DNA from: Polyangium spumosum
Lineage (GTDB): Bacteria > Myxococcota_A > Polyangia > Polyangiales > Polyangiaceae
NCBI RefSeq assembly: GCF_009649845.1
Contig: NZ_WJIE01000010.1
Coordinates: forward strand, 124,001 to 188,000
Direction: 5' to 3'
DNA length: 64,000 nt
Shown here: positions 1-64,000 of the stretch, piece by piece
Position numbering within the stretch: position 1 is the stretch's first letter
How the letters are laid out: each line of letters opens with the position of its first letter
Made by a program: the position numbers and the translations under genes
Notes under the pieces: generated by a model
Told to the model about the DNA's origin: nothing
What the model saw: the letters and a program-made list of their open reading frames with translations, nothing else
Database searches by the model: none

Positions 1-2
1 AG

Positions 3-641
3 GGCGCGGAGGCGGCCATCATCGAGCTCGACGGCACCGAGCTCGGCGCCACGCAGATCGGCGTGGAGATGCCCGTCGATCCCGGCCCGCACTACATCGT
101 GGCGAAGCTCGGCAACCGCGAGATCTGGAAGGACTCGATCAACATCCCCGAGCGCGATACGAAGACCGTGGAGGTCGCGGTCGAGGACGAGCCCGCGACG
201 ACGGACGGAGAGCCGAAGGACGACAAGCCTCCGCCGCCTCCACCGCCGCCGCCGCCGCCCCCGAGCGGGCCGAGCATCCCGGGGATCGTGCTCACGGGCG
301 TCGGGGTCGTGGGGATCGGCGCGGGGCTCGGGCTCTTCTTCGGGCCTCGGCAGTCGACGATCGACGAGCTCGAGGATCTCTGCGGCGGCGACACGTCGTG
401 CCCGCCGTCGGCCAAGGAGACCGCGGATCGAGGGCGCATGTTCACGGGGATCGCGCAGGCCGCGGTGGGCGTCGGGGCCGCGAGCTTGATCACGGGCGTG
501 ATCCTTCTCGCGACGAGCGGCTCGAAAAAATCTTCTTCGTCGGCGCAAACGGCTTCGGCGGAGGCCGAACGAGGCGCGCGGTTCATCGGCGCCGCGCCCG
601 GCGCGACGCTCGGCGGCGTGAGCCTCGTGGGGAGGTTCTGA
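3..641 (+). CDS. TPR/PEGA-type protein, C-terminal part
   Basis: The gene enters from the left edge in an open frame, so only about 212 C-terminal residues are seen. The first part resembles a PEGA-like beta domain (ELDGTELGATQIGVEM, then a stretch ending in VTVEVAV-like strands). A run of twelve prolines follows, then two hydrophobic segments around a polar loop with two cysteines, and a C-terminus ending GVSLVGRF. The layout matches the complete gene at 42744-43763, which ends GGGVVGRF and also has two hydrophobic segments around a two-cysteine loop, so the two are likely paralogues. By analogy the missing N-terminus should hold a signal peptide and TPR repeats. The stop codon overlaps the ATG of the next gene by one base, so the two are probably co-translated. 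Function unknown; an envelope location is inferred. Confidence 0.75.
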   Translation, partial: GAEAAIIELDGTELGATQIGVEMPVDPGPHYIVAKLGNREIWKDSINIPERDTKTVEVAVEDEPATTDGEPKDDKPPPPPPPPPPPPSGPSIPGIVLTGVGVVGIGAGLGLFFGPRQSTIDELEDLCGGDTSCPPSAKETADRGRMFTGIAQAAVGVGAASLITGVILLATSGSKKSSSSAQTASAEAERGARFIGAAPGATLGGVSLVGRF

Positions 642-1858
642 TGGCACCGCGAACAGGTTCGTCCGTGCGTCTCGCTTCGTGGCTCGTGCTCGCGGGGCTC
701 GGCGTCGCCGGGATGCCGGCCGCGTGCCTCTATCCGGAGTACACGTTCGACGAGCCCGAGCCCTCGGGCAGCGCGAGCGGCCCCGGCGGGCAGGGCGGTC
801 AAGGCGGCCAGGGCGGACAAGGTCCGGGAGGACAGGGGCCGGGAGGGCAAGGCGGCCAGGGCGGGCAGGGGGGTTCGCCCGGCGGCGAGTCGTGCCTCAA
901 CGGCATCGACGATGACGGTGATTCGCTCGTCGATTGCGCGGACGACGATTGCACCGCGGGGTACGTGTGTGTCCCGTCCGTGCCTTTTGGCTGGAGCGGC
1001 TTCGCTGCGCTCTACGAGGGGCTGCCCGCGCAGGCGCCCGCGTGCCCGAGCGCGTTCCCCTCGATCACGCCCTTCGAGGGCAAGAACACGCTCACCACGC
1101 CGACCCACACCTGCTCGGCGTGCTCGTGCGGCGCGCCGACGGGACAGACGTGTGATTTGCCGGATGAGATCACCATCCAGAACAAGGCCTGCGGCACGAC
1201 GCCGACGGTCACGGGCAAGCTCACCGTTCCCACGAACTGGAACGGCGCGTGCCACGGCCCCGACGGTTATCAGGCAGGACAAACCTGCGACAACGGACCG
1301 TGTAACGTCTCCGTCACGAGCGCGAAGCCCACGGTGACGGGTGGGATGTGCGCGCCGAGCGGCGGAGCGCCGACGCTCCCGCCGGTCGCGTGGGCCATCC
1401 AGGGGAAAGCGTGCGGTGATGCGTCCCTCGGCGGCGGGTGTGGCATGGGCATGGTGTGCCAGCCCAAGACGCAGCAGCCCTTCCTGCCGGGCCTGTGTGT
1501 CTACAAGGGCGGTGACAACACCTGCCCCGCGGGCGACTTCACCGAGAAGCACCTGTTCTTCGAAGACGCGGACGACGCGCGTACGTGCAGCCCGTGCACG
1601 TGCGGCGCGCCGAGCGGGTCGACGTGCGACGCGACCCTCACGATCTACGGCGATCAGTTGTTGAACACGTGCAACACGCTGATCACGACGTTCACCGCGG
1701 GGAACTGCGCCAATGTGTCGGGCAACCCTTCGCTCGTCGGTCGCCAGGCCACGACCACGGCGCCCACCGGCGGCGCCTGCGCCGTCTCGGGGGGCGGCCA
1801 GCCGACGGGCGCGATCACGCCCTCGAACGCCACCACGTTCTGCTGCATCGCCCCCTGA
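641..1858 (+). CDS. Secreted lipoprotein with GGQ repeats and Asp-rich motif
   Basis: A 405-residue protein. The frame is open further upstream, but the ATG at 641 is chosen because it overlaps the previous stop (TGATG) and begins a clear lipoprotein signal with lipobox GMPAAC. After the lipidated cysteine comes a low-complexity linker of GGQ and GPGGQ units (about residues 45-85), then an acidic motif NGIDDDGDSLVDCADDDC, a type seen in many myxobacterial surface proteins and probably Ca-binding or structural. The rest is a cysteine-rich module (about residues 110-405) in which a CSxCSCGAPTG/CSPCTCGAPSG segment occurs twice, suggesting an internal duplication. Likely anchored in the outer membrane and exposed at the surface. 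No catalytic motif was recognised. Confidence 0.8.
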   Translation: MAPRTGSSVRLASWLVLAGLGVAGMPAACLYPEYTFDEPEPSGSASGPGGQGGQGGQGGQGPGGQGPGGQGGQGGQGGSPGGESCLNGIDDDGDSLVDCADDDCTAGYVCVPSVPFGWSGFAALYEGLPAQAPACPSAFPSITPFEGKNTLTTPTHTCSACSCGAPTGQTCDLPDEITIQNKACGTTPTVTGKLTVPTNWNGACHGPDGYQAGQTCDNGPCNVSVTSAKPTVTGGMCAPSGGAPTLPPVAWAIQGKACGDASLGGGCGMGMVCQPKTQQPFLPGLCVYKGGDNTCPAGDFTEKHLFFEDADDARTCSPCTCGAPSGSTCDATLTIYGDQLLNTCNTLITTFTAGNCANVSGNPSLVGRQATTTAPTGGACAVSGGGQPTGAITPSNATTFCCIAP

Positions 1859-1880
1859 TCGACCGGTTCGAATGAACGAA

Positions 1881-1916
1881 GCCGGATCCGAGCGTGTTTG
1901 GCGCTTCGGATCCGGC
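1881..1916. terminator. Bidirectional terminator-like hairpin
   Basis: A perfect 10-bp stem (gccggatccg with cggatccggc), extended by an imperfect gcg/cgc pair, lies between the convergent genes ending at 1858 and 1951. There is no strong T tract, so it may act with Rho or simply protect both 3' ends. Confidence 0.55.
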
Positions 1917-1950
1917 CTTCGTGTGCCCGGCCTTCTCGCGAGCGAGCCGC

Positions 1951-2619
1951 TTACTTCTTCTTCGGCGCGGGCGCGGCCGGCTTGCCTGCCGCGGCCGGCT
2001 TGCCCGTCGCGGGCGGCGGCTTGGCCCCCGCGTCGCCACCCTGGCCGCTGTTGTACATCTGGATCGCGCGATCCGTGATCTCCAGGTCGGCGCGCATGTA
2101 CGGGACGCTCGCCTTCTCCAGGATGATCTCGTAGCCGTCCTGCGCCGCGATCCGACGGACGATGCCGATGATGCGCTGGTAGATCGGCGTCGTCATCTCC
2201 GTCTCCTTGCGCTGCATCTCGCGCTGGTACTCCATCGCGATCGCCTGGAGCTCGGCCGCCTGCTTCTGCAGCGTCTCGAAGCGCCGCTGGAGCTGCTCCT
2301 GCGGCACCTTCTTGTTCTGCGCGTCCTTCTCCAGCGACTCCTTCTCCACCTGGAGCTTCTGCTGCTTCGCGTCGAGCTCGACCTGCCGGCTGTCGAAGAG
2401 CTTCTTCAGCGTGGCCTGGACGCGCAAGCCCTCCTCGGTCTCCAGCATCGCGCGACGCACGTCGATCACGGCGATCTTCGACTGCGCCGCGGCCGCCCCT
2501 TCCGCCGCGAGAAACCCAGACGCGCCCGCGACGAGCGCCGCCGCGAGCACCGGGGCCCTGAGCCCGGAGAGCCAAGACGAACGCCGGGTGCCCACGAATC
2601 CAGTACGATCTGCACGCAT
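1951..2619 (-). CDS. OmpH/Skp-family periplasmic chaperone
   Basis: A 222-residue protein. The ATG at 2619 is preferred over the adjacent upstream GTG. An N-terminal hydrophobic segment ends in an AEGAAAAQ-type signal cleavage site. The mature protein opens with KIAVIDVRRAM, the typical first strand of OmpH/Skp proteins, followed by a long charged coiled coil (about residues 60-150) rich in Lys, Gln and Glu, then the closing segment with DGYEIILEKASVPYM. The family holds unfolded outer-membrane proteins in the periplasm. The tail after residue 190 is a Pro/Ala/Lys-rich extension ending PAPKKK, not needed in the family. It stands alone, not beside bamA or lpxD as in many proteobacteria. Confidence 0.88.
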   Translation of the reverse strand: MRADRTGFVGTRRSSWLSGLRAPVLAAALVAGASGFLAAEGAAAAQSKIAVIDVRRAMLETEEGLRVQATLKKLFDSRQVELDAKQQKLQVEKESLEKDAQNKKVPQEQLQRRFETLQKQAAELQAIAMEYQREMQRKETEMTTPIYQRIIGIVRRIAAQDGYEIILEKASVPYMRADLEITDRAIQMYNSGQGGDAGAKPPPATGKPAAAGKPAAPAPKKK

Positions 2620-2720
2620 CACCCCGGGGGACTAACCCCGAAGCCGCGTCGATGCAACGTTTTCTTGCGTGCTACCGAACGACGCCGCCGCGTTCGAGCG
2701 GAGCTCGCGACACGGGCGAA

Positions 2721-5700
2721 TCAGGTGCCCGGCTGAAAATATCGGCCCCGCCGGTGGTAGGCATACTGGACGATCCGATAGACCTCTTCGTTCCGGCGGA
2801 CGAAGGCCTCGCGATGATGCGGCATGCGGATCGTGCGGACGCGCTCCGTGAGCGCCGTGAACGCGGCGTCGAGGACGGCGTCGGCCTCCTCTTCTTCCCC
2901 CACGGAGAGCAGGGCTTCGATCAAGGTCACGCGGATGCCCTCTTCCCATTCCTCGACGGGCATCGAGGCGAGTCGCGCGTTCGCGTCGCGAGCGGTCTCG
3001 ACCGCGGCGTCGACCACGCGCCGAGCGAGCTGGACACGCGAGAGCGCGAAGAGCGCGAGGACCTGGAGGGCCGGCTGCGCGCGGGTCTCCTCGATCGCCC
3101 AGCGGGCGAGGCTGAGCGCGGTGGAGAGATCGCCGGGACCGCCGCGCCAGACGAGGAAGATGGTCTCGTAGATACGCGTGTTCACCCGCAGGCGCGCGGC
3201 GTTCGTCTCGTCGGCGATGCGGGCGGCCTGGCGCTGGTGATCGATGCCGAGATCGAGGTTGCCGAGGCGCGCGTAGCTCATGCCGAGGTTGTGCAGCGCG
3301 AAGGCCTCGAGGATCCGCATGCGGCGCGCGCGGGCGTCGAAGAGGGCGCGCTCGAGCATCGACTGCGCCTCCTCGAACATGCCGAGGTGGTTCAGCGCCG
3401 AGCCCACGTTCAGGCGGCCGCGCGTGGCGAAGGCGATGTCGCCGATGCTCTCAGCGACCTCGATCAACGAGGCGCCCGTGGTGACGACCTCGGACGGGTC
3501 GTTCATGTGGGCGATCGCGAAGAGCCGGGCGTCGAGGGCGCGCACGAGCGCCTCACTCGCGCCGGAGGCGCGCGCGGCTTCGACGGCGTCGTTCGCCACG
3601 CGCATGGCCTCGCCGGGCTGCAGGCGATCGACGAGGCCGCGGACGCGCACCGCGAGCAGGCTCGCGCGGATCGGCGGCGAGAGCGTGTTCGCGTAGGGCG
3701 GCGTCAAGGCCCTCGCGGCGCGATCGTCACCCTCGGCGGCGCGGCCCGACTCGATGAGCGCGGCCGCGGCGAGCCGCTGCGCCTCGCCCCACATGTCCGA
3801 GCCGCCGTGGGCGAGCTGTGCGGCTTCCTCCGCGGCGGCGATGCCGTCGAGCAGCCGGCCCATGAAGATCGAGAACTGCGCCCGCGCGACGAGGAGCTGC
3901 ACGCGCACGTCGCCGGTCGCGCCGCAGGCGAGGCCGCGGTTCGCGAGATCGAGGGCCGTCTCGAGCTGCGCGCCGTTCGTGTAGGCCTGCTTCGTGGCGC
4001 GCGCGTAGAGCCGCGCCGCGCGCTCGTGCGCGCCGCCCGCGTCGGCGTGCCGGGCGATGAGGCCCGCGTCGACGTCGCCCACGGACTCGAGCCAGTTGCC
4101 CGCGGCGAGGTGGAGCGCGGCCCGATCCTCGTCGAGGATCGCCTCGTACGCGGCGTCGCGCACGAGGGCCTGGCGGAAGATCCACTCGTCCTCGCCGGCG
4201 ATCCGCGACTCCGGCTGGCGGGCCACGATCTCCGCCGCGAAGAGCTCCGAGAGCTCGAGGCCCACGGTCCTGCCGACGATCGCGGTCACGCCGCCGGTCC
4301 AGAACGACTGGCCGAAGACGGAGGCCGCGCGCAGGACCTCACGAACCTTGGAGGACATACGATCCAGGCGGAGCTGCACCACCGCCTGCACCGTGAGGGG
4401 CAGCTCGTTCCGGCCCTCGGCGGCGCAGCGGACGAGCTCTTCGAGGAAGAGCGCGTTGCCGTCGGCGCGCTTGACGAGGTTCGCCCGCGTGGCGGCGTCC
4501 ATGCCCGGCAGGGCCGCGGAGACCAGGCGATCGGCCGCGAGCGGGGAGAGCGGCGCGAGCCAGACGCGCGTGATGTTGCGGCGATCCCAGAGCACGCGGA
4601 GCCGCGAGGCGAGCTCCGTGCGGCCGAACGCGAAGACGGCGAAGCGGAGCTCCGCGCAGCCGAGCAGCCAGTCGACCATCTCGAGCGTGGTGTCGTCGGC
4701 CCAGTGCACGTCCTCGAGCACGAGCACCTGCGGCGCGCGATCCGCCTCCGCGCGGAAGTACGCTTCGAGCGCCATGCGCAGGCGCGACTGCATCAGCTCG
4801 GCGCTCGCGCGCGCGGCCCGGAGCGGCTCGTCGTCGTGATCGGGGAACGTCACGCCGACGATCTCCCCGAGGAACCCGGCCACGAAGCGTTGCCCCGGCG
4901 GCAGGCGCGTGGCCACGTGCCTCCGCACCTTCAGCACCTGCTCGGCGTGCGCCTCGCCGTCCTGTAGGCCCATCACGGCGCGGAGCGCGCGGCCGAGCGC
5001 GGACAGGCTCGACGCCTGGCTGATCGAGTCGCCGCGGCAGATCAGGAGCTCGGGCCGCACGGGCGCGACCTCGAGGCGCTGCACGAGCTCGCTCCGGACC
5101 CGGCTCTTGCCGATGCCCACGGGGCCGAGGACGAGCGCGCCGCGCGGCGTCGCGTCCTCCAGGAGCTCGCCGTAGATCCCCTGCAGCAGCGCGATCTCCT
5201 TCTCGCGACCCACCGTCGGCGTGGGCCGGCCGAGGAGCTGGCGCGCGACGAACCCGCTCGTGTCCTCGCGCAAGAGCATGCCGCCGCGCCCGTCGGTTTG
5301 CAGGATGAACCGGCCTTCGAGCGCGCTCGCGGCGTGGGTGTCGACGCGGACCGTGCCCGGGCTCGCGAGCTCGATCTGCCCCACGGCGCGCTCGAGCGCC
5401 TGGCCCGCGAGGTTCGCGCGGCCGCGGATCGCGAGGCCGATCGCCACGGCCGCGCGCGCCGTCGGCAGCGCCTGCGTCACGACGAGCGCGGCGCGGGCGG
5501 CGCGCATGACCTCGTCGCCGCGCGAGTGCTCGACGCCGAGCACGGCCACCATCTGCTGATCGAGCAGCGGCTCGAGGCGCGTATCGTCGCCGAGCACGGC
5601 GCGCAGCTTTTGATCCACGTCGGCGCCGAGGCGCGCGCCGGCGAGGTTGAAGAGCACGGACGCGACGACGCGGCGCTCGGCCGATCCGGGCCGCGACACG

Positions 5701-6629
5701 GGCGCGGGCGGCGCGCCGGCGTCGGTGATCGTGATCGGCTTGTGGCCGGGGACCGCGCGGACCGCCGAGGCGCTGCTGCGATCGGTCGCGGGTGGATCGT
5801 TGTTGAGCTGGCCGACGCGCGCGAGGGCGCGGGCGAGCTCGCCGCTGTTCTCGAAGCGGTTCTCGCGGCTCCGCGCGGTCGAGCGCAGGATCACCTCGGC
5901 GAGCGCCTCGGGCACGTCGAAGCGGATGCTCTGCGGGTTCGGCGGGTCCTCCAGCACGAGCCTGCCGAGCAGCGCGATCACGTGCTCGGTCTCGAAGATG
6001 TTGCGGCCCGTGACGAGGCGGAAGAGCACGGCGCCGAGCGAGTAGACGTCGGCGCGCTCGTCGATGAGCTCACCGCGGGCCTGCTCGGGGGCCATGAAAT
6101 GTGGCGTGCCGATGATCGTCCCGCGCTCGGTCTGGTACTCGTCGGGCACCGGCGGCTTGACCACGCCGAAATCGATGAGCTTGATGGCCGTGCCTTTGCC
6201 GCGGACGAGGAAGATGTTCGAGAGCTTGAGATCGCGGTGCACCACGTTCCGCGCGTGGATCGCGGCCATCGCCGCGGCCGACCGCCGCACGACCTCCACG
6301 GCGTCGCGCATCCCGAGCGGCGCGCGCCTTTGCCGCTGGCCGAGGTCCTCGCCGTCGAGCCATTCCATCGCGAAGAACAGCCGCCCGTCGCTCCACGTCC
6401 CGTGCGTGACGTACTGCACGATGTTCGGGTGACGCAGGTCCGCGAGAATCGCGATCTCGCGCATGAAGCGCACGCGCTCCTGCGGCGTCGCGCTGTCGCG
6501 CAGGATCTTCAGCGCGACCTCCTGTCCCGTGAGCTGGTCGGTCGCCTTGTAAATGTCCCCCATGCCGCCGCTGCCCGCGCGACCTTCGATGAGGAACCGG
6601 TCCGACGCCTGACTGAACTCCGGGACCAC
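2721..6629 (-). CDS. Ser/Thr kinase fused to cyclase-like, AAA ATPase and TPR modules
   Basis: A 1302-residue protein starting at GTG 6629, the first start after an in-frame TAG. Residues about 12-270 are a Hanks-type kinase with glycine loop GRAGSGGMG, catalytic HRDLKLSN, DFG and an APEQ segment; all key residues are present. Residues about 315-440 look like a class III nucleotide cyclase fold (VASVLFNLAG, VAIGLAIRGRA) without obvious catalytic residues, so probably a sensory remnant. A predicted ATPase of the AAA/STAND type follows, with Walker A GPVGIGKS near residue 500 and Walker B VLVLEDVHWADD near 635. The C-terminal half (about 850-1290) is helical TPR-like repeats. The architecture is common in myxobacteria and suggests a large cytoplasmic signalling switch. 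Input and substrate are unknown. It is transcribed divergently from the AlkC-type gene. Confidence 0.9.
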   Translation of the reverse strand: MVPEFSQASDRFLIEGRAGSGGMGDIYKATDQLTGQEVALKILRDSATPQERVRFMREIAILADLRHPNIVQYVTHGTWSDGRLFFAMEWLDGEDLGQRQRRAPLGMRDAVEVVRRSAAAMAAIHARNVVHRDLKLSNIFLVRGKGTAIKLIDFGVVKPPVPDEYQTERGTIIGTPHFMAPEQARGELIDERADVYSLGAVLFRLVTGRNIFETEHVIALLGRLVLEDPPNPQSIRFDVPEALAEVILRSTARSRENRFENSGELARALARVGQLNNDPPATDRSSASAVRAVPGHKPITITDAGAPPAPVSRPGSAERRVVASVLFNLAGARLGADVDQKLRAVLGDDTRLEPLLDQQMVAVLGVEHSRGDEVMRAARAALVVTQALPTARAAVAIGLAIRGRANLAGQALERAVGQIELASPGTVRVDTHAASALEGRFILQTDGRGGMLLREDTSGFVARQLLGRPTPTVGREKEIALLQGIYGELLEDATPRGALVLGPVGIGKSRVRSELVQRLEVAPVRPELLICRGDSISQASSLSALGRALRAVMGLQDGEAHAEQVLKVRRHVATRLPPGQRFVAGFLGEIVGVTFPDHDDEPLRAARASAELMQSRLRMALEAYFRAEADRAPQVLVLEDVHWADDTTLEMVDWLLGCAELRFAVFAFGRTELASRLRVLWDRRNITRVWLAPLSPLAADRLVSAALPGMDAATRANLVKRADGNALFLEELVRCAAEGRNELPLTVQAVVQLRLDRMSSKVREVLRAASVFGQSFWTGGVTAIVGRTVGLELSELFAAEIVARQPESRIAGEDEWIFRQALVRDAAYEAILDEDRAALHLAAGNWLESVGDVDAGLIARHADAGGAHERAARLYARATKQAYTNGAQLETALDLANRGLACGATGDVRVQLLVARAQFSIFMGRLLDGIAAAEEAAQLAHGGSDMWGEAQRLAAAALIESGRAAEGDDRAARALTPPYANTLSPPIRASLLAVRVRGLVDRLQPGEAMRVANDAVEAARASGASEALVRALDARLFAIAHMNDPSEVVTTGASLIEVAESIGDIAFATRGRLNVGSALNHLGMFEEAQSMLERALFDARARRMRILEAFALHNLGMSYARLGNLDLGIDHQRQAARIADETNAARLRVNTRIYETIFLVWRGGPGDLSTALSLARWAIEETRAQPALQVLALFALSRVQLARRVVDAAVETARDANARLASMPVEEWEEGIRVTLIEALLSVGEEEEADAVLDAAFTALTERVRTIRMPHHREAFVRRNEEVYRIVQYAYHRRGRYFQPGT

Positions 6630-6775
6630 TGAGCGTACAGGCTACGCGAGGTCCAGCGCGGCTGGGTAGATTTCGGGACCAAAATCGGGCCGGCCCCTTG
6701 GAAAAAATTTCGCCCTCGTGTGCCTCGCTCGGGCCTTCCCGCCTCGGCGGCCTCGTGCCATGGCGCGGCGAGAGC

Positions 6776-7972
6776 ATGGCCGAGCCCCTCAAGTTATTCT
6801 TCGACGAACGCCTCGTGCGCCGCATCGCCACCTCGATCCAGGCCGCCTGGCCCGATTTTCCAGCGCGAGCGTTCATCGCCGAGGCGTCGACCGGGCTCGA
6901 CGACAAGGAGCTCAAGGACCGCGGGCGCCACATCGCCGGGGCGCTCGGCCGCGCCTTGCCGGCCGACTTCGAGCGCGCGGTCGACGTCCTGCTTCGTTCG
7001 CTCGAGACGCCCGCGTCGCGCGACGAGGGCGCGATGTCGGCCTTCTTCTACCTCCCGCACCTGGAGTACGTGGCCACGCGCGGCCTCGATCACTTCGAGG
7101 CCTCGATGCGGGCGCAGCACGCGTTCACCCAGCGTTTCACGGCCGAGTTTTCCATCCGCTTCTTCCTCCTCCGCGAGCCCGAGCGCACGCTCGCGCGGCT
7201 CCGGGCCTGGGCGACCGACCCGAGCGTCCATGTGCGCCGCCTCGTCTCCGAGGGCACGCGACCCCGTTTGCCCTGGGCGCAACGTTTACCTGCGTTCGTC
7301 GAGGATCCCACGCCCGTGCTCGACCTGCTCGAGCTCCTGAAGGACGATCCCGAGCCGTACGTCCAGCGGAGCGTGGCGAACAACCTCAATGACATCACCA
7401 AGGATCATCCGGATCGGGTCGTCGAGTTGTGCCGCCGCTGGAGCGAGGGCGGGGGCCCTGGGCGCGCGTGGATCGTGCGGCACGCGCTTCGCTGGCTCGT
7501 CAAGCGCGGGCATCCGGGGGCGCTCTCGTTTTTCGGCGCCTCGGCCGCGCCCGAGGTCGTGCTCGAGCGCGCGAGCGTCACGCCCGGGAAGGTCCCCCTC
7601 GGCGCGGAGGCGCGTTTCTCGTGCGAGCTCGCCTCGCGCGCAGATGCGCCACAGAAGCTCGTCGTCGACGCCGTCGTTCATTATCCCGGCGCAAATGGAA
7701 AGGCCCGCCCCAAGGTCTTCAAGCTGCGCAAGATCGAGCTCTTACCCGCGGGGCGGGAGCGGATCGAGGGCCGGGTGAAGCTCGTCGATTTGACGACGCG
7801 CCGCCATTACCCGGGCGAGCACCGGATCGAGCTCCGGATCAACGGCGTGGATTTTCCGCTCGGCGGCTTCGAGGCTACTGCATCGAACGGTAAAGGAACG
7901 TCGCCATCTGGGCGCGCGTCACCTTCGCGTCCGGGCAATAAAGCTGCTTCGCCACGTCGCAGCCGGACGTGA
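6776..7972 (+). CDS. AlkC-type DNA alkylation repair protein
   Basis: A 398-residue protein starting at ATG 6776 (MAEPLKLFFDERL). It is built of HEAT-like helical repeats (about residues 15-250) with the segments HVRRLVSEGTRPRLPW and VQRSVANNLNDITKDHP, characteristic of the AlkC/AlkD glycosylase superfamily, which removes N3- and N7-alkylated purines without base flipping. After the HEAT part comes a beta-rich domain (about 270-370) resembling the Ig-like domain of some AlkC proteins. The conserved part ends at DFPLGGFE; the last 30 or so residues are Ser/Pro/Arg-rich and overlap the 3' end of the convergent gene by 98 bp, so this tail may be unconstrained read-through. The domain order supports AlkC rather than AlkD. 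Confidence 0.85.
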   Translation: MAEPLKLFFDERLVRRIATSIQAAWPDFPARAFIAEASTGLDDKELKDRGRHIAGALGRALPADFERAVDVLLRSLETPASRDEGAMSAFFYLPHLEYVATRGLDHFEASMRAQHAFTQRFTAEFSIRFFLLREPERTLARLRAWATDPSVHVRRLVSEGTRPRLPWAQRLPAFVEDPTPVLDLLELLKDDPEPYVQRSVANNLNDITKDHPDRVVELCRRWSEGGGPGRAWIVRHALRWLVKRGHPGALSFFGASAAPEVVLERASVTPGKVPLGAEARFSCELASRADAPQKLVVDAVVHYPGANGKARPKVFKLRKIELLPAGRERIEGRVKLVDLTTRRHYPGEHRIELRINGVDFPLGGFEATASNGKGTSPSGRASPSRPGNKAASPRRSRT

Positions 7973-9167
7973 TCCCGGCGGCGGCGAGCGCGTTGATCGC
8001 GCCCTCGAACTGCGAGGTCTCGTCGTCCACGAAGGCGTCGACCGACGAGGCGGGCAGCGCGAAGGCCTTCGTCAGGAATGCGGCCATCTGCCCGCGCGTG
8101 ATGTCGTCGCTCGGGCAGAACCGCGTCCCGTCCGCGCTGCAGCCCGACGTGATACCGGCCGCGGCGACGGCGTTGATCGAGGCCTCGAAGATCGATCCGT
8201 CGTCGTCCGTGAACTTGTCGGGCCCCGGCGGCAATTGCAGCGCGCGGGCCAGGAAATCGGCCATCTGCCCGCGCGTCACGTTCGCGTCCGGGCAGAAGAG
8301 CTTTTTGGTCGCGTCGCAGCCCTTCGTCAGCCCCGCCTCGGCGAGCCATTCGATCGCCGTGCGGTGCGTCGATCCGCACACGTCCACGAAGACCGCGTCG
8401 CAGACCGGCCCTGGCCCGTCGTACCCGAGCGTCTTCGCGTAGCCGCCCCACACCTTCCAGAAGAGGTAATTCCCGAATGGCGGGTTGTTGCCGCCGGAGG
8501 CCTTGTCGCCCACCCACGGCGTGTACGTGTACAGCACCGCGGCGGCCTTCCCTTTGGGCGTGATCGTGTATCCGTCGAGCGTCTTCTTCCCCGCGCCCAC
8601 CTTCCATCCGGCGATCGTCGTGCTGCCCGCCGCGAGGTCGTCGAGGTAACCCCGCGTGAGTTTTCCCGCGCAATCGAGCTGCTTGTCGAACCCCACGTAC
8701 GCCGGGTTGCACGGCGCGTTGTCGGGGCAGCCGCAGCCGAACGCCTTGTCGAGGCGGCTCTTCGGGCACGTCGCCGAGGTGTTGCCGATGAGGGAGGACT
8801 CCTTTTGCAGGTGCGTCAGGACGAACAGCGGGTTCAGGCCATATTTCACGCTCGTCTCCGCGATCACGGTCCCCGCGGTTTTCCCGCCGAACGTCATGCG
8901 CGAGAGGCACGAGCCGCTGCTGTGCAGGTGCGGGTAGGGCTTCTTCAGGAATGCGTCGACCTCGGCGGCGGTGAACGCCTGCGGGTCGAGCATCTCCGCG
9001 TCGGGGATGATCGCGTGGCGATCGAAATCACCGAGCGCGAAGTCCTCCATCATCGGGTTTTCGTCGTCGAGGGCCCCTTCGTCGCCGGGCTCGGCGATAC
9101 ATCCGGCGCCGAGGAGAAAGGCGAGGGGCGCGATGAGGGAGGCGAAACCAAGGATTCTTCGGTGCAT
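7875..9167 (-). CDS. Lipoprotein with lysozyme-like domain and three SLH repeats
   Basis: A 430-residue protein. The frame is open far upstream, but the ATG at 9167 starts a lipoprotein signal (MHRRILGFAS, lipobox LLGAGC), while the sequence before it has no coding look. Residues about 70-240 resemble a lysozyme-fold glycan hydrolase (ETSVKYGLNPLFVLTHLQKE, where the Glu of QKES is the candidate catalytic acid), with an inserted cysteine-rich loop. Three S-layer-homology-type repeats end the protein, each with an AAAGITSGC-like helix and a VTRGQMADFL-like helix (about residues 255-430). SLH domains normally bind cell-wall polymers; here the protein may tether to or remodel peptidoglycan from the outer-membrane side. 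Hydrolase activity is inferred. Confidence 0.8.
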   Translation of the reverse strand: MHRRILGFASLIAPLAFLLGAGCIAEPGDEGALDDENPMMEDFALGDFDRHAIIPDAEMLDPQAFTAAEVDAFLKKPYPHLHSSGSCLSRMTFGGKTAGTVIAETSVKYGLNPLFVLTHLQKESSLIGNTSATCPKSRLDKAFGCGCPDNAPCNPAYVGFDKQLDCAGKLTRGYLDDLAAGSTTIAGWKVGAGKKTLDGYTITPKGKAAAVLYTYTPWVGDKASGGNNPPFGNYLFWKVWGGYAKTLGYDGPGPVCDAVFVDVCGSTHRTAIEWLAEAGLTKGCDATKKLFCPDANVTRGQMADFLARALQLPPGPDKFTDDDGSIFEASINAVAAAGITSGCSADGTRFCPSDDITRGQMAAFLTKAFALPASSVDAFVDDETSQFEGAINALAAAGITSGCDVAKQLYCPDAKVTRAQMATFLYRSMQ

Positions 9168-9245
9168 GCCCGCACGATAGCAATGGCCGGGCCACCACGT
9201 CGACCTCCGATTCGAGCCAAAACTCGACGGCTCCGGCAGACGATA

Positions 9246-9286
9246 GGGTGGATCGATATGGATCCAGGTTGGCCGGCGATCCACCC
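9246..9286. repeat. 10-bp inverted repeat upstream of lipoprotein gene
   Basis: The arms gggtggatcg (9246-9255) and cgatccaccc (9277-9286) are exact inverted repeats with a 21-base spacer. They lie 80-120 bp upstream of the start at 9167 and in the divergent intergenic stretch 9168-9446. This could be an operator for a dimeric regulator, but nothing links it to a known family. Confidence 0.35.
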
Positions 9287-9446
9287 GCCATTTCAGTGAC
9301 GGTCGACGTCGTGTTCCAGGAGCGTCCTTACGAGTCTGGCGAACAACACGGGGCGCTTGCGTGTTCATGCCCCGAGCCGGTTTCGGACGTGAATGTCGAG
9401 GACGTGATGGTGGCGGCGGGGAGGGGGTGGTGGTATCTTCGCCTCG

Positions 9447-9965
9447 ATGTCTTTCATCCTCAAGTCCACGCCACCACCGGCTCCGGCGAGCAGCGGCCGC
9501 GCCTCGGTGGCTCCCCCGGCGGGGGGCTTGTCGTCGCCGCGCGACACGGGCCGCCTCTCCGCGCTTTCGGGGGGTCAAGGTGTACTCGAGGGGGGGGTTC
9601 TCGATCTGTCGCGATGGCCACTCGTGGTCCTCGTCAACCATCCACGCGCGAACGAGGCACAAACCGAGCTGTTCGTGAAGAACCTCGCCCAGGTCCTGCG
9701 GAGCCGGGGGGGCAAGTTCGCGCTTTTATGCGATTATCGTGGGACGAAGGAGCTCACGCCGAAGCAACGCAAGACGCTGGCGGATCACCTCGCGCAGAAC
9801 ATCGAGCTGTATCGTCGCTGCGCGGGCTGCGCGTTCGTCGCCGACGCGGCCTTCCCCAAAGGCGCGCTCACCGCGATCTTCTGGATGGCGACGCCCCCTT
9901 ATCCGTACCGCGTGTTCCCCGACGTCGAGTCGGCCGAACGCTGGGCGCTCGGCAGCCTGGGGTGA
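9447..9965 (+). CDS. Small unknown protein, possibly STAS/SpoIIAA-like
   Basis: A 172-residue protein. The first 50 residues are Ser/Pro/Gly-rich and look disordered. The rest alternates beta strands and helices (WPLVVLVNHPRA, GGKFALLCDYRGTKEL, CAGCAFVADAAFPKGALTAIFW, then an AERWAL helix). The pattern recalls the SpoIIAA-like STAS/SEC14 fold of short myxobacterial proteins, which end in a helix after a YPYRVF-like strand. No phosphorylatable serine motif was identified, so the fold is a guess. It precedes a run of co-directional unknown genes, with an 89-bp gap to the next. Confidence 0.6.
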   Translation: MSFILKSTPPPAPASSGRASVAPPAGGLSSPRDTGRLSALSGGQGVLEGGVLDLSRWPLVVLVNHPRANEAQTELFVKNLAQVLRSRGGKFALLCDYRGTKELTPKQRKTLADHLAQNIELYRRCAGCAFVADAAFPKGALTAIFWMATPPYPYRVFPDVESAERWALGSLG

Positions 9966-10054
9966 CGCTCCCCGTCTCCCCGTAATCCCCGTAAAACGAA
10001 GGCTCGACTGCTTTCCCGTTGTCCTCGGGTCGACGTCGTGCGAGCGTCCGTCGC

Positions 10055-11221
10055 ATGGGTCTACCCTCGCACTGGTGGAAGGATCGAAGACCTTTCCTTG
10101 ACGGGCTCTTCGTGGAGACCGCGAGGGATTCGGGGCAGCCCGGCGAGACGGGCTGGGTGTGGCTGAGCGAGCACGAGAGTCGCGAGGCGGCGGCGCGGAT
10201 CCGCGGCGCGTCGGACGAGGACGCGCCGCTCGCGGCGTGGATCCCGCAGGAAGCGCACGAGGCTTGCCATACCATGCTCGAGGGCGTCGTCCCGCTCGCG
10301 ACGCGGGGTGATCTGCGCGGCGATCGCTGGATGCGCAAGCTCCACGCCCCGACGCTTTTTGGGGATCCGGCGCGGCCCGATCAGGTCTGGATCGCGCTCG
10401 ACCAGCACATGCCTCCGCCTTTGTGGATCCCCGCGGGGACGACCGCGGCTTCGCTCGCCGAGGCGTATGCGCCTTATGTGTGGCCCGAGACGCAGGATCC
10501 TTTGCCGGCGGTGGTCCGTTTGCCCCGGAGCGTCCGGATCTTCCTCGGGTCGGAGCGGGAGATGGGCGCCGATTTCGAGACCATCGTGCGCTTCTTCCAG
10601 GGCCTCCCCTGCACCGACAGCCTGCCCTGGGGGACGCGGTTCGTCGAGGATCCGTGGCCGGATCACCCCGTGGGGATCGCGCTCGTCAGCGCGGGTTATC
10701 ACATGGCCGACAACATACAGCAGGCCGACGGCGCCGTGCCGAGCATCACGATGCGGTCGCGCCGCCTCGGCGCCGCGATCACCGTCTCCTCGATGGAGAC
10801 GTTTTGCGTGCTCGAGGTCCGTTATGCCCCCGTGTCGCACGCGAGCATCCTGCCATTGCTCGAAGAGCTCTTGCCTGGTTTGCCCAAGGGTTTGCCCTCG
10901 GACATGCCCGTCGACGCGCTCGGGGTCGTCGCGCGTTTTCGTGGTTATCAGGCGGACGAGCTCTTTGCGTTGGTTCGGGATCCCGAGGAGGAGCCGTCGC
11001 TCGGTTATCATACGATGGCGTGCCTCGCGGCCTTCGGGGACGACGGCGCGGGCGCGCGGGCGCTGCTCGCCGAGCTCGGGGGCCGCGAGAATCCCCGGCA
11101 GCGGGGCCTCGGCTACCAGGCCGCCTCCCTCGCGCGGCACAAGCGATTTTTGCATGAAGCGTTGTTACGCGAGACGGACGAGGACAACGTCCAGGCCTTG
11201 AAGAACGCCCTCCGCCCCTGA
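10055..11221 (+). CDS. Unknown protein with HEAT-like C-terminus
   Basis: A 388-residue protein starting at ATG 10055 (MGLPSHWWKD); an ATG 12 codons upstream is possible but adds only an Arg-rich stretch. No signal peptide or membrane segment is seen, so it is probably cytoplasmic. The middle (about residues 150-290) is predicted mixed alpha/beta. The C-terminal 80 residues look like HEAT-like helical pairs (GYHTMACLAAFGDDGAGARA, RGLGYQAASLARHKRFL). The next gene begins 15 bp downstream and also carries HEAT-like helices, so the two proteins may work together. I do not recognise the family. Confidence 0.7.
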   Translation: MGLPSHWWKDRRPFLDGLFVETARDSGQPGETGWVWLSEHESREAAARIRGASDEDAPLAAWIPQEAHEACHTMLEGVVPLATRGDLRGDRWMRKLHAPTLFGDPARPDQVWIALDQHMPPPLWIPAGTTAASLAEAYAPYVWPETQDPLPAVVRLPRSVRIFLGSEREMGADFETIVRFFQGLPCTDSLPWGTRFVEDPWPDHPVGIALVSAGYHMADNIQQADGAVPSITMRSRRLGAAITVSSMETFCVLEVRYAPVSHASILPLLEELLPGLPKGLPSDMPVDALGVVARFRGYQADELFALVRDPEEEPSLGYHTMACLAAFGDDGAGARALLAELGGRENPRQRGLGYQAASLARHKRFLHEALLRETDEDNVQALKNALRP

Positions 11222-11236
11222 GCTTCGAGGAAAACC

Positions 11237-13219
11237 ATGAGCGAACAGGTCGTGTATTTTCTGCGCGAGGACGCCTCGCTGCGCTCGTTCTTTGAGGGCG
11301 TGGCCCGCGAGGGTTTTCAGGTGGTCCGGCGCGCACCGCGGCGGGGCGACGCGGCGCCTTTCTGGACGATCGACATGGGCGAGGGGCGGTACATGCTGCT
11401 CGTCGATTTCCCGCTGTTCGGCGTCCGTTACATCGATTGGAAGAGCGGGAGGCCGATGCCCGCGTGGCTCGAATCCGCGGTCGTGCGTCGCGGCGCGGAC
11501 GAGCTCGCGGCGCGGGCGCGGGAGGCGCGATCACCCGAGGAGAAGATCGCCACGCTTTGTGAGGCCGTCGCGGCCTTCTCGCCGACGCTCCCGGACGGCA
11601 TTCGTGGTGTCCTCGCCGAGCGGCTCCGGGATACGGAGGAGGCCGTCCGCTGGATGGCGCACAAGGCCGTCGTGGCCCTCTCGGATGCGTCGCTGGAGCA
11701 GACGCTCGGCGAGATGCTCGCCGCCGGGCCCGTGCCCGAGGACATGGAGGCGTGGGCGCGGGAGCTCCACGAGCTCGCGAAGGCCGCCGTCCGCGGCGAT
11801 TATACAGGCGACCTCGACACGAAAAACGAGGATTACCTGCGCGACGCGATCCGGCGTGATCTGCCGGAGAAGAAATGGCGCCGCGTGGAGATCGCCGCGG
11901 CGAAGCTCCTGTGGAAGGACATGCCGCTCTACGAGCTCGAGGCGGCGGCCGCGTGGGCGCAGGCCGTGGCGGCGACGGGGCGCGTGTGGAAGGCGTATTT
12001 CGCGGCGCTCCTGGTCTCGGAGATCGAGCGCTCGCAAGGCCGGGAGGGCCTCGCGGCCGTCGTGCGGGCCGAGATCGAGCCGACGCTGGCCACGCGCGAG
12101 GATCTGCCGGCGCGGGAGGACCTGCACCCGATCCTCTGGATCGTGCGGGATCGATTGAACGAAAAACACACGGCCGCCTGCGATCGCGCGCTCGACGCGC
12201 TCGACGCGCACGTGAAGAACCTCGAGGCCGAGCGCCTGCTCTTCCGGGCGATATCGATGCGAAGCGGGCCCGAGGGGCGCCCGCTCGCGAAGAAGCTCCG
12301 CGACCTCCTGCCGGGGGCGATCACGCCGCTCGTGTTGCTCGCGTATTTGCATGGGTTCGACGACACGAGCGACGAGGCGCTCGCCGACGCCGAGGCGCTC
12401 GCGGCGGCCATGATGCAGCGCGAGCTCGCGGCGAAAGGGAAGGCCGATCCGCCTTCGACCGAGATCGCCTCCTTCGACGCGTGGGCCGAGGGGATCCTCG
12501 CGTACCAGGCGCGCAGGCCGAAGGACCTCATCCGCGACCACCTGCGTATCCTCCAGAAGCGCGGCGACCACGAGGGCGCCCTGCGCGCCGCCGATCGCGC
12601 GATCGCCGCGGACGACTCGGCCCTCGCGTGGCTCGACAAGGGCATGATCCTCACGTCCTCGAAGCGGCACGCGGACGCGATCGTGGCGTACACCGAGGCG
12701 ATCGCGCGGGTCGACAACGACGGCAAGGTCCTGCTCGGCGGCAGCTACGACGTCGCCTGGTTCAACCGGGCCTGCGAGCGCGCGATCTCGGGCGATCACG
12801 AAGGCGCGCTGCGCGACCTCGCCGTCGCCGTCGCGAAGGACGAGCAGTGGATCGACAAGGCGCGGGCCGACGATTATTTCGATTCGGTCCGAAATGACCC
12901 GCGCTTCGAGGCGATCCTCTCGGGGACGTTCGAGGCCCCGCCGGAGAGCTCGCCTGCCGGCGCGGCCCTGCCGCCGCCGCCGAAGCCGCCCGAAGCGCGA
13001 GACGAGGCCTCCTCGAAGGCGACGAGCGACGAGCTCCCGCCCTGGGAGCGCGACCCCTTCGGCAACCCTTACCTTGACAGCGAGATGGATCGGCGTCTCG
13101 GTTACGGCGACGAAGCGGACGAGGACGAGGACGACGACGACGATTCCGGCGCGGACGAAGAGGACGACGAGGGTGACGAGGACGCATTCGACGACGGGGA
13201 TGACGACGGGGACGATTGA
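11237..13219 (+). CDS. HEAT/TPR repeat protein with acidic tail
   Basis: A 660-residue cytoplasmic protein. Residues about 1-75 form a compact N-terminal domain (VVYFLREDASLRSFFEGV). About 80-190 has HEAT-like helices (LRDTEEAVRWMAHKAVVALS). A long helical middle follows, then TPR-like repeats at about 430-560 (DHEGALRAADRAIAADDSALAW) ending in DYFDSVRNDPRFEAIL, a motif often closing TPR arrays in myxobacterial proteins. The last 40 residues are almost all Asp and Glu, giving a very acidic tail. The stop codon abuts the ATG of the next gene directly, indicating an operon. It may be a scaffold; function unknown. Confidence 0.75.
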   Translation: MSEQVVYFLREDASLRSFFEGVAREGFQVVRRAPRRGDAAPFWTIDMGEGRYMLLVDFPLFGVRYIDWKSGRPMPAWLESAVVRRGADELAARAREARSPEEKIATLCEAVAAFSPTLPDGIRGVLAERLRDTEEAVRWMAHKAVVALSDASLEQTLGEMLAAGPVPEDMEAWARELHELAKAAVRGDYTGDLDTKNEDYLRDAIRRDLPEKKWRRVEIAAAKLLWKDMPLYELEAAAAWAQAVAATGRVWKAYFAALLVSEIERSQGREGLAAVVRAEIEPTLATREDLPAREDLHPILWIVRDRLNEKHTAACDRALDALDAHVKNLEAERLLFRAISMRSGPEGRPLAKKLRDLLPGAITPLVLLAYLHGFDDTSDEALADAEALAAAMMQRELAAKGKADPPSTEIASFDAWAEGILAYQARRPKDLIRDHLRILQKRGDHEGALRAADRAIAADDSALAWLDKGMILTSSKRHADAIVAYTEAIARVDNDGKVLLGGSYDVAWFNRACERAISGDHEGALRDLAVAVAKDEQWIDKARADDYFDSVRNDPRFEAILSGTFEAPPESSPAGAALPPPPKPPEARDEASSKATSDELPPWERDPFGNPYLDSEMDRRLGYGDEADEDEDDDDDSGADEEDDEGDEDAFDDGDDDGDD

Positions 13220-13846
13220 ATGAGCGACGGCCCGGGCAACGACGTACTCGCGACGCGCCGGCCGTACCTGGCCACGGCCTTCGTGCTCATCATGGGCAGC
13301 CGGATCCTCGGCGCGGCCCTCTCGCCGGTGCTCTTCGCGCATGCGCCTTTGGCCCTGCTCGCGCTCTCGCCTGTCCCGGCGAACCTCGTCCTCGTCGCGG
13401 GCGTCACGGGCCCCGCTGCGTACTGGGCCGTCGCGTTGCCCCTCTGCGCCGGGCAATGCCTGCTCGCGTATCTGTTCGGGCGCTCCGAGGGGACACGCGC
13501 GCTGCGGTGGCTCGTCGCGCGCGGCGTCGCGTCCGAGGGGCGCGTCGAGCGTATGATGAAGCCGGTGCGGACGAGCGCGCCCCTGCTCGTCCTCGCCGTC
13601 CCGGGCCCCATCGCGGCCACCCTCGCGGGCGCGTTTGCTGCTCCGGCGCGGGTCCTCGTGCCCGCGATCGTCCTCGCGCAGAGCCTCTGGGTCGGCATGT
13701 GCCGCTTCTTCGGCCAGGCCCTCCTCGGCTGGATCGAGGCCCTGCGGGCGGAGGTCGTGGAGCACGTGTTGCCCTTGACGTTGATCACCGTGGCCATCGC
13801 GGCCGTGGTGCATTTCCGCAAGAAATGGGCGAAGCCCAGGGCTTGA
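13220..13846 (+). CDS. Small polytopic membrane protein, DedA-like by shape
   Basis: A 208-residue protein starting immediately after the preceding stop (TGA-ATG). It has about five hydrophobic segments: residues 15-40, 42-62, 66-88, 115-150 and 180-198. Re-entrant-looking stretches with conserved Gly/Pro and the order of helices recall short SNARE-associated/DedA-type proteins, but the diagnostic motifs are not clear. The C-terminus is basic (HFRKKWAKPRA), consistent with a cytoplasmic end. Probably an inner-membrane partner of the repeat proteins encoded upstream. Confidence 0.65.
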   Translation: MSDGPGNDVLATRRPYLATAFVLIMGSRILGAALSPVLFAHAPLALLALSPVPANLVLVAGVTGPAAYWAVALPLCAGQCLLAYLFGRSEGTRALRWLVARGVASEGRVERMMKPVRTSAPLLVLAVPGPIAATLAGAFAAPARVLVPAIVLAQSLWVGMCRFFGQALLGWIEALRAEVVEHVLPLTLITVAIAAVVHFRKKWAKPRA

Positions 13847-13913
13847 CGAGGACGCCCCTCTCGCCCGACGCTGCCATCGCCGCGCCATCCCGCGCCTCCC
13901 GAGCGACACATCG

Positions 13914-14762
13914 ATGGGACGGACCATTCGAGGACAAAAAGGTTTTACCTACACGTACGTCGAGGGCGAGCAGCCCGTGAACCTGCTCTACCTCGCGGCC
14001 GTCTCCGGCGCGGGGTTTTCGCTCGTCGTGCCCGAGCTACGCGGGCGCGCCGCCGGCGACGTCTCGCCCGTCTCGTGGAGCTGCCTCGCGCTCGGCCGCG
14101 AGCTCGTCGAGCGGGGGAAGGCGAGCCGGCAAGGCGAGCTCGGGGCGCTCCTCCGCAAGCTCGACGGCGACTTCCTTCGTGTCGACGATCCACACCACGT
14201 CTCCCTCGCGTTCGTGCAGGACGCCATGGCCGAGAACGTGGCGACGATCGTCGAGCGCATCGACGCGGAGGCGCGGCTCCCGCTCGAGGCGCTCGTGCTC
14301 GTCGGCTCGTCGGGGTATCACCTCGCGCGGGGCGACTGGCCCAAGATGCTCGTCTTCGTCAACGAGTCGCTGCCGCGCGCGAAGCGGCTCGACATGGGCA
14401 TGCTGCGCGAGGCGCTCGGGAAGGGGCCGGAGGCGCTCGCGCCGCAATGGTCGTCGCTGCGCGGCAAGATCGATTATCTCCCGTTCATGGGCTTCTCGCT
14501 CCTTTGCCACGCGGCCCTGCACGATATCGAGGGCCTCGTCGTGCACGAGGACGAGCCCGAGGTCCGTGCCGAGGGCTTCTGGGAGCTCGCGCGGGCCTGG
14601 CACGCGTGGGACGCGGCGCCGCGGACCGAGCCCGGCGCTCCCTTCGCGCAGGCCCTCGTCGCCCATTTCGCAGGCCACAAGGCCGAGGCGCGCCGCCTGC
14701 TCCTCGCTTGCCAGGAAGCCGGGGAACTACGGGCGGCGCGGTATGTGGCCATGATGCGTTGA
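13914..14762 (+). CDS. Unknown soluble protein
   Basis: A 282-residue protein starting MGRTIRGQKGFTYTYV at ATG 13914, 67 bp after the membrane protein gene. No signal peptide, transmembrane segment or catalytic motif is seen. The C-terminal third is helical and alanine-rich (HFAGHKAEARRLLLACQEAG), perhaps a single TPR-like helical pair. It is the last of five co-directional unknown genes between 9447 and 14762. Confidence 0.65.
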   Translation: MGRTIRGQKGFTYTYVEGEQPVNLLYLAAVSGAGFSLVVPELRGRAAGDVSPVSWSCLALGRELVERGKASRQGELGALLRKLDGDFLRVDDPHHVSLAFVQDAMAENVATIVERIDAEARLPLEALVLVGSSGYHLARGDWPKMLVFVNESLPRAKRLDMGMLREALGKGPEALAPQWSSLRGKIDYLPFMGFSLLCHAALHDIEGLVVHEDEPEVRAEGFWELARAWHAWDAAPRTEPGAPFAQALVAHFAGHKAEARRLLLACQEAGELRAARYVAMMR

Positions 14763-14821
14763 TCGACGCGCTCGCCCGGCCGCGCACCCATAACGTCCTC
14801 TGCGGCATCGTACCCGCGTGA

Positions 14822-15931
14822 ATGCGAGCGCTCCTGCTCCTCCTCACGCTCATCCTCCTCGCGCCCGCCTGCTCGCGTGAGCGGAGCGGACCGCCCGAGC
14901 AGCCGCGGGCGCCCGTACGTGTCGTGTTCTCCGAGATCGCGACCGTGCCCATCGAGCTCTCCGCCATTGGTACGGTCGAGCCGTCGGCGAGCGTCTCCTT
15001 GCGGCCGCGGGTGACCGGCCTCGTCACGGCCGTGAAATTCCAGGAGGGCGCGGACGTGGCCGCGGGTGACGTGCTCTTCCTCCTCGATCGGCGGCCCTTC
15101 GAGGTCGCGCTCCGCGAGGCGCTCTCGAACCTCGAGCGCAGCCGCACGCAGGCGGCGAACGCGAAGGCCGAGGCCGATCGGTATGAAGAGCTCGCGGCCG
15201 CGGGCGTGGCGAGCCGGCAAGACGCCGAGCTCCGGCGCGCGGAGGCGCGGGCCGCGGTCGCGGCGGTGGAGGCATTTCGCGCGGCCACGGCCCAGCGGCG
15301 GCTCGACCTCGAATACACGACCCTGCGCGCGCCCATCGCCGGGCGGACGGGCAGCATCCTCGTGCGCGAGGGCAATATCGTGCGGGCGAACGAGACCGTG
15401 CTCGTCGACATCGCGCGCCTCGCGCCCACGTTTGTCACGTTCACCCTCCCCGAGGCGAGCGTGCCGGCATTGCAGGAGGCCCGCGCGAATGCGACGGAGC
15501 CGCTCCCCGTACTCGCCGAGGTGTCGGGTGGCCATTCTGCCGAGGGGATCCTCACGTTCGTCGACAACACGATCGATCGAGCGACGGGCACCTTGCGGCT
15601 ACGCGCCACCTTCGACAACGACGACCGAGCGCTCTGGCCGGGGCAATTCGTGCAAGCGACCGTGCGGCTCGGCGTGCGGCAGGGCGCGGTCGTCATTCCC
15701 TCGGAGGCCCTCCAGACCGGCCCCTCCGGCACGTTCGTCTTCGTGGTCGGCGCGGACGAGACCGCCCAGATGCGGCCCGTGCAAGCGGGCGAGCGCGCGC
15801 CCGGCGGGCGGGTCCTCGTGCAATCGGGGCTCGCTGCGGGCGAGCGCGTGGTCACGGACGGGCATTTGCGCATCCGGCCGGGCGCGCCCGTGACCATCGT
15901 GGACGGGCGCGTGGAGGAGGAGGCGCGATGA
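14822..15931 (+). CDS. RND efflux periplasmic adaptor (membrane fusion) lipoprotein
   Basis: A 369-residue adaptor with a lipoprotein signal (lipobox LAPAC, Cys17). The half-lipoyl segments flank a coiled-coil hairpin: the first is around VTGLVTAVKFQEGADVAAGD (residues 60-85), the hairpin runs about 90-165, and the second is TTLRAPIAGRTGSILVREGN. Beta-barrel and membrane-proximal domains follow (PGQFVQATVRLG, IPSEALQTG). The family links an inner-membrane RND pump to an outer-membrane channel. The last four bases overlap the ATG of the pump gene (ATGA), so the pair is translationally coupled. No TolC-like gene is seen in the window, so the channel must lie elsewhere. Confidence 0.92.
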   Translation: MRALLLLLTLILLAPACSRERSGPPEQPRAPVRVVFSEIATVPIELSAIGTVEPSASVSLRPRVTGLVTAVKFQEGADVAAGDVLFLLDRRPFEVALREALSNLERSRTQAANAKAEADRYEELAAAGVASRQDAELRRAEARAAVAAVEAFRAATAQRRLDLEYTTLRAPIAGRTGSILVREGNIVRANETVLVDIARLAPTFVTFTLPEASVPALQEARANATEPLPVLAEVSGGHSAEGILTFVDNTIDRATGTLRLRATFDNDDRALWPGQFVQATVRLGVRQGAVVIPSEALQTGPSGTFVFVVGADETAQMRPVQAGERAPGGRVLVQSGLAAGERVVTDGHLRIRPGAPVTIVDGRVEEEAR

Positions 15932-18900
15932 ACGTCTCGCGCCCCTTCGTGACGCGGCCCGTGATGACCACGCTCTCCATGCTGGCCATCGTGATCTTCG
16001 GCATCGCCGGGTTTCGCGCGCTCCCGGTGAGTGATCTGCCGAATGTCGATTTTCCGACCATCGCCGTGACGGCCACGCTCCCGGGCGCGAGCCCGGAGAC
16101 CATGGCCGCGGCCGTGGCGACGCCGCTCGAGCGGCGGTTCTCGACCATCGCCGGCGTCGACGCGATGACCTCGACCTCGGGCCTCGGCAGCACGCAGATC
16201 GTGCTCCAGTTCGATCTCACGCGCGACATCGACGCCGCGGCGCTCGACGTGCAATCGATGATCGCGCGCGCCGCGCGGGATCTGCCGCCCGACATGCCCA
16301 CGCCGCCGAGCTTCCAGAAGGTGAACCCGGCGGAGTCGCCCATCCTCTACCTCGCGCTCCGCAGCGAGACCTTGCCGCTCTCGGAGGTCTCCGAATACGC
16401 GGAGACCACGATCGCCCAGCGTGTCTCGATGATCCCCGGCGTCGCGCAGGTCCTCGTCTGGGGCTCGCAGAAATATGCCGTGCGTATCCGGCTCGATCCG
16501 CGGGCGCTCGCCTCGCGGGAGATCGGCATCGACGAGGTCGCCGCCGCCGTCGCCCGCGAGAACGTGAATCTACCGACGGGCGTGCTCGAAGGCCCGGACC
16601 GCGCATACGTGATCCAGGCGAGCGGCGGCCTGCTCCGGGCGAGCGCGTTCCGGCCGATCATCGTGGCGTATCGCGACGGCGCGCCCGTCCGGCTGGAGGA
16701 GCTCGGTACCGTCCTCGACAGCGTCGAGAACGTCCGCGTCGAGAGCCATTACAATGGCGATCGCTCCATCGTCCTCGCCTTGCAGAGGCAGCCGGGCTCG
16801 AACACCGTCGCCGTCGTCGACGCCGTGCGGGAGCTCCTGCCCGACCTGCGCGCCGAGATCCCCGCCGCCGTCGAGATTGACACGCTCTACGATCGTTCGG
16901 TCTCCATCCGCGAATCGGTCGCCGACGTCGAGCACACGCTTCTCATCACGATCGGCCTCGTCGTGCTGGTCATCGGTATCTTCTTGCGGGATCTGCGCTC
17001 GACCCTCGTGGCGAGCCTCGCGCTTCCGATCTCGCTCATCGGCACGTTCGCGGGCATGTGGGCGCTCGACTATAGCCTCGACAACCTCTCGCTCCTCGCG
17101 CTCACGCTCAGCGTGGGCTTCGTCGTCGACGACGCGATCGTCGTCCTCGAGAACGTCTTCCGGCACCTCGAGATGGGGAAAAAGCCGCTCCAGGCGGCGC
17201 TCGACGGCGCGGGCGAGATTGGCTTCACGGTCGTGTCGATGACGACCTCGCTCGTCGCGGTCTTCGTCCCGGTGCTCTTCCTCGGCGGGATCGTGGGGCG
17301 CCTGCTCCGCGAGTTCGCCGTGACCATGAGCATCGCGATCCTCGTCTCCGGCGTGGTCTCGTTATGCCTCACGCCCATGCTGGCGAGCCGGTTCTTGCGG
17401 TTGAAATCGAAAAAAAAACACGACGAGGCGCGCGCCGCGACGACGGGCAGGCTGGACCGGGCGTATGCAAGGAGCCTCGGCTTCGTCATGCAGCACAGGT
17501 TCGCGACGCTCGTCGTATCGTTTTTGCTGCTCGGGGGGACGATCGTGCTCGGCGTGATCGTGCCGAAGGGCCTCTTTCCGAGCGAGGACACGGGGCAAAT
17601 CTTCGCGCAGACACGCGCCGCGCAGGGCACCTCGTTCGAGGCGATGAGCGAATACCAGGCGGCCGCGGCGGCGATCGTGCGAGAGCACCCGGCCGTCCGG
17701 CACGTGATGTCCTCCCACGGCGGCTCCAACACGGGCCGCCTCTTCATTCGATTGAAGGATCGGGACGAGCGTGATCAAAAACCAGAGGAGGTGATCGCCG
17801 ACCTCCGCCCGAAACTCGCCGCGCTCCCGGGGCTCGGCGTGTACATGCAAAACCCGCCGTCCATCCGCCTCGGCGGTCAGCTCACGCGTGGGCTCTTTCA
17901 ATTCACGTTGACGGGCACGGACACGGACGAGCTCTACGACGCGGCGGCGGAGCTCGAGCAGGAGATGCGAAACGTCCCCGGTCTCGTCGACGTGACGAGT
18001 GATCTCGAGCGGCGGACGCCCGAGGTCGAGCTCGTCATCGACCGGGATCGGGCGGCCACGCTCGGCGTCTCGGCGCGTAGCATCGAGGAGGCGCTTTTTT
18101 CGGCATACGCGGGCCGGCTCGTCTCGACCATTTACGCGGAGGCGAACCAGTACTCCGTGCTCCTCGAGGTCGATCCACGCTTCGCCCGCGATCCGAGCGC
18201 GCTCGGGCTGCTCTACGTGCGCGCAGCGGGCGGCGAGCTCGTGCCGCTCAGCGCCATTTCGCGGATCGAGGAGGGGACGGGTCCACTCAGCGTCAGCCAC
18301 CTCGGGCAATTACCCGCCGTGACGATCTCCTTCAACCTGGCCGAAGGGGCGCCGCTCGGCGAGGCCGTCGCGGGCGTGTCGGCGCTCGCGCGGGAGCGAT
18401 TGCCCGACACCATCACGACGCAATTCCAGGGCAGCGCGAAGGTCTTCCGCGAATCCCTGGGCGGGCTCGGCTTCCTGCTCATACTCGCCATCCTGGTGAT
18501 CTACGTGGTACTCGGCATCCTCTACGAGAGCTTCATCCACCCGATCACAATCCTCTCGGGCCTACCCTCGGCAGGCTTCGGCGCGCTCTGCGCGCTGCTC
18601 CTGCTCGGCGAGGAGCTCAACGTATATTCATTCGTCGGCGTGCTCTTGCTCGTGGGTATCGTGAAAAAAAACGCGATCATGATGATCGATTTCGCGCTGG
18701 AGGCAGAGCGACGCGACAAAAAGCCCGCAGCGGAGGCGATCGTGGAAGGAGCAAGAATCCGCTTCCGGCCAATCATGATGACCACGATGGCAGCACTCGC
18801 GGGCGCATTGCCGATCGCGCTCGGGTTCGGCGCGGGCGCCGAGGCACGACGTCCACTCGGCATCGCAGTGGTCGGCGGGCTCGTGGTGTCGCAACTCTTG

Positions 18901-19005
18901 ACGCTCTACATCACGCCGGTCATCTACACGTACCTCGACGCAGCAGGCGCACGTGTGACTCAAGCCTTCGCGCGGCGGAAGGCACGCGCGACGAGCGCGA
19001 CATAA
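15928..19005 (+). CDS. RND efflux pump permease (AcrB/MdtB family)
   Basis: A 1025-residue inner-membrane proton/drug antiporter of the hydrophobe/amphiphile efflux type. It has the usual duplicated layout: TM1 (MTTLSMLAIVIFGIAGF), a large periplasmic loop, five TMs, then the repeat. Family motifs include LPVSDLPNVDFPTIAVT in the first loop, the proton-relay pair in TM4 (GFVVDDAIVVLENV, Asp around 400-401) and the TM10 lysine (GIVKKNAIMMIDF, near 912). Length matches the family. It is coupled to the adaptor by a 4-base overlap. Substrates cannot be read from the sequence. Its last 46 bases overlap the 3' end of the convergent small membrane protein gene. Confidence 0.95.
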   Translation: MNVSRPFVTRPVMTTLSMLAIVIFGIAGFRALPVSDLPNVDFPTIAVTATLPGASPETMAAAVATPLERRFSTIAGVDAMTSTSGLGSTQIVLQFDLTRDIDAAALDVQSMIARAARDLPPDMPTPPSFQKVNPAESPILYLALRSETLPLSEVSEYAETTIAQRVSMIPGVAQVLVWGSQKYAVRIRLDPRALASREIGIDEVAAAVARENVNLPTGVLEGPDRAYVIQASGGLLRASAFRPIIVAYRDGAPVRLEELGTVLDSVENVRVESHYNGDRSIVLALQRQPGSNTVAVVDAVRELLPDLRAEIPAAVEIDTLYDRSVSIRESVADVEHTLLITIGLVVLVIGIFLRDLRSTLVASLALPISLIGTFAGMWALDYSLDNLSLLALTLSVGFVVDDAIVVLENVFRHLEMGKKPLQAALDGAGEIGFTVVSMTTSLVAVFVPVLFLGGIVGRLLREFAVTMSIAILVSGVVSLCLTPMLASRFLRLKSKKKHDEARAATTGRLDRAYARSLGFVMQHRFATLVVSFLLLGGTIVLGVIVPKGLFPSEDTGQIFAQTRAAQGTSFEAMSEYQAAAAAIVREHPAVRHVMSSHGGSNTGRLFIRLKDRDERDQKPEEVIADLRPKLAALPGLGVYMQNPPSIRLGGQLTRGLFQFTLTGTDTDELYDAAAELEQEMRNVPGLVDVTSDLERRTPEVELVIDRDRAATLGVSARSIEEALFSAYAGRLVSTIYAEANQYSVLLEVDPRFARDPSALGLLYVRAAGGELVPLSAISRIEEGTGPLSVSHLGQLPAVTISFNLAEGAPLGEAVAGVSALARERLPDTITTQFQGSAKVFRESLGGLGFLLILAILVIYVVLGILYESFIHPITILSGLPSAGFGALCALLLLGEELNVYSFVGVLLLVGIVKKNAIMMIDFALEAERRDKKPAAEAIVEGARIRFRPIMMTTMAALAGALPIALGFGAGAEARRPLGIAVVGGLVVSQLLTLYITPVIYTYLDAAGARVTQAFARRKARATSAT

Positions 19006-19373
19006 CCAATCTGGATCAACATGGGCACGCCAAAGCTGACGACCCCACTCCAGCGATCATTCCGCGGATGATAAATCCCGCCAGCCTCGGCGGCCACCAT
19101 GAAGACGAGGACCGTGACGAACGCAATCGGAAGGTTCATCACGAGCGCGAGCGGAAACCGTCGATGGTCGCCAATGACATGAAACGCACGCATGCCAGCG
19201 AGGCTGAGCAGGCCAACGACGCCAATCGGGAGCGCAAGGAACGCGACAGCGACGAGCGACATGACAGCACAAGGGCCATTCGCGAACATGTGCGAGCAGC
19301 CCGGATCAGCAAGCGCCGCGGCAGGCGCGAGCAGGGCGAGCAAGGCGGCCGCGAGGGCAAGGGGGCGAGGCAT
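18960..19373 (-). CDS. Small membrane protein with signal peptide
   Basis: A 137-residue protein. The ATG at 19373 is chosen because it begins a signal peptide (MPRPLALAAALLALLAP, then ALADPGC). Three further hydrophobic segments follow (SLVAVAFLALPIGVVGLLSL, LALVMNLPIAFVTVLVFMVA and SFGVPMLIQIGYVALVARAF), so it is an inner-membrane protein. The frame is open upstream into the hairpin repeat, but that part is not coding-like. Its stop lies inside the 3' end of the RND permease gene. Function unknown. Confidence 0.7.
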   Translation of the reverse strand: MPRPLALAAALLALLAPAAALADPGCSHMFANGPCAVMSLVAVAFLALPIGVVGLLSLAGMRAFHVIGDHRRFPLALVMNLPIAFVTVLVFMVAAEAGGIYHPRNDRWSGVVSFGVPMLIQIGYVALVARAFRRAKA

Positions 19374-19433
19374 GGGGGCGTTGTAGCCTTCTTTGGCGGG
19401 CATCTCCAGGGGCTCGGCTGGCGGGCGTGGGAG

Positions 19434-19538
19434 CCGGGGCGCTGCCCCGGACCCCGCGGGGGCTACGCGCCCCTCGACCCGCGCCAGGGCAAGCCCTGGA
19501 CTGGGGGTTGAAAAACTGCGCTCCGCGCAGTTTTTCAA
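19434..19538 (-). repeat. Four-hairpin repeat, copy A
   Basis: A 105-bp element read on the minus strand as four hairpins in a row. H1 is a perfect 14-bp stem with a 3-base loop at 19508-19538 (arm ttgaaaaactgcgc). H2 has arms ccaggg/ccctgg. H3 has ggggc/gcccc around a 5-base loop. H4 has ccggggc/gccccgg around a 3-base loop. The order and spacing match copies B and C. It lies about 60 bp upstream of the start at 19373. Confidence 0.85.
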
Positions 19539-19628
19539 ACAGGCCGGCGAAGAGGCCGGGTTGCCAGCAGAACCAGCAGCGCGGCTGTTTTGGTTGGCAG
19601 GGGCGTTTTTGGTCTTGATTGCGGCTGT

Positions 19629-19734
19629 TCGATGAACTGCGCGGAGCGCAGTTCATCGACCACGGGTCCAGCGCTTGCGCTGGTCCGGGTCCAGGGGTGG
19701 ACAACCCCTGGTCGGGCCTGGGGCGAAGCCCCAG
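19629..19734 (+). repeat. Four-hairpin repeat, copy B
   Basis: The second copy, facing copy A head to head across 90 bp. H1 (19629-19659) has arms tcgatgaactgcgc and gcgcagttcatcga with loop gga. H2 has ccagcg/cgctgg. H3 has ccaggggt/acccctgg around ggaca. H4 has ctggggc/gccccag around gaa. Bases that differ from copy A are changed on both arms, so every stem is kept. It ends 22 bp before the stop of the minus-strand gene at 19757. Between A and B (19539-19628) I see no gene. Confidence 0.85.
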
Positions 19735-19756
19735 CGAGGCGGTTCAGCTCGCGACC

Positions 19757-20542
19757 TCAGGGCGATTGCGTGGGGTCGGCGGGCGATTGCGTGGGGTCGG
19801 CGGCGGGGAGGTCGGTTTCTTCGGGCAGGCCTGCGCGGCGGCGGGCTGTGGGTTTCACGCGGTCGGCGAGGGTCTGGCGGTCGGCAAGGGTGAAGAGCAG
19901 GGATGTGAGGTCGGCGATCACGGGATAGCGGCGGCCCCAGGTTTCGAGCTCGGTGTTTTTCTTGTCGAGTGTTGATTGTGCTTCGCGCTTCTCGCGTTCG
20001 ACGTCGCCGAGGGAGTTTTCGACGGCCTTTGCGGCGGCCTTCAGGTCGTCGGCGGCGACCACGGGATCGATGCTGAGGCCCTTCATCTTGGGTTGTTCGA
20101 CGAGCGGGCGCGTGCGGAGGAGCTTCTCGACGCTGCCGGCTGTGTGAAGGAGGCTCTGGTTGTCGTCGGGCAGCGCTGCGGGCAGGCCGTATTCCGTCGG
20201 GAGGTCGGGGCTATAGTTGTTGCCGAGGGCGGTGCGGAGCGCGACGAGTGAGCCGCGCAGGTCTGCGAGGGATGACTCGCGCTTCTTGCGATAGCCGTCG
20301 TCGTCGGCGAGCTCGTTCGTATGGTCCTGATCGGCGATGGCGAGGTTCTGGGTGACGCCCTGGAGCAGGTTGCCGAGGGCCGTGACCACGTTGCCCATCG
20401 TGAGGTGGGGCGGCACGCCGTCAGGAAAAAGCAGCGAATCGAGGACGGGCGCGATCTCCGGCCCGTGCACGTTGATGGCCGCGATGACCGTATTCGTGAT
20501 CGCGACTCGATCCGCGACCATCCGTGAGACCTTCACTGTCAT
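19757..20542 (-). CDS. Unknown soluble protein with helical core
   Basis: A 261-residue protein with a strong Shine-Dalgarno (GGGAGGA, 6 bases before the ATG at 20542). It is mostly helical, with a probable coiled coil at about 165-205 (DDLKAAAKAVENSLGDVERE, ending KKNTELETWG). No signal peptide, membrane segment or enzymatic motif is seen. The extreme C-terminus is an exact duplication of seven residues (ADPTQSP twice), caused by a perfect 21-bp tandem repeat at 19761-19802. I do not recognise the family. Confidence 0.75.
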   Translation of the reverse strand: MTVKVSRMVADRVAITNTVIAAINVHGPEIAPVLDSLLFPDGVPPHLTMGNVVTALGNLLQGVTQNLAIADQDHTNELADDDGYRKKRESSLADLRGSLVALRTALGNNYSPDLPTEYGLPAALPDDNQSLLHTAGSVEKLLRTRPLVEQPKMKGLSIDPVVAADDLKAAAKAVENSLGDVEREKREAQSTLDKKNTELETWGRRYPVIADLTSLLFTLADRQTLADRVKPTARRRAGLPEETDLPAADPTQSPADPTQSP

Positions 20543-21023
20543 GAAGATTCCTCCCAGGGCGATGGATACCTGAACTCCGTCGCTGGAGGAATTCGAAACG
20601 TACGGTGGTAAAGATCACACGAGGAGGCGGCGGAGGGGGATCTTTGCCGTGAAAGAACGTGAGCCGGGGCACGTCGGTGAGCGAGGGGCGGGGGGACGAA
20701 GGGGGTTTCGGGGCGGCGGGGAGGCGAGGTTTACGCGGGGAGGGGCGTCGGGACGGGGGGCGACGCGAGGTTCAGGCGGGGCGGGGACGCGGCGGCGGGG
20801 GCGGGAGGGATCGGGGGTGGTGAAGGGCGGGCGGGAGCGCGGGGAAGGGGGAGGGGGCGCGGTGAAGAGGGGCGGGCGGCGGGGGGAGGCGCGAGGGGTG
20901 GTGGTGAAAGGAGGGGCGGGAGGGGGGGAGCTGGCGTTTTTGGTTGACAGGCGAGGCGGGCAAGGCATGCACGTCGTGCCCGGGACCTTGCGAGCGAGAA
21001 AGCGCCCCTGATAGGTTGCCCGT
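20543..21023. other. Non-coding gap with long purine-biased tract
   Basis: A gap of 481 bp between divergent genes. From about 20675 to 20935 the plus strand is almost entirely G and A, with many runs of three or more Gs. An open frame there translates to a low-complexity Gly/Arg string and has no coding signature, so I treat the stretch as non-coding. The last 70 bases before 21024 should hold the promoter of the lipoprotein gene, but I see no clear -35/-10 pair. Confidence 0.6.
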
Positions 21024-21512
21024 ATGACTGGCCGGGTTCGAGGAGCAGTCCAGGTCGCGACCGCTGCCGTGGCGGTGAGCGCCCTCGGGGGCTGCACGTT
21101 CGGAGACGTGCCGGAGGAAACGCCCTCCAGCGTCATCAACTGGCCGCCGTTTGCGGACAACTGCGTCCCCGTGGAGTGCTTGTTCGAGTGTTGCGACGGG
21201 TGGAACTACTCCAAGGACCCGATCCTCCACGGAGGGGTGGTGTTGGGAACCAAGTGCAACGAAGTCAAAGCGAAACACGCTGACTACGCCGAGTACGTTG
21301 CTCTGATGACTTCGGAAATGAACTTCTGCCCGAGTGATTTCGCAGGCATTGAGTCTGGGTATTGCCATGTCGTCCAGCCACCCGACGCCGTCAAAGAGTT
21401 CACCTTCGAGGGGCAGCCCGTCTACTCGGGGTTGAACTTTGCGGTTTGCCCGCCGAGCGTGCCGAAGGCGGCGCGTCCATTGGAAGATAAGGATCTCGCC
21501 CCCCAGGAGTGA
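21024..21512 (+). CDS. Small Cys-containing lipoprotein
   Basis: A 162-residue protein with a lipoprotein signal ending in lipobox ALGGC. The mature part has a cysteine cluster (NCVPVECLFECCDGW) and further single cysteines, suggesting disulphides in the periplasm or at the cell surface. No known domain was recognised. The next gene starts 10 bp downstream, so the two form an operon. Confidence 0.72.
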   Translation: MTGRVRGAVQVATAAVAVSALGGCTFGDVPEETPSSVINWPPFADNCVPVECLFECCDGWNYSKDPILHGGVVLGTKCNEVKAKHADYAEYVALMTSEMNFCPSDFAGIESGYCHVVQPPDAVKEFTFEGQPVYSGLNFAVCPPSVPKAARPLEDKDLAPQE

Positions 21513-21522
21513 GTGGGTCGTG

Positions 21523-22383
21523 ATGGTCGTGCCTGCGCGCCTCCTCGCGCTCTCCGTCATGGCTTGGGTTTCCCTCCACCCCGCGGAGGTCTTCGCGCAG
21601 CAAGGCCCCTGCGCGAGTCCCGAGCCCTTCCACGGGTTCTGGGGCGGTGGGGAACTCCAGGTAAGGGAACGCGTGGCGGGGGTTCCGGTCCTCGCCACGG
21701 CACGCTTTTCCTACAGGCAGATGCGGTACTCCCCCTGCGTCGGCGAGGCGGCCTTGCTCCCTCCTGGGGTCGGCGAGGCGAGCTTCAGCGTGGGTGTGCC
21801 TCTCTTCGACAATCGACGAGGTGGGTGGCTCCTGCAAATGGCCGCCCGCGGGCAAGGCTCGCAGAGGGCGAGCGAGCCAGTGAGCGGCGTCGTTACCGGC
21901 GCGCCCGCGATGGCCGGCCACCTCAATCTCTGGGAGACGCCGCTACCATTGATCCAGCTCACGGGGGCGGCGTCCGCGGCCATCGTGCCACAATCCCGAG
22001 ACGTTCCCCTGTCGCTCGCGTATCTCGGGGGGGTACGCGTCTACGCTCTTTACGGGAGGCACGCGCAAGCAAATCTGGGAATCATGGTCGGAGGCAACAA
22101 CGCTGCCGCCCACGTCGTGCCTTCGCTCGCGGTTCGATTGAGTGATGTGAAGATATGGAGTTACAGGACGGGCCTCGGCTTCGAGTTTCGCTCCCCCGTC
22201 GAGTTTTTTGGCGGCCCGGTGCCGGTTCGGTGGCGGCTCTGGGGCGCCTTGACCCTCCTGCTCGAAAAGCTCGACGAAAGCAGGAGCGACCGCGCGCGCG
22301 GAGCACAGACGCCCTCGCCCTCCGTCGACCTGGTCCGTTCCCCCCCGAATCCGCTCCGTCGACCCAGACCGCCTGGGAGATGA
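21523..22383 (+). CDS. Exported protein, possibly outer-membrane beta-barrel
   Basis: A 286-residue protein. The ATG at 21523 is chosen because it starts a signal peptide (MVVPARLLALSVMAWVSL, cleavage near VFAQQ) 10 bp after the previous stop; the longer frame upstream adds only an Arg-rich stretch. The mature region alternates short Gly-rich and aromatic strands (FWGGGELQVRERV, HAQANLGIMVGGNNAA, YRTGLGFEFRSPVEF), as in outer-membrane barrels or porin-like proteins. The last 40 residues are Pro/Arg-rich. Function unknown. It probably works with the small lipoprotein just upstream. Confidence 0.65.
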   Translation: MVVPARLLALSVMAWVSLHPAEVFAQQGPCASPEPFHGFWGGGELQVRERVAGVPVLATARFSYRQMRYSPCVGEAALLPPGVGEASFSVGVPLFDNRRGGWLLQMAARGQGSQRASEPVSGVVTGAPAMAGHLNLWETPLPLIQLTGAASAAIVPQSRDVPLSLAYLGGVRVYALYGRHAQANLGIMVGGNNAAAHVVPSLAVRLSDVKIWSYRTGLGFEFRSPVEFFGGPVPVRWRLWGALTLLLEKLDESRSDRARGAQTPSPSVDLVRSPPNPLRRPRPPGR

Positions 22384-22401
22384 CCCTGTGACAGTATCCG
22401 C

Positions 22402-23028
22402 TCATTCAGAGGGCAGCGCCCAGATTCGACGGCAGTCGCGGCGAATTGCTTCCATCCATCCGATCATGCTTTTCCTCGTCCGACCGTTGTAGGTGAGCTG
22501 TGACATCCCAACACGACTCTTTTCGCTTTGCGTCAGCTCGTCTTCGTCCAGATGCGCGGGAAATTCATGAAACTCGGCGCACTTCTCGACGCTGTTGAGC
22601 AGGTGTTCTCCAATCCCTGGAGGGTCTGCGCACGACATCCCGTGTGCCAAAACGTCGTATAAATTGATATGACCACTGATGGTCTCGCATACGTACGCAT
22701 TCTGCAGCGTCTCTCGCACCCTGCATTCCTGGACCTCTCGCCGAAGAGCCTCGACCTTGGCGACCTCCTCGGGCGCGGCGTCCTGCGTCATGACGACGGG
22801 CGGGGCGAGCTGCTCCTTCGCGAGCTGACGCAGCTCCTTCCGACAAGCCGCGATCTCTCGCTTCACCTCCTCGGCAGTGACGGGCTCCTTGCTCTGCGAC
22901 CTGGCCGGCGGCCTTCGCTCCCGGGTCGCCCAGCCGACCAGCACGCCGCCGCCGAACACGAGGCCGACCACGGTCAGCGCGACGAGGAGCCGAACGACGA
23001 GGCCAGCACGCTCGGGGCGCTCGCTCAT
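22402..23028 (-). CDS. Single-pass membrane protein, paralogue of upstream gene
   Basis: A 208-residue protein starting at ATG 23028, whose ATGA overlaps the stop of the upstream gene. One N-terminal membrane helix (LVVRLLVALTVVGLVFGGGV) is followed by a coiled coil (about residues 50-105) and a cysteine-containing globular end (VCETISGHINLYDVLAHG, EKCAEFHEFPAHLDEDELT). The same order occurs in the upstream protein (VCVAAARQFHVLLALPKDG, ERCAMFADVPPDYRADDLT), so the two come from a tandem duplication. The globular part should be periplasmic. Function unknown. Confidence 0.72.
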   Translation of the reverse strand: MSERPERAGLVVRLLVALTVVGLVFGGGVLVGWATRERRPPARSQSKEPVTAEEVKREIAACRKELRQLAKEQLAPPVVMTQDAAPEEVAKVEALRREVQECRVRETLQNAYVCETISGHINLYDVLAHGMSCADPPGIGEHLLNSVEKCAEFHEFPAHLDEDELTQSEKSRVGMSQLTYNGRTRKSMIGWMEAIRRDCRRIWALPSE

Positions 23029-23717
23029 AGGGGCGCCTCCTCGCGCTTGCGCTGCTTTGACCGATCCACCCCCGGCGGGTACTTCGGGGGCGTCTCCGTG
23101 CACGTGAAGACGAACTCTTTCAGGCGACGGAGCAGCTCGTCCTCCGTGAGCGTCCGATGGATCCGGACCGCCTCGGCGATGAGGCTCGATTGTTCCTTCG
23201 TGAGATCGTCCGCGCGGTAGTCGGGTGGAACGTCAGCGAACATGGCGCAGCGCTCGAAGTTCTCCTCGACGAGATCCGCGGCCCGCGACTTGGGCCCGCA
23301 CATCAAGCCATCCTTGGGCAAGGCCAGGAGCACGTGGAACTGACGGGCCGCGGCGACGCAGACTTCCGCGCTGGTCAAGAGTCCGCGCCGGTTGCATTGC
23401 GAGAGTTTTGCTTCGAGCGCCTCGATGGTGGCGGGCGTCTCGGCCGCGTCTGGGTTCGCTTCTTCGGGAGGAGCTGCGGTGGCTGAGGGGGTCGATCGGG
23501 GTTTCGAACGGGCTGCCAGTTTTTGATGACACGCCGAAAGTTCTGTCTGGGTTGCGAGATCCGCTGGCCGTTCCGCTGGGTTCTTTGCGGCAGCCGAGGG
23601 GGGCCGTTCCGGGATCGATCTGCCGGCGAAAATGCCGGCACCGAAGAGAGGAGCGAGCAGAACCGCCGCTGCAATGAAAGGAATCGGGCGACGCGGTTTC
23701 TTGGCACCTTCAGTCAT
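23025..23717 (-). CDS. Single-pass membrane protein with periplasmic Cys domain
   Basis: A 230-residue protein with a membrane helix (IPFIAAAVLLAPLFGAGIF) after a short basic N-terminus, a Pro/Ala-rich linker, a short coiled coil (IEALEAKLSQCNRR) and a domain with conserved cysteines and an acidic DDLT segment shared with its neighbour. It overlaps the downstream paralogue by four bases (ATGA), so both are made together. The C-terminus is charged (DRSKQRKREEAPL). Family not recognised. Confidence 0.72.
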   Translation of the reverse strand: MTEGAKKPRRPIPFIAAAVLLAPLFGAGIFAGRSIPERPPSAAAKNPAERPADLATQTELSACHQKLAARSKPRSTPSATAAPPEEANPDAAETPATIEALEAKLSQCNRRGLLTSAEVCVAAARQFHVLLALPKDGLMCGPKSRAADLVEENFERCAMFADVPPDYRADDLTKEQSSLIAEAVRIHRTLTEDELLRRLKEFVFTCTETPPKYPPGVDRSKQRKREEAPL

Positions 23718-23781
23718 GCGTCGACCTCACGATGACGCGGTTCCGATGCGCCACGCGAAGATGGCTGCGTGATGACCTCTC

Positions 23782-24363
23782 TCACTTTAGCAGCGCGACA
23801 TTACTCGATGGATTCGGAATTGAAGCGAAGGTCGCCATTGCCCGTATTTGATCGGCAACCTGCGCGATGTACAATCCGAAGAGCGCTCGGACTTCGGGAG
23901 TCCAAGAGGCTACGCGAAGGTGTCGCCACTCGGGGCGGTGTTTCTGGTCTTCCACGAAGAGAGAGCGTCGGCCCGCAAAAGCGTTAATACACTCGATCCA
24001 GTAGGGCTCGAACACTTTAGGCGGATTTGGCACATCGTCGAAGCTTTCGGAAAGGTCCAGAAGAAAGCCGCCCCTGAATGTGTCAAAAAATGCAAATTCC
24101 AAACTTGAAGCGTTCGGTCGGCGGTGCATGTGCTTGTTGTAGCTGTCGAGGCGTACGCGGAATCCTTGTTCGAATTTCCCGGGCTTGAGAGAGGCGCCGC
24201 CTCCGGGCACTACGACCTTCCGCCTTTTGTCGGTTCTTGGGTTGTCGTAGACGTCCAACTCGGTTTGGTTTTCAAACAAGAAAACGTATAGGCCGCGTCT
24301 GCGTCTGCTGTGGACGCCGCTCAGAAGCTGACTATCGGCCGAGGGTGTGAGCTCGTAGAGCAT
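23782..24363 (-). CDS. Unknown protein, third gene of nuclease operon
   Basis: A 193-residue protein 24 bp after the preceding gene in a co-directional set. Its codons are clearly more AT-rich than those of surrounding genes. It is rich in aromatic residues and looks compact and alpha/beta (GLYVFLFENQTELDVYDNP, SLEFAFFDTFRGGFLLDL). No signal peptide or membrane helix is seen. The family is not recognised. Its place after a PD-(D/E)XK nuclease suggests a role in the same pathway, but that is inference. Confidence 0.68.
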   Translation of the reverse strand: MLYELTPSADSQLLSGVHSRRRRGLYVFLFENQTELDVYDNPRTDKRRKVVVPGGGASLKPGKFEQGFRVRLDSYNKHMHRRPNASSLEFAFFDTFRGGFLLDLSESFDDVPNPPKVFEPYWIECINAFAGRRSLFVEDQKHRPEWRHLRVASWTPEVRALFGLYIAQVADQIRAMATFASIPNPSSNVALLK

Positions 24364-24387
24364 GGTTTTGATCCCCAGGGGCTGCGT

Positions 24388-24990
24388 TTACCCGCGGCGC
24401 CCGAGCCCTCGATTCGGAGCATCGTGAGGTTGCGGGCTCGGATCAAGGCTTGGGCCATCGCTACCGGCGCCGGCGGTTGCAATGGCTTGTTGGGTGGCCC
24501 CGAACGCGGCCGCAAACCCGTGCAGAACTCGCAGCCCAAGTTCCTCGGAATCATAGCCGAGGCGCGCTGCCAGAAGATCCCAATCGTCGCGCTCCGCCTG
24601 GGTTGCAAACGTCAGGAACAGCGTGCGTGTATCATAATTCTTCGCAGGGACCGGCCACATCTGATTGTGGCTGTAGTTGTCGCCTCGCTTTTTCAGTTGT
24701 GCGACAAACACCGTCCCCAAAATACGGAAACGTCGGTGCTCATGGTCGTGGTGGCAGAATGGGCGCGAATGTTCTGGAATCAGCCCGAGGACGTCCTCGT
24801 ACTCGACAGGATCACCATGAATGATTGCTTGTCTGATGGTTGCGTCCCAGGTATCGTCGAAGCAACAGACCGCTTCGTCGTCCGACATCATGTCCCGCTT
24901 CTCAAAGTTAGTGCCGAATACATGGTATCGGCTGGGGCGAATAAAATAGATCTTTTGTCTTCTAGGGATGTCGTTTGTGATGTGCATCAT
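24388..24990 (-). CDS. Unknown protein, second gene of nuclease operon
   Basis: A 200-residue protein. An ATG at 25008 is possible, but the ATG pair at 24990/24987 has a better Shine-Dalgarno (AGGA) and is preferred. The first 80 residues contain an acidic stretch (MSDDEAVCCFDDTWDATIRQ), followed by a His-rich segment (HSRPFCHHDHEHRRFRILG) that could bind a metal and a strand (GTVFVAQLKKRGDN). The C-terminal 40 residues are Gly/Pro-rich and may be disordered. AT-richer than flanking DNA. Function unknown. Confidence 0.65.
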   Translation of the reverse strand: MMHITNDIPRRQKIYFIRPSRYHVFGTNFEKRDMMSDDEAVCCFDDTWDATIRQAIIHGDPVEYEDVLGLIPEHSRPFCHHDHEHRRFRILGTVFVAQLKKRGDNYSHNQMWPVPAKNYDTRTLFLTFATQAERDDWDLLAARLGYDSEELGLRVLHGFAAAFGATQQAIATAGAGSDGPSLDPSPQPHDAPNRGLGRRG

Positions 24991-25011
24991 TCGTCCTGTG
25001 ATCTGCATCGA

Positions 25012-25944
25012 TCAATCATCACCTACGTGGTACATCGCGCGACCGTATTCAGCCGCGTGGCGCAATTTGCGCCGCAGCAGCTCCGTAAGGTCTACGAGAC
25101 CCTGGAACACCTGCGCAAGGTCGGACCCGTCCATGAGAACAGCGTAGATTCGGCCGCTCCGCGCGGCCTCTTCAACCGCATAATCAGTAAATCCACTCAT
25201 TGATACGAATAGGCCCAACGTGTTGTCGAGCTTGGTCTGCACCTTTCCTTGAAAATCCCGTACGTCCTTCGGCTCAATAGGCTTTGCCTCCCACTTGGCT
25301 TCGACGACTAGAAACGAGCCGTCAAAGACGATACTGCCATCAATTTGTTCACCGGGCCGAGCCATCGAGCCGCGAGGATCCATGTCGTGAAGGGCAAACA
25401 AGTCCCGGAGCAGTTCCTGAAATTGAAAGCCACGTCGCCGCTTGCTCGCCGCATCGTCAGGGATCATGCTCAATGCTAGAAACCTGTCGTTGAGCGCCTT
25501 CAAATCTCTTTGCCGCTGTATGCGAGCCACCCGCGAGCGCTCCGCCTCAGTTCGTGCTTCGCGACGCGCGCGATCGGCTCGCTCTGCGATGGTCTCCCGC
25601 CCCAAGAGGTCCTTGAGCGCGCGGACAGCTCGGCGCGCGTCATCAGCCTTCTTCTTCCCATCGTCGAGCCGCACGAGGTGTGGCATGTCCTCATCCATCT
25701 CGACAACGGAATCGATAATCCCGTTGAGGATGGGCATGCCGACCGCCGGCTCGCCTGCAAGTTGATCGACGAGACGCTGGGCAATGATGCGCTTGTAGGT
25801 TCCGGGGCCCCAGGGAAGCGCCCCCAAAACATCTGCGGGGACCCCCGCCCGCGTGAGGAACGAGCGTAGGTCGTTTTGGAACCAGTATATTGTTCGTAAA
25901 GCGTCGACCAGCGCGTTTAGGATAACGGCGGAGTAGACCTTCAT
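25012..25944 (-). CDS. PD-(D/E)XK restriction endonuclease-like protein
   Basis: A 310-residue protein. The ATG at 25944 (MKVYSAVILNALVDALRTIY) is preferred, because related nucleases, as I recall them, begin at this helix; a GTG at 26088 would add 48 residues. The N-terminal helical domain (1-100) includes YKRIIAQRLVDQL. A charged coiled coil (about 100-165) links to the nuclease fold, whose residues can be read in order: Glu in FQFQELLRDLF, Asp in EQIDGSIVF and the Glu-Xaa-Lys of LVVEAKW. All three catalytic positions are present. This matches Mrr-like type IV or orphan restriction enzymes. No methyltransferase gene is adjacent, so it is not a classical type II system. It heads a three-gene, AT-rich operon. 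Confidence 0.82.
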   Translation of the reverse strand: MKVYSAVILNALVDALRTIYWFQNDLRSFLTRAGVPADVLGALPWGPGTYKRIIAQRLVDQLAGEPAVGMPILNGIIDSVVEMDEDMPHLVRLDDGKKKADDARRAVRALKDLLGRETIAERADRARREARTEAERSRVARIQRQRDLKALNDRFLALSMIPDDAASKRRRGFQFQELLRDLFALHDMDPRGSMARPGEQIDGSIVFDGSFLVVEAKWEAKPIEPKDVRDFQGKVQTKLDNTLGLFVSMSGFTDYAVEEAARSGRIYAVLMDGSDLAQVFQGLVDLTELLRRKLRHAAEYGRAMYHVGDD

Positions 25945-26292
25945 GCCGGCCAGGGTTGTACCAGAACGCCGCTGCTGGAACAACCGGAGAAGATGCTCGA
26001 ACGCCAACTCGCACCTGGGGTCGACCGGAGCGAGGACAGGTAGTGGGAGCCAATCGCGATGCATCCATCGCTGGACGCAGTCCCTCACGGTATCTGCTTC
26101 ACGTCTTCAGAAGGCTTCCGCGGATGAATCGCTGCCTGCGTCCGCCCCCACGCTGACGTTACGCCCGGCGTGAACCAAGGTTAGACGCGCGAACCGCTTT
26201 GAATGTGCTTTAGGTCGCAGTTTGCCAGGAGCCCCCCGGGATGCGGAGACGATGTTCTGTTACCCTCCCGCGCATCCGGCCTTGTTCTGGTC
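25945..26292. other. Upstream region of nuclease operon
   Basis: No gene is called here. The nuclease frame stays open to 26088, and the rest (26089-26292) is intergenic and still AT-richer than average. It should contain the operon promoter on the minus strand, but I see no convincing -35/-10 pair. Confidence 0.4.
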
Positions 26293-26575
26293 ATGGGAAG
26301 ATCTTCGAAGCCGACCGACTACCCGCCCGAGCTGGTCGCCGAGACCCTTGACCTCCGTCACGAGGTCACGCGCCTCGCACGCGAGGGTCAGGCGTACACG
26401 CGGGAACCCGTGGACGACAGGGTGCAGCGCGTGTTCGTGAACGCGCTGCGCAACCTCTGGAGGCACACGCCGCACCCTGACGGCGCGAAGTTCATGAAGA
26501 GCGACGACCTTGGATTCGTGGCGCATCCGCCTGTCGAACGAACGCTGTGTAACCACCGAGTCCCCACCGGCCCGA
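26293..26575 (+). pseudogene. Possible gene remnant ending in hairpin repeat
   Basis: An open frame from ATG 26293 reads as a plausible short helical protein (MGRSSKPTDYPPELVAETLD, then VQRVFVNALRNLWRHTP, GAKFMKSDDLGFVAHPP) for about 90 residues and then enters repeat copy C without a stop. The sequence before 26576 looks protein-like; the part after is repeat. It may be a gene whose 3' end was lost or interrupted by the repeat. I do not recognise the family, and it could be chance. Confidence 0.3.
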
Positions 26576-26679
26576 TGGAAGAACTGCGCATTGCGCAGTT
26601 CTTCCACCCTCGGTCCAGGCCGTGCCTGGTCGGGGTCGAGGGGCGGACAGCCCCCGCGGGGTCTGGGGCGGCGCCCCAG
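26576..26679 (+). repeat. Four-hairpin repeat, copy C
   Basis: The third copy, about 7 kb from A and B and 83 bp upstream of the CorC-type gene. H1 (26576-26606) has arms tggaagaactgcgc and gcgcagttcttcca with loop att. H2 has ccaggc/gcctgg, H3 ggggc/gcccc around ggaca (the same loop as copy B), and H4 ctggggc/gccccag. All stems are perfect, although bases differ from the other copies. Confidence 0.85.
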
Positions 26680-26761
26680 TGTGGCGCCTCAGCCGCCCAC
26701 CCCGCCCTGGACGGCGTCGCGCACACGAGCGGACGGTACCGCGGGCACATGCCGCCGAGAT

Positions 26762-28108
26762 GTGCGAAGGATCGGCGGGTCCTGTCAGGAGGCAGCCATC
26801 GTCACCGAGCTCCTCGTCATTTTTGCGCTCGTGCTGGTGAACGGCGTGCTCGCTGGGGCCGAGATTGCCGTCGTGGCGCTGCGTGGTTCGCGGCTCGATC
26901 AGCTCGTGGCCGAGAAGAGCTCGCGTGCGCGGGCCGTGAAGAACCTGCGCGACAACCCCGAGCGGTTCCTCGCCACGGTGCAGATTGGGATCACCGTGAT
27001 CGGCGCGCTGGCGGGGGCGTTTGGCGGGGCCACGTTTGCGGAGGATATTGCGCCTTTGGTCGCGGGGGTGCCTTTGCTCGCGGATCATGCCGAGGCGGTC
27101 GCGATTGGCGTCGTGGTCGTGCTGATTTCGTATCTCTCGCTCGTGCTCGGGGAGCTCGTGCCCAAGTCGCTCGCGTTGCGGTATGCCGAGACGTATGCGC
27201 TGAACATCGCCAAGCCGCTGCTCGGGCTCTCCTTCCTCACGCGGCCGGTCGTGTGGTTCTTGACGGCGAGTTCGAATGTCGTGCTGCGGCTGTTCGGGGA
27301 CAGGACGACGTTCACCGAGGCGCGGCTGTCGCCGGCCGAGCTGCAGCAGCTCCTCGGGGAGGCGACGAAGGCCGGCTCGGTGGATCCACGCGCGGGGGAG
27401 ATCGCGTCACGCGCGTTCGATTTGCCCGAGCTCTCGGCCGCGCAGGTGATGGTGCCGCGTACGCGGATGGTGAGCTTGTCGCGGGACGCGACGATCGAGG
27501 ACGTGCGACGGGTCGTCGCCGCGCATGGGCATACGCGGATGCCCGTGTATGAAGAGGATCTGGATCACGTGATCGGGTACGTGAACGTGAAGGACGTGTT
27601 CATGCGCGCCACCGGGGAGGTGTCCTTCACGGCGAAGGACGTGCTGCGGCATGCTTACTTCGTGGGGGAGAGCGTGCGCGCGGTCGCGCTGCTCGAGGCG
27701 ATGAAGAAGCGGCGGACGCAGATCGCGATCGTGGTCGATGAGCTCGGGGCGACGAGCGGGATGGTGACGCTGGAGGATCTCGTCGAGGAGCTCGTGGGGG
27801 ATGTGTTCGGTGAGCACGAGGCGCCGAAGCCGGAGATCGTGTGCCCCGAGGCGGAGGGGACGTTCCTCGTGCTGGGCAGCGCGCCGGTGCACGACGTGAA
27901 TCGCGCGCTCGGGCTCGATTTGCCGATGGAGGAGAGCTTCACGACGATCGCGGGGCTCGTGCTGCACCTGGCCCAGAGTATCCCCGCGGAAGGGACGAAG
28001 TTGACGACGGAGGACGGGACGGGGATCGAGGTCGTGGAGGCGACGCCGCAGCGCGTGCGGAAGGTGCGGATCACGCCGCCGGCTGCTCCGACGGAGGGCG
28101 AGCGGTAG
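26762..28108 (+). CDS. CorC/HlyC-type membrane protein with CBS domains
   Basis: A 448-residue protein if the GTG at 26762 is used. The family-like N-terminus (TELLVIFALVLVNGVLAGAE) follows an ATC codon at 26798 that sits 5 bases after a perfect AGGAGG, so the true start may be ATC. Residues about 15-200 form the DUF21 membrane domain with three or four helices (GVVVVLISYLSLVLGELVPK). A CBS pair follows (about 215-345; TRMPVYEEDLDHVIGYVNV, AIVVDELGATSGMVTLEDL), then the C-terminal CorC_HlyC domain (FLVLGSAPVHDVNRAL). Such proteins act in Mg/Co efflux or ion homeostasis; the old haemolysin name is not informative. Its last 38 bases overlap the convergent CDF gene. Confidence 0.88.
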   Translation: MRRIGGSCQEAAIVTELLVIFALVLVNGVLAGAEIAVVALRGSRLDQLVAEKSSRARAVKNLRDNPERFLATVQIGITVIGALAGAFGGATFAEDIAPLVAGVPLLADHAEAVAIGVVVVLISYLSLVLGELVPKSLALRYAETYALNIAKPLLGLSFLTRPVVWFLTASSNVVLRLFGDRTTFTEARLSPAELQQLLGEATKAGSVDPRAGEIASRAFDLPELSAAQVMVPRTRMVSLSRDATIEDVRRVVAAHGHTRMPVYEEDLDHVIGYVNVKDVFMRATGEVSFTAKDVLRHAYFVGESVRAVALLEAMKKRRTQIAIVVDELGATSGMVTLEDLVEELVGDVFGEHEAPKPEIVCPEAEGTFLVLGSAPVHDVNRALGLDLPMEESFTTIAGLVLHLAQSIPAEGTKLTTEDGTGIEVVEATPQRVRKVRITPPAAPTEGER

Positions 28109-29135
28109 CAGCCAGCCGGGCCTCCGCGCGTCGCTCCTCGGTGTGGTCGACCTCGATGTCGATGTGACGCGCCTCCGGGATCACGGCGCGTACGGCGAGC
28201 TCGATGTCGTCGATCTCGTCGCTGATGGCGCGCAGGGCGCTCGCGCCGAGGAGGCGGGCGGTCTCTTCACGCTCGGGGCCCGTGAGGGCGTGGGCGCGTT
28301 CGGCGAGGACACGGTCGAGGCGGCGGATGAGCAGGGAGGGCTCGAAGGTGACCTCGGCCTTGAGTTTGTAGACCTCGGGCGTGATCTGGCGGCTCTTGAC
28401 GTCGCGGACGGCGCGTACGGTCGGGCGCTCGGAGAGGACGCGGACGAAGGTGTCCTCGACGCCGTCAGGGACGGCCTTGCCGAGGAGGAGGTCGCGGTTC
28501 TGCGTGACGAGGTGGAGCGCGACGAAGCCGAGGAGGAGGCCAACGAGGATGGAGGCGATCGCGTCCCAGGCAGGGTTTTTCGTGAGGTAGGCGGCGCCGA
28601 TGCCGCCGGCGGCGAGGAAGAGGCCGAGCAAGGCGGCGCCGTCTTCGAGGAGGACGGCGACGGCGGCAGGATCGGCCTTCTCGCGGAGGTAGCGGCGGAA
28701 GGGCATGTCGCCGCGGTGGGCGGAGACGGCGCGGACCGCGAAGACGAGGGCGCTGCCCTCGATGAGGAAGGAGAGGCCGAGGACGGCGAAGGTGACGGTG
28801 TTGATCTCGGGGTCGTGCGGGTGCAGGAGGCTGTCGATGCCGTGGTAGACGGTGACGCCGCAGCCGACGAAGAAGATGCCGGCCGCGGAGAGCAAGCCAA
28901 AGACGAAGCGCTCGCCGCCGTAGCCGTAGGGGTGCTCGTCGTCGCCTTGCCGTGCGCCACGCTTGAGGCCGACGAAGAGGAGGGCCTGGTTGCCCGTGTC
29001 GGCGGCGCTGTGGATGGCCTCGGAGAGCATGGCGCCGGAGCCGGAGAGGAGGAAGGCGACGAACTTGAGGACGGTGACGACGGTGTTCGCGGCGAGGGCG
29101 GCGATCACGGCGCGCAAGGAGGCGGGGGAGGCCAT
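28071..29135 (-). CDS. Cation diffusion facilitator (CDF) metal transporter
   Basis: A 354-residue inner-membrane protein with six hydrophobic segments. The metal-site motifs are in place: SEAIHSAADTGNQ in TM2 (His and Asp four apart) and LLEDGAALLG in TM5. Between TM2 and TM3 lies the typical GDDEHPYGYGGERFVFGLL segment. The C-terminal cytoplasmic domain (about 225-335) is beta-alpha-beta, ending in a histidine-containing HIDIEVDHTEE stretch. The family exports Zn, Fe, Mn or Co by proton antiport. Specificity is not determined. The gene is convergent with, and overlaps, the CorC-type gene, another metal-related membrane protein. Confidence 0.9.
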   Translation of the reverse strand: MASPASLRAVIAALAANTVVTVLKFVAFLLSGSGAMLSEAIHSAADTGNQALLFVGLKRGARQGDDEHPYGYGGERFVFGLLSAAGIFFVGCGVTVYHGIDSLLHPHDPEINTVTFAVLGLSFLIEGSALVFAVRAVSAHRGDMPFRRYLREKADPAAVAVLLEDGAALLGLFLAAGGIGAAYLTKNPAWDAIASILVGLLLGFVALHLVTQNRDLLLGKAVPDGVEDTFVRVLSERPTVRAVRDVKSRQITPEVYKLKAEVTFEPSLLIRRLDRVLAERAHALTGPEREETARLLGASALRAISDEIDDIELAVRAVIPEARHIDIEVDHTEERRAEARLAATARPPSEQPAA

Positions 29136-29199
29136 CGGGGGATGATAGGCGCGGAGCCGGGCGCAGACTACGGCGAGGTCGATGGTCTAGGATGGCGGC

Positions 29200-30690
29200 A
29201 TGTCCGGTGCCGAGCTGCCGAGCTCTCTCGACAAGCCGAAGACGGCTCTCCCGCCCGAGGAGCCACCCGCGGGCGCGCTGCAGCGGCTCGCGGCGCGGTT
29301 CACGGCGTGGGCCGAGCGGTGGATCCCCGACGCGTTCATCTTCGCGCTCGTGGCGACGTTCCTCGTGGTCGTCGCCGCGTGGGTGAGTTTGTCGGCGAAG
29401 ATGGGCGCGGCGAGCGCGGCGGCGGAGGTGGTGGCGATCTGGGGCGGCGGGTTCTGGGAGCTCATCCCGTTCACGTTGCAGATGGCGCTCGTGATCATCA
29501 CGGGGTACGTGGTCGCGACGACGCGGCCGGTTTACCGGCTGATCCGCGCGCTCGCGTCGGTGCCAGGCTCGCCGCGGGCGGCGATCGCGTGGGTGGCGCT
29601 GTTCGCGATGCTGTCGTCGTGGTTCAACTGGGGGTTTTCGCTGATCTTCAGCGCGATGCTCGCGAAGGAGACGGCGCGGCGCGTGAAGGGGGTCGATTAT
29701 CGCGCGGTGGCGGCGAGCGCGTTCCTCGGGCTCGGGAGCATCTGGGCGCAAGGGCTGAGCGGGAGCGCGGCGCTGCAGATGGCCACGCCGAGCGCGCTGC
29801 AGCCGGCGACACGCGCGATCGTCGAGGCGGGCGGGAAGGTGCCGGGCGGCGTGATCCCGCTGTCGGACACGATTTTCCTGTGGCAGAGCCTCGTGTCCGT
29901 CGGGGTGGAGATCGTGGTCGTGACGGCGCTCGTGTACCTGTATGCGCCGTCGGCGGCGCGGGCGCGGAGCGCGGCGGATCTCGGGATCGAGCTCGGGCGG
30001 TCGCCGCTCGAGGCGGACGATCCGCCGCGGAAGGCGACGCCGGGGGAGTGGCTCGAGCATTCGCCGATCCCGAGCTTGCTGTTCGTGATGCTCGCGGGCG
30101 CGTATCTCGTGGGGTACTTCGCTTCGAGCGGGCAGGGGCTCAACGCGCTGAACCTGAACACGGTGAACCTGATCTTCCTGACGCTGGGGGTGCTGCTGCA
30201 CGGGACGCCGGCGCGGCTGATGCGGGCGGTGAAGGAGGCGACGCCGGGGGTGTGGGGCGTGATCTTGCAGTTCCCGTTTTATGCGGGGATCGCGGCGCTG
30301 ATCGTCAAGACGCACCTCAACGAGGCGATCGCGGGCTTCTTCGTGGGCTTCTCGACGCCCCGAACGTACCCGGCGGTGGTGGCGATTTATTCGGCGGTGC
30401 TGGGGGTGTTCGTGCCGAGCGGGGGGTCGAAATGGGTGATCGAGGCGCCGTACGTGATGCAGGCGGCGCACGATTTGAAGGTGCACCTCGGGTGGATGGT
30501 GGCGGTGTACGATCTCGGCGAGGCGCTGGCGAACCTGGTGCAGCCGTTCTGGATGTTGCCCATCCTCGGCCTGTTCGGCCTGCGGGCGCGCGACGTGATG
30601 GGCTACACGTTCATCGTATTCCTCGTCCTGTTGCCCCTTGTGCTGCTGCTCGTGACGGTGCTCGGCGCGACGTTGCCGTATCCGCTGTGA
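29200..30690 (+). CDS. Short-chain fatty acid transporter, AtoE family
   Basis: A 496-residue inner-membrane protein with about 12 helices. Recognisable family segments are WIPDAFIFALVATFLVVVAA, SSWFNWGFSLIFSAMLAKE, LQFPFYAGIAALI and VFVPSGGSKWVIEAPYV. AtoE proteins take up acetoacetate or butyrate-like acids by secondary transport. The length fits the family. A strong rho-independent terminator copy lies 150 bp downstream. No ato-type CoA transferase is adjacent, so it is a stand-alone permease here. Confidence 0.88.
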   Translation: MSGAELPSSLDKPKTALPPEEPPAGALQRLAARFTAWAERWIPDAFIFALVATFLVVVAAWVSLSAKMGAASAAAEVVAIWGGGFWELIPFTLQMALVIITGYVVATTRPVYRLIRALASVPGSPRAAIAWVALFAMLSSWFNWGFSLIFSAMLAKETARRVKGVDYRAVAASAFLGLGSIWAQGLSGSAALQMATPSALQPATRAIVEAGGKVPGGVIPLSDTIFLWQSLVSVGVEIVVVTALVYLYAPSAARARSAADLGIELGRSPLEADDPPRKATPGEWLEHSPIPSLLFVMLAGAYLVGYFASSGQGLNALNLNTVNLIFLTLGVLLHGTPARLMRAVKEATPGVWGVILQFPFYAGIAALIVKTHLNEAIAGFFVGFSTPRTYPAVVAIYSAVLGVFVPSGGSKWVIEAPYVMQAAHDLKVHLGWMVAVYDLGEALANLVQPFWMLPILGLFGLRARDVMGYTFIVFLVLLPLVLLLVTVLGATLPYPL

Positions 30691-30838
30691 ACGACCGACG
30701 TGGTTTCTGGCACGTCCTGCCCGTGCAGAGTTGATCGCCGGTCGTTGCAGAGGTGCGATACGCGTGGGGGGGAGGGGACGCAAGTGCTGGAAATGGGGAT
30801 GGACTGCCATTGGCCCGCTGCTTGCTCATAGGGATGGT

Positions 30839-30887
30839 CGAGCGCCTGCTCCGGCTCCCCCCCCCGCCGTCGAGTAGGCGCTTTTTT
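30839..30887 (+). terminator. Rho-independent terminator, copy 1
   Basis: An 11-bp stem (agcgcctgctc with gagtaggcgct, one G-T pair) around a C-rich loop of about 19 bases, followed by six Ts. It lies 150 bp past the AtoE gene on the plus strand. Confidence 0.75.
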
Positions 30888-31062
30888 ACGTCCATCGGTC
30901 GAGAATGTAATCGATGTCGCCGATTGCCGGCCGCGGCGAGGAGCCCTCGCACGGATGAAAGCGCGTCCTTGCAAGGTTGCGATGTCGGAAGGTCGATCGG
31001 GCGCGGATCTTCGCGGATCAGGGGGATCCCGAGCCTGGTATGCGGGTTGCAATCATCCTTCG

Positions 31063-31109
31063 CGAGCGCCTGCTCCGGTACCCCCCCCGCCGTCGAGTAG
31101 GCGCTTTTT
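31063..31109 (+). terminator. Rho-independent terminator, copy 2
   Basis: The same stem as copy 1 with the loop changed only in the bases after ccgg and in C-run length, followed by five Ts, a C and five more Ts. It lies 16 bp past the minus-strand stop at 31126 but points into that gene, so it would block plus-strand read-through. Confidence 0.75.
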
Positions 31110-31125
31110 CTTTTTGTTCGCGGGA

Positions 31126-32244
31126 TCAATCGACGCGGACGATGGCGACCTGCTCGATCTTGCTCGGCGGGACGACGTCGACCGTCAAGAAATGCCGGCC
31201 GATGCCGTCCATGCGCTCCGGGATCGCGCCCCCGCCGCCCGTGATGTGGGCCGGGATGCCCGCGTTCTCGAAGGCGTAATACGAGTGGATGTGCCCGTAA
31301 AACGTGAGGTCGACGTTGCCGCGGGCGAGCTGCAAGAGGAGCTTGTCCGCCTCGGCGCGGCTCGCGAACGAGCCGTTGCGTGAGCCCACAGGGTCGATGG
31401 GCACGATGTGCATCGTGACCACGTCGAGGCGATCCCGGCCGCCCTCGAGCCAGCCGTCGAGCCAGGTGTAGACGAGAGGATCGAGGGTCGCGCTCGCGGA
31501 GTCGAGCATGGTGAGGCGCACGCCGCGGTAGTCGAAGGCGTAGTTTCCACGGCCAAAATAGTCGTGGTAGAGGTCGTCGCGCGTGCCGAGCTCGTGGTTG
31601 CCGAGCGTCGCGTAGCAGGGGAAGACGAGGGTCTTCATCTCGCGCTGGAAGGCCTCGAGCTGCTCGGGCGTGCCCTGCTGGGTGAGGTCGCCGCTGATGA
31701 GCGCGAAGCGGATCCCCGGCGTGTCGTTCATCTTCGTGTAGATGTCCTGGACGCCGTCGATGGCCTCCTGGACGTCGGCGTAGACGGCGAAGCGCCACGG
31801 GGAGAGCGATTCCCGATCGGGCGCGGCGAGGGAGAGGGTGATCTCGTCGTTCGAGGGGAGGTCGAGGCGGAAGGTGCGCTCGGTGGGGTGGGGCGCTTCC
31901 GCGATCTCGACAGGGATGGACGCGCCAGCCTGGGTCTCGGCGACGAGGACGGCGTCGGAGAGGATGTTTTCGAACCGCACGTTCCAGGCGCCCCCGCCGG
32001 AGGCGCCGGTGTGCAAGCGGAGCGAGAGCGCGGGCGCGGATGCCCAGAGCCCGAGCTCGCCGGGCGCGAGGCGGCGAACGGCGGCGAGCCCCCCTTCGAC
32101 CTCGACGCGGACGTCGCTCTGCGAGGCGCGGCCGATCTCGAGGTCCCGGCGGGCGCGGCCCTCGGCGACGTCGAGGCAGGAGGCGAGGAGCGGGACGGCC
32201 GACACGAGGAGGAGCGAGGCGAAACACGATTCGATGGGCTTCAA
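31126..32244 (-). CDS. Secreted metallophosphoesterase lipoprotein
   Basis: A 372-residue protein with lipobox LLASC. The first 140 mature residues form a beta-rich domain without a recognised family. The calcineurin-like phosphoesterase domain (about 145-370) has the metal ligands in order: Asp in AVYADVQ, Asp in SGDLTQQG, GNHE, His in VTMHIVP and the GHIH pair in FYGHIHSYYAF. All binuclear metal ligands are present, so it should be an active phosphatase or phosphodiesterase outside the inner membrane. It shares an ATGA overlap with the upstream gene and is likely co-translated with it. Substrate unknown. Confidence 0.88.
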   Translation of the reverse strand: MKPIESCFASLLLVSAVPLLASCLDVAEGRARRDLEIGRASQSDVRVEVEGGLAAVRRLAPGELGLWASAPALSLRLHTGASGGGAWNVRFENILSDAVLVAETQAGASIPVEIAEAPHPTERTFRLDLPSNDEITLSLAAPDRESLSPWRFAVYADVQEAIDGVQDIYTKMNDTPGIRFALISGDLTQQGTPEQLEAFQREMKTLVFPCYATLGNHELGTRDDLYHDYFGRGNYAFDYRGVRLTMLDSASATLDPLVYTWLDGWLEGGRDRLDVVTMHIVPIDPVGSRNGSFASRAEADKLLLQLARGNVDLTFYGHIHSYYAFENAGIPAHITGGGGAIPERMDGIGRHFLTVDVVPPSKIEQVAIVRVD

Positions 32245-33380
32245 GGGTTCCCTCCGTACCGAAAGAGGAGCGAGGCGCGGCCGACGAGGGCGGAGCCGCC
32301 CTGCGCGTCGAAGTGCGCGCCCCAGCGAGGCGAGAAGAAGAGGCGGGTCTGGACGCCAAAATGCCCGGCGATGCCGCTGCCGAGGCCAGGGCTCTTGAAG
32401 CCGCCGGCGAAGCCGTCGTGGCGGTGCTCGTAATAAGCCATGGCCTCGCCGCGCGGATATCCGGCGTGGCCGAGGTAGATGCCGAACGCCATGCGGGGGG
32501 TGAGCAGATCGTTCGCCTCGACGCCGATGCCAGGGTAGCGGTGCGCGGCATACGCGGCGCCGAGGCCGAGCTCGGCGAAGGAGCCGCGGAGCGTGGGGCC
32601 GACGCGGGCGAGATCGAGGCGGCCGACGAGGTTGACCTCGCCCGTGAGGACGGAGAAATGCTCGGGGCCGTAGGTGTGGTTCGTCAGGGCGAACTCGAGG
32701 TCGAGGTACGAGCCGTCGCGCGAGCGCGGTTGGTCGCCGGGGCGGGGGCCGAAGAACCGGTAGGCGGCGGCGACGCGGATGCGGGCGTTCGTGTCGTCGA
32801 GGGCAAAAAAGCCGAGGGCCGAGAGGCGGAAGGAGCCCTTGCGCAGGTCGACGCCGGGGGTGAGGAAGGCGTTGTAGGCGAAGTTGGGGTCGTGGACGAA
32901 GGTGAGGCCGAGCTGGGTCTCGACCGAGGGGAGGTAGACGGGGGGGCTGCCGGTGCCACCCTCGGGCGCGAGGACGCCGTACACGTCGGCGAGGGCCGAG
33001 AGGAAAAAAAACGCGGCGCCCGTGACGGTGCCGAGGATGATGGGGCCGATGAACCTGCGCGTCGCGCCCGTCGCAGCCGCGCCGCCGAGGCCGGCGACGA
33101 CGAGGCCCGCCCCGAGGCCCTCGGCGCCGAGGAGGATGAAGCCGGTGCGGGTCTGGCCGAGGACGAAGTGCCCGGCGCCATGGACGAGCCCACCCGGGAC
33201 GATGGATGCAGCGACGGCGAGGGCCTTGCGGGAGGGCGTCGGAGGCGACGATGCGGCTGGTTTCGGTTCAGGCGTGTCCGCAGCGGCGGCAGGGTGGGGG
33301 GCGAGGAAAAACGCGGCGGCGGTCGCGAGGGCCGGGCCGGATATCGAGAGGCGCCTCGGGGGAGCTTGGAACCCTGTCAC
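32241..33380 (-). CDS. Exported protein with hydrophobic hairpin and barrel-like C-terminus
   Basis: A 379-residue protein with a signal peptide (ALATAAAFFLAPHPAAAAD), two Gly/Ala-rich hydrophobic segments (about residues 68-100 and 110-135) and a C-terminal half of alternating strands rich in Gly and aromatic residues (GSYLDLEFALTNHTYGP, VGRASLLFRYGGNP). The strand pattern and the aromatic C-terminal region suggest an outer-membrane barrel or barrel-like protein. Its stop overlaps the start of the phosphoesterase lipoprotein gene, so the two are probably partners. No known family recognised. Confidence 0.65.
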   Translation of the reverse strand: MTGFQAPPRRLSISGPALATAAAFFLAPHPAAAADTPEPKPAASSPPTPSRKALAVAASIVPGGLVHGAGHFVLGQTRTGFILLGAEGLGAGLVVAGLGGAAATGATRRFIGPIILGTVTGAAFFFLSALADVYGVLAPEGGTGSPPVYLPSVETQLGLTFVHDPNFAYNAFLTPGVDLRKGSFRLSALGFFALDDTNARIRVAAAYRFFGPRPGDQPRSRDGSYLDLEFALTNHTYGPEHFSVLTGEVNLVGRLDLARVGPTLRGSFAELGLGAAYAAHRYPGIGVEANDLLTPRMAFGIYLGHAGYPRGEAMAYYEHRHDGFAGGFKSPGLGSGIAGHFGVQTRLFFSPRWGAHFDAQGGSALVGRASLLFRYGGNP

Positions 33381-33472
33381 GATCGCGGATCTTAGGACGA
33401 AAATGGCACTTGTCTTTCCAGCGTGAACGGCTGTTTAATGCTCTCTGGAGGCGTACCCACCGAGGCCCTCCC

Positions 33473-33829
33473 ATGAACCGGATGAGACACGCAGCTCTTT
33501 TCCTTTCCGCGCTGCTCCTCGTGGGGCTCGCAGCGGCTTGCGGAGACGGCGGTTCAGCCACGTCGTCAGGACCCACGGGCGGCAGCGGCGGCACAGGCGG
33601 CAGCGGCGGCACAGGCGGCTCCGGCGGCAGCGGCGGCACCGGCGGAATGCCTCCGGCCCCGTCAGGGCCGCCCGGCATGGAGACGGTGAGCGCCGGCGAC
33701 GTGATGAAGAGCCCGAGCTACAAGATGGTCTTCACGCTCGGGCAGCCCACGCAGAACCAGACGAAGACGACATCGCCCAGCTACCGGATGCAGGGCGGAC
33801 TCATTGGAGCAAACGGGAGCTTGCCATGA
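33473..33829 (+). CDS. Small Gly-rich lipoprotein with SYxM motif pair
   Basis: A 118-residue protein; the ATG at 33473 begins a lipoprotein signal with lipobox LAAACG. The middle is a [14 protein letters not shown] linker. The end contains two related segments, [13 protein letters not shown] and [15 protein letters not shown], resembling short beta motifs seen at the ends of some secreted bacterial proteins. The stop overlaps the next ATG (ATGA), so it is co-translated with the collagen-like protein. It may anchor or chaperone that protein at the surface. Function inferred from position only. Confidence 0.7.
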
Positions 33830-34968
33830 GCAACGGGATGATCTCGCGCCTGATCTCGGCTTCGGCCTTCGCTGTCGCGCTCTGCGCAGGCGCCGCCGCC
33901 GCGGAGGCCGCGGTGCCGCAGACCATCACCCACCAGGGGCGGCTGTACGACGCGAAGGACGCACCCGTGAATGGCACGCTCCAGGTGCGTTTCGCCATCT
34001 ATGCGGATGCCTCGTCCGTCGACCCGATCTGGTCGGAGTCGCACGACATCACGTTCGAGGAGGGGTATTTCTCGGCGAACCTCGGGACGAGCACCCCTTT
34101 CGACAAGAACGTCTTCGATGGCTCGGTGCGGTACCTGGGCGTCACGGTCGGAGACGATCCGGAGATGACGCCACGCGCGCCGGTGCAAAGCGTGCCCTAC
34201 GCGATGCTCGCAGGCGACGCGGTGGGCGACATCCACCCGACCTCGGTGTCGATCGGCGGCACGGTCGTGATCGACGAGGCAGGCAAGTGGGTCGGGGATC
34301 CGTCGGGGCTCATCGGACCCGAGGGGCCGCAAGGGCCGATGGGGCCGAAGGGCGCGACGGGCGCGACGGGCGCGACAGGGCCGGCAGGGCCAAAGGGCGC
34401 GACGGGCGCGCAGGGGCCGACGGGGCCGATGGGGCCCGTGGGGCCGACGGGGCCGACGGGGCCGACGGGCGCGAAAGGCGCGACGGGCGCGCAGGGGCCG
34501 ACGGGGCCTGTGGGGCCGACGGGGCCGAAGGGCGCGACGGGCGCGCAGGGGCCGACGGGGATCGTGTCGGTCACGAGCCTGAACGGGGCAGCCCAGACCG
34601 TCAACGGCGGCTCGCTGGCGTTCGCGTGGGCCGCGCAGCCGGTCACCGTCACGATCGCCGCCGGGCAGCGGATCACGGGATCGGCGGTGATGACCCTCGG
34701 CACGAGCTTGAGCGGGAGCCCGGGCGTGGCCACGGCGGTGGGCCTGGGGCTCTGCTACCAGGGGTCCGGAGGCTCGATCACCCACTTCTACTCGAGCTCG
34801 TACCCCACGGCCGCGAGTATCTCCGTGCGCGCGCCGTACGCCGCCGCGGGCACCGTGTCGGGCCTGCCGGCAGGGACGTACAACGTCGGGTTCTGCGTGC
34901 GGAACACTTCGATGGTCGCGCTGGGCGCGAACGACGCGCTCAACGGCTGGGTCATCGTGCACAACTGA
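33826..34968 (+). CDS. Secreted collagen-like protein
   Basis: A 380-residue protein. The ATG at 33826 overlaps the previous stop and starts a signal peptide ([20 protein letters not shown], then EAAVPQ). Residues about 30-140 form a beta-rich domain beginning [19 protein letters not shown], a motif often found at the start of bacterial tail-fibre-like or surface proteins. From about 164 to 244 there are 27 uninterrupted Gly-X-Y triplets (GPT, GAT, GPK, GAQ), so a collagen-like triple helix is expected. The C-terminal domain (about 245-380) has two cysteines and looks like a trimerising or ligand-binding head. Likely a trimeric stalk protein at the cell surface. Confidence 0.85.
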
Positions 34969-34990
34969 ACGACGAGCCCCTCCGTTCGTC

Positions 34991-36253
34991 GTGCCGAACC
35001 TCTCCCCCATCGTAGAGACGATCACGCGCGCGGCGCACGTCTTCGCGCTTGCCGTCGCGCCGCCGCTGTTCGCGCCCGAGCCCGGGCCGGGCTCGCTCGC
35101 AGGCGCGCTCGTCGCAGGCGTCGCGCTCGTTGCCGTGGTCGCAGGTGCGCTTCGCCTGGCCGGCCGCGCCCGCTCGCCCGAGGCGAGGATCGCAGCCGCG
35201 GCGCTCGTGCTCGCCGTCGTCACGTCCCTCGTCGTCGGCGCCTACTTCCGCGGCCCACGCGCGCCGCTCGGGCGCGGCGTGCTCTTCGTGGCCGCGCCGT
35301 TGTGGACGGGCCTCGCCGCTTGCGCCGCGATCGTGGCTCCGCCGCGAAACACGCGGATCGTGGCGGCGGCCGTCGTGGGCCTCGGCCTCGTGCTCTTCGG
35401 CGCGTCGGCCGAGTGGCTCGCCTCGACGTCGCAGATGTGGTGGCAGACGGTGCTCCGCGACGGCGACGCGCGGCGCGCCCTCGACGTGATGATCGCGCCC
35501 CACGAGCGAGCCCGCGATCACGCGGCCGCGCTCGCCGTGGTGGATCGATGCCTCACGCGGAAGCCCTCGAGCTGCGCGTGCGCGTCGCGCCGCCCGTTCA
35601 TCCTGCTCCACCTGCGCGACACGTCGCGCGCGCTCGAAGGCGCAGAAAACGCGGCGGACCGCTGCCCGGCGGATCCACGCGCGCAGGCCGCGCGCGCCGC
35701 GGCGCTCGCCGCGAACGGCGAAGGGAAGCGGGCCGAGGAGGTGGCGCGCGCGGCGCTCGTCGACGGGGCCGATCCGCTCGTCGCGTACACGCTCGCGCTC
35801 GCGCTCGATCAGCAAGGGCGTACGGCCGAGGCGATCGCGTCGGCGAGGCGCGCCGTCGAGGGCGGCGCGGGGCGCGACGCGGCGGTCCTGCTCGGCGCGC
35901 TGCTCATCCGCGAGGACGCGCTCGACGAGGCGGAGAAGGTCCTCGCGCCGATCACCCGCGAGGCCTCGAACGACGCGGAGGCGCTCTTCGATCTGGGAAT
36001 CGTGGCGGACAAGAAGAACGACTACAACCGCGCCCGGGAGCGTTACCTGGCGGCGCTGCGCGCCGATCCGAGCCTCGTGGCCGCGCGCCGGAACCTCGCG
36101 CTCCTGACGTCGCGCTTCGGCGCCCTCGAGGAGGCGCGCCACCACGCGCGCAAGCTCGTCGAGGCCACGCCCGGGGACACGCGGAGCGTGGAGCTCTTGC
36201 GGCGGATCGAGCTCGCCGCGCTCTCGCGATCGGCGCCTGCCCCCGCGCCCTGA
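34991..36253 (+). CDS. Membrane protein with C-terminal TPR repeats
   Basis: A 420-residue protein with a GTG start at 34991, 22 bp after the collagen-like gene. Four hydrophobic segments fill the first 145 residues (for example GALVAGVALVAVVAGALRLA). A cysteine-containing linker follows (CLTRKPSSCACASRRP), then about five TPR-like helical pairs (residues 190-405), including AEALFDLGIVADKKNDYNRA, or a similar stretch, and ARERYLAALRADPSLVAARR. The TPRs probably face the periplasm. A role in assembling or exporting the upstream surface protein is possible but not shown. Confidence 0.75.
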   Translation: MPNLSPIVETITRAAHVFALAVAPPLFAPEPGPGSLAGALVAGVALVAVVAGALRLAGRARSPEARIAAAALVLAVVTSLVVGAYFRGPRAPLGRGVLFVAAPLWTGLAACAAIVAPPRNTRIVAAAVVGLGLVLFGASAEWLASTSQMWWQTVLRDGDARRALDVMIAPHERARDHAAALAVVDRCLTRKPSSCACASRRPFILLHLRDTSRALEGAENAADRCPADPRAQAARAAALAANGEGKRAEEVARAALVDGADPLVAYTLALALDQQGRTAEAIASARRAVEGGAGRDAAVLLGALLIREDALDEAEKVLAPITREASNDAEALFDLGIVADKKNDYNRARERYLAALRADPSLVAARRNLALLTSRFGALEEARHHARKLVEATPGDTRSVELLRRIELAALSRSAPAPAP

Positions 36254-36266
36254 CGCGCGGCCGAGC

Positions 36267-38024
36267 TCAGCGGTACGGGCCGAGCCTCGTGGCCCCCGCG
36301 AGCGCGGCGACGGCTCCAGCGAACGCCTCGGCCACGCCGAGCATCTCCTCGGGATCCTGCACGAGCGGCAAGCGGATCCCGAGGCGGTCCTCTTCGAGCA
36401 AGGGCTCGCGCCCCGTGGCCTTCGTGATCGTCTCGCTCCACGAGGCCGGCAGATCACGCTCGGGCCGCGGCGTCCAGAGCCGGCTCTCGGCCGGCCGATC
36501 GAGCTCCCAGCGATGATCGAGGGATAGATGGAACCCTGCGCGGGAAAATCCTTCGAGCGCGAGATCGCCGATACGGAGGCGCGCGTCGCGCTCCTCGGCG
36601 AAGCGCCGGTAGGCGGGCAGGGACGTCGCGAGGGCGGCGGGCGGGGGCAAGGTCGTGAAGGCTCTCGCCAGTCGATACGCGAGCATCGCGCTCCGCGCGA
36701 GGAAACGCTCGAGGCCCGAGACCTGGTAGACGCCTCCCTTCTGCACGACCACCGCGTGCTCGTCGTCGAGCGCGGCCTCGTCGAAGACCTCGATGGCGTC
36801 GCGCACGTCGCCGCCGAGCAAGCACTGCGCCTGGACGGCCTCGCGCGCCTTCACTGTGAAGCGCTTGGCCAGGCGTTTGTCCAGGCCAGGGAGCTTCGCG
36901 CCGAGGTCGGTCCACCGCCGTTCGGCGAGGCGCAGATCGAGGCCGAGCGGAGGGTACGAGAGCTCGGCCACGGTGCAGGGCCCCAGGCCTTCGCGGTGCT
37001 CCTCGGTCACCTCGACGCGGACGCCGTGCACGTCGAGGGTGAGGCGAGCCTGCTCGGGATCGAACTCCACGACGGTGTAGCCAGCGGCGCGCGCCGCGCC
37101 TTCGCCCGCGCGCCACACCGAGAGGTGGCGTTGTTTGCCCACGAGCGGCAGGCGTCCCTCCGCGCTCGGCCGCTCGCCCCGCTGGCGCTCGACGCGCACG
37201 GGCACGCGCAGGGAGAGATCGCGGCCAAAGGCCACGACGGCGACGACCTCGATGGCGTGGTCGACGCTGATGAAGGGCGAGAGGAAGGTGGGCGCGAGAT
37301 CCTTGGGGATGGCGATCCGGAAGGGGAGCGAGGCGCCCTCTTCGGGCGTGCCTTCACAGAGCTTGTACGTGCGCCGCTCGATCTCGGCGGGCCCCGCGGT
37401 GCTGCTCACGATCGCGGTCTCGACGCAGCTCGTCGCGAGCTCGACGCGGCGGAGCTTGCGGCTGCCGAGCCCCGTGAGCGCGACGGCGCCCGCGAGCACG
37501 CCCCCGAGGGGGAGGCGTTGATCCTCGAGGGAGAGCTCGATCACCGGGTCTTCGCCGCGGTGCTCGCCTGCCAGGCTCGTGAAGACCCTCGGCTGCGGAG
37601 GCGCGGCGGGCGCGGCCGGGACGCGGATCGGCAGGACGTAGACCTCGTGGCGATCGGGCCACCACGGGATGTGCACGTGGACGGAGATCTCGTACTCGAT
37701 CGAGCTGTACACGCTGCGGAAGGTGGGCGGCAGATCGGGCGGAAGCTGGAAGTCGATCGCCTGCTCCCAGGTCCCCGGATGGAGGACGCCCGCGGGAAAA
37801 CGCCGGCCGAGCCGCAGGATCTCGCGGCGATGGTACTTGCGGGAGGTGGTCTTGCCGGTGGACGCCGTGCGCTTGTAGCGGGACTCGCGGCCCACGAGCT
37901 CGACGTCGATCGCGTCGAAGGGCGTCTCCGTCCTGGAGGTCAGGCGGACATGAACGCGGACGCGATCGCCGGGGCTCGGCTCGGCCGGCTCGAGGTAGGT
38001 GGTGACGTCGGGGCGGCTGCGCAT
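36267..38024 (-). CDS. Arrestin-fold protein
   Basis: A 585-residue cytoplasmic protein without a signal peptide. Residues about 1-150 and 155-290 resemble the N- and C-lobes of the arrestin fold: EPSPGDRVRVHVRLTSRTET, SVYSSIEYEISVHVHIPWW and LPFRIAIPKDLAPTFLSPF with the usual SxEYEI pattern. The remaining 290 residues are mixed and unrecognised. Bacterial arrestin-fold proteins include Spo0M-type regulators, but most are uncharacterised. It is convergent with the TPR gene and isolated on its strand, so no operon partner helps. A role as a protein-interaction adaptor is inferred from the fold. Confidence 0.72.
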   Translation of the reverse strand: MRSRPDVTTYLEPAEPSPGDRVRVHVRLTSRTETPFDAIDVELVGRESRYKRTASTGKTTSRKYHRREILRLGRRFPAGVLHPGTWEQAIDFQLPPDLPPTFRSVYSSIEYEISVHVHIPWWPDRHEVYVLPIRVPAAPAAPPQPRVFTSLAGEHRGEDPVIELSLEDQRLPLGGVLAGAVALTGLGSRKLRRVELATSCVETAIVSSTAGPAEIERRTYKLCEGTPEEGASLPFRIAIPKDLAPTFLSPFISVDHAIEVVAVVAFGRDLSLRVPVRVERQRGERPSAEGRLPLVGKQRHLSVWRAGEGAARAAGYTVVEFDPEQARLTLDVHGVRVEVTEEHREGLGPCTVAELSYPPLGLDLRLAERRWTDLGAKLPGLDKRLAKRFTVKAREAVQAQCLLGGDVRDAIEVFDEAALDDEHAVVVQKGGVYQVSGLERFLARSAMLAYRLARAFTTLPPPAALATSLPAYRRFAEERDARLRIGDLALEGFSRAGFHLSLDHRWELDRPAESRLWTPRPERDLPASWSETITKATGREPLLEEDRLGIRLPLVQDPEEMLGVAEAFAGAVAALAGATRLGPYR

Positions 38025-38094
38025 CGGGGAGCAGCATCATCCGCCACGAGGCGGCCGGGGCACAAGGCGTGACGGACGCGGCGCGCGGCGCGCC

Positions 38095-39564
38095 TCAATG
38101 TCCCGCGCCGGATCCGCCCTGCAGATCGAGCATGCCCATCATGCCGGCGTCGGCGTGATCGAGGATGTGGCAATGGAACATCCACATCCCCGGCCTGTCG
38201 TCGTACCGCACGGCGAAGCGGCGCGTGCCGTCGACGGGGACGTTGACCGTGTCTTTCCACTCCATCGGCCGGATCGGGGCGAGCGACTCGTCGAGCGCCT
38301 GGAAGAAGAAGCCGTGTAAATGGAACGGGTGGTCGAAATCCATGGTGTTTTTCACGGTCCATACCTGGGTCTCGCCCACCGTCGCGGGGATCGGGACCGC
38401 CTCCCACGAGGGCACGCCGTTGATGCCCATGGTCACCTTGCCGTCCTGCTCGCCTTGCGTGAGCTCGAGCGAGATGGGCGTCGCGCCCGCGAGATCGAGC
38501 GGCGTGAGCGTGCGCTCGGTCTTCGGTCGCGGCGTCTCGGTGACCTCGGGCGCGTCCGCGAGGTGGACCCGGAAGACCTCCTCCTCGGGCCGGTTGAACG
38601 TCGTCCCGTAGCCACGATCGTAGGGCACCCAGCGCACCGCGATCGTCGAGCCGGGCGCGCCGCGTGGCACGACGAGCACGTCCGCGCGTTCGCCCGGCGA
38701 GAGCACGAGGGCCGCGGACTCCACGGGTTTTTCCATGAACCCGCCGTCGCCGCCGATCCGCGTGAACGTGTGTTCCTTCATGGCGAGCTGGAAATAGCGG
38801 CTCTTCGCGGCGTTCACGATCCGCCAGCGTTGCCGCCGCCCCGCGCGCGCCTCGACGATCGGGTTCTTCTTGCCATTGACGAGCAGGAGGTCCCCCTCGC
38901 GGCCGAAGAGCGTGCCGAAATCGAGGCCCGTCTGCGGATCCTGCAGGGCGCCGTCGTCTTTCAGGGCCATGTCCGAGAGCACGAGGACGAGCTCGTCGCC
39001 GATGTCCGCGGGCTCGGTCGGGTCGTCGACGAGCAGCGCGCCGTAGAGGCCGAAGCCGAGCTGCGCGGCCGAATGGACGTGCGGGTGGTACCAGTACAGG
39101 CCCGCGTCGGGCAGGACGAAATCGTAGGTGAACGTCTCTCCCGGCTGGATCTCCGGCTGGCTGTGCCCAGGCGCCCCGTCCATCGCCGCGGGGATGCGCA
39201 GGCCGTGCCAGTGGACCGTCGTCGGCTCCGGCAGCGTGTTGCGGAAATGCACCACGAGCCGATCACCCACGCTCGCGCGGATGAACGGCCCGGGGATCGT
39301 GCCGTCGTAGGTCCACGCGGGTGTCGTTTTTCCCTCGAGCAGCTCGAGGTCCTGGATGCGGGCCTCGAGGTCCATCTCGAAGGTGCGGGGATCGGGGTTG
39401 CGATCCGCGGCCGGGCGCATGGCGACCGCAGAGTCCCAGCCCTCGGGCTGCGCGCCCGGGTCCGGACCTCCACACCCGAGGGCCACGAGCCCGAGGAGCA
39501 CGAGCGCCGAACCGCGGCGCAGGAGAGGGGCGGGAGCAGGTGCAACGACGGGGGGTTGCGACAT
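38095..39564 (-). CDS. Multicopper oxidase 1 (lipoprotein)
   Basis: A 489-residue protein. The ATG at 39564 is preferred over one at 39579 because AGGA lies 5 bases upstream. It has a signal with lipobox LVALGC. All copper-ligand motifs are present: HWHGLR and HPHVH in the first cupredoxin domain, and HPFHLHGFFF and HCHILDHADAGMM in the last. These cover the trinuclear cluster and the type 1 site (His-Cys-His, Met axial). Length and order match three-domain laccases of the CotA/CueO type, which oxidise Cu(I), phenols or metals in the periplasm. The C-terminus is glycine-rich. The next gene is divergent, 88 bp away. A second oxidase lies at 50418-52328. Confidence 0.93.
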   Translation of the reverse strand: MSQPPVVAPAPAPLLRRGSALVLLGLVALGCGGPDPGAQPEGWDSAVAMRPAADRNPDPRTFEMDLEARIQDLELLEGKTTPAWTYDGTIPGPFIRASVGDRLVVHFRNTLPEPTTVHWHGLRIPAAMDGAPGHSQPEIQPGETFTYDFVLPDAGLYWYHPHVHSAAQLGFGLYGALLVDDPTEPADIGDELVLVLSDMALKDDGALQDPQTGLDFGTLFGREGDLLLVNGKKNPIVEARAGRRQRWRIVNAAKSRYFQLAMKEHTFTRIGGDGGFMEKPVESAALVLSPGERADVLVVPRGAPGSTIAVRWVPYDRGYGTTFNRPEEEVFRVHLADAPEVTETPRPKTERTLTPLDLAGATPISLELTQGEQDGKVTMGINGVPSWEAVPIPATVGETQVWTVKNTMDFDHPFHLHGFFFQALDESLAPIRPMEWKDTVNVPVDGTRRFAVRYDDRPGMWMFHCHILDHADAGMMGMLDLQGGSGAGH

Positions 39565-39652
39565 CGCGGTCCTGAGCATCCGCCGAGCCCCTGCCGAATG
39601 CAAGCCGCGGCAGGGCCGCGCGACTTGCGAGCGAGAGGCATCTGCTCGTAGG

Positions 39653-41281
39653 ATGCTCAGGATGTCCGTCCTCGTCTCCGGCTCGGCTGTCGGGCCTCGC
39701 CCCTTGCGCCGCGTGGCCGTCGCGCGCCGCGGGCGGGCGTGGGCGCTGCTCGTCGTTTCGGCGTCGATCCTCGTGCTCGCATACGGGTGCGTCTCGCCCG
39801 ACCGGCCTTTCGGCGACGGTCCTCCGGACGGCGGCGCGGGCGGCGGAGCAGGGCAGGGCGGCGGCGCGATCGGCGAGCCGTGCAGCGACGGGGGCGCGTG
39901 TGGATCCGGCTTCTGCGTGGACGGGGTCTGCTGCGAGAGCGCCTGCGCGGGGACGTGCGAGGCTTGCAACGCCGGGGCCACGGGGCAGTTGAACGGCACC
40001 TGCGCACCCGTGAGCGCGGGCATCGATCCCGAGAGCGAGTGCGAGGACGAGGGCGCGGCGTCGTGCGGGCGGAACGGCTCCTGCGACGGCATCGGCGCGT
40101 GCGCGTTGTACGCGGCGGGGACCGAGTGCGCGGCGCAGACCTGCGTTGGACAAACCAAGACGCTCGCGAAGACCTGCGACGGCGCCGGCACGTGCGTGGA
40201 CATGGGCGCGGTCGATTGCGCGCCGAGCGCCTGCGTGGGCATCCACTGCGCGACGGACTGCGGGAGCGACGGCGACTGCGCGCCCGGGAAATACTGCGAC
40301 GTGGCCTCGGGGCAATGCCTCGACAAGAAGCCCATCGGCGAGGCCTGCCCGGCGAACAAGCCGAACCAGTGCGAGAGCGGCTTCTGCGCGGACGGCGTCT
40401 GCTGCGACGCGGCCTGCGAGGGCGCGTGCGAGGCGTGCAGCGCGGCGCGCACGGGCGCGACGGACGGCGCGTGCGCGCCGATCCCGGACGGCGCCGATCC
40501 CGACGGCGAGTGCCCCGAGCTCGGCGCGAGCTCGTGCGGGACCGACGGCGCGTGTGACGGCGCGGGCGCGTGTCGGTTCCATGCCGCGGGCACGGTCTGC
40601 GCTGCGGGCTCCTGCGCGGGGGGCGTCCGGACGAACCCCGACACCTGCGACGGCATGGGGAGCTGCGTCGACCAGGGCACGACGAGCTGCGCGCCGTTCA
40701 CGTGCAGCGGCAACGAATGCGCCTCGGCGTGTACGCTCGACGCGCAGTGCGCGCAAGGCTCGTACTGCGCCGCGGGCGCGTGCGTGACGAAGAAGTCCGC
40801 GGGCGCGAGCTGCTCCGGCGCGAACCAGTGCGCGAGCGGCTTCTGCGTCGACGGCGTCTGCTGCAGCTCGAGCTGCACCGGGGTTTGTCAGGCGTGCTCG
40901 GTGGCCAAGAAGGGCGCCGGGACGAACGGCGCCTGCGGGCCCATCACGGGCGGGCTCGACCCCGACAACGAGTGCAGCTTGCAGGCGCCGTCGACGTGCG
41001 GGACGACCGGCTTTTGCAGCGGCGCGGGCGCCTGCCAGCTCTACCCCTCGGGCACGACCTGCGCCGCGGCGGGCTGCACGAACGACGTCGAGACCGCGGC
41101 CGACACGTGCAACGGCACCGGCGCGTGTATCGACAACGGCACGAAATCCTGCAGCCCCTACGTCTGCGGCACGACGAGCTGCAAGACGAGCTGCGAGCTC
41201 GACACGGATTGCGTCGCCGGTCACGTCTGCTCGGCCGGCGTTTGCGCCCTGCCGATCACGAAGCCCGGCGGGTCCCGATGA
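39653..41281 (+). CDS. Cysteine-rich repeat lipoprotein
   Basis: A 542-residue protein. The ATG at 39653, or 39662, begins a signal with lipobox VLAYGC; the longer frame upstream is antisense to the oxidase. A glycine-rich linker is followed by three or four repeats of about 125 residues. Each has the pattern SGFCVDGVCC, ACxGTCEAC, then DPxxECxxEG and CxGxGxC, giving more than 60 cysteines. Such disulphide-rich repeats are typical of myxobacterial surface or predation-related proteins, but their ligands are unknown. It overlaps the Ser/Thr kinase gene by four bases (ATGA), so the two are made together; the lipoprotein may be an external sensor or an output of the kinase pathway. Confidence 0.82.
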   Translation: MLRMSVLVSGSAVGPRPLRRVAVARRGRAWALLVVSASILVLAYGCVSPDRPFGDGPPDGGAGGGAGQGGGAIGEPCSDGGACGSGFCVDGVCCESACAGTCEACNAGATGQLNGTCAPVSAGIDPESECEDEGAASCGRNGSCDGIGACALYAAGTECAAQTCVGQTKTLAKTCDGAGTCVDMGAVDCAPSACVGIHCATDCGSDGDCAPGKYCDVASGQCLDKKPIGEACPANKPNQCESGFCADGVCCDAACEGACEACSAARTGATDGACAPIPDGADPDGECPELGASSCGTDGACDGAGACRFHAAGTVCAAGSCAGGVRTNPDTCDGMGSCVDQGTTSCAPFTCSGNECASACTLDAQCAQGSYCAAGACVTKKSAGASCSGANQCASGFCVDGVCCSSSCTGVCQACSVAKKGAGTNGACGPITGGLDPDNECSLQAPSTCGTTGFCSGAGACQLYPSGTTCAAAGCTNDVETAADTCNGTGACIDNGTKSCSPYVCGTTSCKTSCELDTDCVAGHVCSAGVCALPITKPGGSR

Positions 41282-42711
41282 AGCTCGAAGAAGGCGCGAT
41301 CCTCGGAGACTACCGCATCGTCCGTATCCTCGGGCGCGGCGGGATGGGCGTCGTCTACGTCGCGGACAGCCTGCGCCAGGACGGGCTGCAGGTCGCGATC
41401 AAGGTGCTCTCCCAGGCCACGGTCGAGCTCCACGGCGACGCGCTCGCGCGCTTCGAACGTGAAGCGCAGGCGGCCGGGCAGATCGGCTCCGATCACATCG
41501 TCGAGGTCCTCGACGTCGGCACCACGGAGGCGGGCGACCGCTTCATGGTCATGGAGCTGCTCGAGGGGGAGACGCTGAAGGCGCGGGCCAAGCGCGGGCG
41601 GATCTCGATCGACAAGATCGTCGAGCTCTTCCGGCAGCTCCTCGACGGCCTCGAGGCCGCGCACGTGGCGGGCATCATCCACCGCGACCTCAAGCCCGAC
41701 AACGTCTTCCTCCAGAAAAAAGACGGGCGCGAGGAGTGGGTCAAGATCCTCGACTTCGGCATCTCGAAGTTCTCGGGCCTCGCCGGCGAGGCCGCGTCGC
41801 ACACGCGCACGGGCGTCGTGATGGGCACGCCGTTCTACATGAGCCCCGAGCAGGCGCGCTCGGCGAACTCCGTGGACACGCGCAGCGATCTCTACACCGT
41901 CGGCGTGATGCTCTACGAGATGCTCACGGGGCAGGTGCCGTTCAAGGGCGAGACCTTCGCCGAGCTGATGTTCAAGATCGTCTTCGAGCCGCAGCCGCAC
42001 CCGAAGTCGCAGAGCCCGCTGCTCGACGACGAGATCTGCGGCATCGTGGTCAAGGGCATGCAACGCGACCCGGCCGCGCGTTTCCAGAGCGCCGCCGAGT
42101 TCCGCGACGCGCTCGTCGCCTGGGAGGAGAAACGTGCGGCCGGCTCGCTCAAGCGCACGCCGCTGCCTTCGATCGTCGACGTCGCCGTGCAGCCGCCGCC
42201 GCCGAGCGTGAGGACGCCCGAGCCGCCGCCCCTCTCGACGCCGCCCGACGAAGCGTCCCTCGCCGGACCAACGAGCAGCCCCTCCGGGCCTCCGAGCAGC
42301 ACGCTCGGACCGACCTCGGCGCCGACCAGCGCCTCGCAGACGAGGCAGACCTGGGCGCAGAGCGAACGCTCGTCCGTGCCCGCGGGCAAACGCAAGGGCG
42401 GGCTCGTCGCGGCGAGCCTCGCGGCCGTGGTCGCCGTGTCCGCGGGAGGCGCGTACGTGTTCCTTCGGGGCAACCCCGGCCCGCCCGCGCTCCCGCCGCC
42501 CGCCGCCGCGGCGCCCGTCCCCACGCCCGAACCCGAAACGACGACGCCGCCGCCCGCCGCGTCGACGGCGGCGCCCACGCCGGCCGAGAGCGCCTCCGCC
42601 GCGCCCGCCGAGAGCGCCTCGGTCAAACCCGCGTCCTCGGTCGCGCCGACGCAGGTCGCGCCGACGAAGAAGAGCGTGACGAAGAAGGTCGTCACGGACT
42701 ACGGGTATTGA
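41278..42711 (+). CDS. Membrane-anchored Ser/Thr protein kinase
   Basis: A 477-residue protein starting at ATG 41278. The kinase domain (about 12-275) is complete: glycine loop GRGGMGVVYVA, Lys in VAIKVL, catalytic HRDLKPDN, DFG in ILDFGISK, and GTPFYMSPEQ. A Pro/Ser-rich juxtamembrane region (about 290-370) is followed by one membrane helix (GLVAASLAAVVAVSAGGAYV) and a Pro/Ala/Ser-rich extracytoplasmic tail of about 80 residues. This is the PknB-like arrangement without PASTA repeats. Translational coupling to the Cys-rich lipoprotein suggests a common pathway. Confidence 0.93.
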   Translation: MKLEEGAILGDYRIVRILGRGGMGVVYVADSLRQDGLQVAIKVLSQATVELHGDALARFEREAQAAGQIGSDHIVEVLDVGTTEAGDRFMVMELLEGETLKARAKRGRISIDKIVELFRQLLDGLEAAHVAGIIHRDLKPDNVFLQKKDGREEWVKILDFGISKFSGLAGEAASHTRTGVVMGTPFYMSPEQARSANSVDTRSDLYTVGVMLYEMLTGQVPFKGETFAELMFKIVFEPQPHPKSQSPLLDDEICGIVVKGMQRDPAARFQSAAEFRDALVAWEEKRAAGSLKRTPLPSIVDVAVQPPPPSVRTPEPPPLSTPPDEASLAGPTSSPSGPPSSTLGPTSAPTSASQTRQTWAQSERSSVPAGKRKGGLVAASLAAVVAVSAGGAYVFLRGNPGPPALPPPAAAAPVPTPEPETTTPPPAASTAAPTPAESASAAPAESASVKPASSVAPTQVAPTKKSVTKKVVTDYGY

Positions 42712-42743
42712 ACCAGCGCGCCGGCGCGTTCGTCTCGTAAAAC

Positions 42744-43763
42744 CTAAAACCGGCCGACCACGCCGCCGCCCTGCGGCCCGATCCACGGGGTGACGGAGGC
42801 TCCTTGCGGCGACGTCTCCGGCGATCGTTTCGCCGTGACGAACAGGATCACGCCCGTGATCGTCAATGCGCCGCCCGCGGCGAGCCCGATGACGCCGATC
42901 GTGCCTTTCTGGTTCGCGTCCTCGTCGAGCGCGCGCACGGCGTCCGCCTGCGGGCCCGAGCAGCCGACCCCGCAGGTGTTGAACGCCCCGTCCGCCTCCG
43001 AGCGCTTCATCAGCGACAGCACCCCGAAGGCGCCGCCGACCCCGAGCCCCGCCACGCCGAGCCCCAGGAGCGCGCCTCCCGCGATCCGCCCCGGGCTCGT
43101 CTTCCCCGCCGGCTGCTCCGGCCCCGGCCTTCGCACCGGCTTGATCGGCCCGGCGTTCGCCACGGGGGAGAGCTCCAGCACCACCTCGGACTTTTCCCCC
43201 TCCTTCAACGTCACGCTTTTTTCGGGCGCCGCCATGCCGTCGGCCGTCGCGCGTAACACGTGCGTGCCTGGGTCGATCGGGCTCGCGACGCCGAGCAGCG
43301 CCGGGGGGAGCGGCTTTTCGTCGATCGTGACGACGACGTCTTTCGCCTCGGGCGTGGTGCTCACCTGGAGGGTGGGGATCCGCGGCGAGAGGTCGGCGAG
43401 CTCCTTCTCCGCGTCGGCCTTGGCGAGCTTGAACGCGGCCGGCGCCTTCGGCCCGAGCACCTCGCGCACGATGGCGAGGTACGCTTCCTTCGCGAGCACG
43501 AGCTTGCCGAGGCCCACGTACGAGCGCGCCAGCATGAGCACGTGGGTCGGCGCGTGGAAGAGCTCCTCGGCGCGCAGGAACATGTCGACCGCCTCGCCGA
43601 AGCGCCCTGCCTTGAAGGCCGTCGTGCCGCTCTCGGCGGCGGCGCGGGCGCCGGCCTTGGCCTCGGCGCTCGCGGCGGGCTCGTCGGCGCGGACGGGCGG
43701 AGGCGCGAGGATGGCGCTCGCGAAGAGGCCTGCTGCGAGGAGGGCGCGGGCGCCGATCTTCAT
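42744..43763 (-). CDS. Exported TPR/PEGA-type protein
   Basis: A 339-residue protein with a signal peptide ending PPVRADEP. TPR-like helices at about 35-115 (GTTAFKAGRFGEAVDMFLRA) are followed by a PEGA-like beta domain (about 125-205; DVVVTIDEKPLPPALLGV, SPIDPGTHVLRATADGM), a Pro-rich linker and two hydrophobic segments around a short loop with two cysteines. The C-terminus GGGVVGRF matches that of the partial gene at the left edge, so they are paralogues. PEGA domains often sit in outer-envelope proteins that bind other structures; the exact role is unknown. It is convergent with the kinase gene. Confidence 0.82.
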   Translation of the reverse strand: MKIGARALLAAGLFASAILAPPPVRADEPAASAEAKAGARAAAESGTTAFKAGRFGEAVDMFLRAEELFHAPTHVLMLARSYVGLGKLVLAKEAYLAIVREVLGPKAPAAFKLAKADAEKELADLSPRIPTLQVSTTPEAKDVVVTIDEKPLPPALLGVASPIDPGTHVLRATADGMAAPEKSVTLKEGEKSEVVLELSPVANAGPIKPVRRPGPEQPAGKTSPGRIAGGALLGLGVAGLGVGGAFGVLSLMKRSEADGAFNTCGVGCSGPQADAVRALDEDANQKGTIGVIGLAAGGALTITGVILFVTAKRSPETSPQGASVTPWIGPQGGGVVGRF

Positions 43764-43862
43764 GGGGGGAGCGAGTGTACGGCAGGAGGCGCGGTCCGGG
43801 CAAATTGTCCTTTACGAGGCGCCTTCCTGATGCGAAAACGAGCAATCGCAGAGGAGCCACGT

Positions 43863-44504
43863 ATGGCGATGGCGGGCCCGAGGGGCATGTGCAGGGCAAT
43901 CTTCGTGGCCGGGTCCCTGGGGATCCTGGCTGGTTGCGGCAGCTACACGTCCGACTACGTGCCGCCGCAGGACGGGCGCGCGCGGGTCCTCTGGGACGAC
44001 GATCGCGTCGTCGCCTCGCTCCCGGGCGAGAGCGGGGCCCCCGACTGCAGCCAGGCCATCCGGGAGCTCCCCGCCGACCCGGGGCAATATTCGACGTATT
44101 ACGGCGGCTCGACGGGCGTCGTGTATTACCGCCCCTGGATCATCGTGCGCCGCGCGCCCGTCGTGATCGTGGGCTCGGGTGGCGTCGGCGGCACGCCGGG
44201 CACGATGACGCGGTCGGCGGCGACGCCCAGGGTCAGCGGCTCGAAGGGCGGCGGCTCCTCGGGCGGCAGCAGCGGCGGCTCCTCGGGCGGCGGGGGAGGG
44301 GGCGGCGATTGGGGCAAGGCGGCGGTCGTGCTCGCGGTCGTGGCGCTCTTGACGCTGCCGATCATCACGCTGAGCCTCGGTCTCAGCCGTCCGGAGCCCG
44401 AGCAGCAGGTCGCGAGCGCGATCGACGAGGTCAATGCGTACAACGACCTCGCGCGCCTGCCCGGATCCCCTTGCGCGGTCGATCCCGCGGAGGTGTCGCA
44501 ATGA
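43863..44504 (+). CDS. Gly-rich lipoprotein, first of a pair
   Basis: A 213-residue protein. The ATG at 43863 lies 6 bases after GAGGAG, a better site than the ATG at 43830. Lipobox ILAGCGS. The middle has tyrosine-rich short repeats (SYTSDYVPPQDG, STYYGGSTGVVYYRP), then a GGSSGGSSGG linker and a hydrophobic helix (AAVVLAVVALLTLPIITLSL) before a short polar tail. It may be anchored both by lipid and by the helix. The stop overlaps the ATG of the next lipoprotein (ATGA). Confidence 0.72.
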   Translation: MAMAGPRGMCRAIFVAGSLGILAGCGSYTSDYVPPQDGRARVLWDDDRVVASLPGESGAPDCSQAIRELPADPGQYSTYYGGSTGVVYYRPWIIVRRAPVVIVGSGGVGGTPGTMTRSAATPRVSGSKGGGSSGGSSGGSSGGGGGGGDWGKAAVVLAVVALLTLPIITLSLGLSRPEPEQQVASAIDEVNAYNDLARLPGSPCAVDPAEVSQ

Positions 44505-45193
44505 GCGCGCGACATGTAATGCTGGCCCTCGGGGTCTCGACGATCCTGCTCGCGGGATGCGGATCCGGCTTCTCCGCCGTCGAGCCGCGCGTGCTCGCCC
44601 CGCACGAGCTCACGCTCCGTTACGACAACGAGTTCCAGGTTCATTCGCCCCAGGGGGTCGTCGCGACCGGCGTGCGATATCGCGGGCTCGTCGAATACGT
44701 GGGGTGCGTGCCCGACGCCGAGCGGCACGCGCTCGCGGCCGAGAGCGCGGGCGACACGGCCGTGGGGCTCACGGTCGCGGGGCTCACCCTCGGCGTGGGT
44801 GGCGCGGCGGGCCTCGCCGGCCTCGCGTTCCAGGACAACCCCGAGCTCATGTGGGGGCTCATGCTCGGAGGCCTCGGCGCCGAGGTCCTCGGCCTCGTGC
44901 TCACGGGCGTCGGTCGAGCCACGAGGATCGACGCGCACGGCCACGCCGTCGACGCGATGAACTACTACAACGACGCCGTGGGCAGCCTCGGCGGTCGTTG
45001 TGGCCCGCGCGGCGCGGAGATGCCGCGGACGCAATACGTCGACGCCCCGGCCCCGCCGACCGGGCCGATTTACCCGGTGCCGGTGCAGCCGGGCGACGCG
45101 CCGCCCGTATTGCCACCCGTCCCGCCGGCCCCGGAGACCACGCCCGAGCAGCCCGCGGACCTGCCACCCGAGCGGATCATCCTCGACGATTGA
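44501..45193 (+). CDS. Lipoprotein with glycine-zipper-like hydrophobic region
   Basis: A 230-residue protein with lipobox LLAGCGS, starting in the last codon of the previous gene. Residues about 80-150 contain two Gly/Ala-rich hydrophobic segments (TVAGLTLGVGGAAGLAGLAF, LMLGGLGAEVLGLVLTGVG), like glycine-zipper segments that insert in membranes. The C-terminal 60 residues are Pro-rich (PPVLPPVPPAPETTPE). It probably forms a complex with the preceding lipoprotein. Function unknown. Confidence 0.72.
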   Translation: MSARHVMLALGVSTILLAGCGSGFSAVEPRVLAPHELTLRYDNEFQVHSPQGVVATGVRYRGLVEYVGCVPDAERHALAAESAGDTAVGLTVAGLTLGVGGAAGLAGLAFQDNPELMWGLMLGGLGAEVLGLVLTGVGRATRIDAHGHAVDAMNYYNDAVGSLGGRCGPRGAEMPRTQYVDAPAPPTGPIYPVPVQPGDAPPVLPPVPPAPETTPEQPADLPPERIILDD

Positions 45194-45205
45194 CGAGGGG
45201 CCGAC

Positions 45206-47191
45206 CTACAGATCCATCTTGAGCAGCCGGCCCTCCGGCTTCGAGGCGTCGAGCAGCGGCTCCAGCAGCCAAGGTGCCTTCTGCATCTCCTTCGGCGGCG
45301 GCGCCGTCGTCGTGATGACGTACTGGAACGCGGGCGACCCGTCCGCGCTCTCCTCGAGGCGCCGCGCGTACAGGAACAGCCGCTCGTAGATGCGCCCGTC
45401 CATGTCCGCCTCGCGAGGGCCGTCGTGCACCAGCATGCCCGGGAGCTGCCCGTACCCGTCCACCGAGAGCTTCATCGCCGCCAGGTCGAACGCGAGCAGC
45501 TTGATCGTCTGCATGGCCGCGCCGTCCCGCTCGCCGCGGTCCTCCACGCGTAGCTCGAGCCTGCGGCCCTTCACCTCCACGCGCGCCTCCACGTGATCCC
45601 CGAGCAGCGCGCGCACGACCTCCCGGAAGCGCTCCGAGAGCCGCGCCTGCGCCTCCTCCTGCTCGCGCCGCAGCGCCGCTTGCCGCTCCGACGAGGCCTT
45701 CACCTCGTCCGTCACCACCACGAGCCGGTCCGTGTTCTCGTCCGCCGCGCGCTCGGCCGCCGTCATGTAGCCGAAGAGCCGCTCGACCTCCTCGATCGCC
45801 GCGCGCTCCCGCGCGATGCGCTTCTCCTCCGCGGAGAGCGCGCTCCTCTGCCGCGTATGCTCGGCCGCCGCCTCCTTCTGCGCGGCCCGCGCCTCCGCGA
45901 GCGTACGCTTCGCCTCCATCACCGCCTCGGCGAGCGCCTTCTTCTCTTCCCGCGTGATCGGAGCCGCCCCCGCGTGTGACGCCGCGAGCGGACATCCCTT
46001 CGTGATCGCGACATCGAGCGGCACGCTACACACACCACTCGCCCGCACCGGCAGCTTCGCCGGCGCCTCCTCCGCCTCGCGCTTCTTCTCGCCTGTCCGC
46101 TTCGCCTCCTCGCGTCGCGCCTCCGCTTCGCGCAGCGCTTCGACCCGCACGCCGCACGCCTCGGCCGCTTGCCGCGTGGCTTCCTCGGCTTGCTCGACCA
46201 GGGCTGCTTGCGCCGCGAGTGCCTCCTCGGCGGCGGCGAGGCTCTGCTTGCGCCGCGACACCGTCTCGCGGAAACGCGCGGCGAAGAGCGGACCTGCGTC
46301 GTTCATGTCGTCGGGCATCTCGAGCAAGCGCGCGAGCCGCCGCCGATCCTCCGCGGCGCGATCGGCGAGCTTCGGCGACGTCTCCTCGAGCCTCTGCTTC
46401 TCCAGCGCGAGATCCTCGTAGCGTCGCTGCGCCTCGCTCTCCTCGTCGGACATGAGCGCGCAGAGCGCCCGCACCACCACGTGCCGGTCGTCCGTCACGA
46501 GCCGCGGGCTCTCCGACTCGCTCGACGGATCACGCCACTCCACGAGCCCCGCGAACCGCGCCTCCTGATCACGCGTCACCCACGGCAGCACGTGCTCCCA
46601 TGCGATCGGCTCGCGCTCGTGCGGCAGCGCCTTCACCGGCACGGGCTCCATCACCACGCGCCGGATGTCGGCGAGGAACTCCTGGTAGCCGCCGCGACCA
46701 CGCTCCGCGAGCGCCTCGCCGAGCGACATCCCGCGCACGGCGAACGGGTGCAGCCCGATGCCAAACGGACGCCCCACGAGCCAGCGCGCGTCACCGACGA
46801 CGACCGTCGCCGCGACCCAGCCCTCGGGCAGCGCCTCGCGGATCTTCTCCTGCGCGCGCGCCGTGCCGAAACGTGTCTCGCCGAGCAGGTAGCGGATCAT
46901 GCGGCAGAACGTGGTCTTGCCGGCCGTGTGCCCCGTGATCTGCCCGTCGCCGAGCCGGTTCTCGGCGCCCTCGGGCGCGGGCGGGGCCCAGAGCACGTTC
47001 AGGCCTTTGCGGAGCGTGATGTGCCGGATGATCGACGCCTCGGACGCGTCGTACTCCCGGAGCAGCCAGAGCTCGGCGATCCAGACGAGCGGCTCGACGC
47101 GGCTCTTCTTGACGGGCGCGGACGGAGGCGGCGGGGCGGGGGGCTCGAAACCTCCGAAGAGATCGAGCTGTTGCATGCGGCGCTTGGTCAT
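45206..47191 (-). CDS. Rad50/SMC-like ATPase, DUF2326-type
   Basis: A 661-residue ATPase. Walker A is unusual (GHTAGKTTFCRMIRYLLGE, about residues 87-105). Two long coiled coils (about 250-380 and 410-530) meet at a short apex containing two cysteines about 13 apart (GVCSVPLDVAITKGCPLA, residues about 387 and 400), reminiscent of a zinc hook but not the Rad50 CxxC. The C-terminal head has IKLLAFDLAAMKL and LVHDGPREADMDGRIYERL, the pattern of the DUF2326 Walker B/D-loop region. Such ATPases occur in ABC-three-component anti-phage systems. An upstream partner gene lies 73 bp away on the same strand. DNA-linked activity is expected, but the system type is not established. Confidence 0.78.
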   Translation of the reverse strand: MTKRRMQQLDLFGGFEPPAPPPPSAPVKKSRVEPLVWIAELWLLREYDASEASIIRHITLRKGLNVLWAPPAPEGAENRLGDGQITGHTAGKTTFCRMIRYLLGETRFGTARAQEKIREALPEGWVAATVVVGDARWLVGRPFGIGLHPFAVRGMSLGEALAERGRGGYQEFLADIRRVVMEPVPVKALPHEREPIAWEHVLPWVTRDQEARFAGLVEWRDPSSESESPRLVTDDRHVVVRALCALMSDEESEAQRRYEDLALEKQRLEETSPKLADRAAEDRRRLARLLEMPDDMNDAGPLFAARFRETVSRRKQSLAAAEEALAAQAALVEQAEEATRQAAEACGVRVEALREAEARREEAKRTGEKKREAEEAPAKLPVRASGVCSVPLDVAITKGCPLAASHAGAAPITREEKKALAEAVMEAKRTLAEARAAQKEAAAEHTRQRSALSAEEKRIARERAAIEEVERLFGYMTAAERAADENTDRLVVVTDEVKASSERQAALRREQEEAQARLSERFREVVRALLGDHVEARVEVKGRRLELRVEDRGERDGAAMQTIKLLAFDLAAMKLSVDGYGQLPGMLVHDGPREADMDGRIYERLFLYARRLEESADGSPAFQYVITTTAPPPKEMQKAPWLLEPLLDASKPEGRLLKMDL

Positions 47192-47264
47192 GACTTCGAT
47201 CGCGGGTGCGCGACGCTACCCCACGTCCTCGAGGCTGTCTCTCCGGAAAAACTGGGCCGATCGG

Positions 47265-48047
47265 CTAGTCCTTCAGCGCGAGCAAGGTCCGATCGAGCTC
47301 ATCGGCCATCTTGGTGAGCTCCTGCACGGTCACCCCGAGCTCCTTGCTCGCCTTGATGTCGGACATGGCGCCGTCCTCGATGAGCAGCGCCGCGTACTGC
47401 TGCGTGAGCTTCGACGACCGCTGGAGCGTGCCGCGTAGATCGAGGGCGAGCTCGGGGTCGTTCATGAGCCCCTCGAGCGACGCGAGCACGCGCAGCGCGC
47501 GCACCTGATCCGGCGCGTCCTTGCTCTTGCCCGCGGTTTTTCCCTTTTTCCCCCACGAGAGGATGTCGTCGTCGTCGTCGTCGTCGTCCTCGCCGTCGAA
47601 GCCGGGCAGGCCCTTCTTGTCCTCGATGCGGGCGAGCATCTCCTCGACGGGGACGAGGGGCACGGCGTCCGGGAAGAGGAGCGCGCCTTCCCCGACGCGC
47701 GGCAGGAGGTAACGCAGGGTCGAGACGACGCCGCGGCACGGGCCGGCCTCAAGGTCGGCGACGTGCTCGAGGGTGATGACGGACTTGCAGGCGCGGTACC
47801 GCGCGAGCAGAGGCTTGGGGAGCGGGCGCTTGGCGAGCGCGTACGCGGCCTGGAGCTCGGCGACGGGCGGGACTTCGCCGCCGGCCACGACATCGGGGAC
47901 GGTCTCGTCCTCGTCGATGCGCTCGACGTTCTCGTCGATGTACGCCTCGAGGTGACGCTCGTACTCGTCGGCGAGCGCGGAGATCGCGCGGGGCGAGAGG
48001 GGGCTGTAGAGGAACCAGGTGGCGCTCACGGAGCCGTCCCATACCAC
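47265..48047 (-). CDS. Unknown partner protein of DUF2326-type ATPase
   Basis: A 260-residue protein. The start is uncertain: the GTG at 48047 (before WDGSVSATWFLYSPLS) fits best, and upstream sequence is Arg-rich and not coding-like. The first half is helical (RAISALADEYERHLEAYIDE, AYALAKRPLPKPLLARYRAC). A run of eight aspartates at about 160 separates it from a helical C-terminal domain (SSKLTQQYAALLIEDGAMS, VTVQELTKMADELDRTLLAL). It precedes the ATPase gene by 73 bp. No known family recognised. A middle-component or regulatory role in the same system is inference. Confidence 0.65.
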   Translation of the reverse strand: MVWDGSVSATWFLYSPLSPRAISALADEYERHLEAYIDENVERIDEDETVPDVVAGGEVPPVAELQAAYALAKRPLPKPLLARYRACKSVITLEHVADLEAGPCRGVVSTLRYLLPRVGEGALLFPDAVPLVPVEEMLARIEDKKGLPGFDGEDDDDDDDDILSWGKKGKTAGKSKDAPDQVRALRVLASLEGLMNDPELALDLRGTLQRSSKLTQQYAALLIEDGAMSDIKASKELGVTVQELTKMADELDRTLLALKD

Positions 48048-48143
48048 GTGGCGACGTTCGTGCGAGCGGAAGCGGGCGCGGAAGCACGAGGCGGCGGCGG
48101 CGCAGTTCTTGCGATGCCCCCGCGTCCCGCGTAGCCTGCGCGC

Positions 48144-48863
48144 GTGAAGACGGCGAACGGCGCGTTTGGCGGGTACGAGCTCCGGACCACGAACCCGGGC
48201 GCAGCGGTGGACTTTTATGCCGACGTGCTCGGGTCTCAGGTCGGGAACACGCCGGGCCTCGGCGTCTCGCCATTGCCGGAGCGCGCCGCGGCCCTGGGGG
48301 CGCCGGCGCATTGGCTCGGGCACATCGCCGTGGCGGACGTGGACGGGGCGGCGCGTCGGATCCTCGAACAGGGCGGCGAGCAACGCGGGCCAACACGAAC
48401 CACGAGCGACGGCCAGGCCACGCGCGTGATCCTGCGGGACCCGTTTGGCGCGATCGTGGCGGTCGCCGCGGAACGGGACGAGCCGAGCGGCGCCGTCGCC
48501 TGGCACGAGCTCCACGTGCGGGACCACGCGCGTGCCTGGGCCCTGTACGGCGAGATGTTCGGCTGGAGGAAGACCGAGGCGCTGGATCTCGGTCCGGCGC
48601 TGGGCTCGTACGAGATGTTCTCGTTTGGCGAAGGTGGCCCGAGCGTGGGGGGCATGGTCAGCAGCGCGCGGATGCCCCAGGTCCACACGCACTGGCTCTT
48701 CTACTTCCGGGTCGACGACCTCGACGCGGCCCTCACCAGGGTCCGGGCGCGTGGTGGCAACGTCCTCGAGCCGAGGCGGCTGCCAAGCGGTGATCGTCTG
48801 GCCCCGTGCGAGGACCCGCAGGGCGCGGCGTTTGGCCTGTATTCGTCCGCGGCGCGTGCCTAG
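48144..48863 (+). CDS. VOC (glyoxalase/bleomycin resistance) family protein
   Basis: A 239-residue protein with a GTG start at 48144. It has two VOC modules: residues about 8-115 (NPGAAVDFYADVLGSQVG, HIAVADVDGAARRILEQGG, RDPFGAIVAV) and 120-235 (WHELHVRDHARAWALYGEMF, VDDLDAALTRVRARGGNV, DPQGAAFGLY). The module-1 His and module-2 His/Glu could bind a metal. The two-module layout is like hydroxyacid-type VOC proteins annotated as VOC family or CFP-30B-like. Reaction unknown. It is divergent from the ATPase pair. Confidence 0.87.
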   Translation: MKTANGAFGGYELRTTNPGAAVDFYADVLGSQVGNTPGLGVSPLPERAAALGAPAHWLGHIAVADVDGAARRILEQGGEQRGPTRTTSDGQATRVILRDPFGAIVAVAAERDEPSGAVAWHELHVRDHARAWALYGEMFGWRKTEALDLGPALGSYEMFSFGEGGPSVGGMVSSARMPQVHTHWLFYFRVDDLDAALTRVRARGGNVLEPRRLPSGDRLAPCEDPQGAAFGLYSSAARA

Positions 48864-48932
48864 CGTCGTCCGCCCCCGCTGCCGCTGCTGCTTCCGCTCC
48901 CGCTCCCGGCTCCGTGGTGGTACAGCATCCCC

Positions 48933-49301
48933 ATGCGCGTGATTTTCAGTCATCGAACGAGCCCGGCGGTCCTCATGACGATCGCGGCGCTCTTGCTCGC
49001 GGCCGCGCCTGCCTGCTCGCGCTCGCAGGAGCCCACCGGCGGCGGGGCCATCCCGACGGCGGCCCCGAGCGCGACGTACACGACACGCGGCAAGGTGCGC
49101 GCGATCGGGGAGAAGAAGGACAACATCACGATCGCCCACGAGGAGATCCCCGGGTACATGAAGGCGATGACGATGATGTTCGAGGTCGCCAAGCCCGACC
49201 TCCTCCGCGACGTGAAGATCGGCGACGAGGTGTCGTTCACGTTCTCGGATCGGGACGGGCGCCTGTTCGTCGAGTCGATCGCGCCGGCGCCTCCGAAGTA
49301 G
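48933..49301 (+). CDS. CusF-like periplasmic copper-binding protein
   Basis: A 122-residue protein with a lipoprotein-like signal (LAAAPACS). The mature domain has the CusF pattern: TRGKVRAIGEKKDNITIAHE, then EIPGYMKAMTMMFEV and VKIGDEVSFTF. The His of IAHE and the Met pair in AMTMMF are the Cu(I)/Ag(I) ligands of the family, with no obvious loss. CusF carries copper to a CusCBA pump. No CusA is adjacent, although an RND pump lies at 15.9 kb and a multicopper oxidase operon faces this gene. The role in copper handling is supported by context. Confidence 0.88.
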   Translation: MRVIFSHRTSPAVLMTIAALLLAAAPACSRSQEPTGGGAIPTAAPSATYTTRGKVRAIGEKKDNITIAHEEIPGYMKAMTMMFEVAKPDLLRDVKIGDEVSFTFSDRDGRLFVESIAPAPPK

Positions 49302-49315
49302 CGGTCACATCTCGC

Positions 49316-50371
49316 TCACGGAAACGACCCGCACGGCGTCGTCGTCTTCCCCTCGGCCCACTCCGCGGCGAGTGGCCCGGCCACCTTCACGGTGAACGTC
49401 GCGCTCCCCTCGTTGTTGCGTGGCTCCGCGTCGTTCAGCCCCACCCACACGAGCCCCGGCGTGCGGGCCACGAGCCGCGCGCAGGGCGCGACGATCGCCC
49501 CCATCCGCGCGTCCCCGCCGCCGACCGCGGCGATGCCCGCTCCGTGGGGCGCCGATCGGAACGGCTCGTTGTCGAAGTTCGGATCGTGCGCCTCCTTCTC
49601 GAAATACCCGCGTGGATCGATCCACGCGCCGCGCCCCGTCCCGATCCGGTATTGCCCGCGCGCCGAGATCTCGACCACCTCCCCGGCGCGGATCGGCCTC
49701 ATCGGCACGAGCGCGCCGCCCATCGCGGCGGTCACCGGCACCTCGACCGTCTCCATCGCCTCGGTGTAGGGCATCACGGCGAAATCCATTCGTGTCACGC
49801 CTCCGCCGCGCCTCGAGAACACGGGCTGCGTCGCTTGTGCTGCGAGCAGCTCCTGCCTCCCGAGCTTCACCCCGCCGATGACCTCCGCCCCGTCCCCGTC
49901 CCGATCCACCACGGCCAGCGTGATCCCCTCCGGCGGGATCGAATTCGTCGGGATCACGAATTCACCGTTGAACGTGGCCTGCATGGCGTCGTGCGCGGTC
50001 GGCGTCTGGTAATGGGCGGCGCTGCCCACGCCGAGCAGGACCACGAGATCGGGCAGGCGCGGATCGGCGTTTTGGGGCCTCGGACGGGGATCGACGGCGC
50101 AGAGGGACTCGGCGCCTTTGCCCGTGATCGGATCGGTCGTGGCCATCACGCGGCCGAGCATGCCGCACGCCGCGCCGTCGGTCGGCTGCGGCTCGATGTC
50201 GTCCCACGGCACCTGCGTGCCCGGGCGGAGCGGCGTGACCTCCACGGCGTCGACACGAAGGACGAGCCATGGCGGCTCCTTCCACGTGCTCGGGGTCCCG
50301 GGCTCTCCCATCGGCTCGGCGCAGGCCGCGGCGAAAAGGAGCACGAGCGAGGCGAATCCGATCCGGCGCAT
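49316..50371 (-). CDS. C2-like plus PA-IL lectin-like lipoprotein
   Basis: A 351-residue protein with lipobox FAAACAE. Residues about 35-195 resemble a C2-type beta sandwich (LVLRVDAVEVTPLRP, LPDLVVLLGVG, GITLAVVDRDGDGAEVIGG). Residues about 205-345 look like the PA-IL (LecA) galactophilic lectin fold (AGEVVEISARGQYRIG, GAIVAPCARLVARTPGLVWV, EGSATFTVKVAG), including a terminal NNEGSATF strand similar to NNSGSFSV of LecA. Sugar-binding residues are not fully conserved by eye, so binding is uncertain. It follows multicopper oxidase 2 by 46 bp on the same strand and is probably in its operon. Confidence 0.72.
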   Translation of the reverse strand: MRRIGFASLVLLFAAACAEPMGEPGTPSTWKEPPWLVLRVDAVEVTPLRPGTQVPWDDIEPQPTDGAACGMLGRVMATTDPITGKGAESLCAVDPRPRPQNADPRLPDLVVLLGVGSAAHYQTPTAHDAMQATFNGEFVIPTNSIPPEGITLAVVDRDGDGAEVIGGVKLGRQELLAAQATQPVFSRRGGGVTRMDFAVMPYTEAMETVEVPVTAAMGGALVPMRPIRAGEVVEISARGQYRIGTGRGAWIDPRGYFEKEAHDPNFDNEPFRSAPHGAGIAAVGGGDARMGAIVAPCARLVARTPGLVWVGLNDAEPRNNEGSATFTVKVAGPLAAEWAEGKTTTPCGSFP

Positions 50372-50417
50372 GCCCCACCGTACGCCAGAACGAGCGGGAA
50401 GGGTAGGGAACGCTTGA

Positions 50418-52328
50418 TTACGGCCCGCAGAGCGCGGGGTTCGGCGCCGGCGGGAGCGGGAAGGCGTCCGTGGCCTCCTTCGCGAACTGGCACTGCAGAT
50501 CCTCGGCCTTGCACCCGGCCTGGCTGATGCAATTGCCCTCGGCGTCCGTGCCCTGGCAGAGGCAGGAGGTGTCTCCCGCGGGGCAGATCTCGACGAGCTC
50601 CATCATGCCCATGTCCTCGTGGTTCAGCTTGTGGCAATGCAGCACGAACTGGCCCGAGAACTTGCGGAAGTTCGTCAGGATCTGCCGCGGCCCGTCCTCC
50701 GCCTGCACCCAGAACGTGTCACGCCAGTGCGGGAAGTTCGGCTCCTTGTTCGAATCGTTCGCGCAGACGAGGTACGGGTTGATGTGAATGTGGAACGGGT
50801 GCCCGTCGAACGCGCGGATCTCCCATTTTTCGGTCGTGTCCACCTCCATCACCCGGTCGCTGCGGTACCCCCAGGCGCGCCGATCGTCGAAGCGGCGGCA
50901 GCTTATGTTCGGCGCGGGGCAAATACACGTGGGCGCGTCGGGATCGACGCCGTGCATGTGGTCGCCCGGGTTGCACGAGCCGAGCTCGGACGGCTTCATC
51001 GGATCGGGTTCTTCTCCCGGCGTGGGGACGAGCAGCGCCACCTTTTGATGGATCTTCTCCACCGACTCGCAGCTCACCTCCTGCATTTGCCCGTCGACCT
51101 TGCCCACCCACGTCGTGGGGGGCGCGATCGCCGCGAGGGCCGACTCTGCCGGCATGTTCGTCTCCGTGGGCTCGCCATTTTCGGGATCCACGTCGAAGAT
51201 CGCCACGACGCTCCCGAGCGGATCGGCCGGGCGCCGCCCCACGAGGCATAACGTCGTCTTCTCGGCCGGCATCTTCACGAGCGCCTCGATGCGATACCCC
51301 GGCGAGACCCACATCGTGTCGCTCACGTAAAACTGCGGCAGCGTGAGGCCGTCGCGCGCGATCTGCGTGATCTCCATCGGGCGGAGCACGTCGAACGTGC
51401 CGCACGTCGGGTCGTCCGAGGGGTGGATCTTCATCCCGAGCTCGTTCGGGGTGCCGGCGTGCACGATCCGGAGGCGCTCGACCTGGTTCGGCGAGGTCTT
51501 GATGTGCGGCCGGAGCTTTCCATTCACGAGCGTCGGCTTCGACTCGCTCTCCGCGCCCTCGAAATCGTTCGCCGAGAGCGTATCCTCGGTGCACGCCTCG
51601 CCGTCCGCGAGCGGCCGCGTCGTCTCCACGCCGATGGGCACGCCCCCGAGCACCAGGATGCGCTCCTTTGCGAGGGCGACGCCGGGGACCTCGTCGAGAT
51701 CACCCTCGATGATCAGCGCGCCCGCGGCGCCGTTCGTCACCTGGACCGCCGTCGAGCCGTGGATATGCGGGTGATACCAGTTGAAGCCCGCGTGGTGGTG
51801 CCCGTCCTCGTCGAGGTCGAAGCGATATTGCGCCATCTCGCCGGGCGGGACCTCGTGGAGCACGTCGTCGCCGTGATATCGCGTATCCGGCCCGCAGCCG
51901 TTCCCCTCGCAGGGATCCCCCGCGACGGGCGTCGCGTAGTTGGGCTGGACGTGCAAGCCGTGCGCGTGCAGGTTCGTCAGGTTGAAATCGTGGCACGTGA
52001 CCGCCGACGTGTTCGCCGCCCCCGCCACCAGGCGATAATCGGACCGCTCGAAATCGTTGTGCAGATCGACCCGCACCTTGCGATCGCTGCCCGCCGGCAC
52101 GCGGATCGTCGGCCCCGGGATCGATCCATTGTAGGTCCGCAGGCAATACCGCTTCCCGCCGATCGTGACCTCGCTCGGCGCGAGGCGGAGCTCGTGGACC
52201 CCCTCTGCGTTCGGAATGGACTCCCGCGGATTCTCGAACACCTCCGGCGGCCCCGCCGGCGCCTCGGCTCCGTCCGAGCAACCGGCGAGCGCCGCGCCCA
52301 GCAATACAAGGATCCCGTACCTCATCAT
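50418..52328 (-). CDS. Multicopper oxidase 2 (lipoprotein)
   Basis: A 636-residue protein. Two ATGs (52328, 52325) follow GGAGG; either fits. Lipobox ALAGCS. Copper motifs: HAHGLH and HPHIH near the N-terminus, HPFHIHINPY and HCHKLNHEDMGMM near the C-terminus, so all four sites should be filled. It is longer than CotA-type oxidases by insertions rich in cysteine, and ends with a Cys-rich tail (CLCQGTDAEGNCISQAGCKA). It should act on the outer face of the cell. A lectin-like lipoprotein follows in the same operon. An inverted repeat lies just upstream of its start. Confidence 0.92.
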   Translation of the reverse strand: MMRYGILVLLGAALAGCSDGAEAPAGPPEVFENPRESIPNAEGVHELRLAPSEVTIGGKRYCLRTYNGSIPGPTIRVPAGSDRKVRVDLHNDFERSDYRLVAGAANTSAVTCHDFNLTNLHAHGLHVQPNYATPVAGDPCEGNGCGPDTRYHGDDVLHEVPPGEMAQYRFDLDEDGHHHAGFNWYHPHIHGSTAVQVTNGAAGALIIEGDLDEVPGVALAKERILVLGGVPIGVETTRPLADGEACTEDTLSANDFEGAESESKPTLVNGKLRPHIKTSPNQVERLRIVHAGTPNELGMKIHPSDDPTCGTFDVLRPMEITQIARDGLTLPQFYVSDTMWVSPGYRIEALVKMPAEKTTLCLVGRRPADPLGSVVAIFDVDPENGEPTETNMPAESALAAIAPPTTWVGKVDGQMQEVSCESVEKIHQKVALLVPTPGEEPDPMKPSELGSCNPGDHMHGVDPDAPTCICPAPNISCRRFDDRRAWGYRSDRVMEVDTTEKWEIRAFDGHPFHIHINPYLVCANDSNKEPNFPHWRDTFWVQAEDGPRQILTNFRKFSGQFVLHCHKLNHEDMGMMELVEICPAGDTSCLCQGTDAEGNCISQAGCKAEDLQCQFAKEATDAFPLPPAPNPALCGP

Positions 52329-52338
52329 TCCCTCCACC

Positions 52339-52362
52339 CCCCGGAGATCCCTGTCTCCGGGG
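52339..52362 (-). promoter_or_regulatory. Inverted repeat at 5' end of oxidase 2 gene
   Basis: Arms ccccggaga and tctccgggg (9 bp, perfect) around a 6-base loop, starting 11 bp upstream of the first ATG of the oxidase and directly adjoining its Shine-Dalgarno. It could be an operator or an mRNA hairpin controlling translation. No match to the CueR palindrome. Confidence 0.45.
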
Positions 52363-52616
52363 CGAACGAGGACGAGTGTACAGGGGCCACGCGCCGCTTG
52401 GTTGGCCAAAGCTGGGCCGTGGTTGGACGGGATCTGGACATCGAGGCGGAGCGGGCGCGGCCCTCTCGTTTTACCCCTTGATGGAAAATCGGGCCCACCG
52501 TGCCGGCGCCTCGAGCGCTCCTCCCTCCGCGCCCAGCTACCGATCGCGACACGAGAGCGTACATTTCGATCCACCGATGGCCCCACGATGGCGTCCATTT
52601 GACAGGAGGTTCTCGT

Positions 52617-52985
52617 ATGAATATCAAATTTTCTCTCGTGCTCAGCGCGGCGCTGTCCATGCTCGCGCTCTCCGCCACCGCGTCCGCCGCCGCGCCCTGC
52701 ACTGGAATCTGGCGACTGGATGCCAACAACCACCTTTTCGACCTCGTCCTCGTTCGGGCCGCCGGCAGCACCGATATCCAGGGGGGCTTCCTGCAACGTG
52801 ACTCCGGCCGGACGGAAGGCGGGGTGATCGGGGCTTGCAATGGCGAGTCCATCACGTTCACGCGAGGCAACCAGCAGTACACCGGGATCGCAGACGGGAA
52901 CAACTGGCGCGGCACCTTCGTCAGTCGCGGGGTCTCTTATTCCTGGAAAACCGCCGCCTTCATCGCTCCACAATGCTCGCAGTAA
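52617..52985 (+). CDS. Small secreted protein
   Basis: A 122-residue protein with an excellent Shine-Dalgarno (AGGAGG, 7 bases before ATG 52617) and a signal peptide (MNIKFSLVLSAALSMLAL, cleavage near SAAAP). The mature 100 residues are a compact all-beta-like sequence with cysteines near both ends and in the middle (PCTGIWRLDANNHLFDLVLV, GACNGESITFTRGNQQYTGI, IAPQCSQ). The pattern recalls a lipocalin or avidin-type small barrel but no family was confirmed. It is divergent from oxidase 2 with a 288-bp gap in which no other gene is seen. Confidence 0.78.
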   Translation: MNIKFSLVLSAALSMLALSATASAAAPCTGIWRLDANNHLFDLVLVRAAGSTDIQGGFLQRDSGRTEGGVIGACNGESITFTRGNQQYTGIADGNNWRGTFVSRGVSYSWKTAAFIAPQCSQ

Positions 52986-53040
52986 GCGCGCGGCACCTCG
53001 CGGCGCCACCGCTGTCCGACGGGAGCGGGCGACTGTTCAC

Positions 53041-53124
53041 CGCGACGCGACCGCTGTCGGTCGTGACCCAACCGCTGCAGGTCGCGACACGACCGCTGTA
53101 CCTCGCGAAGCGACCGCTGCAGCT
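53041..53124. repeat. 21-bp tandem repeat, four full copies plus partial
   Basis: Four imperfect units of 21 bp in direct succession (cgcgacgcgaccgctgtcgg type), with a partial copy on each side (about 53020-53140). The conserved core is accgctg. It lies between the small secreted gene and the minus-strand gene ending at 53136. The period of 21 keeps frames open on both strands, which explains the chance ORFs there. Confidence 0.75.
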
Positions 53125-53135
53125 CGCGAACCGAC

Positions 53136-53843
53136 CTACCGCGAGAGCAACCCCTGACTCTCCAGCGCCGTGCGCACCGTCCCCGCGATCTCCACCGCGA
53201 GCGGACCTTCGCCGCGCACCCCGATCACGTCGAACCGGCTCGTCCTCGCCAGCTTGAGCGCGTTCTCCGCCGCCTCCGCCGCGCTCGCGACCTGCGCGCC
53301 CGGCTCGCCCTCCGGGATCAACGTCACGTCCGCGCGGTAGCCCCGATCCGCGTACGCCTCCCGCAGATAGTCCAGGCCGCCCGTGCGCACGTAGTCGAGC
53401 ATCGGCCCCTCGAACGGGCCGATGAAGGGCACGTCCATCGAGAGCCCCTCGAACGCGCCGTCCAGGATCGCGTCGGCGATCTGCCGGTTCGCCGTCCCCG
53501 CGGCGAGCAGCGGATCCGTCGCCTTCACCGCGAAGATCCGCGCGCCTTGCCACTCGGCCACACGGAGCATCGCCGTGCACTGATCACGCACGACGTTCCG
53601 CACGTCCTCCGGCTCCACGTTCGGAGGGATCGGCCCGCCGTGCGCAGGGAACGAGACCAGCGCGACGATCTTCGCCCACGACTCCTTCGCCTGCTGGATC
53701 GCGCGCTTGATCGAACGCTCGTCGACGCCGGGGCCCCCGCAGGTGATGCTCGCCATCGTGGCGAACTTGTAGAGCTCCCGTGGTTCGTCCGGCCGATGGC
53801 CCACGGGGATGTTGAGGCTGACCGCGCGCATGAGGACGACCAT
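53136..53843 (-). CDS. Unknown cytoplasmic protein
   Basis: A 235-residue protein starting at ATG 53843; ATG 53831 is also possible. It alternates strands and helices (WAKIVALVSFPAHGGPIPP, GARIFAVKATDPLLAAGTA, ADVTLIPEGEPGAQVASAA, RFDVIGVRGEGPLAVEIAG), as in Rossmann or TIM-type folds. A His and two Cys are present (FPAHGG, DQCTAM), but no catalytic motif could be fixed. Isolated on its strand. Family not recognised. Confidence 0.65.
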   Translation of the reverse strand: MVVLMRAVSLNIPVGHRPDEPRELYKFATMASITCGGPGVDERSIKRAIQQAKESWAKIVALVSFPAHGGPIPPNVEPEDVRNVVRDQCTAMLRVAEWQGARIFAVKATDPLLAAGTANRQIADAILDGAFEGLSMDVPFIGPFEGPMLDYVRTGGLDYLREAYADRGYRADVTLIPEGEPGAQVASAAEAAENALKLARTSRFDVIGVRGEGPLAVEIAGTVRTALESQGLLSR

Positions 53844-53938
53844 CGTAACGCAGGGCGCCGCCGCCTGGATAGTCTCATCACGCGCCGCCACGCGAGCGCG
53901 CGCTTGACGCCGCCGGCCCGGCGTGGTTTCCGCGGCAC

Positions 53939-54079
53939 ATGCATCCGAGCGGCGCCCGCGCCCGTGCCCTCGTCCTCGGCGCGACAGGGCACATCGGACA
54001 GGCGATGGTGCGCGAGCTGCTCACGCACGGTTACCACGTCACCGCGGCCACACGCCGAAGAGGGCGTCCGCCCGCTTGA
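53939..54079 (+). pseudogene. Truncated NAD-dependent epimerase/dehydratase
   Basis: A 46-codon reading frame that starts as a typical NAD(P)-binding Rossmann domain (RALVLGATGHIGQAMVRELL, then GYHVTAATRR), with the GxxGxxG loop intact, and then stops. The rest of a 250-350 residue epimerase is missing; the next gene, an SDR, is intact and unrelated in the following sequence. It is most likely a decayed gene fragment. A functional micro-protein cannot be excluded. Confidence 0.6.
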
Positions 54080-54172
54080 CGAAACGTCGCGGGATGCGAT
54101 TGCGTGGTACCGCTCGCAGCGCGGTTTTTCGAGGTCGGGGTGGGTGGATTCGCAACGAAGGAGATCGTCCCC

Positions 54173-54937
54173 ATGGGTCGGGTAGAGGGCAAGGTCGCGC
54201 TCGTCACGGGCGCGACGGGCGGGATTGGCAGGGCAACGATGGAGAGGTTCGTGCGAGAAGGCGCGCGTGTATTCGCGTTCGCTCGCCAGGAAGCGCCGCT
54301 GCGCGACGCCGTGGCGCAGTACGGCGCCTCGGTCGCCTACGCGACGGGCGACGTGACCGAGGAGGCGGACGTGGCGCGCGCGGTCGCGTCGTGCCTGGAA
54401 GCATTCGGGCGGATCGACGTCGTGTTCGCCAATGCCGGCGTCGAGGGCGTGGTCAAGCCGCTCACGGACGTCACGGCGGAGGAGCTCGACGAGGTCTATC
54501 GCGTCAACGTGCGCGGGACGTTCTTCACGTTGAAGCACAGCGCTCCCCCGATGGTGAAGCAGGGCAAGGGCAGCATCATCGTCAACTCGTCGATCCTCGG
54601 GATCACGGGGATGGCCGGGCTCAGCGTCTATGCGATGAGCAAGCACGCGGTGACCGGGCTCATGCGCACGGCGGCGCTCGAGCTCGCGCCCCAGGGCGTG
54701 CGCGTGAACTCGATTCACCCGGCCCCGATCGACAACCGCATGATGCGCTCGATCGAGCGAATGGCGGCCCCGGACGCGCCGGACGCCGTGCGGGACAAGT
54801 TCACGAGCTTCATCCCGATGGGTCGTTATGGCACGAACGAGGAGATCGCGGATCTCGTGCTTTTCCTCGGGAGCGACGAGTCCTCGTTCTGCAGCGGCGC
54901 GACGTTCGCGGCCGACGGGGCGTTCGGCGCGTTCTGA
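54173..54937 (+). CDS. Short-chain dehydrogenase/reductase (SDR)
   Basis: A 254-residue protein. The ATG at 54173 is preferred because AAGGAG lies 9 bases upstream. Classical SDR motifs: cofactor loop TGATGGIG (residues about 12-19), NAG in VVFANAG, Ser in IIVNSSILG, and YAMSK (Tyr/Lys). All catalytic residues are present. It oxidises or reduces an alcohol/ketone with NAD(P). Substrate not determined. It is convergent with the ABC transporter genes. Confidence 0.9.
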   Translation: MGRVEGKVALVTGATGGIGRATMERFVREGARVFAFARQEAPLRDAVAQYGASVAYATGDVTEEADVARAVASCLEAFGRIDVVFANAGVEGVVKPLTDVTAEELDEVYRVNVRGTFFTLKHSAPPMVKQGKGSIIVNSSILGITGMAGLSVYAMSKHAVTGLMRTAALELAPQGVRVNSIHPAPIDNRMMRSIERMAAPDAPDAVRDKFTSFIPMGRYGTNEEIADLVLFLGSDESSFCSGATFAADGAFGAF

Positions 54938-54971
54938 TGGTTTTCACGCCCCGGGCAGGGGACGAGAATGG

Positions 54972-55664
54972 TCACGCGGCCTCGGCGATCACCTCTTCCG
55001 GCGGGCCGAAGGCCGCGACGCGCCCCCTGTCGAGCACGAAGACGAGATCCGAGGACTCGCGCGCGACGGGCAGATCGTGCGTCACCACGATCTGCGTGAC
55101 GCCCGTGCCGGCCACGCGGCGCAGCGTCCGGCCGACCTCGTGTTTCAGCGCCGGATCCAGCGCGCTCGTCGGCTCGTCGTACAGCAAGACCGAAGGCTCC
55201 ATCGCGAGGGCGCGGGCGATCGCCACGCGTTGCTTCTGCCCGCCCGAGAGCGCCTCGGGGTAGGCCTTCGCCTTGTCCTCGATGCCGAGCTCCCGGAGCA
55301 GATCCTTCACCCGCGCCTCCGCGCGCGAGCGCGCCTCGCCCCGCACGACGCGCGGCGCGAGCGTGCAGTTGTCGAGCACCGAGAGGTGCGGGAAGAGCTC
55401 GAACGTCTGGAAGACGAGCCCGATCTTCCCGCCGAAGGAGCCGTGCTTCGCGCCCGCGCCGAAGGTCACGCCCGAGACCTCGATCGTCCCGCCGTCGAAG
55501 GGATCGAGCCCCGACAAACACCGCAGCAGCGTGGTTTTCCCCGCGCCGCTGCGGCCGAGGACGCTGGCGATCTTGCCCGTCGGCACCTCCATGCAGAGCC
55601 CCGCGAGCGCCGGCGCCGCGGCGCCGGGGTGTCGCTTGACCAGATCGGTGACGCAGATCGACAT
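54972..55664 (-). CDS. ABC transporter ATPase, polar amino acid type
   Basis: A 230-residue ATPase with Walker A GRSGAGKTT, Q-loop LVFQTFELFPHLSV, signature LSGGQKQRVA and Walker B VLLYDEPTSALDP. The family pattern FELFPHLSVLDN is typical of GlnQ/HisP-like amino acid importers. The Shine-Dalgarno GAAGGAGGG precedes the ATG at 55664. It follows the fused permease gene by 11 bp, forming one operon. The reading frame stays open upstream but that part is antisense/non-coding. Confidence 0.93.
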   Translation of the reverse strand: MSICVTDLVKRHPGAAAPALAGLCMEVPTGKIASVLGRSGAGKTTLLRCLSGLDPFDGGTIEVSGVTFGAGAKHGSFGGKIGLVFQTFELFPHLSVLDNCTLAPRVVRGEARSRAEARVKDLLRELGIEDKAKAYPEALSGGQKQRVAIARALAMEPSVLLYDEPTSALDPALKHEVGRTLRRVAGTGVTQIVVTHDLPVARESSDLVFVLDRGRVAAFGPPEEVIAEAA

Positions 55665-55675
55665 CGTTCCCTCCT

Positions 55676-57265
55676 TCAAGCGGAAGCCGGGCGCCGGACC
55701 TTGGATCCGAGCCGCTCCTCCACGCTGCGCGACAGGCGCGCGAACGGGAGGCTCAAGCCGAGGTAAAAGAGCGCCACCACGAGCCCGAGGCCGAGGTGAT
55801 CTCGCATGGCGCTCGCGAGGCTCGTGTACGTCTTCGTGAGCTCGGTCAACGTGACGACCGAGATGAGCGAGCTGTCCTTCAGCAGCGCGATGAAATCGTT
55901 CGTCGTCGGCGGCAGCGCCACGCGGATCGCCTGCGGCAGCGCCACGTGCCGGAGCGCCTCGAGCTTCGAGAGCCCGAGCGTCCGCGCCGCATCCATCTGC
56001 CCCGCCGGCACGCTGCCGAGCCCGGCCCGGTAGTTCTCCGCCTCGGCCGCCGCGTAGTTCAGCCCGAGCGCGATCACGCCCGCGACGAAGGGCGAGAGCG
56101 TCACGCCGAGCTCGGGCAGGCCGAAGTACACCATCGTGAGCTGCACGAGCAGCGGCGTGCCGCGGAAGAGCTCGATGTACCCCACGGCGAGCCATCGCAG
56201 CGGCTTCGGCCCGTAGACCCGCGAGAGCGCGAGGACCATGCCGAGCGTGACGGCCACGGCCATCGCGAGGATCGAGACCACGAGCGAGAGGGCCGCGCCA
56301 CGCGCGAAGAGGCCGAGCGTCTGCGGGTAACGCTCCGTCACGCGTGACCAGAAGGGCAGGGGTTTGCCCACGGCGGCGCGCCACGCGTCGTGCGCCTCGG
56401 CGACGGTCGTGGAGGGAGGCTTCGGTCCGCCGAGGAGCTTCTCCGTTGGCTCGTTCCACAGGCCCCAGCGCGCGTAGAGCGTGGCGAGCGTGCCGTCCTT
56501 CGCGAGCTCCTCGATCGCTCCGTTCACCGCGGCCCGCGTCTCCTCGTCTCCCTTCGGCACGCCCACGGCGTACGAGACTTCGCCGAACGAGCCGTCGACG
56601 ACCTCGAGTTCGGGATCGATCGCCCCGTAGTAGAGCGTGATGGGATCGTCGAGCAGCACCGCGTCGGTGCGCCCGATCCGGAGGTCGTCGTAGATGTCGT
56701 TTTGCCCGCCGTCGTACGTCTTCACCTCGGCGCCCGCGCGCTCGGACAGACGCGCGGCGAGGGAGCCGGGCAAGGTGCCGACCTTTCGCGCGCGCAGGGC
56801 TTCGAGCGTGCGCGGCGCGGCGGCGTCGCCCTTGCGCACCGTGAGGCGCATGGGGGCGACGTAATAGGGGCGGGAGAGCTCCGCGATGCGCTTCTTCTCC
56901 TCGGCGACCTCGATCCCGTTGATGACCACGTCGAAATCGCCACGCGCGAGCAGCGCGAGCAGCCCGTCCCACGGCCCCTGCACGGGCCTCGCGCGCACGC
57001 CGAGCTTCTTCGCGAGCGCGGCGGCGAAGTCCACCTCGAAGCCGATGAGGTGGTTCGGATCCATCGGATCCTGGAAGACGTACGGCGCGCCTCCTTGCGA
57101 ATCGTTGCCCCATCGCAGCTCGCCGCGCGCGCGGGCCTCGGCGACGGCGCTCCTCGCCGGCGCGGGATCCGTCGTGGGCTCCTCGGCGAGCGCCCTCGTC
57201 GGGGCTACGAGCGCGAGGAGCGGGAGCAAGAGAAGAAGCGCGACCACGAGGCGACGCTTGTGCAT
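55676..57265 (-). CDS. Fused amino acid-binding protein and ABC permease
   Basis: A 529-residue protein. Signal peptide at residues 1-28 (VVALLLLLPLLALVAPTRAL). Residues about 35-265 form a periplasmic binding protein of the family 3 solute-binding type (HLIGFEVDFAAALAKKLGV, GDFDVVINGIEVAEEKKRIA, DAVLLDDPITLYY). Residues about 300-525 are the permease, with the EAA-like segment SKLEALRHVALPQAIRVALP and the ELFRGTPLLVQLTMVYFGLP stretch of HisM/GlnP proteins. Fusion of binding protein and permease is known in some bacteria and gives a two-component importer with the ATPase next door. Probable substrate: a polar amino acid. The gene starts 92 bp after the thioesterase gene on the same strand. 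Confidence 0.92.
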   Translation of the reverse strand: MHKRRLVVALLLLLPLLALVAPTRALAEEPTTDPAPARSAVAEARARGELRWGNDSQGGAPYVFQDPMDPNHLIGFEVDFAAALAKKLGVRARPVQGPWDGLLALLARGDFDVVINGIEVAEEKKRIAELSRPYYVAPMRLTVRKGDAAAPRTLEALRARKVGTLPGSLAARLSERAGAEVKTYDGGQNDIYDDLRIGRTDAVLLDDPITLYYGAIDPELEVVDGSFGEVSYAVGVPKGDEETRAAVNGAIEELAKDGTLATLYARWGLWNEPTEKLLGGPKPPSTTVAEAHDAWRAAVGKPLPFWSRVTERYPQTLGLFARGAALSLVVSILAMAVAVTLGMVLALSRVYGPKPLRWLAVGYIELFRGTPLLVQLTMVYFGLPELGVTLSPFVAGVIALGLNYAAAEAENYRAGLGSVPAGQMDAARTLGLSKLEALRHVALPQAIRVALPPTTNDFIALLKDSSLISVVTLTELTKTYTSLASAMRDHLGLGLVVALFYLGLSLPFARLSRSVEERLGSKVRRPASA

Positions 57266-57357
57266 CTTTTTCTTCGAGCACCTCCTACCGGGAAGGATCC
57301 CGAACGAGCGCGAAGGATGCGGGACGGGCCGGACGAACGCAAGACCTTTGGCCGGTC

Positions 57358-57798
57358 TCACACCGAGGAGGGCACGACGAGCCGCTCGAGCGCCGCGCGG
57401 ATCCGATCCGGGATCGGCGTGGGCTTGCGCGTGGCGCGATCCACGAAGACGTGGACGAAATATCCCTCCGCGGCCACGAGGGCCTCGCCGCGCGGGAAGA
57501 GGCCGATCTCGTACCGCACGCTGGAGCGGCCGAGCTTGCCCACGCGGAGCCCCGCGTCGATGTCCGTCGGGAACGACACCCCGCGCAGGTACCGACAATG
57601 CGACTCCGCCGCCACGCCGATCACGTCGCCGCGCTCGATGTCGAGCCCGCCTTCGCCGATGAGCCAGCGATTGATGACGGTGTCGAAATACGAGTAATAC
57701 ACGACGTTGTTGACGTGGCCGTAGATGTCGTTGTCCATCCACCGCGTGGGAATGACCAGGAAATGCGGGTAACCGTCGCGCGAGGCCGTTTCGCTCAT
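57358..57798 (-). CDS. Acyl-CoA thioesterase (4HBT, hot-dog fold)
   Basis: A 146-residue protein starting at ATG 57798 (MSETASRDGY). The hot-dog signature is clear: TRWMDNDIYGHVNNVVYYSY, with the catalytic Asp of the DxDxxGHVNN motif, followed by RWLIGEGGLDIERG and a beta meander ending VAAEGYFVHVFVD. The length fits YbgC/4-hydroxybenzoyl-CoA-type thioesterases, which hydrolyse acyl-CoA esters in the cytoplasm. Upstream sequence in the same frame is open but Arg-rich. It may be transcribed with the ABC transporter, but a functional link is not obvious. Confidence 0.9.
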   Translation of the reverse strand: MSETASRDGYPHFLVIPTRWMDNDIYGHVNNVVYYSYFDTVINRWLIGEGGLDIERGDVIGVAAESHCRYLRGVSFPTDIDAGLRVGKLGRSSVRYEIGLFPRGEALVAAEGYFVHVFVDRATRKPTPIPDRIRAALERLVVPSSV

Positions 57799-57956
57799 GG
57801 CGAACTCATACACGAAACGGGCGCGGATGCGAGCCGGCTCGGCGCCGGGAGGTTCTCTGCGGCACATTGGCGCGCCGGGATCTCCATCGCCGTGAGGCCC
57901 GGCGCCTCCGCGCGGATCGATCCCGCGGAAAAACCTGTGCGTCGCGCGCTTTGTCC

Positions 57957-57986
57957 TTGAATTTCGGCCCGCCCCGCCGCTAGAAC
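57957..57986 (+). promoter_or_regulatory. Possible sigma-70-type promoter
   Basis: TTGAAT (57957-57962) and TAGAAC (57981-57986) are spaced 18 bp apart and lie just upstream of a small gene with a strong ribosome-binding site. Each box matches four of six consensus bases, so this is only suggestive. Confidence 0.3.
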
Positions 57987-57998
57987 GTAGGAGCTCCA

Positions 57999-58121
57999 AT
58001 GATCGGCGCACCCTCTTTCCCCCCCGGCGTCACCGGTGCCCGCCGCGCGAAGCGGCTGGGAGGGGCTCGTCGCTCGTCGCGCTCGTATTTGCATGGGTTC
58101 GGAGTGGGACATTGCACGTGA
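57999..58121 (+). CDS. Small 40-residue protein, coupled to next gene
   Basis: A small reading frame with a near-perfect Shine-Dalgarno (TAGGAG, 5 bases before ATG 57999). It encodes a 40-residue Arg/Gly-rich peptide (MIGAPSFPPGVTGARRAKRL followed by a basic, Ser/Arg-rich stretch and ending GFGVGHCT). Its stop codon overlaps the GTG of the next gene by four bases (GTGA), which points to translational coupling. No family recognised. It could be a functional micro-protein or a leader peptide that controls the gene after it. Too short for most gene callers. Confidence 0.5.
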   Translation: MIGAPSFPPGVTGARRAKRLGGARRSSRSYLHGFGVGHCT

Positions 58122-58336
58122 TCGTTCAGATCGATGGTTTGACCGTTCGTTGTCCGGAGGACGAGGTCGAGCGGGTGCGCTCGCTCGTACGCGCAGCCGA
58201 CGGGACCGGTGAGGTCCCCGCGAAGGTCCTCGTCCTTTTGTTCTCATGGCATCGGGAGCGCCACCGGACGACGTCCCTCACGACCGCGCTTGGCTGGCTC
58301 GGGGCCGAGATCGTCACGGAGGGTCCTGCCGGCTGA
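58118..58336 (+). CDS. Small unknown protein
   Basis: A 72-residue protein if the GTG at 58118 is used; a TTG at 58112 would add two residues. The sequence is compact and polar (VIVQIDGLTVRCPEDEVERV, AKVLVLLFSWHRERHR, ALGWLGAEIVTEG), with no signal or membrane helix. It overlaps the preceding micro-protein by four bases, so both probably form one unit. The dioxygenase gene follows 112 bp later. Function unknown. Confidence 0.55.
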   Translation: MIVQIDGLTVRCPEDEVERVRSLVRAADGTGEVPAKVLVLLFSWHRERHRTTSLTTALGWLGAEIVTEGPAG

Positions 58337-58448
58337 TTGTCGCTGCGGGCAGAACAGTGTGTCTCTCCCGCGTGGGCTTTCACGAACGACGGAAAACGCG
58401 CATCCTTGGGAGGCGTCTTCGTCGAGTCCCACGCGAGGAGAGAGAGTC

Positions 58449-59387
<939 letters not shown>

Positions 59388-59509
59388 GAAGGCGGCCATT
59401 TCGTCGATACGGAACCATTGTCATGCGCGCCCGTGCCGGAGGGCACGGATGCGCGCAAAACACGATCACGCTTGGCATCCGCCGGGAAGCCGTGTTTTGC
59501 TGATACGTT

Positions 59510-62500
59510 ATGGTCTACCGGATCGTCGGGCCCCCCATTCACGAAGGATCGAATACTGTCATCTATCGTGGAGAGAGGGATGACGGTCAGAACCAGGTCG
59601 TCATCAAGCTCCCTCGCGGCGACGTCGCCCCGCGGGACATCGACCGTCTCCGGCACGAGTATGCGATCCTGAAAGCCATCGACGCGCCCGGCGTCGTGAA
59701 GGCCCTGGCCCTCGAGCCCTCCGAGCGGGGCGTCGCGCTGGTGTTGGAGGCCCTCCCGGGTGAGACGCTCGCCGCGCTCCTCCGCGCGCGGCGCCTCGAC
59801 GTGCCGGCGGCGCTGACGATCGCCCGGAGCATCGCGGGCATTCTCGGGGGTGTCCACCGGCTCGGGATCGTCCACGGGGACGTGAAGCCACAGAACATCC
59901 TTTATCGACCGGAGACGGGCAGCGTCCACCTCATCGACTTCGGTCTGGCCAGGCGGATGTCGGCGAAACCCGAGCGCGTCGCGCCGGACGCGATCGAGGG
60001 GACCCTCGCGTACATCGCGCCCGAACAGACCGGCCGCATGAACCGGCCCGTCGACCACCGCGCCGATCTCTACTCCTTCGGCGTCACGCTGTACCAGATG
60101 CTCACCGCGGCCCTGCCGTTTTCGACCACCGACGCCGTCGAGCTCGTGTTTAGCCACATCGCCCGCGTCCCCGCCGCGCCGCGGGAGGTCGACGGGCGTA
60201 TCCCCGACCTGGTCTCGGCGCTCGTCATGAAGCTGCTCGCCAAGGCGCCCGAGGATCGATACCAGACGGCCCGGGGCGTCGAGCTCGACCTCGACGCGTG
60301 CCTCCGGCAGATCGAGGCCACGGGCACCACGTCCGAGCTCACGCTCGGGCGGCACGACGCGGCCGGCGTCCTGCGCCTCCCGGATCGTCTTTATGGTCGA
60401 GCGGGGGAGGGGCGGACGCTCCGCGACGCATTCGAGCGGCTGCGCCGAGGGGCCGCGGAGCTCGTCCTCGTCGCGGGCCCGTCCGGCGTCGGCAAATCGG
60501 CGCTCGTCCACGAGCTCCGCCGGGGCCTCGCGCGGGACGAGGCGCGCTTCATCGCCGGGAAGTTCGATCTCCTGAGCCGCAGCGTCCCGTACGGCCCCCT
60601 GATTCACGCCTTTCGTGAGCTCTTGCAGCAGCTCCTCGGCGAGAGCGCGGCCGAGCTCGAGGACCATCGGGCGCGCCTCTCGCACGCGCTCGGCGGCAAT
60701 GGGCAGGTGATCGTGGAGCTCGTCCCCGAGGCCAGACGCCTGCTCGGCGAGCAGCACCCGCTCCCGGCCGTCGGGCCGACCGAATCGCAGAACCGCATGA
60801 ACCTCGCGCTGAAGAGCTTCGTGCAGGTGTTCGCGAGCGCGACGCGGCCGCTCGTCCTGTTCCTCGACGATCTGCAATGGGCCGACGCGGGCTCCCTCAA
60901 GCTCCTCGAGGTCTTGCTCGTGGGTCGGGATTGCCCCGGCCTCGTGATCCTCGGCGCGTACCGCGACAACGAGGTCGACGCGGCGCATCCGCTGACGGCG
61001 ACCCTCGCCGCGCTGCGGAAGGAAGGCGTCGTGGTGAGCGAGATCGGCCTCGTCCCGCTCGGCGCCGCGGAGCTCGGCGATTGGCTCGCCGACGCGCTCG
61101 TGGTGGACGCCGCCCGCGTGGCCCCCCTGGCCCGGGCGATCCACGCGAAGACGCAGGGAAACCCGTTCTTCGTGGGCCAGTTCCTCCACGCATTACACGA
61201 AGGGCAGCTCCTCCGGTTCGACGCCGAAGCGAGCGCCTGGTGCTGGGACATCGCGGCCATCGAGGCGCGCGAGGTCACCGACAACGTGGTCGATCTGATC
61301 GTCAAGAACATCACGATCCTGGCTCCGGAGACGCGGCGCGTCCTCCTGCTCGCCTCGTGTATCGGGCACGAGTTCACGCTGCAAACCCTCGCGACCATCG
61401 ACGCGTCGACGTTAGATCAGGTCGAAGGCGCGCTCCTCCCCGCGGCGCGGGAGGGGCTCGTGGCGCCGGGCGAGCGAGGCGGCGTGTACCGATTCCTGCA
61501 CGACCGCGTGCAGCAGGCCGCGTACGCGCTGATCGAGGACGCGGACCGGGCCGCGACGCACCTGCGTATCGGCCGGCTCCTCCTCGCAGGTACGGAGGCG
61601 CGTGACGAGGCCCTCTTCGAGATCGTCGAGCACCTCAATCGCGGCGAGGCGCTGATGACGGATCCCGCCGAGAGGATCGAGCTCGCCGAGCGGAACCTCC
61701 TTTCGGGCCGGAAGGCGAAGGCATCGAATGCGTACGACGCAGCGGCGCACCATTTCCGCGTCGGCACGACCCTCCTCCCGGAGTCGGCCTGGGCAGACCT
61801 CTACCCGCTCACCTTCGCGCTGCACCAGGAGCTCGCCGAGTGTGATTACCTCTGCGGCCGCTTCGAGCAGGCCGAGGCGCTCTTCGAGCGTCTCGCGGAG
61901 CGGGCGCGATCCAGGGTCGATCTCGCGAACGTGTTCGCCATGGAGCTCCGGCTCTACCAGGTCGCGGGGAGGTACGCCGAGGCCGTCGATCTCGGCTTCC
62001 GGGCATTGCGGCGGTTCGGCGTCGAGTCGCCCGAGACCGACGAGGCCGTCCAGGCGGCGACGAGGCGCGAAATGGAAGGGATCCAGGCGCTCCTCGGAGA
62101 CAGGCCCATCGAGTCGCTCGTCGAAGCGCCCGTGATGGCCGATCCCGAGCACAACGCGCTGATGGGCATCCTGAACGAGCTCCTGTCCTGCTCGTACATC
62201 GGCAGGCCCGCGGTGTTCCCGCTCAGCGCCATGCGGGCCGTCTCCTATTCGCTTCGCCACGGCAACTCCCCCGAGTCCTGCTTCTCGTATAGCTGCTACG
62301 CCATCCTCCTCGTGGCGTTTGGCCAGATCCCGACGGCCGTCGCGATCTCCGAGCTCGCGCTGGCGGTGAACGAGCGCTTCGGCGACGCCGCGACGAGGGG
62401 CCGCCTGCTCCACGTGCACGGCAATCACATCCAGTTCTGGCGCAAGCATTACCGCGCGTGTTTCCCCGTCATCGAACGCGCGTTCGAGGCCTGCCTCGCC

Positions 62501-64000
62501 GTCGGGGACTTCGTCCACGCGGGCTTCATCTCCCACGCGATCACGTGGCTCTCCGTGGAGCGTGGTGAATCACCCGCCGACGTCCTCCGGACTTGCGAGC
62601 GCTTCGCGGCGTTCGCGAGGCAGAGCCGGAACGAGCCTATCTTGCTGGGGATCCGGACGGTGCAGCAGTTCGTGAAGAGCCTCGAGCGGCACGCGCACCC
62701 GGAGAGGCCCCTCGACGACGAGCAGTTTCGCGGCGAGGATTGCCTCGCGGCCCTCGGGCGCGCGGGCTTCGGCCCCGGCGTCGCGTTTTATCACATCATG
62801 GTGCTCGTCCTGCATTACATGGCCGGGCGCCACGACGAGGCGCTGGCCTCCGCCGAACGCGCGCGAGAGATCCTCGGCTGCGTGATGACCTTGCCCATCG
62901 AGGTCACCTTTCATCTGCACGAGGCGCTCGCCCTGCTCGCGCGGGGCCCCGCCGCGGATCCGGAGGCCGCTCGCCGGGAGCAGCAGCGGATCGACGAGAG
63001 CCTCGACAAACTCGCGCGGTGGGCCGAGCACGGCCCCGAGAACTACGAGCACAAGCATTGCCTCCTGCGCGCGGAGGCGGCGCGCGTCGCCGGGCGCCAC
63101 CTCGAGGCCGACGACCTCTACGATCGGGCGATCGTGTCCGCGCGGGAAGGTGGCTTCACGCAATACGAGGCCCTCGCGAACGAGCTCGCCGGCAAGGCCC
63201 TCCTCGCGCGCGGCAGGCGACACCTCGCGCCGGTGTACCTGCGCGCGGCGCACGCGGCCTACGTTCGATGGGGCGCGGCGCAGAAGGCCGAGCGCCTGGC
63301 GGAGGCGTATCCACAGATCGTCCCCGCCGGTCCCCTGCAATCGCCTGCGACGTTGCAATCCTCGACCGCCGCGAGTGGCTCGGGGGCCCGTGGGATGAGC
63401 GGCGTCGTCGACACCGCCACCGTCCTGCGCCTCGGGCAGGCCCTCGCCGGGGAGACAGAGCTGCCGAAGGTGATCGAGCAGCTCATGCGGATCGTGCTCC
63501 ACAATGCGGGCGCCTCGCGGGGATGTCTGCTCCTCGACAGGGGCGGCGTGCTCCGGATCGAGGCGACGATCGCGGTCAGCCCGGACGTCGTCACAATCCG
63601 CGACGGCGGCCCGATGGAGGAGAGCGCCGATTGGCCCGTCTCCGTGCTCCGGTATGCGGCGCGCACCCGGGAGGTCGTGGTGGTGGGCGACGCGGCGGCC
63701 GATCCGCGCTTCACGAAGGAAAGATCCTCGCCCGGCCGCGGGCTCCTCTCGATTCTTTGTGTCCCGCTCGTGCATCGGCGCCGCCTCGTGGGCTTGCTTC
63801 ATCTCGAGAACGGCCTCGCCCGTGACGCCTTCGGCGCCGAACGGATCGAGTTTCTGGAGCTGCTCTGCGGGCAGGCCGCGACGGCGCTGGAAAATGCGCT
63901 CCTCTTCGGGCGCCTTCAGGAGACGAGCGACGCGCTCCGGCGATCGAACGAGCGGCTGGAGGCCGACGTCGCAAAGCGGACCCAGGATCTGCGCGAGGTC
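59510..64000 (+). CDS. Kinase/ATPase/GAF signalling protein, partial at right edge
   Basis: At least 1497 codons, open to the window end; the ATG at 59510 starts MVYRIVGPPIHEGSNTVIYR. Residues about 5-265 are a Ser/Thr-kinase-like domain with HGDVKPQN in place of HRDLKPEN, a common variant in this family, and DFG present (LIDFGLARR). A STAND/AAA ATPase follows with Walker A AGPSGVGKS near residue 325 and Walker B LVLFLDDLQWAD near 450. A long TPR-like helical region occupies about 700-1270. A GAF sensor domain lies at about 1295-1465 (GCLLLDRGGVLRIEATIAV, PLVHRRRLVGLLHLENG). The last residues begin a coiled coil that usually leads to a histidine kinase, so the full protein is probably a trifunctional kinase/ATPase/histidine kinase. 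Confidence 0.88.
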   Translation, partial: MVYRIVGPPIHEGSNTVIYRGERDDGQNQVVIKLPRGDVAPRDIDRLRHEYAILKAIDAPGVVKALALEPSERGVALVLEALPGETLAALLRARRLDVPAALTIARSIAGILGGVHRLGIVHGDVKPQNILYRPETGSVHLIDFGLARRMSAKPERVAPDAIEGTLAYIAPEQTGRMNRPVDHRADLYSFGVTLYQMLTAALPFSTTDAVELVFSHIARVPAAPREVDGRIPDLVSALVMKLLAKAPEDRYQTARGVELDLDACLRQIEATGTTSELTLGRHDAAGVLRLPDRLYGRAGEGRTLRDAFERLRRGAAELVLVAGPSGVGKSALVHELRRGLARDEARFIAGKFDLLSRSVPYGPLIHAFRELLQQLLGESAAELEDHRARLSHALGGNGQVIVELVPEARRLLGEQHPLPAVGPTESQNRMNLALKSFVQVFASATRPLVLFLDDLQWADAGSLKLLEVLLVGRDCPGLVILGAYRDNEVDAAHPLTATLAALRKEGVVVSEIGLVPLGAAELGDWLADALVVDAARVAPLARAIHAKTQGNPFFVGQFLHALHEGQLLRFDAEASAWCWDIAAIEAREVTDNVVDLIVKNITILAPETRRVLLLASCIGHEFTLQTLATIDASTLDQVEGALLPAAREGLVAPGERGGVYRFLHDRVQQAAYALIEDADRAATHLRIGRLLLAGTEARDEALFEIVEHLNRGEALMTDPAERIELAERNLLSGRKAKASNAYDAAAHHFRVGTTLLPESAWADLYPLTFALHQELAECDYLCGRFEQAEALFERLAERARSRVDLANVFAMELRLYQVAGRYAEAVDLGFRALRRFGVESPETDEAVQAATRREMEGIQALLGDRPIESLVEAPVMADPEHNALMGILNELLSCSYIGRPAVFPLSAMRAVSYSLRHGNSPESCFSYSCYAILLVAFGQIPTAVAISELALAVNERFGDAATRGRLLHVHGNHIQFWRKHYRACFPVIERAFEACLAVGDFVHAGFISHAITWLSVERGESPADVLRTCERFAAFARQSRNEPILLGIRTVQQFVKSLERHAHPERPLDDEQFRGEDCLAALGRAGFGPGVAFYHIMVLVLHYMAGRHDEALASAERAREILGCVMTLPIEVTFHLHEALALLARGPAADPEAARREQQRIDESLDKLARWAEHGPENYEHKHCLLRAEAARVAGRHLEADDLYDRAIVSAREGGFTQYEALANELAGKALLARGRRHLAPVYLRAAHAAYVRWGAAQKAERLAEAYPQIVPAGPLQSPATLQSSTAASGSGARGMSGVVDTATVLRLGQALAGETELPKVIEQLMRIVLHNAGASRGCLLLDRGGVLRIEATIAVSPDVVTIRDGGPMEESADWPVSVLRYAARTREVVVVGDAAADPRFTKERSSPGRGLLSILCVPLVHRRRLVGLLHLENGLARDAFGAERIEFLELLCGQAATALENALLFGRLQETSDALRRSNERLEADVAKRTQDLREV

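Follow-up and report, generated by a model that had tools for sequence, protein, structure and literature searches.

What kind of element presents the same row of four hairpins three times in a short stretch of a bacterial genome, and why do its stems stay paired while their sequences differ? The question arises from a window of the Polyangium spumosum genome—the whole stretch of DNA analysed, 64 kb in length—in which the first-pass annotation marked three copies, A, B and C, of a dispersed repeat. The answer, in brief, is that these repeats are halves of a transposon of about 350 bases that encodes no protein and is built almost wholly of hairpins, very probably a MITE of a Tn5-like insertion sequence, placed mostly behind stop codons. 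The features concerned are as follows.

19434..19538, minus strand: half A of a head-to-head element; H2 type CCAGGG/CCCTGG, H4 type CCGGGG/CCCCGG (direct reading and covariance-model match G000:C10:143434-143538)
19508..19538, minus strand: hairpin H1 of half A, a perfect 14-bp stem with loop GGA
19539..19628, no strand: central spacer between halves A and B, 90 bp, a length among the family's two most frequent
19629..19734, plus strand: half B, partner of half A in one element; H2 type CCAGCG/CGCTGG, H4 type CTGGGG/CCCCAG (direct reading and model match G000:C10:143629-143734)
19629..19659, plus strand: hairpin H1 of half B, a perfect 14-bp stem with loop GGA
19757..20536, minus strand: predicted gene with no Pfam match, its stop codon 22 bp from H4 of half B
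18960..19403, minus strand: predicted gene with no Pfam match, co-directional, on the other flank of the A/B element
26576..26679, plus strand: half C, solo, with no partner half (direct reading and model search)
26576..26606, plus strand: hairpin H1 of half C, a perfect 14-bp stem with loop ATT
26762..28108, plus strand: CNNM/CorC-type transporter gene, predicted to begin 82 bp downstream of half C

Direct reading bears out that A, B and C share four hairpins, which align in register with a mean column identity of 82%, and that in H1 a 14-bp stem closes a 3-base loop, with stem positions 2, 5 and 6 varying between copies and their partners matching. Five folds (A, B and C in the unit sense, A and B in the opposite sense) scored z values of -3.7 to -7.5 against dinucleotide shuffles. 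A and B had been taken for separate copies; they are the two halves of a single head-to-head element with fixed half spacing. Half C has no terminal inverted repeat at 26450-26800, even allowing up to five mismatches. Without terminal repeats, the copies in the window are relics.

The pattern is not a matter of chance, since the P. spumosum genome has 54 exact occurrences of the H1 core and the control none, and a covariance model—the scan that the first-pass annotation had proposed—finds at least 81 half-units there, a figure that comes from 150 scored among 12061 candidates and may be low. All six Polyangium genomes searched contain the family, with counts that are lower bounds (67 candidates were scored in each). 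The core-pattern scan returned at least 120 loci, and 61 of the 120 listed fed an alignment of 131 units. The family was expected to extend to related Polyangiales; among the genomes searched it is specific to Polyangium instead, with a core pattern in none of 111 genomes outside the genus and one weak match to the covariance model among 53. A plasmid search gave matches of 26-37 bases only, in seven records, and the open-licence PMC literature held, for the terms used, no paper whose title or abstract treats the repeat.

A complete copy, 350-392 bp long, reads: an 18-bp terminal repeat, CTGAGCATNGGTCTCATC; H4-H3-H2-H1; a spacer, mostly of 85-120 bp; H1-H2-H3-H4 of the second half; and the terminal repeat again, inverted. 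It comprises two units of about 105 bp, the spacer and the ends, with eight hairpins and no gene. Unit starts lie 195 bp apart in 10 of 16 pairs in the P. spumosum genome. The two halves are usually of unlike types (104 of 122 pairs), and the main combinations of H2, H3 and H4 types occur. Terminal repeats are found at only 44 of 360 unit ends, even by a loose search, in a set that includes some overlapping loci. Where both ends are present, direct repeats of 9-10 bp with at most one mismatch flank 14 of 16 end-to-end spans (a 17th, sharing one end, was left out) and are missing at two; they flank 10 of 11 full-length MITEs, eight of these 11 being from P. fumosum, and four of five copies of the insertion sequence described below. 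The 10-bp register of two of the duplications was accepted after inspection of the data. A gene carried between widely spaced halves was also considered: four cases are listed, two of which coincide in place, with 502-1570 bp between the halves, and no transposase was seen by eye in the reading frames of three. A tblastn search with the transposase gave no match at loci L262-L270, which hold short full-length elements.

What moves such an element? A 1.5-kb insertion sequence has the same ends—the MITE consensus differs from them by 0-2 mismatches over 18 bp—and encodes a transposase of the IS4/Tn5 family. The protein, 481 aa long, scores 254.8 bits against NCBIfam NF033590 (cut-off 160), has Pfam matches to the Tnp_DNA_bind and Tn5 dimerisation domains, and matches the Tn5 transposase of PDB entry 1mus with an E value of 4.6e-36. 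The IS4 family is marked by DDE catalytic residues and by the signature Y-(2)-R-(3)-E-(6)-K. The protein carries YSQRWRIEDFFRTWK, which matches that signature, and every column of its DREAD and RWRIE regions lines up with Tn5 except that the first D is one column off. Intact copies were found in two of the six Polyangium genomes, four in G004 and one in G001, by a protein search that covered the genomes other than G003 and G002 (P. fumosum, the source of most full-length MITEs). The P. spumosum genome gave only a broken relative, in two pieces at 66% and 46% identity, and G005 a partial match; relatives of the transposase also turn up in 17 of the 56 other genomes sampled from the order, among which the search for the MITE found none. 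Four of the five IS copies are inserted inside an element half, at H2. MITE and IS showed no likeness beyond their ends. It is from the 18-bp inverted ends, the flanking repeats of 9-10 bp and the insertion sequence with the same ends and an IS4/Tn5 transposase that we recognize a MITE of a Tn5-like IS, and these, together with sites that are apparently empty in relatives, support the earlier proposal of a mobile REP/MITE-like element with a distant transposase.

A rival reading is a new type of REP, BIME or REPIN, in which a Y1 tyrosine (RAYT) transposase works on single-stranded hairpins and so spreads palindromic doublets. The head-to-head doublets, heterodimers, spacers and positions at the 3' ends of convergent genes do recall such elements, as the available text of PMC3733652 and, for REPINs, PMC3116915 describes them. 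Y1_Tnp domains, however, had no match in three of the six Polyangium genomes, the two-contig G004 among them, and none of four Y1 loci examined, each about 3.2 kb long, holds the element; H1 is mostly preceded by CTGT or CCGT, not by GTAG or CGTC. The shared MITE and IS ends and the 9-bp duplications largely refute a RAYT mover, which we regard as very improbable.

With genes called by a home-made caller, the neighbouring genes converge at 113 of 190 element clusters, whereas only 55 of 305 gene pairs in the background do so (Fisher p 4.5e-21), and at 159 of the 190 a stop codon lies within 60 bp of H4. (The 190 are what remains of 225 clusters after 35 at locus edges are subtracted; three overlapping loci and identical contexts had been removed beforehand, and among the 225 an orthologous site may be counted once for each of several species.) In paired elements at 80 convergent sites, the stop lies a median of 20 bp from H4; at 41 co-directional sites the upstream stop lies at a median of 22 bp and the downstream start at 119 bp. 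Orientation relative to transcription at co-directional sites shows no clear bias (21 versus 13, p 0.23). Target sites are somewhat palindromic, scoring a median of 4.5 where controls score 3.0 (p 0.0013-0.0017, n=14), a modest preference, seven of the 14 scoring 4 or less. The origin was located via dnaA; twenty 20-kb samples of G004 gave a GC skew too noisy for locating origin or terminus.

Clean empty sites had been named as something to look for, and eight element sites are apparently empty in another Polyangium genome, the filled and empty junctions having been aligned separately. At 13 orthologous sites, hand-picked as those with a unit pair in both species, the full pair stands in two species, and at seven of the 13 the element is flipped between them. 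In most cases the junctions of orthologous copies disagree at several bases from one species to the other. Site-specific inversion was weighed as a cause of the flipped copies; these differences fit either replacement or independent insertions into the same gap, without being decisive.

Whatever first moved them, have these elements been domesticated, so that they are now under selection as bidirectional terminators or mRNA-stabilizing hairpins? The sharp pile-up behind stop codons, the strong hairpins on both strands and the full pair in two species at the 13 compared sites all argue that they might have been. Yet in the copies inspected by eye the hairpins are not followed by a T-run, eight sites are apparently empty in a relative, and insertion preference alone could explain the gene-end location; the absence of a clear orientation bias neither requires nor excludes a terminator role. 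We consider domestication possible, if somewhat doubtful.

That paired changes occur in every stem was partly right: all four hairpins contain compensatory changes, but H2 barely varies at four of its five counted pairs. Among 36 units of the P. spumosum genome standard pairs fill 95.9% of the pair cells, and two-sided change is seen in 16 of the 34 pairs; among 131 distinct units from four other Polyangium genomes, fitted to the covariance model, the figures are 99.5% and 19 of 34, with 463 changed cells two-sided and 12 one-sided. Of 298 H1 stems (units with incomplete model coverage or short flanks removed) 276 are perfect, there are 35 stem variants, and H1 pairs comprise 4137 Watson-Crick, 6 G.U and 15 others. 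One H1 stem can carry its loop in either sense, ATC or GAT, GGA or TCC.

Covariation in four of four helices, with whole-structure measures that exceed slid controls and almost every shuffle, is what a structured small RNA family, or a cis-acting RNA motif under selection on its fold, would be expected to display. The pair-type count of the 131-unit set, on the other hand, is not above shuffles (154 of 500), an Rfam scan of the window at E values up to 1 returned no match, and G.U pairs are nearly absent, two-sided changes vastly outnumber one-sided ones and the same stem bears loops in both senses. The lack of a clear orientation bias lends a strand-specific RNA no support, and we think the RNA reading most unlikely. 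The case that the folded form is what is conserved is weaker than claimed, the arms changing together with hardly any G.U intermediates and some loops inverted.

Template switching during DNA synthesis can yield paired arm changes without selection, and arm homogenization and spacer inversion have been described by this route (PMC8794818, PMC8604942). It seems somewhat probable that the two-sided changes here arose by such quasipalindrome correction, or through copies swapping entire hairpins, rather than by selection for folding: intermediates are few, H1 stems, mostly perfect, come in many variants, loops are inverted and H2-H4 types are combined. This accounts for the stems, not for the spread, and is no full rival to the MITE; compensatory change with loop inversion is extremely rare in rRNA genes (PMC8794818), and transposition-linked selection for perfect DNA palindromes would look alike. 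Since nearly all stem changes are double, G.U pairs are scarce and some loops are inverted, the data point to DNA-level hairpin correction as much as to RNA selection.

If we read these observations correctly, the life of a MITE of the Tn5-like IS probably runs as follows. The transposase of the 1.5-kb IS would move it, making target duplications of 9-10 bp at somewhat palindromic sites that could include terminator hairpins. Because each half is a strong hairpin row on both strands, the insertion would supply replacement 3' hairpins and so be tolerated. Most copies then lose their terminal repeats and persist as fixed relics, their stems presumably kept perfect, beside any selection on folding, by hairpin arms templating one another in DNA replication and by exchange between copies. 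A bolder version, offered tentatively and in our view rather unlikely, has the transposon carry its own 3'-end hairpins: it would home on gene-end palindromes, often terminator hairpins, and split and replace them, and because four strong hairpins per side, on both strands, stand in for the one split, it would be harmless either way round, while DNA hairpin correction kept the stems perfect. If true, a selfish element has been shaped into a portable bidirectional terminator.

An abundant repeat of large myxobacterial genomes gains complete ends and a candidate enzyme. It carries a caution, too: textbook-like covariation in every stem can stem from DNA hairpin correction in a mobile element and does not imply a functional RNA. 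Both the MITE and the covariation points are testable, because copies are many in related genomes.

Among known systems Tn5/IS50, of the IS4 family, is close in its transposase domains, its DREAD and YREK-type motifs and the sequence match to Tn5 structures. Tn5 makes target duplications of 9 bp, in keeping with the 9-10 bp seen here, and the ends of IS50 and IS10 start CTGA, as do those of the Polyangium element; the terminal repeat itself differs, and the Polyangium MITE has eight hairpins and no gene. The SPRITE, BOX and RUP repeats of pneumococcus are not known to be related to ours in sequence or host. As portrayed in the accessible part of PMC10969869, they too are interspersed, one is terminator-like, and they insert into one another. 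The same part of that source describes bacterial MITEs as short, gene-less and intergenic, with terminal repeats, direct repeats that wane with age and stem-loops, and as thought to derive from insertion sequences; the Polyangium element agrees in all these traits, but whereas such MITEs are typically AT-rich, it is GC-rich, is made of inverted multi-hairpin halves and is concentrated behind stop codons. REP, BIME and REPIN sequences share with it the head-to-head doublets, the heterodimers and 3'-end sites within 20 bp of both convergent ORFs, to go by the available text of PMC3733652 and PMC3116915. They differ in being palindromes of 20-40 bp with a GTAG or CGTC tag, in contrast to a 105-bp row of four hairpins per half, and the Polyangium element, for which no associated RAYT was found, has inverted terminal repeats and target duplications. 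A GC-rich, hairpin-packed MITE mimics the gene-end location of REPs, apparently with a different class of transposase.

Three copies of a dispersed unit, each a row of four hairpins (H1–H4) about 105 bp long, had been reported in the window by the first-pass annotation. All three are present as described, with the hairpins aligned in register:

19434–19538, minus strand: copy A
19629–19734, plus strand: copy B
26576–26679, plus strand: copy C

H1 indeed pairs over 14 bp around a 3-base loop, and its differences at positions 2, 5 and 6 are matched by partner bases. The source genome contains the H1 core 54 times, and the reversed control not at all. The covariance-model scan that the annotation proposed, with a model built from 36 source-genome units, recovers at least 81 units there (best 150 of 12061 candidates scored). 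Pair counts among the 36 exceed those of shuffled and slid controls, and so, the number of pair types excepted, do those among 131 distinct units of four further Polyangium genomes—a set from a search given 61 of at least 120 pattern loci, in an alignment fitted to the model. Each of six Polyangium genomes holds at least 67 units (67 candidates scored per genome). Outside the genus the model found one weak match, in one of 53 genomes, and the core pattern matched four of 115 order-level genomes, all four of them Polyangium. On contig C1 of G004, another Polyangium, two core patterns reach 42 and 39 sites per Mb at 5–7 Mb, among matches listed to 7.2–7.8 Mb, and thin out to 8 sites below 3 Mb; with dnaA at 11.65 Mb, the dense zone is near the chromosome's opposite side.

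The units are arranged head to head, H1 facing inward. Neighbours within 500 bp lie minus–plus in 162 cases, minus–minus in 14, plus–plus in 13 and plus–minus in none, counts in which some overlapping loci were entered twice. The source genome has 16 head-to-head pairs, with starts exactly 195 bp apart in 10, including A and B. The two halves are usually of different type: 104 of 122 typed pairs are heterotypic at H2, versus about 51% expected. Given this pairing, spacing and heterotypy, A and B together make up one element, some 300 bp long and lacking its ends; C is a half on its own. Four G004 loci (L257–L260) are versions of about 0.75–1.3 kb, with a half on each side and extra sequence in between; L258 contains the last 49 residues of the Tn5-like transposase described below (94%).

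Searched with a loose pattern, 44 of 360 unit ends, roughly one in eight, run on past H4 into GATGAGACCNATGCTCA; exact matches to this end number 91 in total and come from all six genomes. Copies read with both ends measure 350–392 bp. Among 16 spans with an end on either side, 14 are flanked by a 9- or 10-bp direct repeat in which no more than one base differs: these are 10 of the 11 short elements (8 of the 11 from P. fumosum) and four of the five long ones. Loci L077 and L304 have none, and a 17th span, sharing an end with another, was left out. A 3.5-kb span in G003 (L256, 1260–4798, contig C45) has both terminal repeats complete, no direct repeats and a 401-aa IS1-like protein (NF033558 at 53 bits, cut-off 100); it is possibly one transposon within another.

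A search for DDE transposases, followed by reading the surroundings of some matches, found an insertion sequence (IS) of 1503–1504 bp whose 18-bp ends are those of the short element, with 0–2 mismatches. G004 has four copies, whose proteins share 99.6% identity or more, and G001 has one (84.5%); coverage of G002 and G003 was by the general family search, with 30 of 47 matches retrieved. The source genome yielded only a broken relative, in two pieces (66% and 46%), and G005 a stretch at 62%. The IS protein (475–481 aa) has Tnp_DNA_bind and Tn5 dimerisation domains, scores 254.8 bits against the NCBIfam IS4 model (locus L303; cut-off 160) and, against proteins of solved structure, hits Tn5 transposase at E 4.6e-36. 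Its DREAD and RWRIE regions align exactly with Tn5; the first catalytic D falls one column off. Of 56 other genomes sampled from the order, 17 contain relatives of the transposase; the short element was not found in them, which makes the transposase group the wider of the two. The annotation's suggestion of a mobile REP/MITE-like element, moved by a distant transposase, fits the terminal repeats, the 9–10 bp duplications and the IS with the same ends, from which we infer that the Tn5-like enzyme is the probable mover.

Four of the five IS copies are inserted in an element half, at the H2 palindrome. Reconstructed empty sites have a median centred-palindrome score of 4.5, versus 3.0 in shuffled or random genomic sites (p 0.0013–0.0017, n = 14); for the short elements by themselves p is 0.013. 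L206 and L263 are among those that form a clear hairpin, and seven of the 14 stay in the ordinary range, with scores of 4 or less. A preference of insertion sequences for REP palindromes has been described (PMC1525189). At eight element sites a relative carries an apparently empty allele, which at L226 has a small GGGGG–CCCCC hairpin right after the stop.

With a home-made caller, genes were called on both sides of 190 element clusters. The flanking genes are convergent at 113 of these clusters, co-directional at 59 and divergent at 18, versus 55, 191 and 59 among 305 gene pairs from twenty 20-kb windows of G004 (convergent, Fisher p 4.5e-21; source-genome loci alone, 26 of 48, p 3.3e-7). At 159 of the 190, H4 has a stop codon no more than 60 bp away. 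For paired elements, with distances taken from the outer edge of H4, the median distance to the stop is 20 bp at 80 convergent sites, and at 41 co-directional sites 22 bp to the upstream stop and 119 bp to the downstream start. Stop codons no farther than 60 bp away comprise 128 TGA, 53 TAG and 7 TAA. At 13 hand-picked orthologous sites, all between different species, the element is flipped in seven, and most junctions differ by several bases; at co-directional sites, 21 elements are oriented one way relative to transcription and 13 the other (p 0.23). These orientations match insertion regardless of the transcribed strand. C in the window is an exception to the placement behind stop codons, lying 82 bp ahead of a predicted start. 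Directly upstream of it (26248–26490) is a different dispersed repeat, with stretches 91–95% identical in G005, contig C11 of the source genome and G004, and 79% in G002; a reading frame across it has no Pfam match. Nearby (25012–26088) is a protein with an Mrr-type restriction endonuclease domain, in a stretch that is perhaps foreign DNA, since the codon-usage caller called no genes there.

From the paired stem changes the annotation concluded that the folded form, as RNA or single-stranded DNA, is what is conserved. The changes are nearly all double-sided in the units counted: 463 two-sided versus 12 one-sided cells in the 131-unit set, and 114 versus 15 in the 36 source-genome units. In both sets the cells are copies rather than events, and independent changes are therefore fewer. 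Among 298 H1 units 276 are perfect, 21 have one mismatch and one was not placed; there are 35 stem variants, with 4137 Watson–Crick pairs, 6 G·U and 15 other. For some stems the loop occurs in both senses (73 ATC and 4 GAT, for example). The main combinations of H2, H3 and H4 types are present. Some units (L007 1337–1440, L012 1637–1741, L025 3135–3240, L033 6259–6364) have quite different H1 stems, still paired, with H2–H4 unchanged; GCATCGACTGCGC and TGCGAAAGCCGCGC are examples. G–U is commonly supposed to be the intermediate of compensatory RNA change, and template switching can make double changes together with loop inversion (PMC8794818, PMC8604942), a combination described as extremely rare in rRNA genes (PMC8794818). 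Because G·U pairs are few, changes mostly two-sided and some loops inverted, we read the stem perfection as largely DNA-level. That copies now serve the host as gene-end hairpins is possible, though less likely than not.

The REP doublets of PMC3733652 resemble the Polyangium element in gene-end placement; neither the tags of REPs nor their association with RAYT, the REP transposase, was found here. The characters that PMC10969869 describes for MITEs are present, except that the element is GC-rich, and we assign it to the IS4/Tn5 group as an unusual, new MITE family.
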